Shown in pieces: positions 1 through 46,323 of a stretch of DNA of 46,323 nt. Each line of letters opens with the position of its first letter. Position 1 is the stretch's first letter. The translations under genes were made by a program, and so were the position numbers. The notes under the pieces were generated by a model. That model saw only the letters and a program-made list of their open reading frames with translations, made no database searches and was not told the origin of the DNA. Origin of the DNA: an uncultured Bacilli bacterium. GTDB taxonomy: Bacteria > Bacillota_I > Bacilli_A > RF39 > UBA660. Where the stretch lies: the NCBI GenBank assembly GCA_950097225.1, contig CATNCE010000009.1, positions 1 to 46,323 on the forward strand, given 5' to 3'.

Positions 1-226
<226 letters not shown>

Positions 227-292
227 CTATAAATAAATGATGAGCGCATTATCTTGTTTTTAAAGGACAAAGTCCAAAAAAGAAAAAAAAGT

Positions 293-402
293 ATGTTTGT
301 GACGATAGCTTGGTGGACACACCTCTTCCCATACCGAACAGAGAAGTTAAGCACCAAAACGCCGACGATAGTGGTAAAGCTAAAATAGGAAGTTGCAAAC
401 AT
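293..402 (+). rRNA. 5S rRNA, unusually short
   Basis: The core 'cttcccataccgaacagag' and 'agttaagc' blocks of 5S rRNA are present. The ends pair: ATGTTTGT at 293-300 with GCAAACAT at 395-402, the last pair being U·G. This gives a mature molecule of about 106-110 nt, whereas most bacteria have 115-120 nt. The missing bases are in the second arm (helix IV/V, about 361-390), the same place where Mollicutes 5S rRNAs are shortened. End positions could be off by 2-3 nt. Confidence 0.93.
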
Positions 403-425
403 TTTTTTTATGTAAAAAAAGTAAA

Positions 426-451
426 AGAAACAGCGTTGTTTCTATTTTTTT
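426..451 (+). terminator. rRNA operon terminator
   Basis: A 7-bp stem (AGAAACA 426-432 / TGTTTCT 437-443) with a 4-nt loop is followed by A and a run of T. It lies just after the 5S gene and ends the rRNA operon. Confidence 0.8.
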
Positions 452-471
452 ATCCTTTTTTCCGTCCTTTA

Positions 472-480
472 TGCTATAAT
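472..480 (+). promoter_or_regulatory. Extended -10 promoter of the DUF4234 gene
   Basis: TGCTATAAT, a perfect extended -10 element, sits 24 nt before the ATG at 505. No good -35 is visible, as expected for TGn promoters. Confidence 0.7.
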
Positions 481-504
481 AGGACTAGAAAGGAAGTTTA
501 TATA

Positions 505-858
505 ATGATTAAAGAAAAGAACGTAATTGTTAGTGTACTATTGTCTTTTGTAACATGTGGTATTTATAATTTATACTGGATGTGTACAATTACTGAAGAT
601 GTTGATACAATTTCAGAAAACCAAAATAAAAGAAATGGTGCAATGGTTATCTTATTAACTATCATTACATGCGGTATCTATGGATTCTATTGGTGGTATC
701 AAAATGGTAAAATGATGGAAGAAGCTAATAGTAAGAATGATAAAAGTGGTTCATCAAATTCAGTTTTATTCTTAATCCTTGCTATATTTGGATTATCATT
801 TATCAACTCGGTATTAGTACAATTAGATATTAACAAATATGCAACACAATCTAATTAG
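505..858 (+). CDS. DUF4234 family small membrane protein
   Basis: A 117-residue protein with the DUF4234 pattern: two hydrophobic segments, each containing a TCGIY motif followed by aromatic residues (SFVTCGIYNLYW and TIITCGIYGFYWW), then a third hydrophobic stretch near the C-terminus. Function is unknown; it is an integral membrane protein. The start at 505 is chosen because AAAGGAAG precedes it and an extended -10 lies at 472-480. An in-frame upstream ATG at 310 falls inside the 5S rRNA and is not a real start. The gene is monocistronic, bounded by its own promoter and terminator. Confidence 0.88.
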   Translation: MIKEKNVIVSVLLSFVTCGIYNLYWMCTITEDVDTISENQNKRNGAMVILLTIITCGIYGFYWWYQNGKMMEEANSKNDKSGSSNSVLFLILAIFGLSFINSVLVQLDINKYATQSN

Positions 859-886
859 ACATGTTAACTATTTAACATGTTTTTTC
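859..886 (+). terminator. Terminator of the DUF4234 gene
   Basis: A perfect 9-bp stem (ACATGTTAA 859-867 / TTAACATGT 872-880) with loop CTAT is followed by T6, directly after the stop codon. Confidence 0.85.
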
Positions 887-918
887 TTTTTTTATAACTA
901 CTCCATTTTTGGCAAACG

Positions 919-927
919 TGCTATAAT
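919..927 (+). promoter_or_regulatory. Extended -10 promoter of the DUF2752 gene
   Basis: TGCTATAAT, 18 nt before the chosen ATG at 946. The leader would be only about 12 nt and consists mostly of the AGGTGA Shine-Dalgarno. Confidence 0.7.
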
Positions 928-945
928 TATTATCAGGTGAATTTT

Positions 946-1335
946 ATGAGAAAAATTGACAAACCGCTTTTTATTAGTGTAGGTATCATAGTTTTTCTAT
1001 ATACAATAAAATATATCTTAACGGGGAAGCTTATTCCCTGCATATTTCATGAATTAACTAACCTCTATTGCCCAGGATGTGGAGTAACTAGGATGGTATT
1101 AAGTTTGCTAAAATTAGATATATACCAAGCCTTCAGATACAATCCTTATATTTTCTCATTAATGATTCTATTTCTTTCATATCAAGCCTTAAAGTTAATA
1201 ACTAATCATTTTTCAACAATTAAAATAACGTTAAACAATTACATTTACATTGGTTTACTTATAACCACAATTGCCTTTGGAATCCTTAGAAACTTACCAT
1301 ATTTCAGCTATTTGATACCTACTATTGTCACATAA
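946..1335 (+). CDS. DUF2752 family membrane protein
   Basis: A 129-residue protein with the DUF2752 core: 'LYCPGCGVTRM' (CPxCG plus TR) followed by 'ALxxNPxxF'-like 'AFRYNPYIF', flanked by hydrophobic segments (about residues 7-27, 70-88 and 100-120). Function is unknown; the paired cysteines could bind metal or form a disulfide. The ATG at 946 is preferred over an in-frame GTG at 937 because the GTG is part of the AGGTGA ribosome-binding site. It sits alone between the DUF4234 gene and tsaE, each with its own promoter. Confidence 0.85.
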   Translation: MRKIDKPLFISVGIIVFLYTIKYILTGKLIPCIFHELTNLYCPGCGVTRMVLSLLKLDIYQAFRYNPYIFSLMILFLSYQALKLITNHFSTIKITLNNYIYIGLLITTIAFGILRNLPYFSYLIPTIVT

Positions 1336-1380
1336 AATATCAATTTGTATAATTTTATATTGCTATCCCTAAATTATTAT

Positions 1381-1389
1381 TGTTATAAT
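1381..1389 (+). promoter_or_regulatory. Extended -10 promoter of tsaE
   Basis: TGTTATAAT, 18 nt before the tsaE ATG, with an AGGTGAT Shine-Dalgarno in between. Confidence 0.65.
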
Positions 1390-1407
1390 TAACTCAGGTG
1401 ATAAAGA

Positions 1408-1860
1408 ATGGATTACAAATATACATCAAGAAGTGAAAATGATACAATGGCTTTGGCCGAAAACATCGAATCTGAAAAGTTTCCTGGAATGGTGATCTGT
1501 TTAGATGGTGAGTTGGGAAGTGGAAAGACCGTTTTTGTTAAAGGTCTTGCTAAAGCTTTAGGAATTTCTGAAAATATTACTAGCCCCACTTTTAACATAG
1601 TAAAAGAATATGAAGAAGGAGAAATGCCATTAAATCATATGGACGTGTATCGAATTGAAGAAACCGATTCAACGATTGGATTTAATGACTATTTTAGTGG
1701 AACTGGTATAACAATAATTGAATGGGCTGAACTTATCAAAGATAAATTGCCAGATGAACGTTTAGAGTTAAAGTTTAAAGTAATTGATGAAAACACTCGG
1801 GTTATTTTCTTAAAGCCATTTGGTCAAAAGTATGAAGATTTAGTTAATTATGTGTTATAA
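1408..1860 (+). CDS. tsaE: tRNA threonylcarbamoyladenosine biosynthesis ATPase TsaE
   Basis: A 150-residue P-loop ATPase of the TsaE (YjeE) family, which works with TsaB and TsaD to put t6A on A37 of ANN-decoding tRNAs. Visible motifs: Walker A GELGSGKT (residues 34-41), SPTFNIVKEY (the TsaE 'SPTF' signature), 'HMDVYRIE' and 'IIEWAELI' (the conserved WAE motif). Length is normal for the family. It has its own promoter and terminator but lies about 510 bp before tsaB-rimI-tsaD on the same strand; in many Firmicutes the four are contiguous. The gap holds what looks like a decayed gene. Confidence 0.96.
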   Translation: MDYKYTSRSENDTMALAENIESEKFPGMVICLDGELGSGKTVFVKGLAKALGISENITSPTFNIVKEYEEGEMPLNHMDVYRIEETDSTIGFNDYFSGTGITIIEWAELIKDKLPDERLELKFKVIDENTRVIFLKPFGQKYEDLVNYVL

Positions 1861-1883
1861 AAATGCCTATTGGCATTTTTTCT
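1861..1883 (+). terminator. Terminator of tsaE
   Basis: A 7-bp stem AAATGCC (1861-1867) / GGCATTT (1872-1878) with loop TATT is followed by T-rich sequence, directly after the stop codon. Confidence 0.85.
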
Positions 1884-2017
1884 TTAATTTAATAAATTAT
1901 TTTTTCGTCTAACGTTAATTTCTGATTCGAGATACCTTTCATTATGTATGTAATAAATAATCTTATCTGTTAATCAACAAACTCCCATTACTTCATATAG
2001 AAAATATGTTTTTAAAG

Positions 2018-2026
2018 TGTTATAAT
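2018..2026 (+). promoter_or_regulatory. Extended -10 promoter facing a broken gene
   Basis: TGTTATAAT with a downstream ATAGGAAG Shine-Dalgarno and an ATG at 2046. The architecture matches active genes in this window, although the reading frame that follows stops after three codons. It may now drive tsaB-rimI-tsaD. Confidence 0.5.
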
Positions 2027-2045
2027 ACACATATAGGAAGTGATT

Positions 2046-2343
2046 ATGGAAAGATAATATAATTACAATCCTTTATATGTTAATATTTATACTACAAGCT
2101 TTTTATGATCAATAAAGGCTCCAGAATTAGTCTTGTATTACAGATTCTAATTTTTAGTTTTTTTTGCATTCTATACATAATACAATTCAAAAATAAAGTC
2201 GCTGTCTTTATGGAATTTTATATTAACAAACTTATACGAAAAATTATATTAAAAGAATGGACAATTAATAACAGAAGCTTTTTATGCGAGTTATTGAGCC
2301 ACATATTGCTTTAGCACTCATAAAATTATTTTTAAGTGGCTGA
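2046..2343 (+). pseudogene. Possible decayed small membrane protein gene
   Basis: An ATG at 2046, well placed behind a promoter and ribosome-binding site, runs into TAA after 'MER'. The neighbouring frame continues as a membrane-like 'DNIITILYMLIFILQAFYDQ' and then stops. A second frame (from 2105) reads 'LVLQILIFSFFCILYIIQF', and a third ends with 'VIEPHIALALIKLFLSG' at 2341-2343. This pattern of hydrophobic pieces spread over frames fits a gene broken by several indels. No family is recognised, and random AT-rich sequence can also look hydrophobic, so this stays tentative. Confidence 0.35.
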
Positions 2344-2371
2344 CTTTGATTTAAATTAAGGAGAGATTTTT

Positions 2372-2971
2372 ATGTATTCACTATTCGTCGATACACATGA
2401 CAAAGATATTATTATAGCACTTTTTAAAGATGGAGAAGTGCTTGAATCAAGTATTAAAACATCGGAAAGGCATCATTCAGACTATACTATGCCTATGTTA
2501 AAAAGTGTTTTAAATAATAATAATCTAACAGTACGTGATTTAAATGAAATATTGGTTGTAAACGGACCTGGATCATTTACTGGCGTTCGAATTGGTGTAA
2601 CCATTGCTAAAACACTAGCATATACTCTAGACATTCCAATTAAGACAATCACATCATTAGAATGTTTAGCTATAAGCTCAAATATTCAAGAAAAAAAGAT
2701 TTCAATCATAAGAGATGTTAAAGGCGTATTTTGTAGTTTATTTGATGAAAACAATAATATGTTAGCATCTCCATTTTACAAGTCGAATTCAGTTTTTGAT
2801 GAATATGTAGAAACTAACGGGATAAAACCAGAAGCAATAATCGAATACATCCCATATAATTTAGAAAAAATATATTCTCGATTGCAAAATATGGAGCCAA
2901 CAAATGCTCATGAAGTTAAACCGATATATATTAAAGAAATTGAGGCCCTAAAAGATGATAAGGCAAGCTAA
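2372..2971 (+). CDS. tsaB: tRNA threonylcarbamoyladenosine biosynthesis protein TsaB
   Basis: A 199-residue protein of the TsaB (YeaZ) family, the non-catalytic ASKHA-fold partner of TsaD. The N-terminus 'YSLFVDTHDKDIIIAL' is the phosphate-1-like strand pair of the fold, and 'NGPGSFTGVRIG' is the family hallmark, followed by 'AKTLAY' and 'SLECLA'. The C-terminal half is short and diverged, as is common in low-GC Firmicutes. AAGGAGAG precedes the start. The gene overlaps rimI by 17 bp, so the two are translated from one mRNA. Confidence 0.95.
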   Translation: MYSLFVDTHDKDIIIALFKDGEVLESSIKTSERHHSDYTMPMLKSVLNNNNLTVRDLNEILVVNGPGSFTGVRIGVTIAKTLAYTLDIPIKTITSLECLAISSNIQEKKISIIRDVKGVFCSLFDENNNMLASPFYKSNSVFDEYVETNGIKPEAIIEYIPYNLEKIYSRLQNMEPTNAHEVKPIYIKEIEALKDDKAS

Positions 2972-3377
2972 CATAAAAGATGTAGCTGCTATTGATTCAA
3001 TAGGATATTTAATTAAATATGATTTCTCTAAAATTAATAACACAAGAAAGAGACTAGATCTTAACTATGTAAAAATATTTGTATATGAAGAAGCGTCAAT
3101 TATCAAGGGATTTATAGAAATCGAGTGCCATTACGAAATAACTGACATAATAAACATAGCCGTTATGAGTGAATATCAAAATAGGGGAGTGGCAAGTGAA
3201 CTTTTAAACTATGTTATTGCAAATATAGCTCAACAGAGCATTATGTTAGAAGTAAACGAAAATAATGTAAACGCAATAAAATTTTATCAACATAATGACT
3301 TTAAAGAACTAAACAGGCGAAAAAAGTATTACGATAATTTACATGATGCAATAATTATGGAAAGGAAAACAATATGA
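2955..3377 (+). CDS. rimI: RimI-like GNAT N-acetyltransferase
   Basis: A 140-residue GNAT protein. The acetyl-CoA binding motif A is 'IAVMSEYQNRGVASELLNYV' (Q/RxxGxA/G), followed by 'LEVNENNVNAIKFYQHNDF', the RimI-like motif B, and a C-terminal 'AIIMER' typical of RimI. RimI acetylates the N-terminus of ribosomal protein S18 in E. coli; in Firmicutes the gene is very often inside the tsaB-tsaD operon, as here, where it overlaps both neighbours (17 bp and 4 bp). The exact substrate here is not known. Confidence 0.9.
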   Translation: MIRQANIKDVAAIDSIGYLIKYDFSKINNTRKRLDLNYVKIFVYEEASIIKGFIEIECHYEITDIINIAVMSEYQNRGVASELLNYVIANIAQQSIMLEVNENNVNAIKFYQHNDFKELNRRKKYYDNLHDAIIMERKTI

Positions 3378-4408
3378 AAGATGTATATATATTAGGAATA
3401 GAGACAAGTTGTGATGAAACAAGTGTTTCTATCGTAAAAAATGGGAATGAAGAAATCGCAACAACGGTTTTAACTCAGATGGATACTCACGCTAAATACG
3501 GTGGAGTTGTTCCAGAAATAGCTTCTCGTATGCATACAGAAAATATTACTATGGTTCTTGAAGATGCTCTAAAAAAGGCAAACATGAAAGTAAGCGATGT
3601 CGATGCAATTGCTGTTACATATGCTCCAGGATTATTAGGAAGCTTGCTCGTTGGAGTTGAATTTGCCAAAGTTTTATCATTCGTTTATGATAAGCCTTTA
3701 ATAGCCACTCATCACATAGCTGGACACATTTATGCTAATAACTTAGTAAAAAAATTAGAGTTTCCTTTGCTTGCTTTAGTAGTTAGTGGAGGACACACCG
3801 AACTAGTCATGATGGAAGATGATTATAAGTTTAAGATTTTGGGAACTACTAAAGATGATGCAATTGGTGAATCTTTTGATAAAGTTGCAAGAGTTCTTGG
3901 GCTTCCTTATCCAGGGGGACCAAATGTTGAAAAATATGCTGCTGAGGGAGAGCACACGTATAATTTACCAAAGCCAATGGACAATAATGAATTAGATTTT
4001 TCTTTCAGTGGTCTTAAGAGTGCTGTAATAAATACATGCCATAACGAAGAACAACGTGGTAACGAAGTTCGTAAATATGATTTAGCTCGCTCATTTCAAG
4101 AAGTAGCTTTTGATCAAGTAATTAGAAAAACTAAACTAGCAATTTCAAAATATAATGCAAAAAGAGTAATAGTTGCAGGAGGCGTAAGCGCGAGTGCCTT
4201 TTTACGTAAAGAAGTAGAGAAATTATGTAATGACATGAATGTTGATTTAACTATTCCACCAATGAGATATTGTACAGATAACGCGACTATGATCGCCTGT
4301 GCTGCTTACCCACAATATCTAAAAAAAGACTTTGCTGATTTATCCCTTTGTGCTAAAAGCCAAGAATATTTTTTCAAAGAAGAAATTAGTAGTAAAGTAG
4401 ATGAATAA
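3374..4408 (+). CDS. tsaD: tRNA N6-adenosine threonylcarbamoyltransferase TsaD
   Basis: A 344-residue TsaD (Kae1/YgjD) enzyme that transfers threonylcarbamoyl from threonylcarbamoyl-AMP to A37 of tRNA. Motifs: N-terminal 'ILGIETSCDETSVSI', 'YAPGLLGSLLVG', the metal-binding HIAGH (H114 and H118), 'LVVSGGHTEL', 'DDAIGESFDKVARVLGLPYPGGP', 'FSFSGLKSAV', 'VAGGVSAS' and 'CTDNATMIA' with the conserved Asp. Length is standard. Its start overlaps the rimI stop (ATGA-type coupling), and its stop lies inside its own terminator. Confidence 0.97.
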   Translation: MKDVYILGIETSCDETSVSIVKNGNEEIATTVLTQMDTHAKYGGVVPEIASRMHTENITMVLEDALKKANMKVSDVDAIAVTYAPGLLGSLLVGVEFAKVLSFVYDKPLIATHHIAGHIYANNLVKKLEFPLLALVVSGGHTELVMMEDDYKFKILGTTKDDAIGESFDKVARVLGLPYPGGPNVEKYAAEGEHTYNLPKPMDNNELDFSFSGLKSAVINTCHNEEQRGNEVRKYDLARSFQEVAFDQVIRKTKLAISKYNAKRVIVAGGVSASAFLRKEVEKLCNDMNVDLTIPPMRYCTDNATMIACAAYPQYLKKDFADLSLCAKSQEYFFKEEISSKVDE

Positions 4409-4425
4409 CTATTCATCTTTTTTTA
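4400..4425 (+). terminator. Terminator of the tsaB-rimI-tsaD operon
   Basis: GATGAAT (4400-4406) pairs with ATTCATC (4411-4417), followed by T7. The stem includes the last two tsaD codons and the stop, so coding and termination signals overlap. Confidence 0.85.
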
Positions 4426-4442
4426 TAAAAAAATATGATTTA

Positions 4443-4451
4443 TGGTATAAT
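4443..4451 (+). promoter_or_regulatory. Extended -10 promoter of the phosphoketolase gene
   Basis: TGGTATAAT, 24 nt before the ATG at 4476, with AGGGGCGAT as a moderate Shine-Dalgarno. Confidence 0.65.
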
Positions 4452-4475
4452 AAAAAATAGAATAGGGGCGATATA

Positions 4476-6767
4476 ATGAGTACTTTAACTACTTCAGAAT
4501 TAACACAATTAAATAGATATTTTGATGCAGCTAATTATTTAGCGGTTGGGCAGTTATATTTACTTGATAATCCATTACTTAAAGAAAAACTTGAATTAAA
4601 ACACGTTAAACCAAGGTTAGTAGGACACTGGGGAACAATTCCAGGACAGAATTTTATTTTTATGCATTTAAACAGAGTTATTACTAAATATAATTTGAAT
4701 ATGATATATTTAGTTGGTCCAGGACATGGAGGACAAACAGCTGTCACAAATGCTTATTTAGACGGAACATACCAAGAAGTATATCCAAATATTACCAGTG
4801 ATGAAGAGGGGTTAAAAAAGCTATTTAAGCAGTTTTCATTTCCTGGAGGTATATCATCTCATGTAGCTCCTGAAACCCCTGGAAGCATTCACGAAGGGGG
4901 AGAGCTTGGCTATACTCTTGTTCATGGTTTTGGTGCTGTTCTTGATAATCCATCACTAATTGCTACTTGCATAGTTGGTGATGGGGAGGCAGAAACTGGG
5001 CCACTAGCAACATCTTGGCATATAAATAAATTTCTAAATCCAATTACTGATGGTGTTGTTTTGCCAATTATTCATCTTAATGGCTTTAAGATTTCTAACG
5101 CTACAGTTTTATCACGAATGAGTCATGAAGAGCTAGAATCACTATTTAGAGGCTACGGATGGGTTCCATATTTTGTCGAAGGAAGCGACATAAACGAGAT
5201 GCAAGAAAAAATGGCATCTACGTTAGATAAAGTTATAACCGAAATTAACAGATTAAAAGATCATGCTAGAAAAACAGAAGAATTAAAGAATTATCATTGG
5301 CCTATGATAATCTTCCGTACGCCAAAAGGCTGGACTGGACCAAGCGAAGTAGAAGGTAGTTTCAAAGCTCACCAAGTTCCTCTTCAAATAGACGAAAATT
5401 GTGAAGAGAATCTTCAATATTTGGAAAATTGGATGCGTAGTTATCATCCTGAAAATATATTTGATGCTGAAGGAAAAATAAAAGAAGATATAAAGACCTT
5501 CTTGCCAAAGGGAAATCAACGTATGAGTGCTAATCCAGTCGTAAACGGCGGAAAAATCCTTGAGAAATTAGAACTTCCAAACATAAAAAATTATATGCTA
5601 AATTGCCATCATGGTGATATTATTGGAAAAGACATGTATGAACTTGGGAACTATCTTCGTGATGTTGTAAAAATGAACGAAATAAATCACAATTTCCGAA
5701 TTTTTGGACCAGATGAAGCAATGTCAAATCGTTTAAATCATGTTTTTGAAACAACTGATCGCCAGTGGCTTTTAGATATTAGTGATGCTGATGAACACGT
5801 AGCTCCTTATGGAAGAGTCTTAGATTCATATCTTTCTGAACATTTTGCAGAAGGAGCATTAGAAGGCTATTTACTAACAGGTCGTCATGGGCTTATTCAT
5901 TCTTATGAAGCCTTTTTAAGAGTAATTGATTCAATGATTGGAATCCACGCTAAATGGCTAAAAATGACAAAAGAAATATCATGGCGCGCTCCTATTGCCT
6001 CATTAAATATTATAGCTACAAGTCACATCTGGCAGCAAGATCACAACGGCTATACTCATCAAGAACCCGGCTTTATAAATCACATTTTAAATAAAAAAAG
6101 AGATATAACTGAAGTATATCTTCCATACGATGCTAACTCGTTAATATATTATATAGACAAATCTCTAAGTTCTTTCAATAAGGTAAATACGATTATCGCC
6201 TCTAAGCATGAACGTCCTCAATGGTTAAACTATGAGGAGACCATTAGACATTGTGAAAAGGGAATTGGTATTTGGGAGTTTGCAAGTGATGAGAACCCTG
6301 ATGTTGTCTTAGCCTGTGCAGGAGATACACCAACTTTAGAAGTATTAGCAGCAACTAGCATTTTAAAGGAAAAATCAGATATTAGAGTTCGCGTTGTCAA
6401 TGTTGTTGATTTATTAACTTTAGAGAGAATATCTGATGAAGAATTTACATCGTTATTCCCAAGTGATAAACCAGTAATATTTGCCTTCCATGGCTACAAA
6501 AGTGCTATAGAAGGCCTGATTTACCATCGATCACGTCGATTCAACGTATACGGCTATGTTGAAGAAGGTGCTATAACAACACCTTTCGATATGCGCGTAT
6601 TAAACAAAATAGATCGCTTTAATCTGGTTATTTCTGTATTAGACGAGTTACATACAAATCCTGATTTGAAAGAATATTGTCAAAATAAATTGATTGAACA
6701 TACTAAGCTAATTCATGAAACAGGAAAAGATCTTATTGAAGTAACAGATTGGAAATGGAACTATTAA
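4476..6767 (+). CDS. xfp: Xylulose-5-phosphate/fructose-6-phosphate phosphoketolase
   Basis: A 763-residue thiamine-diphosphate enzyme that splits xylulose-5-P (and usually fructose-6-P) with phosphate into acetyl-phosphate and glyceraldehyde-3-P (or erythrose-4-P). Family blocks: 'GHWGTIPGQNFIF' near residue 50, 'GPGHGGQ' (about 81-87), 'SFPGGISSHVAPETPGSIHEGGELGY', the ThDP motif GDGEAETGP starting at residue 168, 'LNGFKISN', 'RTPKGWTGP', 'FGPDEAMSNRL', 'GRHGLIHSYEAFLR', and a C-terminal 'FHGYKSAI'. Length is slightly below the usual 790-820. It implies a heterolactic/bifid-type carbon route yielding acetyl-P and ATP. It is transcribed alone. Confidence 0.97.
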   Translation: MSTLTTSELTQLNRYFDAANYLAVGQLYLLDNPLLKEKLELKHVKPRLVGHWGTIPGQNFIFMHLNRVITKYNLNMIYLVGPGHGGQTAVTNAYLDGTYQEVYPNITSDEEGLKKLFKQFSFPGGISSHVAPETPGSIHEGGELGYTLVHGFGAVLDNPSLIATCIVGDGEAETGPLATSWHINKFLNPITDGVVLPIIHLNGFKISNATVLSRMSHEELESLFRGYGWVPYFVEGSDINEMQEKMASTLDKVITEINRLKDHARKTEELKNYHWPMIIFRTPKGWTGPSEVEGSFKAHQVPLQIDENCEENLQYLENWMRSYHPENIFDAEGKIKEDIKTFLPKGNQRMSANPVVNGGKILEKLELPNIKNYMLNCHHGDIIGKDMYELGNYLRDVVKMNEINHNFRIFGPDEAMSNRLNHVFETTDRQWLLDISDADEHVAPYGRVLDSYLSEHFAEGALEGYLLTGRHGLIHSYEAFLRVIDSMIGIHAKWLKMTKEISWRAPIASLNIIATSHIWQQDHNGYTHQEPGFINHILNKKRDITEVYLPYDANSLIYYIDKSLSSFNKVNTIIASKHERPQWLNYEETIRHCEKGIGIWEFASDENPDVVLACAGDTPTLEVLAATSILKEKSDIRVRVVNVVDLLTLERISDEEFTSLFPSDKPVIFAFHGYKSAIEGLIYHRSRRFNVYGYVEEGAITTPFDMRVLNKIDRFNLVISVLDELHTNPDLKEYCQNKLIEHTKLIHETGKDLIEVTDWKWNY

Positions 6768-6789
6768 CGTTTTGTTAATAGTTTTTTTA
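6759..6789 (+). terminator. Terminator of the phosphoketolase gene
   Basis: A perfect 10-bp stem (AACTATTAAC 6759-6768 / GTTAATAGTT 6774-6783) is followed by T-rich sequence. It includes the xfp stop codon; its T tract runs to within a base or two of the stop codon of the convergent gene at 6787. No T tract exists in the other direction. Confidence 0.85.
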
Positions 6790-7209
6790 TCTTATTTCCG
6801 GACACATTCCTGGATCAGGAACATAAAAGCAATGGCTCTTATAACGCCCCGCTAAATCTTGATTATACCAACTTGTCTTGCAAGAATTATTACCAGGAGC
6901 ATAAAACCACAATGCATGCGTTGCAGGATAAAAATATTCTCCTCTTAAACATCTTTTAGCAAGACCTTTTTCTTTTGTCGTCGAAGAGGACTGAAATAGG
7001 GCTGAATTAGTTCCAACAAATCCTCCTGGAGACTGATAAACAACATCATAAATCGATCTAATTCCCTTAAATACATCACAAGTACCCAAAGCTCGATTTA
7101 CAATGACATTACCAACCATTAACATAGCGAGCTCCCCATCACTTAATGCCTCTGCTCGCATCAATCTTGCCATCAAATCCAGTTCTTTTGCAGTATAGTT
7201 AACTAGCAT
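6787..7209 (-). CDS. SleB/CwlJ-type cell wall hydrolase
   Basis: A 140-residue protein matching the cell wall hydrolase family that includes spore-cortex enzymes SleB and CwlJ (PF07486). The opening 'DLMARLMRAEALSDGELAMLMVGNVIVNRAL' carries the catalytic Glu (RAEA) and the VGNVIVNR block. 'VYQSPGGFVG' and 'CLRGEYFYPATHALWFYAP' complete the fold. There is no signal peptide, as in CwlJ. It likely cleaves peptidoglycan glycan strands; in a lineage without other clear cortex genes here, growth or division roles are equally possible. It lies downstream of the transglycosylase gene, with a hairpin covering its ribosome-binding site. Confidence 0.85.
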   Translation of the reverse strand: MLVNYTAKELDLMARLMRAEALSDGELAMLMVGNVIVNRALGTCDVFKGIRSIYDVVYQSPGGFVGTNSALFQSSSTTKEKGLAKRCLRGEYFYPATHALWFYAPGNNSCKTSWYNQDLAGRYKSHCFYVPDPGMCPEIR

Positions 7210-7210
7210 A

Positions 7211-7241
7211 AAAAATCACCTATAACATTATATGTCATAGG
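7211..7241 (-). terminator. Hairpin between transglycosylase and hydrolase genes, covering the SD
   Basis: Read on the minus strand, a 10-bp stem (CCTATGACAT / ATGTTATAGG) with loop ATA is followed by TGATTTTTT and then the hydrolase ATG. One pair is G·U in minus-strand RNA but A·C in plus-strand RNA, so the minus transcript is the likely functional one. The 3' arm includes the AGG of the AGGTGA Shine-Dalgarno. It can act as the terminator of the upstream gene and as a lid on the hydrolase ribosome-binding site. Confidence 0.65.
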
Positions 7242-7252
7242 CGTTTTTTTCT

Positions 7253-8566
7253 TTACAAAGTTATTGTATTTTCATTACTAAATCTTACAATTCGTTCTTG
7301 TTCGTTTCCCGCACTATCTGTATATTTTATGGAAACACCATTTTCTGGGTCCTCTAAAAAACGCAAAACATGTTCTAAATATAAAGGATCCCCAACGCTT
7401 ATGATATCGCGGTAATCTAGGAAACTCACATTATCTTGATCTTCCAATAAATCCTCAACACTACAGCCTTGCTCATTAGCTGTTTCTTCTAATACTGTGA
7501 GCATGTTTCCCACTCCAAAATTATAACATTGAATAGCAGCAGGAATATTATAATGCATTTTTTCAAACGAATAACGAAGGATAATGCAACCAACAGAAAT
7601 ATTAGTCTTTGGATTCAATAAATCTTCTGGCGTTATAAGCTGAGTATTAGGTCTGCCAGCAAAGTCATTTGGATGATCAGTCAAAATGATTGTCTCTTCA
7701 TATTGTTTCTCAAAATTATATAATGTTATTGGCATATCTTTCCATGAATTAAACTGAATCTGCATTAAATTATCTACATAACCGCCACTTTCTTGAGCAA
7801 TCATACTAAGTACTAAATTAACGGATACTCCCCATCTAGTAGCTCGTTCTTCAATCATAGGCAAGTAATTATCAACAACATTGTTATACTTTACCTCATC
7901 ATAACTGCTATCATATGATATATTAACCATTTGCTCACTATTTGATTCTTCAAGCATTGTTAAAGAATCATTATTTTGAACTTGCAATTCATCATTAATA
8001 ATATCGCCTGTAAGTTCATCACTTGCTCCATCATGCTGATACAAAGCTGAAGTAAGTTTAGGATCATGATTTTGTTGATAAACTTGCGCATCGATTTTTA
8101 ATGGCTCTGCAATGTCAAATTTTTCAATATCATCTTCTATTTCAAATGCTATATCATTTTGAACATTTACTTCTTTTAAATTACCAGCAGTCACTGAAAG
8201 AGCACAAGCAGCCAACAAACCTGTTACAGCCGTACCAACATACTTTCCTTTTTTTACAAACGATCCCTTAACATAGTGTTTTTGATATTTTTCTAAACCC
8301 TTACAAATTTTCTTTATATTTTTTACAAAAAATCTTTGGTAATTATTACTAAAAAACAAATCTACATCATCAATCAAAACACGAATATCTTTACCATCAA
8401 GAACTATTTTTTTATTCTTTATATTTAAAGTATTAAATTTATTATTATCAACTTCTTTTAATAAAGCTAGAGCATCGTCATTATAATAATGTATTGTTTT
8501 ATTTGCTGTAATCTTTGTACACACAAAATTATAATTGTCATCAAAATAAAATACATAACTTTTCAT
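7253..8566 (-). CDS. Membrane-anchored lytic transglycosylase-like protein
   Basis: A 437-residue protein. Residues 1-100 are a basic, unrecognised cytoplasmic part; about 109-127 is a membrane segment; 128-225 is an acidic linker; from about 228 comes a transglycosylase SLT-like domain. This domain has 'LVLSMIAQESGG' with the likely catalytic Glu259, 'NLMQIQ', 'NPKTNISVGCIILRY' and 'AAIQCYNFGVG'. Such enzymes cut peptidoglycan glycan strands. The large cytoplasmic N-terminal part is unusual and could sense or dock something inside. It overlaps the small upstream gene by 4 bp of coding sequence (ATGA) from the true start at 8566. Confidence 0.82.
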   Translation of the reverse strand: MKSYVFYFDDNYNFVCTKITANKTIHYYNDDALALLKEVDNNKFNTLNIKNKKIVLDGKDIRVLIDDVDLFFSNNYQRFFVKNIKKICKGLEKYQKHYVKGSFVKKGKYVGTAVTGLLAACALSVTAGNLKEVNVQNDIAFEIEDDIEKFDIAEPLKIDAQVYQQNHDPKLTSALYQHDGASDELTGDIINDELQVQNNDSLTMLEESNSEQMVNISYDSSYDEVKYNNVVDNYLPMIEERATRWGVSVNLVLSMIAQESGGYVDNLMQIQFNSWKDMPITLYNFEKQYEETIILTDHPNDFAGRPNTQLITPEDLLNPKTNISVGCIILRYSFEKMHYNIPAAIQCYNFGVGNMLTVLEETANEQGCSVEDLLEDQDNVSFLDYRDIISVGDPLYLEHVLRFLEDPENGVSIKYTDSAGNEQERIVRFSNENTITL

Positions 8567-8757
8567 ATTGCCATTACCTCCTTAACTTCTAGGAAAGTAG
8601 CGTCATCAATTTCTTCTAATATCAATTGATCTTCCTCATAGTGGAATCCACTTATAAAAGTTGTAATTCCATCACTATAGGCGATAAAACAATTATCATC
8701 AATTTTGACACTAGTAAGATATGTGTAATTTTTATTATCAATCACGATATCTAACAT
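8563..8757 (-). CDS. Small protein, DUF1292-like, unknown function
   Basis: A 64-residue acidic protein: 'MLDIVIDNKNYTYLTSV...CFIAYSDG...FISGFHYEEDQLILEEI'. The alternating short strands resemble the DUF1292 family of small Firmicute proteins, but the match is weak. The start at 8757 is preferred over an in-frame ATG at 8817, because GGTGATAGT lies directly upstream (the same ribosome-binding pattern as the genes at 40867 and 44463) and a TGTTACAAT promoter lies inside the longer version. Its stop overlaps the transglycosylase start, so the two are co-translated. Confidence 0.65.
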   Translation of the reverse strand: MLDIVIDNKNYTYLTSVKIDDNCFIAYSDGITTFISGFHYEEDQLILEEIDDATFLEVKEVMAI

Positions 8758-8774
8758 ACTATCACCTACTATAA

Positions 8775-8783
8775 ATTGTAACA
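8775..8783 (-). promoter_or_regulatory. Extended -10-like promoter of the 8757-7253 operon
   Basis: On the minus strand TGTTACAAT, one mismatch from TGnTATAAT, 17 nt before the start at 8757. Confidence 0.45.
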
Positions 8784-8823
8784 TATTTTTATCAATATAT
8801 GTATCCCCTTTTCTCATACAATA

Positions 8824-8832
8824 TGATATAAT
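8824..8832 (+). promoter_or_regulatory. Extended -10 promoter of the 37-residue gene
   Basis: TGATATAAT, 28 nt before the ATG at 8861. It is divergent from the promoter at 8775-8783, about 40 bp away. Confidence 0.65.
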
Positions 8833-8860
8833 AACTAAGTATTAGTTATGGAGGTTGTTT

Positions 8861-8974
8861 ATGAAAGTATATAAAAAGAATTTACCAAAGGGCGTAAAAA
8901 AGATGTTCGCTCTTGAAAAAGGTGTAAAAGTAAAATATATTAATAAAAAAAGCAAAAAGAAAAGTTCAAAATAA
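8861..8974 (+). CDS. 37-residue very basic small protein
   Basis: A short gene with every expression signal: extended -10 at 8824, GGAGG Shine-Dalgarno 6-7 nt before the ATG, and a terminator at its end. The product starts 'MKVYKKNLPKGVKKMFALEK' and ends in a Lys/Ser-rich tail. About 15 of 37 residues are lysine, with no Arg and no hydrophobic segment. It could be a nucleic-acid-binding peptide, a ribosome-associated peptide or a toxin-like peptide. No family is recognised. Confidence 0.65.
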   Translation: MKVYKKNLPKGVKKMFALEKGVKVKYINKKSKKKSSK

Positions 8975-8998
8975 ATAAATGAATTTTTCTTTTTTTTA
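8959..8998 (+). terminator. Terminator of the 37-residue gene
   Basis: GAAAAGTTCA (8959-8968) pairs with TGAATTTTTC (8980-8989) over 10 bp with one G·U, followed by T9. It overlaps the last codons of the gene. Confidence 0.8.
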
Positions 8999-9008
8999 AT
9001 TCTAAATA

Positions 9009-9017
9009 TGCTATACT
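9009..9017 (+). promoter_or_regulatory. Extended -10 promoter of the DUF3810 gene
   Basis: TGCTATACT, 17 nt before the ATG at 9035, with GTAGGTGAA as ribosome-binding site. Confidence 0.6.
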
Positions 9018-9034
9018 TAGAAAGTAGGTGAAAT

Positions 9035-10507
9035 ATGAAAACGAAAAAAGATAAAACGGAGAAAAATTATATCAAACTAGATAAAATTAACAAACGCATT
9101 AATATAGGAATTATTGTCTTTATAATTATTTATATACTAAATAACCTAATAATGTATTTTAGTGATAATTATGCAGCCTTTTTTATTACTCATATCCTAA
9201 ATAATATTAACGGACTATTTTATTATCTATGCAGTTATATACCTTATCTTTCTTACATTATATTAGGGATCTATGCTCTATATGTTATCATTTATTTGAT
9301 ATTGGATATTTATTATGAATCTTTTTCTAAAGACGATTATATTACTCGTAGTAGGCATGTTAATCGTCTATATCGCGGATTTATCATCATTTCACTCTTT
9401 CTTGTTATTCCAAATCTTTTAGCTCAATTCGAAAACCATTTACCAAATTTTGATAAGCTTCTTTTTCCTGAAACGCAAACAAAAACCTATACGAAAGAGG
9501 ATTTGATTAACCTAAACACTTATCTAGGTGAACAAGTCATAAAGTATAGTGATGAAATTCCGCGCAATAAAGACAGAAGCATTGATTACTCAATTAATTA
9601 TAACGAGCAAGCCATTAATGATTTAAAGAAAATTGCGGATAGACTCAACTTATTGAAAGGATTATACCCCCAAAATAGTAGCCATATTAATGATTTTATT
9701 CGTGGGTTTGTTGGATCAAAGACGATTGGTTTCACAACTCCATATAGTACTTATTTTGATTATGATGCATCTCCTACGAGTATAATTAGCACGATAACTC
9801 ATGAATTTTGTCACACAAAGGGGATAGTTCGCGAAAATGAGACTGTTTATTGCGCTTTTCTTGCCGGAACTGAAAGTGAAAATAAGTTATCTAATTATGC
9901 AGCTTATCTCGAGGCATTCTCATGGACAAGTGCAGCATTGTTAACCATTGATTATGAAATAGGAGACGAAATCGAAGATCGAGTTCTATCTAAGTGCTTA
10001 ACTGATAACTATTCAGAGTTGTGTGATGTCTATACTAAAAACACTAATGAATATATTCGAGGTAGCAAATATTTAAAGATAGTAACATATCAATTGCATA
10101 ATTATATAGACTACAAAAGTGATCTAATGGATGCCTTATATATTTTAAGTAATAATGACGCAGAGTTCACTATTGGTAAGACTCCTGTAACTATTGAAGT
10201 CATAGAAAAGTTAATCGAGACAAATACCAAAAATCATTTGACTGTAACAATCCCTTTAAACAATAATCGTTTTTCTAAAATAAAAGAGGCTTTAAAAAAT
10301 GATTATTTATTCCTATCAGTATATCAGAAAAACAAAGAAGAAAAAGAATCGAGCAATAAGTTAGATGATGCCAACAATTATTATTTAGCACCATTTAAAG
10401 ATAAAGATGAAAATATGTTCTTTAACATGCATTACGGCAGTATTGAATATGAATACTCCAGAGTCGCTAGACTTCTTTTAGAACACTACGAAAAAAACAA
10501 GTCCTAA
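9035..10507 (+). CDS. DUF3810 family membrane zinc-metalloprotease-like protein
   Basis: A 490-residue protein. Three N-terminal membrane segments (about 23-41, 62-92 and 112-130) are followed by a soluble domain. The zinc motif 'THEFCHTKGIVRENE' (HEFCH, H256-H260, plus a downstream Glu) matches the DUF3810 pattern THE-xx-H-xxG-xxRExE. 'AAYLEAFSW' follows, also typical. The family is uncharacterised; the HExxH motif suggests a membrane-tethered peptidase. The gene is alone and ends in a terminator shared with the convergent gene at 10534. Confidence 0.85.
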   Translation: MKTKKDKTEKNYIKLDKINKRINIGIIVFIIIYILNNLIMYFSDNYAAFFITHILNNINGLFYYLCSYIPYLSYIILGIYALYVIIYLILDIYYESFSKDDYITRSRHVNRLYRGFIIISLFLVIPNLLAQFENHLPNFDKLLFPETQTKTYTKEDLINLNTYLGEQVIKYSDEIPRNKDRSIDYSINYNEQAINDLKKIADRLNLLKGLYPQNSSHINDFIRGFVGSKTIGFTTPYSTYFDYDASPTSIISTITHEFCHTKGIVRENETVYCAFLAGTESENKLSNYAAYLEAFSWTSAALLTIDYEIGDEIEDRVLSKCLTDNYSELCDVYTKNTNEYIRGSKYLKIVTYQLHNYIDYKSDLMDALYILSNNDAEFTIGKTPVTIEVIEKLIETNTKNHLTVTIPLNNNRFSKIKEALKNDYLFLSVYQKNKEEKESSNKLDDANNYYLAPFKDKDENMFFNMHYGSIEYEYSRVARLLLEHYEKNKS

Positions 10508-10528
10508 AAATCCAGGAACTTGTTTTTT
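10496..10528. terminator. Bidirectional terminator
   Basis: AACAAGT / ACTTGTT with an inner CCT/AGG and one bulged base, A-rich on the left and T-rich on the right, so it works in both directions between the genes ending at 10507 (+) and 10534 (-). It overlaps the end of the DUF3810 gene. Confidence 0.8.
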
Positions 10529-10533
10529 AATAC

Positions 10534-11712
10534 TTAAATATCTTTTTCGTAACTTATATCATTAATTGAGTATCTCTTCTTTTTAGCAAACAGATTAAGC
10601 AGTTTATTAGCGCCTAATACTAATAATGCCAGTAAAATAAAGTAGATAAAACCAAATGCTGTAAATTGAGGCTGACTCTTAGTTAAAAGACCAATAATTG
10701 AAACACCAGCACTCATCGATGTTACAATTGTTAAACTATTAATAGAGTTGCTAGTAACATCTTGCTTTAAACCATTAAATAATTTTTGCGCTGAACTAAC
10801 ATAATCTTTTGTCATTGACCAAATTTGTTTAATATAATCGAGTGTATCGCGTAGTGTCTCATAACGGTACCCACTTATATTCAAAAATTCTGTTAACTCG
10901 GCATCAGATTTAGCAATTTTTTCACGCGTAGATATATATGAGCCCATTTGATTTATACGCCCATTTATCAAACTTATGGTTTTAGCATACCCATCCAACT
11001 TAGCATTAAACTTAACAATATCGGCACCTTTTACTTGCGCATTATTTTTAACCTTATCAATTTTCTCCCAAATTATTCTATGAATATTTAAATAACGATG
11101 TAATTGTCCTTTAAACTCACGAATAAATACTTGTTCTTCAATGTATCTTTCTATGTTTGATAATGACTGAGTTTTATTATTTATAAAATAGTATTTATCG
11201 CCACGAACGACATCATACTTATCATTTTTAAATTCAAAATATTTTTGTTTTTCTGTTCTCGAAAGCAAATCATTTATTTGTTCTTTTGTTGCTTTATCTA
11301 CAGTAATGAAATACGGATAAATTGTTTCAATATTGGCGAGCTCTTTCGGAATAGGCGCTCCCAAACTAAACAGATATGAAAGAGCAGGGGACAACTTATT
11401 TTCATAATAGTCAGTAACATGCTCTATATCAGCAAATAATGTGTCCTCACTAACTTTTTTATTATTAAGTGTTATTAAACCATCCTCAAATATTTTTACC
11501 TTGATATCTAAAGCTGTAGTAAATTCAATAAATTCTTCTCCTGCAACTCCATAGTCAATTTTTCCAATTTTCAACTCTTTATGAAAGCTATTTAATTTTT
11601 CTTGATCTAGTTCTAATTTCGACTTGGCGTCTCTTAAAAAATCATAAATTTCTGATAATTGTAGCATAGTTCTTTGAAACCAACCACCTACATAAATATT
11701 ACTTATTTTCAT
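10534..11712 (-). CDS. Unknown protein with two C-terminal membrane segments
   Basis: A 392-residue protein I cannot assign. It begins 'MKISNIYVGGWFQRTMLQLSEIYDFL', a conserved-looking opening. The middle is mostly charged helices (about 185-310) that could form coiled coils. Two hydrophobic segments lie near 323-345 and 347-368, and a basic C-terminal tail ends the protein, so it is probably anchored with most of its mass in the cytoplasm. It lies 12 bp downstream of the GNAT gene (11725) and is likely co-transcribed with it. Confidence 0.7.
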   Translation of the reverse strand: MKISNIYVGGWFQRTMLQLSEIYDFLRDAKSKLELDQEKLNSFHKELKIGKIDYGVAGEEFIEFTTALDIKVKIFEDGLITLNNKKVSEDTLFADIEHVTDYYENKLSPALSYLFSLGAPIPKELANIETIYPYFITVDKATKEQINDLLSRTEKQKYFEFKNDKYDVVRGDKYYFINNKTQSLSNIERYIEEQVFIREFKGQLHRYLNIHRIIWEKIDKVKNNAQVKGADIVKFNAKLDGYAKTISLINGRINQMGSYISTREKIAKSDAELTEFLNISGYRYETLRDTLDYIKQIWSMTKDYVSSAQKLFNGLKQDVTSNSINSLTIVTSMSAGVSIIGLLTKSQPQFTAFGFIYFILLALLVLGANKLLNLFAKKKRYSINDISYEKDI

Positions 11713-11724
11713 CTTCTCAACATC

Positions 11725-12168
11725 CTACTTACTTATTTTTTTGTCAAAAAACTTTGCATCTTCAACATTAAATCCAAAATTTTTATAACAAGCGTGGGCA
11801 GCTTGTCTAAAGTTCATTGACCAAAGTTTAATATCCTTACATCCGCACTCACGACATATACTCTCACATTCCGTTAACATCCTTGTTCCTAAATTATGAC
11901 GTCTATAATCTGGTTTTACACACACATGGTTCAGTATAGCATAATTTCCCATACTTTCATAACATGTCGGAACAATCGTAATCTTGGTATGCGCAACGAT
12001 TTTATCATCAATGATTCCCACTAAATAAATTTGATTTTCATCATTTTCTGTTTTTTTAAACTCTTTTTTAGCAAATTCTATATCTGTTGTTTCCTCAAAG
12101 CATTCATTGCAAAGTTGAATAATTCCTGGAACATCAGCAATATTTGCTAGTCTAAATATTACATCCAT
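11725..12168 (-). CDS. GNAT family N-acetyltransferase
   Basis: A 147-residue acetyltransferase of the GNAT superfamily. The core is 'YAILNHVCVKPDYRRHNLGTRMLTECE' (acetyl-CoA binding R/QxxGxG-like loop RRHNLGT), followed by 'CKDIKLWSMNFRQAAHACYKNFGF', the usual strand-helix-strand end with the AxxxYxxxGF pattern. The substrate cannot be told from sequence. It is the first gene of a likely two-gene unit with 10534-11712. Confidence 0.88.
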   Translation of the reverse strand: MDVIFRLANIADVPGIIQLCNECFEETTDIEFAKKEFKKTENDENQIYLVGIIDDKIVAHTKITIVPTCYESMGNYAILNHVCVKPDYRRHNLGTRMLTECESICRECGCKDIKLWSMNFRQAAHACYKNFGFNVEDAKFFDKKISK

Positions 12169-12318
12169 TTACAATCCATCCTTCTATATTTATAAGGATA
12201 TATTATCATTAATTAGCATATATTGGCAATGACTCAACATTTTATATACATTTAAAAATGTAAATAAAACGCTCAGAATCCACTATTTAAGAATATAGTT
12301 TACATAGAATAATTTCAC

Positions 12319-12356
12319 CTCAAAATAAAAACTGTACGAAATATTTCATACAGTTT
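12319..12356 (-). terminator. Terminator of the 13043-12369 gene
   Basis: On the minus strand, AAACTGTATGAAAT pairs with ATTTCGTACAGTTT, a 14-bp palindromic stem (about 12 bp once a loop is allowed), followed by TTATTTT. One pair is U·G only in minus-strand RNA, supporting that direction. Confidence 0.85.
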
Positions 12357-12368
12357 CTAATAATTCTA

Positions 12369-13043
12369 TTAATCTTTTTTATTTGGCTTTAGAGTACGAA
12401 TATGAATTCCAGCTGGATCTTTAGCAGCATCGCTAAAGTGTATTTCGCTGTAGTTGATTTTTTCGTTAAGCATACTATCTAACATTCCATTGTATTCATT
12501 AATAGCTTCGATCATTTCTATATATTCTTCCTCACTATTGGCCCAAAAATAGCAATTATTTAAGGACTCTTTAGCCATCTTAATTATTTTTAAACTTGTT
12601 TCCGTTTCCTTTTGTTGCTTCAAGATACTATCATATTTGCCATTTAATAAACTTAACTCTTGTTCCAATTCTTCTTTTTTCTTTATTAATGTCTCTACAC
12701 CTTGGCGTTTTAAATCGTTTATCCGTGCTAAATATATACCAACACTCATGCTTAAACTTTTGATCATCCAAACACTAAGGACACAAAGTGCAGCCATTAT
12801 TATTGTCATATTTAAAGCGCTCTTTGCTATACTTACAATCAAATTACTGCCAAATAGTAATGAAAAAAATATTGTAAACGCTTGTATAATGCGATCTTCA
12901 CTAATCTTATTTTTTGTAATATTGTACATATTTATCATAGCCAAACAATCCGCTATTTCTGATTTACGCATAATAATTTTTTCGATCATCTGATCTTGCT
13001 TTTCGCACTCTAAAAGTAGTCTTTCTTCCTCGAGTTCAAACAT
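12369..13043 (-). CDS. Coiled-coil protein with two membrane segments, unknown function
   Basis: A 224-residue protein starting 'MFELEEERLLLECEKQ'. Two hydrophobic segments (about 55-76 and 80-100) lie between an N-terminal charged helix and a longer coiled-coil region (about 108-165, heptad-like Glu/Lys/Leu pattern). The ATG at 13043 is preferred to an in-frame GTG at 13055, because the GTG belongs to the AAAGGTGG ribosome-binding site. No family is recognised. The arrangement suits a membrane scaffold with both ends in the cytoplasm. It is transcribed alone. Confidence 0.7.
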   Translation of the reverse strand: MFELEEERLLLECEKQDQMIEKIIMRKSEIADCLAMINMYNITKNKISEDRIIQAFTIFFSLLFGSNLIVSIAKSALNMTIIMAALCVLSVWMIKSLSMSVGIYLARINDLKRQGVETLIKKKEELEQELSLLNGKYDSILKQQKETETSLKIIKMAKESLNNCYFWANSEEEYIEMIEAINEYNGMLDSMLNEKINYSEIHFSDAAKDPAGIHIRTLKPNKKD

Positions 13044-13116
13044 GATACCAACCACCTTTGTTTAATTTTTTTTATGGTATCACGTTTTACTTTAAAAAGC
13101 AATTGCTCTGTTGTTA

Positions 13117-13551
13117 TTACAAATAAGCCTTTAACTTTTCAAGGGCATTTTCTTGCATATCGACATATTCTTTTACAAGTTCTTCTACTTGCTGATCAGC
13201 AATTTTATGATTAAGTAATTTTCTACCTTCAATAATTCCCATATTTGTGCCCTTAACAATCAACTCGGCTATTTTAGAGTCACTTTTATCTAAGAATGTC
13301 TGTATTTCAATTCCATACCAAGTTCGCACCTTTTCCATAACACTCGTCTCATGCGGTTCTTCCATACTATATTCGGGATAAAGTTTTTCAATATCCTCTG
13401 TAATCTTCTTATAATCGCATACCTGTTTATCCAAAATTTCCTTTAATTCTTTACTATCTACCTTATCAAAAATAAAATTAATGGCATCAATTCCCATGCA
13501 TGCCCCTTTATTTAATTCATCTAATACATTTAAACTTTCCTTTTCTTTCAC
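13117..13551 (-). CDS. Ferritin-like four-helix protein, unknown function
   Basis: A 144-residue, all-helical protein: 'LDELNKGACMGIDAINFIFDKV', 'LKEILDKQVCDYKKITEDIEKLY', 'KSDSKIAELIVKGTNMGIIEGRKLLNH', 'EELVKEYVDMQENALEKLKAYL'. This matches a widespread unnamed Firmicute family with a ferritin-like/DUF2383-like helical repeat; the iron ligands of true ferritins are not evident. Start: GTG at 13551, because GGGTGA lies five bases upstream; the longer GTG at 13560 would be inside the ribosome-binding site. It is probably cytosolic and transcribed alone. Confidence 0.65.
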   Translation of the reverse strand: MKEKESLNVLDELNKGACMGIDAINFIFDKVDSKELKEILDKQVCDYKKITEDIEKLYPEYSMEEPHETSVMEKVRTWYGIEIQTFLDKSDSKIAELIVKGTNMGIIEGRKLLNHKIADQQVEELVKEYVDMQENALEKLKAYL

Positions 13552-13607
13552 TTTAGTCACCCATTATTATTGTGAGAAGAATAGTTCTTATTTATGCAAA
13601 CTTTTTT

Positions 13608-13640
13608 CAAAATAAAAATGCCCATAACCAAGTTATGAAC
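13608..13640 (-). terminator. Terminator of the 14928-13660 gene
   Basis: On the minus strand, TTCATAAC pairs with GTTATGGG (6 Watson-Crick pairs plus two wobble pairs) around a TTG loop, followed by CATTTTTATTTT. Confidence 0.65.
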
Positions 13641-13659
13641 ACTTCCTAAATACTATTAA

Positions 13660-14928
13660 TTATTTATCTGCCTTTTTTAATATATAAGCACTTTGTTTAG
13701 CAACTTTTGTTACCTTGATATTTCTTATTACATCAATATCATCCATTGTATATTCGTCTTTTACTAAATCAGATAATCCAACAGAATTCAAGTAATCATT
13801 AATATTCATTATATTCCCGAATTCGTTTTCCACGCCCTCTTCATAAGAAGGGTATAGTTCCATACGAACCTCGGTTACATCATTTCTGTAATTAAATCCA
13901 TATGTTCCATTTTCATCAGCTGTTATTAATGCATCAGGATTATAAAGATCTTTAAAAACATGTAATCCATCATTGAATTGATAAGGACAAGCATAAGTAA
14001 TGAAATAAAGATCTTCTGCTTGATCATCATAAGCACTATACCAATTTGGTCTTTCTTCATCTACTTTAATTATATACAAGTCTTCACTTTTTATCTTATT
14101 ATTTGCTAAGGATTCGTCTCCTAATGCCTCACTTATTTTAAATGTTAAACCGTTTTTCTCTTCATACGTATAGGCATCTTTAATTTCCCCATCAAGATTG
14201 TTCTCTTTTAAAACAGATTCTAAAGAGCTTAAACGAACTCCACGGTCTTTAACGTATTTATAATCATTCTTATTATCTATACTAGAAACAATTGCTATAA
14301 CATTATCTTCAAGATCTGTTATAAAATAATAAAGCTCAATAGTATTACGCGATGAAGAAATATAGTCGTATACTCGGTAATTGCCATATTGGGAACAAGA
14401 GTCAAGCATATATAAACTATTTCCTATTCCAAGGCTTCCCAAGCGATTATCTAATACCTTTAAATTATCCAATAAATAACCATTTTCAGAAGTTTCTTCA
14501 TAAGATGGAGAATTATTTCTTGAATCACAGAATACCATAAAATTATCTAGTATCTCTTGTTTAGTTTGGGCAATATTTGCATAGACAATAGCCTCTTTAG
14601 CTGCATCATACATATCTTTATCGATAAAGTCTTTCATAACGCTTTTTAATGTATCATATGTGTTTATTTCATCAACCAAATCATAATATAGTTCATAAGG
14701 CATTTTAGAAATTAATTTTTGAATACGTCTGCTTCGCTCATAAGATGCTGCCAAATCATCTTCATCTAGTTTATCTATAGTATTTAATTCCTTACAAATT
14801 GCCTCTTCGACATCTTCTTCAATATTGGCTAATTTGCTATCTGAATAAGCATAAACTGGCGCTGTATTCGTAAGTGTAAGTGCTAGCACAAGAGCTGACA
14901 AAATTTGTTTTATATTTTCCTTTTTCAT
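13660..14928 (-). CDS. Secreted protein of unknown function
   Basis: A 422-residue protein with a clear signal peptide: 'MKKENIKQILSALVLALTLTNTAPVYA' with an AYA-type cleavage site near residue 27. The mature part is acidic and Tyr/Asp/Glu-rich. A helical first third (about 30-135) precedes a mixed alpha/beta remainder with 'YYFITDLEDNVIAIVSSIDN' and 'LYFITYACPYQ'. I recognise no family. It has one of the few classical -35/-10 promoters in the window and its own terminator, so it is an independently expressed exported protein. Confidence 0.75.
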   Translation of the reverse strand: MKKENIKQILSALVLALTLTNTAPVYAYSDSKLANIEEDVEEAICKELNTIDKLDEDDLAASYERSRRIQKLISKMPYELYYDLVDEINTYDTLKSVMKDFIDKDMYDAAKEAIVYANIAQTKQEILDNFMVFCDSRNNSPSYEETSENGYLLDNLKVLDNRLGSLGIGNSLYMLDSCSQYGNYRVYDYISSSRNTIELYYFITDLEDNVIAIVSSIDNKNDYKYVKDRGVRLSSLESVLKENNLDGEIKDAYTYEEKNGLTFKISEALGDESLANNKIKSEDLYIIKVDEERPNWYSAYDDQAEDLYFITYACPYQFNDGLHVFKDLYNPDALITADENGTYGFNYRNDVTEVRMELYPSYEEGVENEFGNIMNINDYLNSVGLSDLVKDEYTMDDIDVIRNIKVTKVAKQSAYILKKADK

Positions 14929-14954
14929 ATTTAAAATCTCCTCAAGACCGAGTT

Positions 14955-14983
14955 ATAATATCACTATCAATAAGCGAAGTCAA
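14955..14983 (-). promoter_or_regulatory. Classical sigma-A-type promoter of the secreted-protein gene
   Basis: On the minus strand TTGACT, 17-bp spacer, TATTAT, about 27 nt before the start at 14928, followed by a GAGGAG ribosome-binding site. It is one of only two clear -35/-10 promoters noticed here. Confidence 0.75.
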
Positions 14984-15114
14984 TAACAATTTTGAATTAT
15001 GTTTTATATATTTCGTGTTTATGTGTTTTCATACATAAATTATTGTAAAAAAGAAAGCCCCTCCTACGATTTTAAAATAAAACTAGCCAAAAAAACAACT
15101 GGCCTAATTATAAA

Positions 15115-15384
15115 TTATTGATTATTATGATGTTCTTTACAATGTCTCCTATGTTCATGATAGTTTTCAGTATTATATTGGCAATTTCCATTTCCAGTAT
15201 TTTGATGCCTATGAGTATTTGTTTCTTCATAATAATCACAAACTTCATTATCATCGCGATAAGGACAATTTTGCTTACACGATACTATATCATTGGTTGA
15301 AACTATCTCGCCATTATTTAAAGCATAAACAGTAGTTGCCATTAAAGAAAATACAACTATTCCCACAATCCAGTACTTCTTCAT
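15115..15384 (-). CDS. Small exported Cys/His-rich protein
   Basis: An 89-residue precursor: 'MKKYWIVGIVVFSLMATTVYA' is a signal peptide with cleavage near residue 21. The mature part has 'CKQNCPYRDDNEVCDYY', 'THRHQNTGNGNCQY' and 'YHEHRRHCKEHH': five cysteines and eight histidines in about 68 residues, with acidic and amide residues. The pattern suggests extracytoplasmic metal binding (zinc, copper or nickel) or a disulfide-stabilised peptide. No family is recognised. It is expressed from its own promoter at 15412-15441. Confidence 0.7.
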   Translation of the reverse strand: MKKYWIVGIVVFSLMATTVYALNNGEIVSTNDIVSCKQNCPYRDDNEVCDYYEETNTHRHQNTGNGNCQYNTENYHEHRRHCKEHHNNQ

Positions 15385-15411
15385 AAAATAACACCCTCTC
15401 TAACAACAATA

Positions 15412-15441
15412 ATTATACAAATTATTATATGATGACGTCAA
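15412..15441 (-). promoter_or_regulatory. Classical promoter of the Cys/His-rich protein gene
   Basis: On the minus strand TTGACG, 18-bp spacer, TATAAT, 27 nt before the ATG at 15384, followed by GAGAGGGTG as ribosome-binding site. Confidence 0.72.
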
Positions 15442-15476
15442 TTAAATATCCATCTTTTTAATATTAAACTTTATAA

Positions 15477-16022
15477 TCAGAGACGCTTTTTTACAACGTT
15501 AGGAACACTTGCATTTATAAAAAATTTGTCTGTAATATTATCAGTATATTTAAAACCTACATTACAAAAAACTTTAGTAATTGATTCAATAATTGGAGCA
15601 ATATATTCATCGCCATTAATATAAACATCATCATGAACTCCAATAATCGCTATCCCATCGGGATTGATAACTGATGCTAATGCTTGAGCAAAACAAACTC
15701 TTTCTCTATAAGAAACATTGTATAAAAAAACTGTAACAATATCGAAAGTTCCTATTAATTCTTGTGGAATATCTTGAAGTGAGCAATTAAACGCTTTTTC
15801 TCTATCAATTAAATTATTATTTACTGCAAACAAAAATGCCTCTTTATCGGGTTCTACACCATAAACTTCTGCACCAAGTTCTTTCATAATATTAGAGTTA
15901 TATCCAAGACCAAATCCTACATCTAAAACCTTTTTTCCCTCTAATGATATTCCCTTTTGATAAAAATAATTTATATTTTCTATTGCAATTTTTTGATTTT
16001 TTTCATTATCACTGCTACTCAT
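15477..16022 (-). CDS. Class I SAM-dependent methyltransferase
   Basis: A 181-residue Rossmann-fold methyltransferase. Motif I is 'VLDVGFGLGYNS' (DxGxGxG), the acidic end of strand 2 is 'VYGVEPDKEA', motif IV region is 'FDIVTVFLYNVS', and motif V is 'INPDGIAIIGVHDD'. The substrate is unknown; the short size and lack of added domains suggest a small molecule. The start follows an AAGGGAG ribosome-binding site. It borders the accessory-looking region to its right. Confidence 0.85.
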   Translation of the reverse strand: MSSSDNEKNQKIAIENINYFYQKGISLEGKKVLDVGFGLGYNSNIMKELGAEVYGVEPDKEAFLFAVNNNLIDREKAFNCSLQDIPQELIGTFDIVTVFLYNVSYRERVCFAQALASVINPDGIAIIGVHDDVYINGDEYIAPIIESITKVFCNVGFKYTDNITDKFFINASVPNVVKKRL

Positions 16023-16188
16023 AAAATCAGCTCCCTTGTAATTTTGTTTTAACAGCTATTTACCGAATCCATTCGATCGTACAAAAAATTAACTTATATC
16101 AATATCCTTATATATAACCTAAAATTTCTATAAATTAATTATATCATAAAATTTCTTATTAAATCACTAACATTACTTTTTACTTTGC

Positions 16189-16216
16189 ATAAAAAAAGCA
16201 ATAGATAATCTACTAC
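16189..16216 (-). terminator. Terminator, sister copy of the tRNA-Trp terminator
   Basis: On the minus strand, GTAGTAG pairs with CTATTGC (two wobble pairs) around ATTAT, followed by T7. A 24-bp stretch (16189-16212) is identical to 22130-22153, the terminator of tRNA-Trp. It now sits just downstream of the frameshifted gene at 16260. Confidence 0.65.
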
Positions 16217-16259
16217 ATATATACCCGTAAGTGAACGATTAGTCTACTACTATTTTAAA

Positions 16260-16599
16260 TTATAAAGATCTTATATTTTTTTCATCTTCACTTTTATTTG
16301 AATACAATTTTTTATAATTAGTACAATATAAAGCTTTGGGTTGTTTAACTCCATACTCATTTATAGCTCCAGGCCCAATCGCTAATTCAGCGCCTCTCAT
16401 CGAAAAATCCATTAAAACTTGTGACATATATGTTAAGTGTTTACCATTCATTTGAATTAAATCACCTAATTCATTAACATCATCGTCTAAATTCCCTAAA
16501 AAAGCCATATCTCCTAAAAAATTTATCATATTCTGGATCTTCAACCAATCTAATTTCCTTCATCTTATCACAATATTCTTCGTCAGTAAGCAATTTCAT
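16260..16599 (-). pseudogene. Frameshifted small gene, unknown function
   Basis: AAAGGAGAG and an ATG (16597-16599) open a frame reading 'MKLLTDEEYCDKMKEIRLVE', which stops after about 39 codons. The +1 frame continues the same kind of sequence to 16260 with 'LGDMAFLGNLDDDVNELGDLIQ' and 'MDFSMRGAELAIGPGAINEYG'. The two frames meet at two six-base homopolymer runs (A at 16516-16521 and 16498-16503 on the plus strand), so a one-base indel joins them into one protein of about 112 residues. It may be a true mutation, a sequencing error in a homopolymer, or programmed frameshifting. No family is recognised. Confidence 0.55.
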
Positions 16600-16822
16600 A
16601 AAACTCTCCTTTTCTAAATAATTTAATTGGTACTATAATATTTAACGTTTATACCAACAATCTTATGAATATTTGTAAATATCAAATAACCTCACCATAT
16701 CTAGTTGAAACCTTTTTATAGTAACAAACATAAAATGCCGCTATCTAAATAGTAGTTACATTTTAGCATTGCCAAGCGAATTAATCAAGAATTTAAAATA
16801 TATTCATCTTTTTATAATAAAA

Positions 16823-16872
16823 GGCAGGGAATAGGGGATTGAACAACTTAACCATGTATGTAAGACCTTTTC
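16823..16872 (-). pseudogene. Degraded tRNA remnant
   Basis: The first 31 bases (plus strand 'ggcaggg' through 'cttaacc') align with the 3' half of the intact tRNA-Trp at 22199-22272, with about six differences and a compensating indel pair; GACC in the anticodon arm also matches. On the minus strand it shows a recognisable T-loop (GTTCAATCC) and 3' acceptor strand, but no 5' acceptor strand pairs with it, so it cannot fold as a tRNA. It has the same orientation as the intact gene. Confidence 0.55.
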
Positions 16873-16977
16873 TATTATTATAAAACGTACTATAGTTGCA
16901 TAATATGATTCATGATTGAGTTTGATTCTCTCATATCTCTTTGATTAATCCTACTAAGAAATAGCAAAAATCTGGTA

Positions 16978-17007
16978 ACAAAAAAGAAAAAGTTGTTCGC
17001 TTTTTCC
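16978..17007 (-). terminator. Terminator of the surface protein gene
   Basis: On the minus strand, GAAAAAG and CTTTTTC (16986-17006) form a 7-bp stem followed by TTTTTT. Confidence 0.75.
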
Positions 17008-17032
17008 TTAATTAAACTATCGAATTTTTGTA

Positions 17033-20000
17033 TTATTTAAATCTTTTTATAACATAGGCACCTAATGCTAATAAACTTAGTGTTATCGTGGTTACTACTA
17101 ATATTACTTTATTTATTTTTGTATCTTTTTCAGCATTTTCTTCCAAATTATTATTTTCTACTTTATTTGGATTGCTAGTATTTGGCTTTTGTCCTTCTTT
17201 ATCTGGCTCATTATTGTCTATCTTTTCTGTTGTTGTATTATCTTGATCATTGTCGTTATTAGTGTTCTCACCATTATCATTATTTATATTACCACTATTA
17301 TAATCACTATTACCATTATTACTATTATTTACATTATCTCCAGGCTTAACTGTGGTACCAGGCTTACTATTACCAGGAATGCTTGGTTTATTTGGGATAT
17401 CGGGTTTACTATCATTAAGATTATCTGGAGTTTCAGGCTTATTTTCCTCTTCTTTGATTTCTTCGTAAAATGAATCTACCTTAGCAATCAATTTTCCGAC
17501 ATTTCCTAATGAATCATAGAACTCTATTTCATAATTTCCATTTTTTGTATATTCGTAAATCCCATTTCCATCTTTAAATATTATTTCTTTGCTTGGATTT
17601 ATTACTGATACAATGACTTTGTCTTCGTGTATTTCATACTTTAACTCTGCTGTTGGAGCCACCTTATCGATCCAATTAACACTTGCAGATATGCTTCCAG
17701 TGTTTCCAGCTGCATCTTGGAATTCAAATGTAAACTCACCATTTTCGGTAAATACATAACTTGTTTTTCCGTCGTTGTTTCTTACAATTACATTTTCTTC
17801 ATCAAATGATATACTCGCCGTTACATTTTGATTGGTTAATGATTTTATATCATATTCTATTGTTGCCATTGGAGCTCTTGTATCGATCCAATCAACGACA
17901 GCAGTTGCTGTTCCTTTATTTCCAGCTGTGTCCACAAACTCGAATGTAAACTCACCATTTGAAAGGAATTCATAGGTAAATGGGTTTACATTTGTAATAT
18001 AATTTCCATTAGTATCCCAAACATCTCCATTTTCATCCGCTTTTAAGCCAGGAATCATTATTCCATCAATATTATAAATATTTCCATCCTCATCAACAGT
18101 AAAGTCTCCATTATTTGTTACAGAAACTTTTTCGTTTGCTTTTAAGATAGCAGTTACAGAACGATTAGTTGCTGAATTAGGAGTATATTCAAATGTAGCA
18201 GTAGGGGCTACCTTATCAATCCAATCAACTTTAGCTACTGCTGATCCTTCAGAATTCGTTTCTTTATCAACAAATCTAAACGTAAATTCACCATTTTCGG
18301 TAAACGTGTGTGTATCTCCACCTTCACTTAATATCTCATAGTTAGCTGAGCTAATATTTAACAATCTTGCCACTACGTCTTTATTAGTTGGATCAGTAGT
18401 ACTATATGCTATTCCAGCTGTTGGTCTTGGATTTTTTGTTACATCTTGAAAGATATTAAATGCTCTAGCAGCAAACCAATTTCCATTAGTTCTATCCGCT
18501 ACTATTTTTACATATCTTATCTCTTTTGGATTATCTATTTCAAATTTCTGAGTAAGATTAATAGCTTGTTCAATAGTATTTGCTTGTGAAGAATAAGTTA
18601 TACCTCTCCTTTGTGATAATATTTCCCAATTTTCACCATCCACACTTCCCCAAATAGTTCCATCATTTATTCTACCATTTCCACCATCTGCTGGGACATA
18701 TTCTACCGCTGAAACATATCTCGGTTTATCTAATTCTATTGTTATAAATCTTTCTGTATCGCTTCCATCCCATGCACTATGCCATCTAGTATTATAATTT
18801 CCATCAATTGCAAATATAGCTGCTCCGCCATTGTTTGTTGCTTCCGTTGATACTGATTTTAAGGATAAATGTGATACAGGTACATATTTTCTTGTATCAG
18901 GTTGATTGTCTGGAGTAAAACTATATGTCATAGACTCGCTTGGTAGTTGTGTTTCGGTAGCTCCTCTTCTAACATGTAAAGTTTTATTTCCTGTATTATC
19001 TGGAGAAGCTGTCCTGTATGACGTCCAAGGATCACTTTCATTATTACGCCACTCATAAGTTAAATCAACACCTACAACTCTATTCTCTAAATCATTAGCA
19101 AATAAATTATTATTTAAAGACCCCTCGGTAATATCTATAGTGTATCTATAGTCAGTTAATCCCATGAACTTAAATATTATGTCATTATCAGCAGTGATTC
19201 TAGCTATTTCTTCATTGGTTAACTTAAACGAATCATCATTTATAAATTCTGTAAAAGTTGTTCCTCCATCTAGACTATATGCAAAAGCCAATTGGTATAA
19301 TGGGTTTTTAACAATTTTCCCAGCGTTTTCTCCATCAAATGAGAATGTCATAGGATCTGGTTGAGCTCTGTTTAATAGTTGCCTTGCATGAGTTCGAACG
19401 GCGTCCCCATGGATTGTTTCATTTGCTGTTGCTTTTGTTGCTTTTTCTAATGCTGCTTCTTCTAATCTATCTATGTGTAACTTTTCACTACCATCTAAAT
19501 AAGGTCTTATAACATTTAGTAAGTCAAACATCGCAACTGGATGATAAGTATATGCTTCAATTATTTTATTTGCTAGAGCATACCAATCACTAGAAGTTAT
19601 TGTGCCTCCGTCATTTTTAACACTCATCTTTTTATAAAGATTTATTATATAATCATAAGTATCTAAATTTATATTGTTAACGTCTAAAGATTTAAAATAT
19701 GTTTCTAGTTTTTTGTTATCATCAGCATAAGAATTAGCTGTTAAATTTAAATATAACGATTTTTTATAATCTTCATATCTATTTAAGTTCTCTTGCCCTA
19801 AATACAAATATCCAGTACTTGACGCAACTTTAGAACCACTAATGTTTTTATCAGCAAAATATTTATTATTCCAATTAAATATATAACGAAAAGGATTTGA
19901 GCCGCCCCAAGTACTTCCAGCACCGCTCCAATTACCATATCTTGGTGACCAATACCCATTTCCATTAGCATCTTCATAATATTGAATATATAACTCATGT

Positions 20001-21517
20001 CCTACTTGATAAGCTCCAGTAGCAGGAACCCCATTAACTCGATACATACTTTGTCCAACTCGAGAAGCATTCCAACAAATACCACCATTAGCAAATACCA
20101 TCCAATATCTAGGAATCTTAGATCCATTTATTAAACCATATGGAACGCCATATTTACTTAAATAAAACTGGTTGTCATATTTTTCTCTGTTCTCTTCAGA
20201 ATAATATTTATCTTGAGTGTAATTAGGAGATACATATCCCATCATATAAAAACTTACACTTTGTTTTTCATATGTAAAGCCATTAAGCCACACAAGATCC
20301 CCGTTACTTGTTCCATCTTGCATTACCATACGCATTAATTCTACATGATAATCTTTAAACCAATTATTATCGATAAATTCACCTTGTAAATCATTGGTTT
20401 TAACTATTTTTAATTTTTTATTATCAAATAAGTCTTTCATTATTTCAAAGCGTTCTAAATAATCGTATGTAGGAGAGGGAAAGCCAAATGAAAGGGGAGA
20501 TATAATTTTATCAGTGGAATATCCAGCAGCTAATGCTATTGCCATTTTTTCATAAACATAGCCATTTTCAGCATTTAATTCGTTTTGATATCTATGATAA
20601 ATATCAGAAATAACAGTTAAAAAATTTGTAATATTTGAAATTTCTCCAACTTCAATAACTTCTTCTATTATCCTATTATTACTTAAAATCCAATCTAATG
20701 TTTCTGAAATCTCTGGATTTAGATCAGTAAGATATTGGATATTCCAATAACCTAATTTTTTTACTAATTCTCTTTCTAGAATAAGTCTATAATTGTTATT
20801 GTAATTGTCTTCAGAATTATTAGTACCCAAAATATTATCATAATAATCTAATTTTTGAATTTTTGTATAATTTCCTGTATCACTCAATTGAAAGTCTTTT
20901 GCAACTAAGCGAGCGTCTGCTATAGTACCATGGTCAGCAGCATTTGACCCGTTTGGATCAACATAAATGCAAAGATACTTATATTCTGCAACATCTAAAT
21001 CAACCTCGAGAGCCTCGCTTACACCTGTCAGGACATCTGTTTTATCTATTAGGTTATCCCAAGTACTTCCGTCTTTAGACGCTGTAATTTTAAACCAGAT
21101 GCTTCCATTCGTTCCTCTTGCTGCATCAACCCCAAGTTTAGCAACAAATCTTGGAAATTGTGTTGAATATTCGGATATATCAAAAGTCACTTGGCCTTTT
21201 GCATGAACTCCAAGACCTTTCGCAAATAATCTTTTCTCTCCGTTGATTATAAGACTTAGAACGCCTCCAGCTTGGTTTTTATCCTTTTGGATTTCATGAC
21301 CGCTCCATCCATTATAAGACCAATTGTTCTCTGTAATATAATTTAGATCAGATAAATATAGGTAGTTTTTTATTGAATCTGTATTTACCGCTAATTTTTT
21401 GATTTCTATTTCATTCGTTGTTTTTTGATATGTATTTTGGGGATAAAATACGCCAGCTACTAGAGCAACACTAGCCACCCCAATTAATAAATAACCATAT
21501 TTTTTTCTATTATACAT
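17033..21517 (-). CDS. Giant multidomain cell-surface protein
   Basis: A 1494-residue surface protein. Order: N-terminal signal/anchor (7-26); NPCBM/NEW2 carbohydrate-binding-like domain (about 55-207, with 'GLGVHAKGQVTFDIS' and 'FVAKLGVDA'); a helical region; a transglutaminase-like segment with 'GGICWNASRVGQSMYRVNGVPA' (Cys481) and 'GHELYIQY' (His507), which suggests a Cys-His catalytic pair; F5/8 type C discoidin domain (about 878-1026, 'FAIDGNYNTRWHSAW'); four Ig-like repeats (about 1030-1352) built on 'NGEFTFEFVD' and 'VDWIDKVAPTA'; an Asn/Asp/Pro-rich stalk (1353-1465); and a C-terminal membrane helix with basic end (1470-1494). There is no LPxTG. It probably binds and processes host or food glycoproteins. 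It sits alone in accessory-looking DNA. Confidence 0.9.
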   Translation of the reverse strand: MYNRKKYGYLLIGVASVALVAGVFYPQNTYQKTTNEIEIKKLAVNTDSIKNYLYLSDLNYITENNWSYNGWSGHEIQKDKNQAGGVLSLIINGEKRLFAKGLGVHAKGQVTFDISEYSTQFPRFVAKLGVDAARGTNGSIWFKITASKDGSTWDNLIDKTDVLTGVSEALEVDLDVAEYKYLCIYVDPNGSNAADHGTIADARLVAKDFQLSDTGNYTKIQKLDYYDNILGTNNSEDNYNNNYRLILERELVKKLGYWNIQYLTDLNPEISETLDWILSNNRIIEEVIEVGEISNITNFLTVISDIYHRYQNELNAENGYVYEKMAIALAAGYSTDKIISPLSFGFPSPTYDYLERFEIMKDLFDNKKLKIVKTNDLQGEFIDNNWFKDYHVELMRMVMQDGTSNGDLVWLNGFTYEKQSVSFYMMGYVSPNYTQDKYYSEENREKYDNQFYLSKYGVPYGLINGSKIPRYWMVFANGGICWNASRVGQSMYRVNGVPATGAYQVGHELYIQYYEDANGNGYWSPRYGNWSGAGSTWGGSNPFRYIFNWNNKYFADKNISGSKVASSTGYLYLGQENLNRYEDYKKSLYLNLTANSYADDNKKLETYFKSLDVNNINLDTYDYIINLYKKMSVKNDGGTITSSDWYALANKIIEAYTYHPVAMFDLLNVIRPYLDGSEKLHIDRLEEAALEKATKATANETIHGDAVRTHARQLLNRAQPDPMTFSFDGENAGKIVKNPLYQLAFAYSLDGGTTFTEFINDDSFKLTNEEIARITADNDIIFKFMGLTDYRYTIDITEGSLNNNLFANDLENRVVGVDLTYEWRNNESDPWTSYRTASPDNTGNKTLHVRRGATETQLPSESMTYSFTPDNQPDTRKYVPVSHLSLKSVSTEATNNGGAAIFAIDGNYNTRWHSAWDGSDTERFITIELDKPRYVSAVEYVPADGGNGRINDGTIWGSVDGENWEILSQRRGITYSSQANTIEQAINLTQKFEIDNPKEIRYVKIVADRTNGNWFAARAFNIFQDVTKNPRPTAGIAYSTTDPTNKDVVARLLNISSANYEILSEGGDTHTFTENGEFTFRFVDKETNSEGSAVAKVDWIDKVAPTATFEYTPNSATNRSVTAILKANEKVSVTNNGDFTVDEDGNIYNIDGIMIPGLKADENGDVWDTNGNYITNVNPFTYEFLSNGEFTFEFVDTAGNKGTATAVVDWIDTRAPMATIEYDIKSLTNQNVTASISFDEENVIVRNNDGKTSYVFTENGEFTFEFQDAAGNTGSISASVNWIDKVAPTAELKYEIHEDKVIVSVINPSKEIIFKDGNGIYEYTKNGNYEIEFYDSLGNVGKLIAKVDSFYEEIKEEENKPETPDNLNDSKPDIPNKPSIPGNSKPGTTVKPGDNVNNSNNGNSDYNSGNINNDNGENTNNDNDQDNTTTEKIDNNEPDKEGQKPNTSNPNKVENNNLEENAEKDTKINKVILVVTTITLSLLALGAYVIKRFK

Positions 21518-22130
21518 GATAACTTCCCTTCCTTTTTATTGTCATTTATTACTATACAAACTTTTTATTTATCAAGTCCTATAATAATTTTAACATACGC
21601 TTGTTCTTCTGAAAATAATTTACAATTAATCTCAAGTGTCTTTACAATTAGTTGCTTTCAGAATATTTTTAAGGAATGTTTAACCAGTTTTCATTTTACA
21701 GCCACTTAAAAGAAAAACATTTTAACTATTGCATTACGGGAATTAGTATAAATTTATCAGCTAGTAAGTAATACGTTACTATTATTAGTAATATGTGGAT
21801 AACTAAATTAAAATAATGATTTACTCCTAAGCAACTTTTTATTACCAATTGAATAATCCCATTCAATAATACTATGCTAACTTTAATTTTTTGTTGATTA
21901 CATTTTTGTCATCAAATATTTGTAAATATACTACTTTAACTTCTTTTTTTTCTTTTGTTTTGAATTCTCCATATATTATTTCATCAATTGAAACATCGAA
22001 TATCTTACTAAGTCTTAAAATAGTGGAAGAGTCTGGAATTATGTCGCTAATTGTCTAATTGTTTTAAAATCATAACCTCTAATTTAGATAACATCATGCA
22101 AAATTCCCGCTGATAACAAGAAGTAAACTA
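21518..22130. other. Noncoding stretch with a broken regulator gene
   Basis: About 610 bp with no intact gene. Next to 21517 lie AAGGAAGGG (ribosome-binding site) and a probable promoter of the surface protein gene around 21555-21580. The middle (21590-21870) shows nothing recognisable. 21872-22097 is the remnant of an HTH regulator. Confidence 0.6.
21872..22097 (-). pseudogene. Remnant of an XRE-family HTH regulator
   Basis: The minus strand reads 'IPDSSTILRLSKIFDVSIDE' then 'IIYGEFKTK' before a stop at 21872-21874. This is the helix 4-5 end of an XRE/Cro HTH domain (consensus 'PdxxtLxxLaxxfxvSidxLl'). Just upstream, in another frame, is 'RGYDFKTIRQLA', matching the start of the recognition-helix region, followed by a stop. 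The N-terminal part and a stretch in between are missing, so this is a truncated, frameshifted gene. Its family often controls mobile or accessory DNA, which fits its surroundings. Confidence 0.65.
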
Positions 22131-22157
22131 TAAAAAAAGCAATAGATAATCTATTGC
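22131..22157 (-). terminator. Terminator of tRNA-Trp
   Basis: On the minus strand GCAATAG / CTATTGC (perfect 7-bp, palindromic into the loop) is followed by T7. It lies 41 nt downstream of the tRNA. 22130-22153 is identical to 16189-16212. Confidence 0.85.
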
Positions 22158-22198
22158 ATAAATATATGTAAATCGCCTTAAAAAGCGAATGCTTGTCA

Positions 22199-22272
22199 TG
22201 GCAGGGGATAAGTGAATCGAACACTTAACCGCGGTTTTGGAGACCGATATTATACCATTTAACTAATCCCCT
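22199..22272 (-). tRNA. tRNA-Trp (anticodon CCA)
   Basis: On the minus strand a 74-nt cloverleaf: acceptor AGGGGAT/ATCCCCT (7 bp), D arm GTTA...TAAT with GG in the loop, anticodon stem TCGGT/ACCGC-like with loop CTCCAAA giving anticodon CCA, T arm with GTTCGATTC, discriminator G and an encoded CCA end. It reads only UGG, consistent with UGA being a stop codon in this genome. A TGCTAAAAT promoter-like element lies about 50-58 nt upstream (plus strand 22322-22330). Confidence 0.95.
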
Positions 22273-22286
22273 AATTAATATGCTCA

Positions 22287-22304
22287 TTACCTAAATATAG
22301 GTAA
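22287..22304 (-). other. Hairpin in the tRNA-Trp leader
   Basis: TTACCTA and TAGGTAA (7 bp, perfect) around a 4-nt loop lie 14 nt upstream of the tRNA 5' end. It may mark the 5' processing region of the precursor. There is no T run, so it is not a terminator. Confidence 0.4.
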
Positions 22305-22480
22305 GAACATCCAATGAACTAATTTTAGCATACTAGTAAAAAAAACACAAGTATATTAATATTTATAGCAAATGATAAGTAGTATTCGTGACTAAAACCA
22401 TCAAAAAAAGTCGATATTAACCATTATCTATAGAAATACATTTAAAAATATGATATAAATAAATAGAATAGGGTGATCGT

Positions 22481-23035
22481 ATGAAGAACAAGGCTAATCT
22501 TGGTATTTTTGGGATTTTATTAGCAATGGTAGTTGGATATGCCGCAATCAATGTTGTATTAAACATCCGTGCTAATACTATTTTAGGTTACAACGAAGAT
22601 GATTTTCGTGTATACATAAGTAGATTAATGCTAGATGGCAAAAATATTAGTGAAAATATATCTGCTCAAGGGGATTCATTTTCTTTTGTTGCACCATCTG
22701 GGTCTAATACGATAACATATCGCGTTATAAATGAAAGTACTCAGTATGACGCTAATGTTAATTTAACTTGTACATCAGGTAATGCTACATTAGAGATTGA
22801 ACAAATTGGTTTAATCGCTGCTAAAACAATTGAAACAAGAGATATCAAAATAACTAATGCGAATAATGATCTTATCACCTGTACTTTAAATATTGAACAA
22901 GTATCTAAAACGGAAATTGCCTCATCATGTTGTTCTAATGCTTCTACGGTATCATTTACACCAAAAAATCCCGACTGGAATGTAAAAACAGTCGAAGAAG
23001 CCTTAAACTTTTTACGCGAAAAAACTAAGCAATAA
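22481..23035 (+). CDS. Membrane-anchored exported protein, unknown function
   Basis: A 184-residue protein with an N-terminal signal-anchor ('LGIFGILLAMVVGYAAINVVL', residues 7-27) and an outside beta-rich part: 'FSFVAPSGSNTITYRVINES', 'TCTSGNATLEIEQIG', and paired cysteines (CC). Its layout resembles small exported Ig-like or TasA/camelysin-type proteins seen in gut Firmicutes. The C-terminus 'VKTVEEALNFLREK' matches a tail often seen in such proteins. A promoter-like TGATATAAA (22451-22459) and GGGTGAT precede the start. It is likely the first gene of the unit running to 25218. Confidence 0.65.
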   Translation: MKNKANLGIFGILLAMVVGYAAINVVLNIRANTILGYNEDDFRVYISRLMLDGKNISENISAQGDSFSFVAPSGSNTITYRVINESTQYDANVNLTCTSGNATLEIEQIGLIAAKTIETRDIKITNANNDLITCTLNIEQVSKTEIASSCCSNASTVSFTPKNPDWNVKTVEEALNFLREKTKQ

Positions 23036-23055
23036 TTAAATTAGGAGGAAGTACT

Positions 23056-23289
23056 TTGAGCAAGATATACGATAGATATTTAGAATTAAAAGAAGCCAAT
23101 GCCGACAAAATGTATCTCTTTCGGGCAGGCAAGTTTTATATATTTATTGCTGATGACTGCGACAAAATCAACGATTATGTTGTTCTAAAAAAAGTAAATT
23201 TCACTAATTCGGTCTTAAAATGTGGATTTCCAGAAAATGTCTTGGACGATTATCTCCGCATATTTAAAAATCACAATTTAGATGATTGA
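23056..23289 (+). CDS. MutS domain I-like mini-protein (N-terminal half)
   Basis: A 77-residue protein from a TTG start, placed by AGGAGG eight bases upstream. 'YDRYLELKEANADKMYLFRAGKFYIFIADDCDKIN', 'LKCGFPENVLDDYLRIF' follow the layout of MutS mismatch-recognition domain I (consensus 'YLxlKxxyPdxllffrxGdFYexF...CGvP.hxxxxYlxrL'). The DNA-contacting Phe-x-Glu motif is not kept: the FYE-type position reads FYI. No other MutS domain follows. Its stop overlaps the next start by 8 bp, and the next gene encodes a MutS-like C-terminal tail. Confidence 0.65.
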   Translation: MSKIYDRYLELKEANADKMYLFRAGKFYIFIADDCDKINDYVVLKKVNFTNSVLKCGFPENVLDDYLRIFKNHNLDD

Positions 23290-23431
23290 AGTAATCGACT
23301 CTGTTGAAGAAAAAAACAAAGAAAAAACTCTTTTTGAGTACATAAAAGCAATAGACCTTAATGCAACAACCCAACTAGAAGCTTTAAAACATTTAGAGAA
23401 AATTCAAAATCTTGCTAAAAAAAATAACTAA
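23282..23431 (+). CDS. MutS C-terminal tail-like mini-protein (C-terminal half)
   Basis: A 49-residue frame starting 'MIEVIDSVEEKNKEK' and containing 'IKAIDLNATTQLEALKHLEKIQ', which follows the extreme C-terminus of MutS ('IxxlDlnxmTPlEALnxLyeLk'). It overlaps the domain I-like gene at ATGATTGA. One base change in length near 23284 would fuse both into a single protein of about 125 residues ('HNLD-x-IEVIDS'). I recall single-frame proteins of this build in other gut Firmicutes, so this is either a recent frameshift or a coupled split gene. Confidence 0.6.
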   Translation: MIEVIDSVEEKNKEKTLFEYIKAIDLNATTQLEALKHLEKIQNLAKKNN

Positions 23432-23491
23432 CAATTCATTGCATTCCTCAATAATTAATGTATAATAATACTAATTTTTGAGGTGAATAAC

Positions 23492-24028
23492 ATGGAAAAC
23501 ATAGATTTAAAAAAAGGAATAGATATAGTTCTTGAGTGTATTAGAGACTATGAAGATGGTAATCAAGAACGTGAAGAAGAGGTTATAGACATAATTCGTG
23601 CTATATATAAATATCACAAATATGCTAAGAAGAGCCAGATTCGTACTAAATTTGTCATATTATATAATCATCTGTTAACTATGATGACTAATCCTGGCTT
23701 AACCCAAACTGAAGAATATCAAACATTAAAAAAATTAAGTGAAAGTGACCTAGAATACTATAAAGAAGTGTCGAAAAAACTTCACGATTATATTCTTTTA
23801 GGCTTGGAAACGGATTCTTTCCCAGATTTAGAAGCCGCTTATTTATTAACTGTTAGCCTATCTGACATATTAATTAGCATAATAGAATACTTAACTGAAA
23901 TAGTTCGTTTAAGTAAACAAGACTTTATAGGTTATGAGTATACTTCTAATTCTAGAGCTATTGAAAATGGTAAAAAGCGCAAGCTAACTGTTTCTAATCT
24001 TGTAAGTATCATATCGAAAGGAGAATAA
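23492..24028 (+). CDS. Helical protein of unknown function
   Basis: A 178-residue acidic, all-helical protein ('MENIDLKKGIDIVLECIRDYED'). Regular Leu/Ile spacing across 100-150 suggests helix packing; no signal or clear membrane segment. The ATG at 23492 is preferred to a GTG at 23483 because GAGGTGA is its ribosome-binding site; TATAAT lies at 23461-23466. One base separates its stop from the DUF296 gene, so the two are co-translated. No family is recognised. Confidence 0.65.
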   Translation: MENIDLKKGIDIVLECIRDYEDGNQEREEEVIDIIRAIYKYHKYAKKSQIRTKFVILYNHLLTMMTNPGLTQTEEYQTLKKLSESDLEYYKEVSKKLHDYILLGLETDSFPDLEAAYLLTVSLSDILISIIEYLTEIVRLSKQDFIGYEYTSNSRAIENGKKRKLTVSNLVSIISKGE

Positions 24029-24029
24029 T

Positions 24030-24428
24030 ATGTATCACGCATTAAGACTAACTAAAGGAGATGACTTAAAAGCATCAATCGTCAACTACGCCCAGGAACA
24101 TAATATTGAAGCGGGTTGTATTTTATCTGGAGTAGGGTGTTTAAGCCATGTCAACATTCGTTTAGCTAAAGCCATTAATTTTCTTGAATCAAATCAAGAT
24201 TATGAAATTGTAAGTATGACAGGAACTATATCTAAAGATGGAGTGCATATTCACATCGCATTATCGGACGAACAAGGAGCAGTAATTGGAGGACACTTAT
24301 CGGGAAAATGTATCATTAATACTACCTGTGAACTAGTTATCTTGGAACTACCTAATTATAGTTTTACTCGCGAAATGGACGATGGAACTGGATTTAAAGA
24401 ATTAGTTATAAAAGAAAAAGATGTATAA
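24030..24428 (+). CDS. PPC/DUF296 domain protein
   Basis: A 132-residue stand-alone PPC (PCC, DUF296) domain: 'HALRLTKGDDLKASIVNYAQEHNIEAGCILSGVGCLSHVNIRLA', 'SMTGTISKDGVHIHIALSDEQGAVIGGHLSGKCIINTTCELVI'. The family forms trimers; in plants it accompanies AT-hooks, but in bacteria its role is unknown. The conserved His cluster 'HIHIA...GGHL' could bind a metal. Its start follows the previous stop by one base, and its end overlaps the radical SAM start by 8 bp. Confidence 0.9.
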   Translation: MYHALRLTKGDDLKASIVNYAQEHNIEAGCILSGVGCLSHVNIRLAKAINFLESNQDYEIVSMTGTISKDGVHIHIALSDEQGAVIGGHLSGKCIINTTCELVILELPNYSFTREMDDGTGFKELVIKEKDV

Positions 24429-25218
24429 AAAAGTATACGTTGAGATTACCAATAGTTGCAATCTTTCTTGTGAATTTTGCACATTAAAAAAGAAAAATGA
24501 TTTTATGAAAATTGATAAATTCGAGGAAATTCTTGCTAAATTAAAAGGGCATACAGAATATCTTTATTTTCATGTTTTAGGCGAACCACTATTGCATCCT
24601 AATATTAACGAATTAATTGACCTTGCATCGAATAATTATAAAGTAAATATAACGACTAATGGTTATCTCATAAAACGCATTATTAATAATAAAAATATTC
24701 GTCAATTAAATATATCACTCCATAGCTTCAATATTAAAGCAAACTTATCTATAGATGAATATTTATCTAATATATTTGAGGCAGTAGACACTTTAAAGAC
24801 AACAACTTATATATCATTTAGAATATGGGCTAATTCCCCTCACACTAAATATTTTATTTCTAAAATAAATGAGCATTATCAAAGTGAGATTGATTACCAA
24901 AATATAAAGAACAATTCTACTATATGCGATCATGTTTTCATAAGTACTCACGAATTATTTACTTGGCCTGATTTAACCAATGACACATGCAATAAAAAGG
25001 GCAAATGTTACGCACTAAGAGATCATATTGGCATATTAGTAAATGGTTGTGTTATTCCTTGCTGTTTAGATGGAAGTGGGCTTATAAACCTTGGAAATAT
25101 CTATGAATCAACATTAGAAGAAATAATTTCCTCGCCTCGTTATCAACAGATGCTTAATGGATTTAAAAACAAAGAACGCACCGAACCTCTATGTCAGCAT
25201 TGCGATTTTATCAAATAA
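24421..25218 (+). CDS. Radical SAM enzyme with SPASM-like C-terminus
   Basis: A 265-residue radical SAM protein. The [4Fe-4S]-SAM motif is CNLSCEFC (C13, C17, C20), followed by 'HVLGEPLLHPNI' (the GGEP-type motif, here LGEP) and 'ITTNGYLI'. The C-terminal part has 'CYALRDHIGILVNGCVIPCCLDG', 'LGNIYESTLEEIISSPRYQQM' and 'EPLCQHCDF', the SPASM/twitch pattern of auxiliary cluster ligands. Such enzymes modify peptides, cofactors or sugars. No precursor-peptide gene is obvious, though small genes precede it. It overlaps the DUF296 gene and ends in a strong terminator. Confidence 0.9.
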   Translation: MYKKVYVEITNSCNLSCEFCTLKKKNDFMKIDKFEEILAKLKGHTEYLYFHVLGEPLLHPNINELIDLASNNYKVNITTNGYLIKRIINNKNIRQLNISLHSFNIKANLSIDEYLSNIFEAVDTLKTTTYISFRIWANSPHTKYFISKINEHYQSEIDYQNIKNNSTICDHVFISTHELFTWPDLTNDTCNKKGKCYALRDHIGILVNGCVIPCCLDGSGLINLGNIYESTLEEIISSPRYQQMLNGFKNKERTEPLCQHCDFIK

Positions 25219-25252
25219 AAACAAGTCCAATTTTACAAGGACTTGTTTTTTA
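25217..25252. terminator. Bidirectional terminator
   Basis: AAAACAAGTCC / GGACTTGTTTT, 8 strong pairs extended by A-T pairs, between the radical SAM gene (+) and the small gene ending at 25250 (-). T-rich on both sides when read outward. Confidence 0.85.
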
Positions 25253-25471
25253 TACAGCAGATAGTGTTAAATTCTGCTGATTTTTCTTTACCATTTGTTG
25301 CGTTAACGTATCTTCTATTTGCTCTGTAGCATCGAGAAAAGTTATCTGACCTAAAGCTGTTTTGCAGAAATTCATTAAAACTACTCCTCTTACATATGCT
25401 AAGTCCAAATCAGTAATACTAGCAAGTTCTTCACAATAGTTATCTATATCAACTAAATTAGATTGATTCAT
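25250..25471 (-). CDS. Small helical protein of unknown function
   Basis: A 73-residue acidic protein: 'NQSNLVDIDNYCEELASITDLDLAYVRGVVLMNFCKTALGQ'. Helical, with two cysteines, no signal. GAGGGAG lies upstream and TGTTATCAT (minus strand, 25504-25512) is a good extended -10 candidate. No family is recognised. Confidence 0.55.
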   Translation of the reverse strand: MNQSNLVDIDNYCEELASITDLDLAYVRGVVLMNFCKTALGQITFLDATEQIEDTLTQQMVKKNQQNLTLSAV

Positions 25472-25517
25472 TTAATCACAGCTCCCTCTTTCTTAAGTCC
25501 GCTATGATAACATACAA

Positions 25518-26282
25518 TTATTTTTTATACAAGTTGTTTTTTCGAACTACTAAAATTTTTCCATATTTTTTGAAACGACGATAATTGACGACTTTTATTG
25601 GAAATCCCATTTGGAGAGTATTATAAATATTACTAGTAGCTACTGAAGGCACTTCTTCATTAAACAAATGTTTAAAATTATGCTCTAAAGGCGATACGAC
25701 TGTAAGTCGCTTACATGTATAACCAGATAACATAAATTGAATTAGACAATTTCGAAAGAAATCAAATATTTGTTTATTTCGAACATGGTCACATATAATT
25801 TTTAAAATTTCTTCATGAGATTTAACTAAGGCATCTCGCTCATACGTAAACATAGTATAGTGCTTATTAAATTCTTCATCCCCCATAGATTGAACAAAAC
25901 AGATTTCCTTTTTCATAAGCTTGTATATGTCATAGTCAGTTTCATTAATCGCATAGTTTTGAAAAGCATGTACTAACTCATGTATTATTGATAACAAAAT
26001 AAATAAATTAACAAACGCGATTTTTAAATTTTGATTATCCGCTTCATAATACTTGTTTGCCTCTTCTATAATATTTGCCAAATTTATTTTTAATATTCTA
26101 GAGAAAAAATCATAAGTAGCTAAATTGCCATTGCCACAACTTTTACTTTCAATACCCTTTAAATAATCAGGAATTCCTAAATGTTTTATGATATCAGAAA
26201 CAAAATAATGTACATCTTGTTCATTAAAAACTACATGAGTTAATTTCTTAGCTAGATAAGGTCTTAGTATCGCAAAATTCAT
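25518..26282 (-). CDS. Putative zinc metallopeptidase (HELVH)
   Basis: A 254-residue protein. Residues 101-110 read 'HELVHAFQNY', a zinc HExxH motif after the hydrophobic run 'FVNLFILLSII', the usual active-site helix setting. A possible third ligand is Glu in 'YERDALVKSHEEIL' (about 147-160), as in gluzincin-like enzymes. No signal peptide is visible, so it probably acts in the cytoplasm. No named family is recognised. It is divergent from the DUF3267 gene, which also carries HExxH, with about 67 bp between them. Confidence 0.65.
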   Translation of the reverse strand: MNFAILRPYLAKKLTHVVFNEQDVHYFVSDIIKHLGIPDYLKGIESKSCGNGNLATYDFFSRILKINLANIIEEANKYYEADNQNLKIAFVNLFILLSIIHELVHAFQNYAINETDYDIYKLMKKEICFVQSMGDEEFNKHYTMFTYERDALVKSHEEILKIICDHVRNKQIFDFFRNCLIQFMLSGYTCKRLTVVSPLEHNFKHLFNEEVPSVATSNIYNTLQMGFPIKVVNYRRFKKYGKILVVRKNNLYKK

Positions 26283-26326
26283 ATATTTCCCCCTGACAAA
26301 ACATTATAACATATTTCTTTATTATG

Positions 26327-26335
26327 TGCTATAAT
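26327..26335 (+). promoter_or_regulatory. Extended -10 promoter of the DUF3267-ABC operon
   Basis: TGCTATAAT, only 15 nt before the ATG at 26350. A start of transcription 6-8 nt after the -10 leaves a leader of about 7-9 nt with no Shine-Dalgarno. Confidence 0.65.
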
Positions 26336-26349
26336 CGAGTTGATGCGTT

Positions 26350-27030
26350 ATGAAAAAGTATTATAAATATGAATTAAATATAACCTTGATGAATATTCTT
26401 TCAATAGTGATGTTTATCATTCCTTTTGCCATTATATTAATAGCAGGAGTCAAAATAAACTTTGATATTAGTTTAGGAGTTTCTATAGTAAGCATCATGC
26501 TGTATCTTTTCATGCATGAAATACTCCATGCTATCGGATATTTTTTATTCACAAAAGACAAACGAAATATTAAAATTGGTATTGTGCTCGAAAAAGGAGT
26601 TTTATATGCCATGTGTCAAGAGCGAATAAATAAATTTGGAATACTTATATCCCTTTTGCTTCCCTTAATATTCTTAAGTTTTATTGCGTTATCCATCGGT
26701 CTTATTTACAATATGAGTTGGCTAGTACTTCTTTCGATTATTAATTTTGCTGGAGCTGTAGGCGACATATTCATGACTATTCTAATACTATTTGCACCAA
26801 GCGATGTTGAATATATTGACTATAATAATGATATAGGCGCATATCTTTTATCTGAAAGTGATATGTCTAATTATCATTCACTTGGATTTTTCTTAACGGA
26901 AGAAGGATTAGCAACTGAAAAAGAGGTTGATAAAACAATCAAACATCTCTATATATCAAAGACTTCGTCTATTATTATAGTTATACTTGCAATTATTTGC
27001 ATTATTGATATAATATTAGGGATAATTTAG
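26350..27030 (+). CDS. DUF3267-like membrane metalloprotease
   Basis: A 226-residue integral membrane protein with about five hydrophobic segments (13-32, 38-55, 98-120, 124-148, 204-224). The second ends in 'LMHEILHAIGYFLF' (HExxH, H56-H60), and a later 'GDIFMT' supplies the family's possible third ligand, Asp. This is the DUF3267 layout, zinc site at the membrane surface, similar to site-2-type proteases. It is followed after 9 bp by the ABC transporter gene, so it may process a substrate or a subunit of it. Translation start lacks a ribosome-binding site (see promoter). Confidence 0.8.
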   Translation: MKKYYKYELNITLMNILSIVMFIIPFAIILIAGVKINFDISLGVSIVSIMLYLFMHEILHAIGYFLFTKDKRNIKIGIVLEKGVLYAMCQERINKFGILISLLLPLIFLSFIALSIGLIYNMSWLVLLSIINFAGAVGDIFMTILILFAPSDVEYIDYNNDIGAYLLSESDMSNYHSLGFFLTEEGLATEKEVDKTIKHLYISKTSSIIIVILAIICIIDIILGII

Positions 27031-27039
27031 GAGGAAAAT

Positions 27040-29586
27040 ATGCTAGAATTAAAAAAAGTATCAAAAATATACAAAACTGCTGGTTTAACGCAACGAGCAT
27101 TAGATGGCGTATCCATTAAATTTCGTAAAAATGAATTTGTTTCTATCCTTGGTCAATCGGGCTCTGGTAAAACAACATTACTTAATTTAATCGGTGGTTT
27201 AGACAACTATACCAGCGGGGATTTAATAATTAATGGTACATCAACCAAAAAATATAAAAGTCGTGATTGGGATATCTATCGTAATCATCGTGTCGGCTTT
27301 GTCTTTCAAAGTTACAATTTAATTCCCCATCAAACGGCCCTACAAAATGTTGAACTGGCTTTAACTTTATCTGGAGTAGATAAAGAAGAACGTCGTAAAA
27401 GAAGTATCGCGGTCTTAAAAAAAGTCGGGCTAGAAAAACAAATGCATAAGCGCCCAAATCAAATGAGTGGGGGACAGATGCAAAGAATTGCGATAGCTCG
27501 TGCCTTAGTAAACGATCCTGATATCTTACTTGCCGATGAGCCAACTGGAGCATTAGATTCGGAAACTAGTATTCAAGTAATGGAACTACTAAAAGAAATT
27601 GCTCATGACAAGTTAGTTATCATGGTTACACATAATCCCGATCTTGCTTATGAGTATTCAACGCGTATTGTTAAATTATTAGATGGTAATATTATTGACG
27701 ACTCGGATCCTTTTGATGGAAAAGAAGACAATACCGTTGAGGAAAATAAAACTAAGAAAAGTAAAATGGGCTTTTTGACAGCTTTGTCACTATCTTTAAA
27801 TAATTTAATGACTAAAAAAGGGAGAACTATCCTTACTGCCTTTGCTGGATCTATTGGAATCATTGGAATCGCCTTGATTTTATCTTTATCAAACGGAATA
27901 CAAAACTATATCACAAAAACTGAAAAAGAAACCCTTGGGTCTTATCCATTAACGATCTCTAAAGGATCTATTGATTTTGCTAGTATTTTAATGGCGTTCA
28001 TGGGCAATAACAAAGAAGAAAACTATGATGATGATTTAATTCATTCTAAGAATATTATGGGCGATATTTTTAATTCGTTTACCGAAGAGATAAAAACTAA
28101 CGATTTAAAAACATTTAAAGAATACCTTGAAAATGATGGTAAGAGTATAAATGACTATGTAACAGACATTAAATATGGATATAATATTAAATTGAATTTA
28201 TATAAAGGTGAAGAAGGAAATATCACTCGTGTTAATCCAACTACAGTATTAGATGCAATTGGCATGGGAACATCATCGATGTCGAGCGCGTATTCAGGAT
28301 TCATGGGAAACAACGATGTTTTCACTGAATTAATCACTAATGACGAATACAATAAACAACAATATGACTTAGTTGCCGGATCATGGCCTAAAAATTATAA
28401 TGAAGTAGTAATTATTCTCAATAAAAACAACGAGATATCTGATTATACATTATATACATTAGGAATTCTTGATCAAGAACACCTAAAAGAGCAGTTTAAT
28501 AACATGACTTCTGGTAAGGAAGTAAATTTTGAACATCACACCTATACCAAAGAAGACTTATTAAATTTAAAATACAAACTAGTCTTAAGCTCGGATTATT
28601 ATAAGAAAACAAATGGTGTTTGGAGTAATATGAGTGAAGATGATAATTACATGAGCAAAGTATTAAAAGATGCTCCTGAATTAAAAGTTGTAGGTATCTT
28701 AAAGTATAATGAAGAGTCTGTTTCTCCAAATAGCTATGGACTTGTTGGTTACACTCATGACTTATGGGAATATATCGTAACAGAGACTAACAAAAGCGAA
28801 ATTGCAAAAGAACAACTAGCCAATCCAGAAATCAATGTATTTACTGGTCGTAAATTTAGTGATAACGCCCGCTTTGATATGAATAATTTAACTAAAGAGC
28901 AGATGAAGGCTATTCGTGGAATGAGTCCTGAGGAGTTAAATGCCTATATAGAGACAATGTCAGAGTTTGCTAGCGCTACATTTGAACAAAATAAAATGAA
29001 CCTTGGTATAAGCGACTTAAACGACCCCGATTTCATTAGTATATATCCAAAAGATTTTGAAGCAAAGGAGCATATTACTGATATAATTGCTGAATACAAT
29101 AAAAACAAGAGTGAAGAAGACAAAATCGAATATACTGATGAAGTTGGTATGATGATGAGCTCAGTTACAAGTATCGTAAACGTCATATCAGCTGTTTTAA
29201 TTGCTTTTGTCGCAATTAGTTTAATCGTATCAAGTATAATGATAGCTATAATAACTTATATATCTGTCATTGAACGAACAAAAGAGATTGGTATTTTAAG
29301 AGCTATTGGTGCTAGTAAAAAGGATATATCTCGTGTCTTTAATGCTGAGACATTGATCGAAGGAGCATGTGCTGGTATTATGGGAATATTAGTAACTATT
29401 TTAATCGATATTCCTATCAATGTTATAATAAAGGCAACTCTTAATATTAGTGGCATTGCTTCCTTACCAGTAACAGGTGCTATTATTTTAATAATTATCA
29501 GCATAGTTCTAACACTTATCGCTGGTCTTATTCCATCTAGCATGGCAAGCAAAAAAGATCCAGTAGAAGCATTACGAAGCGAATAA
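27040..29586 (+). CDS. MacB-like ABC transporter, ATPase and FtsX permease fused
   Basis: An 848-residue fusion. Residues 1-225 are a LolD/MacB-type ATPase: Walker A GQSGSGKT, 'FQSYNLIPH' Q-loop, signature MSGGQMQRIAIARAL, Walker B 'ILLADEPTGALD', and H-loop 'VTHN'. After a linker, one membrane helix (about 265-288) leads to a large outside domain (about 290-690), then three C-terminal helices with the FtsX core ('RTKEIGILRAIGASKKDISRVFNAE'). Such proteins act by mechanotransmission in lipoprotein, peptide or antibiotic traffic and in resistance. It follows the DUF3267 protease by 9 bp with a GGAGG ribosome-binding site. Confidence 0.92.
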   Translation: MLELKKVSKIYKTAGLTQRALDGVSIKFRKNEFVSILGQSGSGKTTLLNLIGGLDNYTSGDLIINGTSTKKYKSRDWDIYRNHRVGFVFQSYNLIPHQTALQNVELALTLSGVDKEERRKRSIAVLKKVGLEKQMHKRPNQMSGGQMQRIAIARALVNDPDILLADEPTGALDSETSIQVMELLKEIAHDKLVIMVTHNPDLAYEYSTRIVKLLDGNIIDDSDPFDGKEDNTVEENKTKKSKMGFLTALSLSLNNLMTKKGRTILTAFAGSIGIIGIALILSLSNGIQNYITKTEKETLGSYPLTISKGSIDFASILMAFMGNNKEENYDDDLIHSKNIMGDIFNSFTEEIKTNDLKTFKEYLENDGKSINDYVTDIKYGYNIKLNLYKGEEGNITRVNPTTVLDAIGMGTSSMSSAYSGFMGNNDVFTELITNDEYNKQQYDLVAGSWPKNYNEVVIILNKNNEISDYTLYTLGILDQEHLKEQFNNMTSGKEVNFEHHTYTKEDLLNLKYKLVLSSDYYKKTNGVWSNMSEDDNYMSKVLKDAPELKVVGILKYNEESVSPNSYGLVGYTHDLWEYIVTETNKSEIAKEQLANPEINVFTGRKFSDNARFDMNNLTKEQMKAIRGMSPEELNAYIETMSEFASATFEQNKMNLGISDLNDPDFISIYPKDFEAKEHITDIIAEYNKNKSEEDKIEYTDEVGMMMSSVTSIVNVISAVLIAFVAISLIVSSIMIAIITYISVIERTKEIGILRAIGASKKDISRVFNAETLIEGACAGIMGILVTILIDIPINVIIKATLNISGIASLPVTGAIILIIISIVLTLIAGLIPSSMASKKDPVEALRSE

Positions 29587-29616
29587 AAAAACATCAGTTT
29601 ATCTGATGCTTTTTTA
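29584..29616. terminator. Bidirectional terminator
   Basis: CATCAG (29592-29597) / CTGATG (29603-29608) around TTTAT, A7 on the left and T6 on the right. It serves both the ABC gene (+) and the HTH gene ending at 29614 (-). Confidence 0.8.
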
Positions 29617-29859
29617 TGCTAAAGCTTTTTCATTCTTAGTATCTTGAAACGTTGTCATGTTATCTGTAAGTCCTAAAATATAGTCTGCTGACACATTTAA
29701 ATACTTGCATATCTTAATTAAATACGTAACTGGCATAATGTTAACACCTTTTTCGTATCTAGCATATTGTTGTTGCCTTATTCCTAAATAAGCAGCAAGT
29801 TCCCTTTGTGAAATATTCTTACAGTCTCTAACCCATTTCAATCTATCTGTATAATACAT
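29614..29859 (-). CDS. XRE-family HTH transcriptional regulator
   Basis: An 81-residue regulator that is almost only a HTH domain: 'RLKWVRDCKNISQRELAAYLGIRQQQYARYEKGVNIMPVTYLIKICKYLNVSADYILGLTD'. Helix-turn-helix 'SQRELAAYLGIRQQQYARYE', closing motif 'NVSADYILGL'. The start at 29859 is chosen because GGGTGA lies five bases upstream; longer starts to 29985 would place that site and a possible promoter inside the gene. It is divergent from the gene cluster beginning at 30055 and could regulate it. Confidence 0.82.
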   Translation of the reverse strand: MYYTDRLKWVRDCKNISQRELAAYLGIRQQQYARYEKGVNIMPVTYLIKICKYLNVSADYILGLTDNMTTFQDTKNEKALA

Positions 29860-30021
29860 GTACTTCACCCAATCTTTTTTTACCATTATTAACAATATAA
29901 ATGTTGAAAAGTGAACAAAAGTGTTGTATGGCACGCAGCTAATATAACCCATAAATACATGGATTTTTGACATATTCATTGTCAAAAACCATAAATAAAT
30001 TTAATTACCATCTTTAAAAAA

Positions 30022-30030
30022 TGCTATAAT
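30022..30030 (+). promoter_or_regulatory. Extended -10 promoter of the 30055-33486 unit
   Basis: TGCTATAAT, 24 nt before the ATG at 30055, with AGGAGA as ribosome-binding site. Confidence 0.7.
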
Positions 30031-30054
30031 TAATATGAATAGGAGAATGATATT

Positions 30055-31737
30055 ATGAGCAAGAATGAACTATATGAGCCGTTTTTATCAAAAGAAAAAT
30101 TTTACACTTTAGATGAACTTGCCAATATTTATGGTGAATACATAAGACGCAATTGTGCAATTTCTCTAGTATTAAAAGATGAAGAAACATTCACTAAATA
30201 CAAAAATGAAGATTTAATAGAAATCTCTTCTGGAGAAGGAGTAAAATCAGTAAGTAGTAAATTAATCCAAGACATTCTCTCTGATTCAGGAATGTATAAA
30301 TACCTTCAAACAAATCTTGATAATCGTCTAGGCATTGCCGCTCGCTTTGATTATATTTTTGATTCTGATACCATAGTTTCAATTAAACTGACTAGATATG
30401 AAATAATGGAGGCATTTACTAAGATTAGTGATAAATTAAATCAAAAAGAGAAGATGCGATTAGCTGTCATAAAGAATTCTTTAGATCTATTTTCTTGTGA
30501 ACAACGTTATAGTAACTATACGCACACTAGCTATATCGATGATGAGAAAATAGAAATACCAGCTTCCATACTTTTACAAATTCTTACTATGGATGAGCAA
30601 TCATTTGCCTCATTCATTAATAACCCTGTTAGTTTTGGTTACAAAAGAAAACATTTGGCTTATGTCCTTATCGATTTTATTGAAAAAGAACGCATTCGTG
30701 CTAAATATGTTTTTCCAGAAAAAGTTTATATGCGCTATAAAAGTTTAGCTAACTATCAATTAATAGATTTTGAAGCATTAAACAAAAACTCTATTCGTAA
30801 CGATTACACAGAAGAGGGAAAAAGTATAGTTGATGTCTTAACTATCAATGATGAACTTCTAGAATATCTTGATAAAGAAATAGATAAAACATACTCTACA
30901 TTAGAAAAATCATTATATTATTATATTAAATTATGTGAGTTATTCACAAGTGATCCAAACTTTTATACTCAAGATTACGCTAGCTCAAGGTCAGATGTTT
31001 CAACTAAAGGACCAAATGATGCTCAAATCACCCCTAAAGACTTTATTTTTCTTTATGCTAAGTTACTCGATCATTTAGGAGTTGTCTATTCTTTTGATCC
31101 TCTGTTTGATCGTCGTGAAGGATATCTAAGTTTCCGTTGCGGTGAATTTTTAATGGAACTGACTTCTTTTGACGCAATTGCTAAAAATGATTTGGCCAAT
31201 ATTAAAGTTAATGATGAAATAGCTAATCTAACATGCATTAATAAAAATGCGGCAACTAAGCAAAAGTTTTCTGAGAAAATAAACCAAATATATGCTAGTA
31301 TAAAGACCAAGCACGAAAATGCCAAACGCTTTAGTGAAACTTTAGCAGAGTATCAAAGTAATCTATCTAAACGCCCAATCCCTCTTAAAGAAAAAGTATT
31401 TACTCTTTTAAAAGAGATTTGTCGTAGTAATCTAACGGGTGTAGATATTTTTGCTTATGAGAAGAAAGTGTTTTCAGCTATATTTGCAAATGATAAGCGT
31501 ATCAAAATAACATTTATGTATATCGAAAATGAATCAGGACTTCATCCTGTTACAGTTATTTCAATTAAGGATACAGGGTATCAATATTTCGTCGTCGATC
31601 AAACAAGTCCTGAAATCATTAAACCAATAAGTTATCAGAGCATGCAAAAAATGGTTGAAAGAAATGATATTCACTATATCGGGGACCAAACAATACTAGG
31701 AATTACGGACATAAAAGAAAGGGAGAAAACACTATGA
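30055..31737 (+). CDS. Large cytosolic protein with degenerate transglutaminase-like region
   Basis: A 560-residue protein with no signal or membrane segment. Residues about 280-400 follow the layout of bacterial transglutaminase-like proteins: 'LYYYIKLCELF', then 'ITPKDFIFLYAKLLDHLGVVY', where the active enzymes have Cys in the 'xxCxxFxxLYxxLLxxLGI' strand, then 'GYLSFRCGEFLMELTSFDA' and 'NDLANIKVNDEIANLTCINKN'. The Cys, His and Asp expected at the active site are not at those places (Pro/Lys, Gly and Ser stand there), so it is probably a catalytically dead relative. The C-terminal 110 residues are a separate unknown domain. First gene of a five-gene unit; it overlaps the next by 4 bp. Confidence 0.6.
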   Translation: MSKNELYEPFLSKEKFYTLDELANIYGEYIRRNCAISLVLKDEETFTKYKNEDLIEISSGEGVKSVSSKLIQDILSDSGMYKYLQTNLDNRLGIAARFDYIFDSDTIVSIKLTRYEIMEAFTKISDKLNQKEKMRLAVIKNSLDLFSCEQRYSNYTHTSYIDDEKIEIPASILLQILTMDEQSFASFINNPVSFGYKRKHLAYVLIDFIEKERIRAKYVFPEKVYMRYKSLANYQLIDFEALNKNSIRNDYTEEGKSIVDVLTINDELLEYLDKEIDKTYSTLEKSLYYYIKLCELFTSDPNFYTQDYASSRSDVSTKGPNDAQITPKDFIFLYAKLLDHLGVVYSFDPLFDRREGYLSFRCGEFLMELTSFDAIAKNDLANIKVNDEIANLTCINKNAATKQKFSEKINQIYASIKTKHENAKRFSETLAEYQSNLSKRPIPLKEKVFTLLKEICRSNLTGVDIFAYEKKVFSAIFANDKRIKITFMYIENESGLHPVTVISIKDTGYQYFVVDQTSPEIIKPISYQSMQKMVERNDIHYIGDQTILGITDIKEREKTL

Positions 31738-31946
31738 TTGATAGCTTACGCGAACAATGTTCATTACTTATAAAAAGTGATTCACAAAAATATTCTAAAA
31801 TAGCCACTTTCTTAGAGAATGATAATTGTTTTTTTGAAATAGATATGGAAACCTCTTATGCTATACTTTCTGATTTACTCGTTAAAGAAGAAGATATTGC
31901 TAGAGTTTATCAAGCTTTAATTCGCGTTGAGAATTTTAGGCCTTGA
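31734..31946 (+). CDS. Small unknown protein of the FtsK-like cluster
   Basis: A 70-residue acidic helical protein ('MIDSLREQCSLLIKSDSQKYSKI'). It overlaps the preceding gene by 4 bp and stops with TGA just before the AAAGGAGAG of the next gene. No signal or membrane segment and no family recognised. Its position suggests a fixed partner of the neighbouring proteins. Confidence 0.6.
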   Translation: MIDSLREQCSLLIKSDSQKYSKIATFLENDNCFFEIDMETSYAILSDLLVKEEDIARVYQALIRVENFRP

Positions 31947-31960
31947 AAGGAGAGTTAAAA

Positions 31961-32323
31961 ATGAAATATCCGAGTATTATACGTGATACTATTGATTTTA
32001 TAAGTGATACAGAGGTATGTAATATCGGCTACAGTGAAGGAACTATTGATAAAAATCGTCCCTATCGCCTTGAACTTTGGTCATCATACGGAATAACTAA
32101 TGCTACAATTTTTATCTCTATTATTGATTTAGAAAATAAAAGTGAAGATGATATCAAACGTATTTTAATCGATAATAACATTATCGAAATAATAAAAGAC
32201 GATATTTACATCACGGAAGTCGAAGACACGGCAGACAATAGTTTTTTATCAATAAACGTTCCATTAGAAGGAAAAGACGTAATAATTAATAAACTATTAG
32301 TAAAGACTACATATTTTGATTAA
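31961..32323 (+). CDS. Unknown protein of the FtsK-like cluster
   Basis: A 120-residue protein: 'MKYPSIIRDTIDFISDTEVCNIGYSEGTIDKNRPYRLELW', then alternating strands and helices, ending 'SFLSINVPLEGKDVIINKLLVKTTYFD'. The predicted pattern is a small alpha/beta fold. The ATG at 31961 is used because AAAGGAGAG lies at the right distance; the in-frame TTG at 31943 lies before that site. No family is recognised. It ends 10 bp before the ATPase gene. Confidence 0.6.
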   Translation: MKYPSIIRDTIDFISDTEVCNIGYSEGTIDKNRPYRLELWSSYGITNATIFISIIDLENKSEDDIKRILIDNNIIEIIKDDIYITEVEDTADNSFLSINVPLEGKDVIINKLLVKTTYFD

Positions 32324-32333
32324 AGGAGACACC

Positions 32334-33086
32334 ATGGAATTTAGAGAAATACTTAAAAACAATAAAGAGAAAAACATTATTACTTTAGGAGAAAATCCGC
32401 TAGGATTCCTTAATGTTAATATTAAGGAAAAGCCTTCTATTATTATAACTGGCGAAACTGGTTCTGGAAAATCGATTTTATTAGATCAAATAATTTTAGA
32501 ACTCATTACTAAATATACTTCATTAGAGTTATCTTTAGTTTTAATAGATACATCAGGAGTAGAGTTGAATTATTACGAGAATACCAATTATACAAAGTAT
32601 GCAGCTATCAACAATTTAGATCGTTCTATCGTGGCTTTATCTCGTGTCTTAAAGGAAATTGAGGATAGAAAAAAACTAATTCATGATAAAGGTGTAACTA
32701 CAATTGATGAGTTTAATAAAATTGCTAGTGAACAGATTCCCATGTTAGTACTTGCTATAGATGATGATAAACTTCTTCTAAGAGAGCCCGATGTCGAGAA
32801 AATGTTATCAGGAATCATTAGTCAATTGGCTGGCTTGAATATCGTTCTTATCTTAGTTACAAGTGATGTCCACAATGAATTTTTTGAAAGTGATTTAAAT
32901 ACCCTAGCTAGTTTATTAATCTCTTTTGATTATACTAATGCTCTAGAAAGCAAGAAAAGTAACATTAAAAATGCTAATAATTTAGAGATAGGAGCATTTT
33001 ATGCTAAGACTAAAGGGTATCAGACTAAATATTTTAATTTTGATTTTGATGATGCTGTGATAAAAGAAGTAATGGATCATGTGTAA
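32334..33086 (+). CDS. Stand-alone FtsK/SpoIIIE-like ATPase
   Basis: A 250-residue protein that is only an FtsK/HerA-type motor domain. Walker A is GETGSGKS (residues 40-47); 'LSLVLIDTSGVELNYYENTNYTKYAA' matches the FtsK 'lIDpKgvEL..Y..iPHL' block; 'ALSRVLKEIEDRKKLIHDKGVTTIDEFNK' matches 'W.v.EMerRy.lf...gvrni..yN'; Walker B is 'MLVLAIDDDK', with Asp where FtsK has the catalytic Glu; 'NIVLILVTSDV' matches 'giHlilaTQrP'. Absent are the membrane part, the linker and the gamma DNA-reading domain, and the TQRPS sensor is changed. It may pump DNA or peptides, or act as a regulatory ATPase of this cluster. The ATG at 32334 follows AAAGGAGAC. Confidence 0.8.
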   Translation: MEFREILKNNKEKNIITLGENPLGFLNVNIKEKPSIIITGETGSGKSILLDQIILELITKYTSLELSLVLIDTSGVELNYYENTNYTKYAAINNLDRSIVALSRVLKEIEDRKKLIHDKGVTTIDEFNKIASEQIPMLVLAIDDDKLLLREPDVEKMLSGIISQLAGLNIVLILVTSDVHNEFFESDLNTLASLLISFDYTNALESKKSNIKNANNLEIGAFYAKTKGYQTKYFNFDFDDAVIKEVMDHV

Positions 33087-33486
33087 TTTGGATTGTATAA
33101 CTAACGAAACGGAGTTTTTACTTCCTTATTATAAGCAATTTATTCGTCATTTAAAAGGCGATACCATTCTTTTACTTGGAGATATTAATGATAAATGTTT
33201 ATGCAAACTAGAAAAATCTAAGATCAAAATTAGCCAGAATGATGGTATTATCGTAAATGGTATAATCATCCATAATGCCTTAACTAGTAATAACATCAAA
33301 GAGATTTCCAAAATCATTAAGGAGCGTTTAGGTAATGGCGGAATTATTTTAATTATTAACAACAATAATTATTTCGAAAATGAAGAGATAAAGTATCACT
33401 TTAAAAGTGATTTTGATATACTTGAAGAATTTATCGGCGATGAAAAATGGAATTTTATTTTATATTCAAAAAAGACTACTAAATAG
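33079..33486 (+). CDS. Rossmann-like protein of the FtsK-like cluster
   Basis: A 135-residue protein overlapping the ATPase gene by 8 bp. 'GDTILLLGDINDKCL', 'DGIIVNGIIIHN', 'IIKERLGNGGIILIINNNNYF', and a C-terminal 'WNFILYSKK' follow the strand order of a small SAM-methyltransferase core, but the glycine loop (DxGxGxG) is not intact. It may be a degenerate methyltransferase or a structural Rossmann protein. The last gene of the first unit; it ends in a terminator that abuts the next promoter. Confidence 0.55.
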   Translation: MCNLDCITNETEFLLPYYKQFIRHLKGDTILLLGDINDKCLCKLEKSKIKISQNDGIIVNGIIIHNALTSNNIKEISKIIKERLGNGGIILIINNNNYFENEEIKYHFKSDFDILEEFIGDEKWNFILYSKKTTK

Positions 33487-33497
33487 TAGTTTTTTTT
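33475..33497 (+). terminator. Terminator after the first cluster unit
   Basis: ACTACT (33475-33480) / AGTAGT (33485-33490) around AAAT, then T7. The stem covers the last codons and stop of the preceding gene, and the final T is the first base of the next TGCTATAAT promoter. Confidence 0.75.
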
Positions 33498-33505
33498 GCT
33501 ATAAT
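33497..33505 (+). promoter_or_regulatory. Extended -10 promoter of the 33534-35544 unit
   Basis: TGCTATAAT, fused to the T run of the preceding terminator, 28 nt before the ATG at 33534. GAGGAGG is the ribosome-binding site. Confidence 0.7.
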
Positions 33506-33533
33506 AAAAAATGTAAAGTAGAGGAGGAATGTT

Positions 33534-35117
33534 ATGGAACCTATTGACATTATAAATGAAGTGAAAAAAATTCTTCCATCTAAATATCAAAATGCCACGA
33601 TTACCGTTGGTGAGACAGATATCCCTTTCTACTCCTTTTTAGAACAAAATTTTATTAATTTTATTAAACCAGAAGCAAATCCAACCATTTTAGTCAGTTA
33701 TATTCAAAGCAAACTAAGTAACTTAATAGAATTTGATAATAAATTTTTAGTTGCCATTGAGAATTTTATTAATTCTGCTCCTCTTTATAAAGATACCATA
33801 CAATTAAGCGAGAGTGAAATTATATCCGCTCGTACTTATTTAAGCGAATATTGTATTAAGCATGGTAATCCCGATGGAACAATTAATTATGCTGGGAAAA
33901 CTACGAATATTGAAGAGCTATATCTTAAGCTTTTAGGTAATGAGTATAAGGCTCCAACTTTAGAAGACAAAGCAGAATTGTGTATAGATATGACTCGCTA
34001 CATTGATTTAGAGATTTTAAATTCCATTGTTGATGGCTATAAAGATATAACTGTTTATGATTATATCTGTCAAGTGTTACCAACTAAAATGTGTTCTATA
34101 AGTGAGGTAATGGTTAGAGATACCAAAATGCCACTTGAAGGCGTCGTTGCCGAAATTGTTAATCATCAGCGAAGTCTACTAGAAAAAGCATGCGAAAATG
34201 AAAGATTAGCTCGCGAAGAAGAATACAATAAAACAAGTGATAATCCAGGCTTAGTAAGCGAGATAAAAGTTTTCTTTGAAGGAAATAATTTAGAAGTTAC
34301 AGCAGAAATTCCAATTGTTACTTCAAGTTTATTAACTGAAGAAGAGAAAATTTCTTTACTAAAAAACTATGAAAAAAGGAGCTCTATAACTGAAGAAGAT
34401 CACTATCTTTCTGAATTAAACTATATAAAAAATGCCATTGACAATACTACTTCTGATCATAATTTAGACTCTAAAGAGGAATTTTATCGCAGTATACTAG
34501 GGGAGACTGACTTTCAAAAAGCATCAGAACAAGTTCGTGCAGTTATTGAATCTATTGAAGAATTAATAATAGTTAAGCGTAACCACCTTATTAAGGTTAC
34601 TAATAATCAAGAAGAATACACCGATGTTTTGTTCAGCGAAATAAATCGTATGAATGATGAGTTAGACGGATTTCAAACTTTAGATCAACACAGCGTATTA
34701 TATGGCAAAATTCATGAGCGCTACCAAGAATTTATTGCTAAATGTATAAATGATGTTCAATTGAAAAATGCTTTTCATAATCTATTTAAAAATATTGCTG
34801 AAAAGCGTTTAATTTTGGAAGCAACAATTGGGTATCAGTCTCCTGAGGTTGAAAGAGCTAAAGTTGACATTGAGACGGCTATTAGTGAAATAAAACAAGA
34901 TATATTGACTATTGAACACGATGCTAATAATTTAGGTAACTTAGCGGGAACAGCTATCCGTCTTAACTTAAACATTAAAAGCGCTCGTGACAAGGTTGAA
35001 GCTGCTTGTCAAAATAAATTATTAACAGAAGATGATCGTGAGTACTATAATAATCGATTAAACGTTTATTCTATCGCTCTTGAAAGCGAAAAGAAAATTG
35101 GGTATGGACTAAGGTGA
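33534..35117 (+). CDS. Large helical cytosolic protein of the FtsK-like cluster
   Basis: A 527-residue acidic protein with no signal or membrane segment. Mostly helical; the region from about 320 to 520 is rich in heptad-like Glu/Ile/Leu and could form long coiled coils ('ASEQVRAVIESIEELIIVKRNHLIKV', 'VERAKVDIETAISEIKQDI'). No motif or family is recognised. Its TGA stop lies inside the AGGTGA ribosome-binding site of the next gene, so the pair is tightly coupled. It is separated from the ATPase unit only by a compact terminator and promoter. Confidence 0.6.
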   Translation: MEPIDIINEVKKILPSKYQNATITVGETDIPFYSFLEQNFINFIKPEANPTILVSYIQSKLSNLIEFDNKFLVAIENFINSAPLYKDTIQLSESEIISARTYLSEYCIKHGNPDGTINYAGKTTNIEELYLKLLGNEYKAPTLEDKAELCIDMTRYIDLEILNSIVDGYKDITVYDYICQVLPTKMCSISEVMVRDTKMPLEGVVAEIVNHQRSLLEKACENERLAREEEYNKTSDNPGLVSEIKVFFEGNNLEVTAEIPIVTSSLLTEEEKISLLKNYEKRSSITEEDHYLSELNYIKNAIDNTTSDHNLDSKEEFYRSILGETDFQKASEQVRAVIESIEELIIVKRNHLIKVTNNQEEYTDVLFSEINRMNDELDGFQTLDQHSVLYGKIHERYQEFIAKCINDVQLKNAFHNLFKNIAEKRLILEATIGYQSPEVERAKVDIETAISEIKQDILTIEHDANNLGNLAGTAIRLNLNIKSARDKVEAACQNKLLTEDDREYYNNRLNVYSIALESEKKIGYGLR

Positions 35118-35121
35118 TAAA

Positions 35122-35544
35122 ATGGGTGATGAATATAATGAATTATACACGATGCTATCAACAGATCGTGAAGAAGTTCGCAAGATAAAAGATGCTTATC
35201 ATCAAGACATAAGTTTACTTATTGGAAAAATACGCAGTTATCATATCAACAATGTCGATATATCTGCGGATTATGATCTTGAAAATAACTTTGATAAATT
35301 CAAAGTGGATGACTCTTATTTGCGTTATAAATTAAATAATGATGCTATTGAATACAAGATAACCATATTACAAGGTTATCTTCAAGATTTATTTATCGAA
35401 AAAAAGTTTAATAATTTTCGTCGTGAAAAAGAAGAGAAATTAACTAAAAATGAATATCTTGAATACACACATAATCCAAGTGTTAAAAGTGATAAAATTA
35501 GTCAATGGTATCAAGAATTTATACAAAATAAAACTAGCCTTTAA
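35122..35544 (+). CDS. Charged helical protein of the FtsK-like cluster
   Basis: A 140-residue very charged helical protein ('MGDEYNELYTMLSTDREEVRKIKDAY', 'FIEKKFNNFRREKEEKLTKNEYLEY'). No signal or membrane segment and no family recognised. It starts four bases after the preceding stop and ends convergently with the GH25 gene, the two stop codons overlapping at 35541-35544. Confidence 0.6.
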   Translation: MGDEYNELYTMLSTDREEVRKIKDAYHQDISLLIGKIRSYHINNVDISADYDLENNFDKFKVDDSYLRYKLNNDAIEYKITILQGYLQDLFIEKKFNNFRREKEEKLTKNEYLEYTHNPSVKSDKISQWYQEFIQNKTSL

Positions 35545-35563
35545 TCAAAAAGACTAGTTTTTT
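35530..35563. terminator. Bidirectional terminator with overlapping stop codons
   Basis: AAAACTAG (35530-35537) / CTAGTTTT (35554-35561) with an inner CTTT/AAAG stem. Both convergent genes end inside it (stops at 35542-35544 and 35541-35543). Confidence 0.8.
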
Positions 35564-36740
35564 CTTTATATAAAATATCTATATCAACGTCTCCATTTAT
35601 ACCATTAACACGGCCGACATTACTCATTTGCCAAAGAAAATAATCTCCTTCGTAATTCGTTTGATTAGTATAGTGTGCTAGCCAAACAGGGAAATCGTTA
35701 TTTCGCCAAATTTTCTCCAAATAGAATTTACTGCTGTAAAGCATTGCTTCGTATCCACCAGAGCGAATAACCTCGCCAAATGTTTTAAATACGTCATTAA
35801 TATCATGAGTACTTATCTGATATTTTCTAAACTTACTCCAGTTTTCCCAATCAAAGGCGATCGGAAAATCTAACTGAGTTCCGTTTAAAACATTAAGTGT
35901 CCATTCAGCATGTTCACGAGCCGTTTTTATATCAATTGCCGAAGAGTATACGTAGATTCCAACTTTTAACCCAGCATTTCTTGCATTTTTAATATTGCGT
36001 TCATAATAAGTATCGACAGAGATATCCTTGTCAATATCGGAGTTAATTCCCATTCGCATGATGACAAATTCAACGCCATCAGCCTTAACTTTTTCAAAGT
36101 CGATATCTGTTTGCCATCTTGATACATCAACACCTATCATCGTGTTTTCATTTTTCTTCTCTTCGATAACTTTGCTAATTGGTAAAGTTACTTTTTTAGT
36201 ATTATTATTGTTATTACTAGCTATGGAATCGACAACATTAATCTTTAAGCCCTTTTTAGTTTCATTGTTAGAGCTATCCTTTATCACAAAATTTACATTA
36301 TAAGTACCTACAGTTGTTAAATCATAATTCCCCTCAATTTCACAACGGGGCGTCCTATCATAATTATCGGCAAATACAATTTCATCACAGAAGTAAGCAT
36401 CTTCATTTACTTTAACCGTTCTAACACTTGCAACATTTATTAACACTGGAGCTTCAGTATCAACTATGTTGTACTTTATTTTATAGTTATACTTTTTCTT
36501 ATTAAATATATAGGTTATATCTTCAAAAAACTCTCCTACTTGGTCAGTTTTAATAAGTTTATTTTCCGTCTTAACTTCCACATTAGATGATTCGATAAAA
36601 TCATATAAATGTACCTTAGAGTATACCTCATAAACATTTTCTTTTAAATTAATGCTAACTTCATCTGGCTTTTCGTACTTATCCCGTCCGCATCCTGTTA
36701 ATATCCAAATAATTATCAACAATAAAATTACCTTTTTCAT
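35541..36740 (-). CDS. GH25 lysozyme lipoprotein with Ig-like N-terminal region
   Basis: A 399-residue lipoprotein: 'MKKVILLLIIIWILTGCG' has lipobox LTGC (Cys17). Residues about 25-170 form one or two Ig-like (DUF5011-type) domains ('VDTEAPVLINV', 'DNYDRTPRCEIEGNYDLTTVGTYNVNFVIKDSSNNE'). A linker leads to a GH25 muramidase domain from about 201: 'GVDVSRWQTDIDFEKVKADGVEFVIMRMG', catalytic DWEN (D297, E299), and 'VWLAHY...YFLWQMSNVG'. It cleaves the MurNAc-GlcNAc bond of peptidoglycan outside the cell. A minus-strand TATAAT lies at 36759-36764. Confidence 0.93.
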   Translation of the reverse strand: MKKVILLLIIIWILTGCGRDKYEKPDEVSINLKENVYEVYSKVHLYDFIESSNVEVKTENKLIKTDQVGEFFEDITYIFNKKKYNYKIKYNIVDTEAPVLINVASVRTVKVNEDAYFCDEIVFADNYDRTPRCEIEGNYDLTTVGTYNVNFVIKDSSNNETKKGLKINVVDSIASNNNNNTKKVTLPISKVIEEKKNENTMIGVDVSRWQTDIDFEKVKADGVEFVIMRMGINSDIDKDISVDTYYERNIKNARNAGLKVGIYVYSSAIDIKTAREHAEWTLNVLNGTQLDFPIAFDWENWSKFRKYQISTHDINDVFKTFGEVIRSGGYEAMLYSSKFYLEKIWRNNDFPVWLAHYTNQTNYEGDYFLWQMSNVGRVNGINGDVDIDILYKEKTSLFD

Positions 36741-36856
36741 AATACATCACTAACTAACATTATAACCTAGAATTATAATTTATGCATTATAAAATATAAT
36801 TAATAAAAATGCGAGTAAGTATAAAAATTAATGAAATTTACATCATAAAATAAGCA

Positions 36857-36865
36857 TGATATAAT
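36857..36865 (+). promoter_or_regulatory. Extended -10 promoter of the CpXC gene
   Basis: TGATATAAT, 17 nt before the ATG at 36883, with CCAGGTGAT as ribosome-binding site. Confidence 0.65.
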
Positions 36866-36882
36866 TACTTCCAGGTGATCAT

Positions 36883-37452
36883 ATGATAACAAAAGAAAAC
36901 TACACATGTCCAAAATGCCAAAATACTAATCGCATAAAGACATACTCATTTATCGATCACACTAATATAAAAAGAGTTATAAATAAAGAGATATTTACTA
37001 ATATATGTTCTAAGTGTGGAGAATCAATAGACGTTTTTTATCCTCTTAAAATAGTCGGTGAAAACTATATTATTCATTATACACCTAATGAAAATGCTCC
37101 TATAGCTGATGCAGGTAAGACAATACTAAGAGTATGCGATACCTTTGCTGATTTAAAAGAGAAGATATTAATTCTCGAAGATAATTTAAATGACATCGTC
37201 ATTGAATTTATAAAAGATTATATAATTTATAATTTAGACGAAAAAACTAAAAACGAAGTAGAAGGTATTCGCTACAATAATTGCGATAAAGATAATTTGT
37301 ACTTTCAACTTCTTGGCAGCAAAACTAAGGCCGTATGTTCTTATAACAAATATTGTAAATTACTGAAAAAAATTAAAATAAAAAAGATAAATCAATGTGT
37401 TCTTATCGATTCATACACATATAAAAACTATTATAGAATGAGGTTACTATGA
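36883..37452 (+). CDS. CpXC domain zinc-binding protein
   Basis: A 189-residue protein with the CpXC domain pattern: 'YTCPKCQN', then 'NKEIFTNICSKCGESIDVFYPL', giving two CxxC knuckles that bind zinc, then a helical and alpha/beta remainder with more cysteines. Function of the family is unknown. It overlaps the ABC-F gene by 4 bp (ATGA), so it is probably made together with it. Confidence 0.82.
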   Translation: MITKENYTCPKCQNTNRIKTYSFIDHTNIKRVINKEIFTNICSKCGESIDVFYPLKIVGENYIIHYTPNENAPIADAGKTILRVCDTFADLKEKILILEDNLNDIVIEFIKDYIIYNLDEKTKNEVEGIRYNNCDKDNLYFQLLGSKTKAVCSYNKYCKLLKKIKIKKINQCVLIDSYTYKNYYRMRLL

Positions 37453-39356
37453 AATTATCAATCCAAAATGCAGCTGTTACTTTAAATGGCAATACTATAT
37501 TAGAAGAAGTTAATTTAAGCATAACTGAACATGATCATATAGCAATTGTTGGTCGCAATGGAGCGGGGAAGTCCACCCTTTTAAAAGCCATTGCCGATCC
37601 TGAATTATTTAGTGAAGGCATAGGCGAGGAGCATTTTTCCATCTCACGTATCGGCAAATTTAGCATTGGCTACATGCAACAAATTGAATTTGCAGATGAA
37701 AATATGACACTCTTAGACGAAATATTAAAGCCCTTTAAAAAACTTATTGACATGGAAAATCGTATGCATCGCTTAGTAGAAGAGATGAACAAAAATAATT
37801 CTGATGAGCTTATTAAAGAATACACAGACACGCAAGAGACCTTTAAATTGCTAAATGGCTATTCGTATAAAAAAGAATACGAAATCATGCTCAACAAATT
37901 TGGTTTTACTGAGCAAGATAAAAGTAAAAAAATAAGTGAATTTTCTGGCGGACAGAGGACAAAGATTGCTTTCATTAAATTGCTGCTAAGTAACCCTGAT
38001 ATTTTGATGCTTGATGAACCAACCAACCATCTTGATATCACAACCATAGAATGGTTAGAAGACTATTTGCGCAATTACAATAAGGCACTAATAATAGTAT
38101 CTCATGATCGTATGTTCATAAACAATATAGTTAATGTTGTTTATGATATTGACTATGGGAAGGTAGTAAAGTATCCAGGAAATTATAGTAACTTTGAGAA
38201 AATGAAAAAACTAAATTATGAGCGTACGCTTAAAGACTATGAATTTCAACAAAAAGAAATTAAACGGCTATATAGCATTTATGAACGTTTTCGCAACAAA
38301 CCATCTAAGGCTTCAATGGCTTTATCTAAGCTAAAACAAATTGAACGAATGGAATTAATTAATAAACCATCCGAAGCGGACATGCGTGTTTTTAAAACTA
38401 ACTTAAGCGAGATGGAAGAGTCAGTAAAAAAAGTCTTAGTAGCTGAAGATCTTGTAATCGGTTATGATACTCCTCTTGCAACTATCAATCTTGAAATCAT
38501 GCGTGGAAAAAAGATTGGCATAATCGGTCAAAATGGCATTGGCAAATCAACTCTTTTAAAAACTTTGCATGGGATTATCGACCCGATATCGGGAAATGTC
38601 TCTTATGGCTTACATGTAATACCTGGATATTTTGATCAAAACTTAGCAATGCGCAATAACACTGGAACAGTTTTATCTGAGTTTAGAGAAGCATTGCCCA
38701 AATTAGTTGAAGGTGAATGTCGTCGTGCCCTAGGTTCATTTCTCTTTCGTGGCGATGACGTCTTAAAAAATATATCAGTTTTAAGCGGTGGGGAAAAGGT
38801 CCGTCTCCAATTATGTAAAATACTCTATAACAAACCTAACTTCTTGTTATTAGATGAGCCAACAAATCATATGGATATTCTTGGAAAAGAACACCTTGAA
38901 GATATATTATCATCCTACAAGGGAACCATAATATTTGTCTCTCATGATCGTTACTTTGTCCAAAAAATAGCTGATCAATTGCTCGTTTTCGATTCGCAAG
39001 GAGTTACATTCTATCCATATGGTTATGAAGAATACTTAGAAAAAAATCGCAATAAAAAAGTAGAAGATACCAAAGAAAAAAAGAAAGATAATTCTAAAAT
39101 AGAAGATAGAAAAACAGAGACTACTAATAAAATAAATACATATGATCTAAAAAAAGAACTTAACAAAGTTGAAAATGAAATAATAAAAATAGAAACAAAA
39201 ATAAAATTGCTTGAACAAGAATCTTTTAATACCGATATCTATCAAGACTATAATAAATTAAACGCTATTAATTCTAAGATAGATACGCTAAAAAAAGAAC
39301 TAGCAGATAAAAATTCCCATTGGGAAGAACTTACTAACCAAATTCTTAGCAATTAA
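37449..39356 (+). CDS. ABC-F family ATPase
   Basis: A 635-residue soluble protein with two ABC domains and no membrane part. Walker A motifs GRNGAGKS and GQNGIGKS, signatures FSGGQRTK and LSGGEKVR, Walker B 'ILMLDEPTNHLD' and 'FLLLDEPTNHMD', H-loops SHDR, and the ABC-F linker between them ('YSIYERFRNKPSKASMALSKLKQIERM'). A C-terminal coiled coil follows (about 570-635). ABC-F proteins act on the ribosome; some give resistance to antibiotics that block the peptidyl-transferase centre. This one cannot be placed as housekeeping or resistance from sequence alone. Confidence 0.93.
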   Translation: MKLSIQNAAVTLNGNTILEEVNLSITEHDHIAIVGRNGAGKSTLLKAIADPELFSEGIGEEHFSISRIGKFSIGYMQQIEFADENMTLLDEILKPFKKLIDMENRMHRLVEEMNKNNSDELIKEYTDTQETFKLLNGYSYKKEYEIMLNKFGFTEQDKSKKISEFSGGQRTKIAFIKLLLSNPDILMLDEPTNHLDITTIEWLEDYLRNYNKALIIVSHDRMFINNIVNVVYDIDYGKVVKYPGNYSNFEKMKKLNYERTLKDYEFQQKEIKRLYSIYERFRNKPSKASMALSKLKQIERMELINKPSEADMRVFKTNLSEMEESVKKVLVAEDLVIGYDTPLATINLEIMRGKKIGIIGQNGIGKSTLLKTLHGIIDPISGNVSYGLHVIPGYFDQNLAMRNNTGTVLSEFREALPKLVEGECRRALGSFLFRGDDVLKNISVLSGGEKVRLQLCKILYNKPNFLLLDEPTNHMDILGKEHLEDILSSYKGTIIFVSHDRYFVQKIADQLLVFDSQGVTFYPYGYEEYLEKNRNKKVEDTKEKKKDNSKIEDRKTETTNKINTYDLKKELNKVENEIIKIETKIKLLEQESFNTDIYQDYNKLNAINSKIDTLKKELADKNSHWEELTNQILSN

Positions 39357-39383
39357 AAGGATGAGAACCTAGCTCTCATCCTT
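39357..39383. terminator. Hairpin between ABC-F and Coat F genes
   Basis: A perfect 10-bp stem AAGGATGAGA / TCTCATCCTT with a 7-nt loop; the minus-strand stop codon (39369-39371) lies in the loop. The following T runs are weak in both directions, more convincing for the minus strand (TTTT). Confidence 0.7.
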
Positions 39384-39620
39384 AATTAATTTATTATAAA
39401 TTTTCTTTATTTCTGATTCTTTTACATTTGCAACATCATACATGCCATCGGACTTCATAGCTTGATAAATTTCATCTTGCATGGCAAGTGTATTTTTTAA
39501 ACCATCTTGATATAACTTTCGTACATCAGGATTACTAGATTCAACAGTTGCATCTAAATAAAGAGAGTTTAAAGATTTTGTTAGAGTTAAAACGCACTCC
39601 AATATTGTCTTATTATTCAT
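39369..39620 (-). CDS. Coat F (CotF) domain protein
   Basis: An 83-residue helical protein with the spore-coat CotF core: 'TLTKSLNSLYLDATVESSNPDVRKLYQDGLKNTLAMQDEIYQAMKSDGMYDVANV' (consensus 'slyxxaxlEstnpxvRxxfxxxlxxxlxmqdeixxyMxxkGwYxv'). It overlaps the upstream gene by 8 bp. In spore formers such proteins coat the spore, but many members occur in vegetative cells, and no coat cluster is seen here. Confidence 0.8.
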   Translation of the reverse strand: MNNKTILECVLTLTKSLNSLYLDATVESSNPDVRKLYQDGLKNTLAMQDEIYQAMKSDGMYDVANVKESEIKKIYNKLIKDES

Positions 39621-39801
39621 CTATATCACCTAAAAATTTTTCCATTTTCTTCATCATCGTATCATGTTCTTCAATTTGTTTATCAAACATTGAAACATAA
39701 TCTTCATCAGTAACTAATTCCATACTATTATAAAGAATTTCAACGATTAATTTCTCATGATTGTAAACATCTTCAAAATAATTCAATTCTTTCTGAGTCA
39801 T
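39613..39801 (-). CDS. Small Coat F-like companion protein
   Basis: A 62-residue helical protein: 'KELNYFEDVYNHEKLIVEILYNSMELVTDEDYVSMFDKQIEEHDTMMKKMEKFL'. The pattern of a helical pair with a His in 'EEH' resembles the short N-terminal partner of Coat F proteins in clostridia. It overlaps the Coat F gene, and together they look like the two halves of a Coat F fold. An AGGTAAATT-like site lies upstream. Confidence 0.65.
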   Translation of the reverse strand: MTQKELNYFEDVYNHEKLIVEILYNSMELVTDEDYVSMFDKQIEEHDTMMKKMEKFLGDIDE

Positions 39802-39870
39802 ATAATTTACCTCCCATTAATATTCTTCTCAATTAACCGAATTTTATACCTTATCCAAAAGCTCTTTTTA

Positions 39871-39879
39871 TGTTATAAT
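39871..39879 (+). promoter_or_regulatory. Extended -10 promoter of the CDF transporter gene
   Basis: TGTTATAAT, 29 nt before the ATG at 39909. Confidence 0.6.
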
Positions 39880-39908
39880 TGGAATGCTTTAAACGAAAGA
39901 GTGATCAT

Positions 39909-40793
39909 ATGGAACGTTATAATTCAGCCAAATGGGTAGGCATAATAGGCATTATTGGCAATTTATTTTTACTTATTATCAAAATTATAGTTGCAGTTTT
40001 CACCCACAGTCAAGCTATGTTAGGAGATACATTAAATAGTGCAGGAGATATTGCTTCCTCCATAATGACTTTCATCGGTAATAAAATTTCTAGTAAGGAA
40101 GCCGATGAGGAGCATAACTTCGGTCATGGGAAGGCTGAATATATTTTTTCATTGTTGATAAGTGTTCTAATGCTTATTCTTGCTTTTGAATTATTATTAT
40201 CTTCTACTAAATCTTTTTTTAGCGTAGGAAACTACACTTTTTCTTGGTATCTTATTATCGTATGCATTTTAACGATAATTACTAAATTTTCTTTATATAT
40301 GTATACGCGCAAAATCGCTCGAATTCATAATAATTTACTAGTAGAAGCTAATGCCAAAGACCATTTAAACGATTGTCTTTTGACGTCCCTAAATTTGATA
40401 GCAGCCTTTTTTGGAATGATAGGTATAACCTATGTCGATAGTATAGTCGGACTATTAGTTTCTTTCTGGATTTTTTTTGTAGGAATTTCTCTTTTCAAAG
40501 ATTCATATGACGTTTTAATGGACAAAGGAGTAGATACCAAAACAAGAGATAAAATCATGAGTATTGTGGCTAAATATCCTGAGATTAAAAAGACAAATCA
40601 TTTTAATTCTGTGCCAGTAGGATACCTATATCACATTTCTTTAACAATCTTTGTTGATGGTAATTTATCTACTTATGAAAGCCATGAAATTGCCAATCGT
40701 TTGGAAAAAGAAATAACCAAGTTAGATGAGGTCTATTTAACAATTATTCATGTCAATCCCTATGTACCAAATGAACGTAAAACTAAACGTTAA
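39909..40793 (+). CDS. Cation diffusion facilitator (CDF) metal transporter
   Basis: A 294-residue transporter: six membrane segments followed by a C-terminal cytoplasmic domain. Family marks: 'AMLGDTLNSAGDIASSIMTFIG' (helix 2, metal Asp residues in GDxxNSxGD), 'SSKEADEEHNFGHGKAEYIFSLL', and helix 5 'EANAKDHLNDCLLTSLNL' (DHxxND). The C-terminal domain reads 'SVPVGYLYHISLTIFVDGNLSTYESHEIANRLEKEI'. It exports divalent metals (Zn, Mn, Fe or Co) with proton exchange. The start at 39909 fits the 'gtgatcatATG' context; earlier frames lack a ribosome-binding site. Confidence 0.93.
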   Translation: MERYNSAKWVGIIGIIGNLFLLIIKIIVAVFTHSQAMLGDTLNSAGDIASSIMTFIGNKISSKEADEEHNFGHGKAEYIFSLLISVLMLILAFELLLSSTKSFFSVGNYTFSWYLIIVCILTIITKFSLYMYTRKIARIHNNLLVEANAKDHLNDCLLTSLNLIAAFFGMIGITYVDSIVGLLVSFWIFFVGISLFKDSYDVLMDKGVDTKTRDKIMSIVAKYPEIKKTNHFNSVPVGYLYHISLTIFVDGNLSTYESHEIANRLEKEITKLDEVYLTIIHVNPYVPNERKTKR

Positions 40794-40866
40794 TAAAACC
40801 AAGATTATAATAATTTATTGAGTAAAAACATATTATTTGTTAGAATATATTTAGAAGGGTGATAGT

Positions 40867-41376
40867 ATGGCTAAAAAAAGTATTCCAAGAAAAAATTATG
40901 TTATATTAATTGGTCTAATCGTCTTAGTCATATGTGCTTGTCTCGCATCTTATAATATCTACAACATATTTCAAGAAAATCGTATTTCAACAAGTCCACT
41001 AGCTAGTAAAGAAATAAACTATGAGGATTTAAAAAATACTACCTTAGAAATGGACGCCGATGCTTTCTTAGTAATTAGTTACACCGACAATCCTAATGTT
41101 CACAATAATGAATCTGAAATAAAAAAGTATTTAAATCGCAACAATTTAATTGACAATGTCTTATATTTAAACGTATCTGAGTATATGACCACAACTAATT
41201 TTGTGAATGACTTAAACGATACTCTAAAATTAGGCGATAATTTAAAGATAAAAAAATTTCCAGCCATGATATATTACAAAGATGGAATACCAACATATCG
41301 AATTGACTCTAGTGATCACTTGCTTAACAAAGATGATTTTAGTCAAGTCATAGATATGTACGATTTGGCTAGTTAA
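40867..41376 (+). CDS. Membrane-anchored thioredoxin-fold-like protein
   Basis: A 169-residue protein with an N-terminal membrane anchor ('YVILIGLIVLVICACLASYNIYNIF', about 12-36) and an outside domain: 'DADAFLVISYTDN', 'VLYLNVSEYM', 'KFPAMIYYKDGIPTYRIDS'. The order and the cis-Pro-like 'FPAMIYYKDG' suit a thioredoxin-like fold, but there is no CxxC, so a redox role is unlikely. GGGTGATAGT precedes the start. Promoter-like TGTTAGAAT lies at 40838-40846. Confidence 0.65.
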   Translation: MAKKSIPRKNYVILIGLIVLVICACLASYNIYNIFQENRISTSPLASKEINYEDLKNTTLEMDADAFLVISYTDNPNVHNNESEIKKYLNRNNLIDNVLYLNVSEYMTTTNFVNDLNDTLKLGDNLKIKKFPAMIYYKDGIPTYRIDSSDHLLNKDDFSQVIDMYDLAS

Positions 41377-41398
41377 CAAGATTTATTCTTGTTTTTTT
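41375..41398 (+). terminator. Terminator of the thioredoxin-like gene
   Basis: AACAAGA (41375-41381) / TCTTGTT (41387-41393) followed by T-rich sequence, overlapping the stop codon. Confidence 0.85.
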
Positions 41399-41436
41399 CA
41401 CGATTTTAATATAATAAGTTAAAAAGGAGGATCTAT

Positions 41437-41946
41437 ATGATTAATATTGTATTATTTGAACCAGAAATACCTCAAAACTGTGGAAATATTATGCGTACTT
41501 GTGTGGCTACTAATTCCAAGTTACATTTAATAAAACCACTAGGATTCTCGCTTGATGAGAAGTATGTCAAAAGAAGTGGAGTAAACTATATTGATAAATG
41601 TGATTATCATGTTTATGAAAATATAGAAGAGTTTTATGATAAAAACCCAGGAACATATTATTATTTAACACGCTACGGACATCGTCCTCACACTGACTTT
41701 GATTACTCTAATAGTGATGAGGAAATCTACTTCATTTTTGGAAAAGAATCAACGGGGATTCCACCTGAATATCTAAAACCGCATCTTGATCATTGTATGC
41801 GCATGCCAATGAGCAACAATGTCCGAGCTCTAAATCTTTCTAATACGGTCGCAATCATGACTTATGAAGCTCTAAGACAACAAAATTACAATGATTTATT
41901 GCGCAATGAACCACACAAAGGGTCTGATTTTATTGAAAAATCTTAA
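41437..41946 (+). CDS. trmL: tRNA (cytidine(34)-2'-O)-methyltransferase TrmL
   Basis: A 169-residue SPOUT methyltransferase that methylates the ribose of the wobble base of certain tRNA-Leu. Motifs: 'VLFEPEIPQNCGNIMRTC', 'LHLIKPLGFSLDEKYVKRSGVNY', 'YFIFGKESTGIPPEYL', 'MRMPMSNNVRALNLSNTVAIMTYEALRQ' (the knot). Length is standard. TATAAT at 41410-41415 and AAGGAGG precede the start. Single gene. Confidence 0.95.
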   Translation: MINIVLFEPEIPQNCGNIMRTCVATNSKLHLIKPLGFSLDEKYVKRSGVNYIDKCDYHVYENIEEFYDKNPGTYYYLTRYGHRPHTDFDYSNSDEEIYFIFGKESTGIPPEYLKPHLDHCMRMPMSNNVRALNLSNTVAIMTYEALRQQNYNDLLRNEPHKGSDFIEKS

Positions 41947-41983
41947 AAGAAAAAGAATGACTACTTTTCGTTGACAACTCCAA

Positions 41984-42391
41984 CTAATTTTCGTCATCCT
42001 TTTTTTCTTCTTTGCTATCAAGTTTTTCTTTTTTGGTATCAGGCATCGCAGTGTCCTCTTCTAAACAACCGCACTCCGTTTTGCAACAATGTTTAGAACA
42101 TTCACATTCCATTGCATCATCTTTACCACCATTTTCTTTTGCATACCCATCAAAATTAGGTCTCTCTTTGTTAGTTGCATTATCCATGTTGTTAGGTAAA
42201 TCATCACATCCTTCAATACTTATTGCATAAACGGGGCAAGCCTCTAATGCATCACGTGTTTTATCCTGCACCTTATTATTTATAGCATAAGACAATCCTA
42301 ATTCATTAAAATCAAAATTATCTGGATCAATAGCTACACAAGCTCCGCACCCAATACATTTATCTTGATCAACTAATACTTTCAAATTCAT
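41984..42391 (-). CDS. 4Fe-4S ferredoxin with Cys-rich acidic tail
   Basis: A 135-residue protein. Residues 1-62 form a single-cluster ferredoxin of the Firmicute Fer type: C12, C15, C18 (CIGCGAC) and C52 (ACPVYAI). The rest is unusual: an acidic linker, then 'CECSKHCCKTECGC' (six cysteines at 96-109, plus His101), then a Lys/Asp/Glu tail. The usual ferredoxin of this type ends near residue 80. The tail could bind a second metal or cluster. Convergent with trmL; GAGGGAGCGATGA-like site upstream. Confidence 0.88.
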   Translation of the reverse strand: MNLKVLVDQDKCIGCGACVAIDPDNFDFNELGLSYAINNKVQDKTRDALEACPVYAISIEGCDDLPNNMDNATNKERPNFDGYAKENGGKDDAMECECSKHCCKTECGCLEEDTAMPDTKKEKLDSKEEKKDDEN

Positions 42392-42491
42392 CGCTCCCTC
42401 ACAATATGATTATACATATTTACAAATAAAAAAACAACTTATATATACAAAGATCGACTTAATATGATAAAATTCTATTAGGGTGAAAAGT

Positions 42492-43469
42492 ATGCAAAGT
42501 AGAATGGATAAATACAATCAAGCTGATGTTGTTTATAAGTCGCGAACAAAAAAAAATCAAGACTTGTACGAGCAAGTTAAAAATAGTTCTCTTACTGACT
42601 TCAATGTTAATTCAAATGTCTCTGTAATTGACACTAATGCTAACAAAATCGATGTTAATCGCTTAAGTGAAATTCTCGATAAACGCTACAATGAATATAA
42701 CCCTAAAAGAAAAAGTATTGAAGTTCCTGCATACGATGAAGAACCAATAATAAATCAACCACTTATGGACACTAAAGAATATGATATAAATGCTATTCTC
42801 GAGAAAGCCAAACAAGGAAAAAATGTTGACTATAATAAAGAACGATTAAAAAAAGTTCGTGAAGCACAATATGAGATTTTAAATAATTTAGACCTAGAAT
42901 TAAAGAAAGTTGAAGATGCAAAACGCAGTAATCAAAAAAAGGCTGAAGAAGATAATCTGATGAATCTAATCAATACTATAACCCAGATAGAAATTCAAAA
43001 TAAAGAAAATAAGTATAACAAAGACACAAAGAGTTCGTTTGATTTATTGTCCGATCTTGCAGATGATAGTGATGATGATAAAACAGAGCCATTGCCAAAT
43101 GTCGAAGCGGAGAAATTAGAGCCAGAGGAGAGCAAGTCGGAAATAATTACTTTAATGCAAAGCAGCAAAGAGGAGGCACCAGATGAAGAATTAGAAAAAA
43201 ATGAATCTGATGAGAAAGAAAATGAGGAGAAAACTGAAGCCGAGTTAGAAGAAACTGATGATAAAACTAAACAATTTGATGAAAAACATATCGAAGAAAC
43301 TTTGTCTAAACTAGATATTGATATATCTTCATATGATGATTTTTCGGATGTGTCTAAAAATGATACTGGAACAGTTGTTATAAAAGTTCTCATATTTGCT
43401 GTTATAATCGCTCTTGTCATTGGCGCTATATATATACTAAACACATTATTAGACTTAGGATTGTTTTAA
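42492..43469 (+). CDS. Acidic coiled-coil protein with C-terminal membrane anchor
   Basis: A 325-residue protein: a helical N-terminal region with 'LSEILDKRYNEYN' and 'EYDINAILEKAKQGK', a coiled coil (about 115-170), a very acidic low-complexity part (about 185-265) and a single C-terminal membrane segment ('VVIKVLIFAVIIALVIGAIYIL', about 295-318). It is a tail-anchored cytoplasmic protein. No family is recognised. The ATG at 42492 is used because the in-frame GTG at 42483 is part of GGGTGA. It is followed by YunB. Confidence 0.7.
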   Translation: MQSRMDKYNQADVVYKSRTKKNQDLYEQVKNSSLTDFNVNSNVSVIDTNANKIDVNRLSEILDKRYNEYNPKRKSIEVPAYDEEPIINQPLMDTKEYDINAILEKAKQGKNVDYNKERLKKVREAQYEILNNLDLELKKVEDAKRSNQKKAEEDNLMNLINTITQIEIQNKENKYNKDTKSSFDLLSDLADDSDDDKTEPLPNVEAEKLEPEESKSEIITLMQSSKEEAPDEELEKNESDEKENEEKTEAELEETDDKTKQFDEKHIEETLSKLDIDISSYDDFSDVSKNDTGTVVIKVLIFAVIIALVIGAIYILNTLLDLGLF

Positions 43470-43484
43470 AAACAATTCTTTTTT
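43459..43484 (+). terminator. Terminator of the tail-anchored protein gene
   Basis: GGATTGT (43459-43465) / ACAATTC (43472-43478, one G·U) followed by T6, overlapping the stop codon. Confidence 0.75.
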
Positions 43485-43497
43485 CATATAAAATATT

Positions 43498-44205
43498 ATG
43501 AAAATGTTCATCACTCGAAAAAGAAAAAAACGTAGATTTGAATTAGTGCTAATAAGTATAATTTTTTTCACATGCCTATTTATCAATTTTTACAACAAGA
43601 AAATTTCACCTAAAATAATCAATATATCTGAAACTAAATTAGAAGAAATAACAAATATGTATGTTAAAAATAACATCGTTCCAGACTATATTGACTTAGA
43701 AACTCTAGTAAAAATTGACAAAAATAAAAAAGAAGAAATAATTTCTTTAGACATTGATACTAATTACGCAAATCAATTAATGGTAGAGACCATAAAAAAA
43801 ATTCAGGGTAATATTTTTAATTTAGAATTTAAAGATGAAATGTTGAAAAAATATAAAAATAATATCTACTTAGAGATTCCCATATCACTAGCTCGTGATG
43901 GGGCAATCCTATCTAATCTAGGTCCAAAGATTCCTATAAAAATATCTTTTTATGAACATGCTTTTGGTAATGTAGCGGTGGAATTAACCGATTATGGAAT
44001 TAATAACGCACTACTAAAAGTATTCCTAGAAGTTGAACTAGAACAAAAATTATATATTCCTTACAAAGAAAACAAAAATAAGAAAGTATTTCGACTATTA
44101 ATCGCATCAAAAATAATAAGCGGAACAGTTCCAGGCATATATGGGGCGGCACTTTCTAAAAACTCAGAAATTTTAGGATTAAATTCTACAGGAAGTAATA
44201 ATTAA
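43498..44205 (+). CDS. yunB: YunB-like sporulation protein homologue
   Basis: A 235-residue protein with an N-terminal membrane anchor ('LVLISIIFFTCLFINFY', about 17-33) and a YunB-type outside domain: 'LDIDTNYANQLMVETIKKIQ', 'ISLARDGAILSNLGPKIPIKISF', 'VELTDYGINNALLKVFLEVELEQKLYIPYKE', 'ISGTVPGIYG'. In B. subtilis YunB is made under sporulation control. The start has no ribosome-binding site; a TATAAAAT sequence lies 4-11 bases before it, so the mRNA may be leaderless, or a second Met (43504) may be used. Confidence 0.82.
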   Translation: MKMFITRKRKKRRFELVLISIIFFTCLFINFYNKKISPKIINISETKLEEITNMYVKNNIVPDYIDLETLVKIDKNKKEEIISLDIDTNYANQLMVETIKKIQGNIFNLEFKDEMLKKYKNNIYLEIPISLARDGAILSNLGPKIPIKISFYEHAFGNVAVELTDYGINNALLKVFLEVELEQKLYIPYKENKNKKVFRLLIASKIISGTVPGIYGAALSKNSEILGLNSTGSNN

Positions 44206-44462
44206 AAATAAAAAAGGTGCTAAAAATAAAAAAGTAGTCTAATAGACATATATTTACTTTTTGCTTTTCATTGCATGCAAATTATACGAATAGAATTAGC
44301 CCAAGAATTGATTTAACTTGTTCGATAAAAATTTATCCATAGTAAGAGTAGAGTTTTTTATAAAATAATAAATGGAATCATCGTATTTTCCACACTACAA
44401 ATGATAAACCTCTTTTTTTTTCTCTGGAAGTGTGATATCATCTATTATAGTAGGGTGATAGT

Positions 44463-45284
44463 ATGGTAACTAGCTATGTTGATAAATACTTTATAAATCC
44501 AGCTATTGAAAATGGAATAAAGGCATATTTATTAAGCAAAGAAGATAAAACATATCCATTATTATATACATTTGAAATGAATGTTATAAAAGTTTTAACC
44601 ATTATATATGGAGAAAAAAGCATAATATTACCATATAAAATAGATAATGAAAAAGCCTTTGAATGCAACCTATTGATGTATGATTTAAAAGAAAGTGATA
44701 TGAAGAATTTTATTAAACTCATGGGCGAGTACTACGAATTCATGCAAAATTACAAATCAGAGAGAAAAGCTACAGGATTAACCACGGAGATTGAAAAAAT
44801 TTTAATCGAAATGATTAGCAAAAGAAGTAAAAGAAAAGAATTCCTTGAAGAAGAAATTAAGGAATTTGACTCGGTTTTTAACCCAATTGAAGGTAACCTA
44901 AAAAAAATAAAAGCACTCGTGGCTAGAAATACAGGACTAATAGTTAGGGCTTGGGAGAATAATCGTTTTGAACTTACCAACACCCAACTGCGAATGATTG
45001 CAGTAAATCCAAATTTACTAGATTCACAGACTTACAAAAAATATGGATATGACATTAGAACAATAGCATCGCTAAGTGAAGAAGAAATAATTAAAGTGAA
45101 TGAAATTATTAGTATTGAAGAAAATCGGCGCTATTCTGAACCAAAACGCAAAAATGTATTTCGAATCAGAAGTGGCCCTATAATTACAAGTGGTAGTGGC
45201 TTTGTCGATAAGTTAATGCTTTTGAGTATCGTTGCTACAGAACTAATGATTGGATTGGTTATTCTATCTGTACTAGGGAGATAA
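44463..45284 (+). CDS. Unknown protein with C-terminal membrane segment
   Basis: A 273-residue helical protein ending in a hydrophobic segment ('KLMLLSIVATELMIGLVILSVLG', about 250-272), so it is tail-anchored. The middle is charged and may form coiled coil ('RSKRKEFLEEEIKEFDSVF'). GGGTGATAGT precedes the start. It lies two bases before yutD, so the two are co-transcribed. No family is recognised. The 257-bp gap before it holds no gene; it ends with a T-rich run and a TATTATAG promoter-like sequence. Confidence 0.65.
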   Translation: MVTSYVDKYFINPAIENGIKAYLLSKEDKTYPLLYTFEMNVIKVLTIIYGEKSIILPYKIDNEKAFECNLLMYDLKESDMKNFIKLMGEYYEFMQNYKSERKATGLTTEIEKILIEMISKRSKRKEFLEEEIKEFDSVFNPIEGNLKKIKALVARNTGLIVRAWENNRFELTNTQLRMIAVNPNLLDSQTYKKYGYDIRTIASLSEEEIIKVNEIISIEENRRYSEPKRKNVFRIRSGPIITSGSGFVDKLMLLSIVATELMIGLVILSVLGR

Positions 45285-45286
45285 AA

Positions 45287-45559
45287 ATGGAAATAAATCT
45301 TAATGGAATTGAATACAAATTGAAGAAAAACTACAAAGAAGGATTTAACGAGGAAAGCATAAAAGAACGAACTACTGAATATTTTAACGATTTTGATTAC
45401 ATTTTTGGTGATTGGGCATATGGCAAACTTCGTTTAAAAGGTTTTTATAAGAGTACTAATAAAAGAGTAAGTTCTATTAATAATATTAATATGTTAGATA
45501 ATTATATAAAAGAAAATTGCGCATATGATTGTAAATATTTCTTGTTAGAAAAAAAATAA
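45287..45559 (+). CDS. yutD: YutD family protein (DUF1027)
   Basis: A 90-residue protein. The family core is clear: 'GFNEESIKERTTEYFNDFDYIFGDWAYGKLRLKGFY' (consensus 'fDYIVGDwgYgQLRLKGFy'), followed by a Cys pair 'CAYDCKYFLLE'. Function is unknown; in B. subtilis yutD lies in the same chromosomal area as yunB, and the two are also near each other here. Confidence 0.9.
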   Translation: MEINLNGIEYKLKKNYKEGFNEESIKERTTEYFNDFDYIFGDWAYGKLRLKGFYKSTNKRVSSINNINMLDNYIKENCAYDCKYFLLEKK

Positions 45560-45589
45560 AGGGATTGTTAGATTAGTGAGGGACTAGAT

Positions 45590-46323
45590 ATGAACGAAAG
45601 CGTACAAGTAATTAATAAAAATGGAGATACTATCTATGCTGAAGGCATTGCATATATGAATATAAAATCGACTGGGAAAAAGTATTTATTCTATACTTTA
45701 AATGAGAAAGTTGATAATGATTTAACTAAAATTTATATTGCAGAATTGGGAAGTGCTGTAGGGCAAGCGGGTGCTATAAATCAAATGGAATGGGAAGATT
45801 TAAGAAATAAGATGCTTAGTATTTCCCGCAAACAGCCAGTAGAAGATATTGAATATATGAATATGACAGGAATACCATTTTATGTGGGAGATCCCAAAAA
45901 GATGGCTGTAACTAGTGTTGCCAAACAGGCATTTAGCACTGCAGGACATAGTTATAGTAATCATGCTGTTCAACAAGAAGAACCAGCCGTAACAGGAGCA
46001 ACTTCGTTCTTTGCCCAAGCGCCGGAAGTTAAAGAACCTATAACGCAACCTTCTGAAACGAGTATATTTGCAAATCCGCCTCAACCTATAGAAACTGCAC
46101 AACAGACTACACAAATTAATAGTCCTGTTCCACAACCAATAAGCTCTAATAATATTAATTCAACACTAACTTCCGCTCAAAGTGCAGGAATAACACCTGT
46201 GCCAATGCCAGGGCCAGTTCAAAGTGAGGGAATAACACCTGCGCCAATACTGGAGTCAGTTCAAAGTAAAGGAATAACACCTGTGCCAATGCCAGGGCCA
46301 GTTCAAAGTGAAGGAATAACACC
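45590..46323 (+). CDS. Pro-rich repeat protein, cut by window end
   Basis: An open frame from ATG 45590 to the window end without a stop (244 codons so far). Residues 1-95 are a globular domain with 'VINKNGDTIYAEGIAYMNIKSTGKKYLFYTLNE' and 'KIYIAELG', resembling small DUF1292-like beta proteins. 'GIPFYVGDPKKM' follows, then a Pro/Gln/Thr-rich stretch, then 14-residue repeats of the type QSxGITPxPMPGPV. The C-terminus is unknown. The start follows GTGAGGGAC. A promoter-like sequence is not obvious; it may belong to the yutD unit (30 bp gap). Confidence 0.75.
   Translation, partial: MNESVQVINKNGDTIYAEGIAYMNIKSTGKKYLFYTLNEKVDNDLTKIYIAELGSAVGQAGAINQMEWEDLRNKMLSISRKQPVEDIEYMNMTGIPFYVGDPKKMAVTSVAKQAFSTAGHSYSNHAVQQEEPAVTGATSFFAQAPEVKEPITQPSETSIFANPPQPIETAQQTTQINSPVPQPISSNNINSTLTSAQSAGITPVPMPGPVQSEGITPAPILESVQSKGITPVPMPGPVQSEGIT
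46178..46323 (+). repeat. 42-bp tandem repeat inside the last gene
   Basis: Three full units (46178-46219, 46220-46261, 46262-46303) and a partial fourth run into the window end. Each encodes 14 residues beginning Gln-Ser. Units 1 and 3 are nearly identical; unit 2 differs (APILES in place of VPMPGP). The array continues beyond the window. Confidence 0.92.

Follow-up and report, generated by a model that had tools for sequence, protein, structure and literature searches.

Seven open reading frames (termed here A to G) at positions 30055–35544 of the window, i.e. the whole 46,323-nucleotide stretch that was analyzed, form a previously undescribed gene set around a free-standing FtsK-family ATP-binding protein in uncultured gut bacteria. 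The coordinates given in the first-pass annotation were confirmed. That annotation described two back-to-back units; the genes are indeed consecutive, but they lie head-to-tail on the plus strand, all in one direction. Genes A–E overlap or almost touch their neighbors, the gap between E and F is 47 bases, and that between F and G is 4 bases. The maximum hydropathy (19-residue mean) is 1.12 or less in six of the proteins, and 2.09 in D, which is attributed to a strand buried within the ATPase core; no membrane segment is present in any of the seven, in agreement with the earlier reading.

Substitutions between relatives are concentrated at third codon positions in all seven genes. NG86 estimates give dN below dS in 7/7, with dS close to saturation; for E the difference is weak (dN/dS values of 0.75/1.04 relative to genome G005). 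The order A-B-C-D-(E)-F-G is repeated in other genomes, which argues for a cluster rather than a chance arrangement. It is close to certain that A–G represent a real, soluble and conserved module.

Stand-alone D is present in 17 genomes, which belong to the genus of the window and its near relatives, and was not found in the remainder of the sampled family. In 14 of the 17, F and G come after D, with E optional in between (E was found in five genomes), and in 12 D is linked to A-B-C. The order is A B C D F G in G006, G004, G422 and G419 and A C D F G in L030/G413; in G073, G418 and G423 transmembrane proteins lie between A B C and D F G. F and G always adjoin where both occur, and a family search shows C to be almost confined to D-bearing genomes. 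The A-B pair occurs alone in many relatives, with mixed neighbors and, on the basis of their cluster sizes and sequence starts, no recurrent partner. D-E-F-G is found without adjoining A–C in G005 and G002, and in G001 and G003 surface genes or a contig end separate A–C from D. The co-occurrence of the genes in relatives bears out the proposal of a separate cluster in which a stand-alone FtsK/HerA-like ATPase has dedicated partners. As to its unity, the recurrent order stands, but the cluster consists of two blocks, a D-(E)-F-G core and A-B-C, and is not one indivisible unit. A divergent HTH gene (29614–29859) had been suggested as controller; it was not found beside A in relatives.

The module occupies one fixed chromosomal position, with the same downstream neighbors, in nearly all members of the genus, and the site is kept in closely related genera. 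A and G have no relatives in the viral contigs searched. D found one distant coupling-like protein in the sampled viral contigs and, in the plasmids searched, no close similarity (the best matches are FtsK-domain proteins, 27%–28% identical). A phage or plasmid origin was rejected on these grounds. A scan of the genome contigs with F alone gave no match, and the short proteins that follow D in G206 and G299, considered as F homologs, received no profile support.

D (32334–33086, 250 aa; ATG start at 32334, alternative TTG at 32316) is the only one of the seven proteins with a strong family match. It matches PF01580 FtsK_SpoIIIE (1.9e-19; 70.5 bits against a Pfam gathering cut-off of 24). With FtsK/SpoIIIE and coupling proteins of the 6o1w type, D shares the RecA-like motor core, a GxTGSGKS Walker A and an ‘IDxxxxEL.Y’ strand. 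The D family profile scores highest with the conjugation coupling protein 6o1w (3e-19, over the full-length core), followed by FtsK (2.7e-18) and EccC (1.1e-15), and D gives 78–86 bits with full FtsK versus about 22–51 bits with EssC D2. In contrast to these motors, D has no membrane, gamma or all-alpha domain and no DNA-processing genes nearby, and it reaches only 35.6 bits with the FtsK equivalog NF007615 (cut-off 1566).

Walker A (GETGSGKS in the window) is kept in 17/17 D sequences. Walker B is IDD in the window and ‘DD’ in 17/17, as opposed to ‘DE’ in FtsK; the Asp in place of Glu seen in the first-pass annotation is therefore a conserved trait of the clade. Three solitary stand-alone relatives have ‘DE’. 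The FtsK sensor ‘ATQRP’ is replaced as well. D lacks the membrane domain, the gamma domain and the catalytic DE Walker B of an FtsK translocase. In the tree it forms its own clade, separate from both EssC D1 and D2. D represents a separate FtsK/HerA-like clade in which the P-loop is intact while Walker B is altered. The Walker B consensus is hhhhD[E/D] (PMC9436818); ‘DD’ still fits it, so D may be capable of hydrolysis.

A (30055–31737) is a 560 amino acid protein with a confident AF2 model (pLDDT 86.6). Its best PDB matches have the transglutaminase/papain-like fold, but with E-values above 0.1. The Foldseek match is weak (prob 0.94, E 0.18, TMt 0.39), with LapG, a bacterial transglutaminase-like cysteine proteinase, and the related papain-fold GtgE and YopQ as top hits; vasohibin is another of these related enzymes. 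A differs from them by a large N-terminal half and the lack of an export signal, and no LapD-like c-di-GMP receptor was recognised in the cluster. The C-terminal half displays the Cys-helix / His-strand / Asp-strand order of transglutaminase/papain-like enzymes. In the window copy, however, all three catalytic residues are missing, and Pro327, Glu355 and Thr370 occupy the Cys, His and Asp positions.

The Cys-His-Asp triad is present in 37/37 A relatives outside the cluster, including the solitary A-B pairs, and in 0/13 cluster-borne copies. These 13 copies form a single clade (support 100/100), and the triad loss requires 1 change on the A tree versus 11.6 in shuffles. The A of the cluster has thus descended from a Cys-His-Asp family, probably of the transglutaminase/papain-like type, and lost its triad secondarily, in the cluster-borne clade only. 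A transglutaminase-like fold with no triad was what the first-pass annotation had seen; the loss proves to be unique to copies in the cluster.

B (31734–31946, 70 aa) is a small constant partner of A. C (31961–32323, about 120 aa; ATG at 31961, alternative TTG at 31943) evolves slowly, and its AF2 model is of low confidence (pLDDT 62). None of the Foldseek matches of C is significant; type III chaperones are among them at chance-level scores, and this assignment was rejected. E (33079–33486, 135 aa) is methyltransferase-like, consistent with the Rossmann-like protein noted earlier: the best PDB match of its profile is MJ0882 (0.0035), and one of five aligned members matches Methyltransf_23 (8.5e-5). 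The E of the window itself has no match in Pfam, and E is shorter than class I SAM methyltransferases and has no recognisable glycine-rich SAM motif. F (33534–35117, 527 aa) is fast-evolving, and G (35122–35544, 140 aa) is the most conserved gene of the cluster. Identities to G006 are 42% for A, 54% for F, 84% for C and 89% for G. A, B, C, F and G have no convincing Pfam/NCBIfam match, and F and G fit no known family or fold. Strand-hairpin-helix motifs look alike in A, C and F, but profile comparison found no relation of F to A or of C to F.

In six genomes the slot between C and D holds single-pass, Thr-rich membrane (envelope) proteins with hydropathy peaks of 2.6–3.7; sometimes small exported proteins, or a giant surface protein with repeats, are located there. 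Large neighboring open reading frames in G001 and G003, similar in size to EssC, turned out to be List_Bact-repeat surface proteins. A profile search found no homolog of the slot protein in the window’s genome or in G006. Roughly half of the genomes with the cluster, among them that of the window, lack an envelope protein in this position, and the envelope link may thus be local hitch-hiking.

The explanation tentatively preferred, although at well below an even chance, is that of a cytoplasmic complex, specific to this lineage, whose ATP-binding D ring and captured pseudoenzymes would provide a regulated scaffold for assembling the envelope or surface. By analogy with FtsK and EccC, D may form a ring, and this could be a receptor or scaffold gated by ATP, not a processive DNA pump; two published accounts describe degenerate ATPase domains with non-pumping roles in EccC/EssC (PMC11154593; PMC9436818). 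G and F would be constant adaptors of D; the dead A, together with B and C, may act in binding, as may the methyltransferase-like subunit E. The complex would control recruitment or assembly of envelope or surface proteins on the cytoplasmic side of the membrane, perhaps by docking onto short cytoplasmic tails of the slot membrane proteins where these are present. A stronger form, which appears doubtful, is a new ATP-dependent envelope-assembly or export apparatus, independent of type VII secretion, with a soluble FtsK/HerA-like ring, F and G as adaptors, a captured dead transglutaminase-like subunit and dedicated single-pass and giant surface proteins.

D might instead be a DNA-directed motor or clamp of the FtsK/HerA/coupling-protein type, in a cluster devoted to chromosome segregation, DNA repair or processing, where F-G would be a clamp or loader. 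The profile and bit-score preference of D for 6o1w and FtsK over EccC and EssC D2 is in accordance with this, as is the location of the G005 module beside rpsF-ssb-rpsR. It seems rather unlikely, given that D has no DNA-reading gamma domain and has its catalytic Glu and sensor replaced, that a separate full-length FtsK was detected in almost all genomes checked, and that none of the cluster proteins matched a relaxase or nuclease. No relaxase or mating-pair genes were recognised among the cluster proteins or the neighbors scanned, which speaks against a conjugation module. A conflict module (defence or stress), in which D would be an ATP-binding switch and pseudoenzymes the sensors, with recognition left to the fast-evolving A and F, is unlikely. 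A and F do diverge faster than C and G, a TelA/AAA_5/DUF7192 set lies immediately upstream of A in G004 and G007, and PADLOC gives weak matches of D to SspH and mad8. But apart from a weak CARF match of F (0.0037), PADLOC yields only these generic matches of D, such as any FtsK-like domain would be expected to give; the cluster encodes no recognisable effector, and PADLOC 2.0 found no full component set of any catalogued defence system in it. The near absence of viral relatives and the fixed site, shared by nearly all members of the genus whereas defence islands are patchy, disfavor defence. Of the likenesses first proposed (secretion, DNA transport, defence), secretion or transport may still apply.

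That A-B-C and D-E-F-G are two unrelated conserved operons side by side in a syntenic region is quite improbable. The genomes in which the two blocks are apart (G005, G002, G001, G003) are in its favor; on the other hand, C is found almost only with D, the A triad is lost exactly in copies linked to C/D, and C overlaps or adjoins both B and D in the window, with the blocks also close together in G422/G419. Least probable, and already largely refuted, is a soluble offshoot or accessory of a type VIIb system, an EssC D2-like receptor working with membrane EssC. The single D sequence has EssC as its best NCBIfam match (7.7e-18, aligned to D2), catalytic motifs are altered in both, and the window’s genome carries EssC, on contig 27. 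However, EssC was undetected in G002 (95% complete), G006 (95%) and G008 (87%), all of which keep D-F-G, and this distribution together with the D tree led to rejection of the accessory role. D, moreover, is a single 250-aa domain with no FHA, TM, D1 or D3 parts; the locus has no membrane EssC with tandem FtsK domains, and no WXG100, LXG, EssA, EssB, EsaA or EsaB gene was recognised in the cluster. The ATPase is thus not beside a type VII or conjugation system, and the earlier view that the parts match no known system agrees with these comparisons.

Since the ATPase persists where EssC is undetected, stand-alone FtsK-like genes should not be called ‘EssC fragments’. If the scaffold explanation is correct, these bacteria would possess an ATPase-centered machine that belongs to none of the catalogued systems for secretion, conjugation, segregation or defence compared here, and gene A would be a clean case of an enzyme family captured and disarmed into a structural or regulatory subunit. 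Even without a mechanism, a defined gene set with a D-F-G core and optional parts presents a testable question.

The seven consecutive genes at positions 30055–35544 of the window (termed A to G) constitute a real and conserved module. The seven open reading frames described in the first-pass annotation are confirmed, and all lie on the plus strand of contig 9 of the genome (G000; 1.61 Mb, 58 contigs, 92% complete). Only the ATPase, encoded by D (32334–33086), displays a clear family relation, as had been proposed (FtsK_SpoIIIE, 1.9e-19); A, B, C, E, F and G gave no convincing match in Pfam, NCBIfam, PHROGs or PADLOC. Hydropathy agrees with the earlier statement that A–G lack membrane segments. 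In comparisons with the related genome G006, A, B, C, D, F and G show dN < dS with third codon positions most changed, and E (33079–33486) shows the same against G005, but weakly (NG86; dS is near saturation for all seven genes). Identities between the window and G006 vary sharply, with 42% for A, 53% for B, 54% for F, 66% for D, 84% for C and 89% for G, and 63% for the neighbouring GH25 gene. Thus G and C are more constrained than their surroundings, and A and F less.

A search of relatives with A yielded ten genomes. In whole-neighbourhood comparison, G006 and G004 have the order A B C D F G, and the sheep-rumen genome L030 has A C D F G. Relatives of L030 with A B C D F G are G418, G419, G422 and G423; in two of these a membrane protein separates C from D. 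G414, which has a stand-alone D, is a further relative. Unexpectedly, a search for the family of EssC, the membrane ATPase of the type VII secretion system (T7SS), which has tandem FtsK domains (D1 and D2 among them), surfaced D-sized stand-alone open reading frames across nearly the whole genus. At these sites D-(E)-F-G is present in G001, G002, G005 and G007, and C-D-F-G in G008, where the contig ends. Overall, stand-alone D occurs in 17 genomes, with F-G after it in 14, C upstream in 12 and a cluster-borne A in 13; in G206, G299 and G414 the short proteins after D were not recognised as F. Among 386 family genomes sampled, strong D matches are confined to these lineages, and nearly all G (35122–35544) and C (31961–32323) matches in a family search fall within them. 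F (33534–35117) and G have no recognisable relatives in family and profile searches. E, found in G000, G001, G002, G005 and G007, is methyltransferase-like by sequence; the model of C is too poor for use.

The genes downstream of the cluster are mostly constant and encode a CpXC protein, an ABC-F protein and a GH25 lipoprotein, the last in convergent orientation, and an upstream DUF3267 protein and ABC transporter are common to the window, G006, G001 and G004. The site is thus a fixed chromosomal locus and not an island. TelA, AAA_5, DUF7192 and an unknown gene (389/416 aa) lie directly upstream of A only in G004 (L018:3970–9532) and G007 (L025:1782–7446).

Elsewhere in the window, a 392-aa protein without a family (10534–11712, minus strand) is 85% identical to the product of the gene that immediately follows G in G006 (L017:13151–14380). 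This is far above the 42%–66% of the large cluster orthologues, and the gene is likely to be mobile or recently transferred. A radical SAM/SPASM protein (24421–25218) directly follows a 132-aa gene with other small genes near it, and 24030–25218 is possibly a peptide-modification (RiPP-like) locus. The minus strand also encodes a surface-type protein of 1494 aa that carries NPCBM, F5/8 type C and Ig-like domains (17033–21517), and a Coat F domain protein with a small partner open reading frame (39369–39801), kept at the same place in relatives.

D is a single RecA-like core. Among solved structures, its profile (12 sequences) best matches a conjugation coupling protein (3e-19), followed by FtsK (2.7e-18) and EccC (1e-15). 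A tree of 42 domains places D in a clade (97/95) apart from FtsK, EssC D1, EssC D2 and two coupling-like proteins, and does not identify the closest sister of that clade. Walker A is intact in 17/17 sequences, so that ATP binding is likely. Walker B is DD in 17/17 and DE in FtsK, and the FtsK ‘ATQRP’ segment is replaced. Hydrolysis by D is uncertain: work on EssC treats D[E/D] as an acceptable Walker B (PMC9436818). Walker B is DE in three solitary stand-alone relatives without F, G, A or C alongside. These FtsK-like proteins of ~280–290 aa (L200:7437–8312, L201:3721–4560, L202:3388–4263) occur in other genera and unrelated contexts, so that free-standing FtsK cores make up a wider family.

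The cluster is INDEPENDENCE from T7SS: EssC of G000 is on another contig. The first-pass annotation had counted as a refutation an ATPase that always stands beside a known type VII or conjugation system; this is not the case. EssC was undetected in G002 (95% complete), G006 (95%) and G008 (87%), all three of which carry D-F-G. The type VIIb locus of G000 (contig 27, L027:7456–13242) has a 1552-aa EssC, an 84-aa EsaB-like protein, two small proteins of WXG100-like size and large open reading frames downstream.

The model of A (30055–31737), from an alignment of 38 homologues, is confident (pLDDT 86.6, pTM 0.82). Foldseek matches to the PDB are weak but coherent: LapG (probability 0.94, E 0.18, TM to target 0.39), GtgE, YopQ and vasohibin, all papain/transglutaminase-like. 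Relatives outside the cluster conserve a Cys where a helix starts, then a His and an Asp on the two successive strands after it; the window A has Pro327, Glu355 and Thr370, in keeping with the earlier description of a transglutaminase-like protein without its triad. The 13 cluster copies group as one clade (100/100) in a 50-sequence tree, and the cluster-borne state requires one change vs 11.6 in shuffles. The full triad is present in 0/13 cluster copies vs 37/37 others, including A of a second A-B pair in G000. Thus A-B (B at 31734–31946) was probably first an active two-gene unit, later captured and disarmed in the cluster. A of G422 and G419 keeps Cys and Asp and has lost His, which suggests stepwise decay. 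The second pair (contig 23, L168:6363–8061; intact triad) adjoins a uracil-DNA-glycosylase-like gene, and many other sites in the family carry an A-B pair by itself, next to mixed neighbours. The transglutaminase-like part of A has weak matches within very long open frames of 5105 aa (G194 contig 12:4881–5273) and 2422 aa (G391 contig 17:5209–5715).

Single-pass proteins, each with a stretch rich in Thr, occupy the C-D slot of six genomes (G001, G002, G003, G073, G418, G423); the slot is upstream of D in G002, and after C in G001 and G003, whose contigs end before D. Further small membrane or exported proteins follow them in G001, G003 and G073, as does a giant List_Bact-repeat surface protein in G001 and G003. 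G000 has no such slot protein. It is mainly because of these slot proteins that an envelope role is preferred, on circumstantial grounds, over rival readings in which the module has a DNA-directed or a conflict-type role, or in which the genes are side-by-side operons and not one module.

The module is not described in the family libraries searched, and none of the publications listed in a small literature search evidently describes it. Its most likely mechanism, put forward tentatively, is that of an ATP-gated cytoplasmic scaffold that would serve envelope or surface assembly. The new element is the set of genes taken as one system; the folds of its components are known ones.
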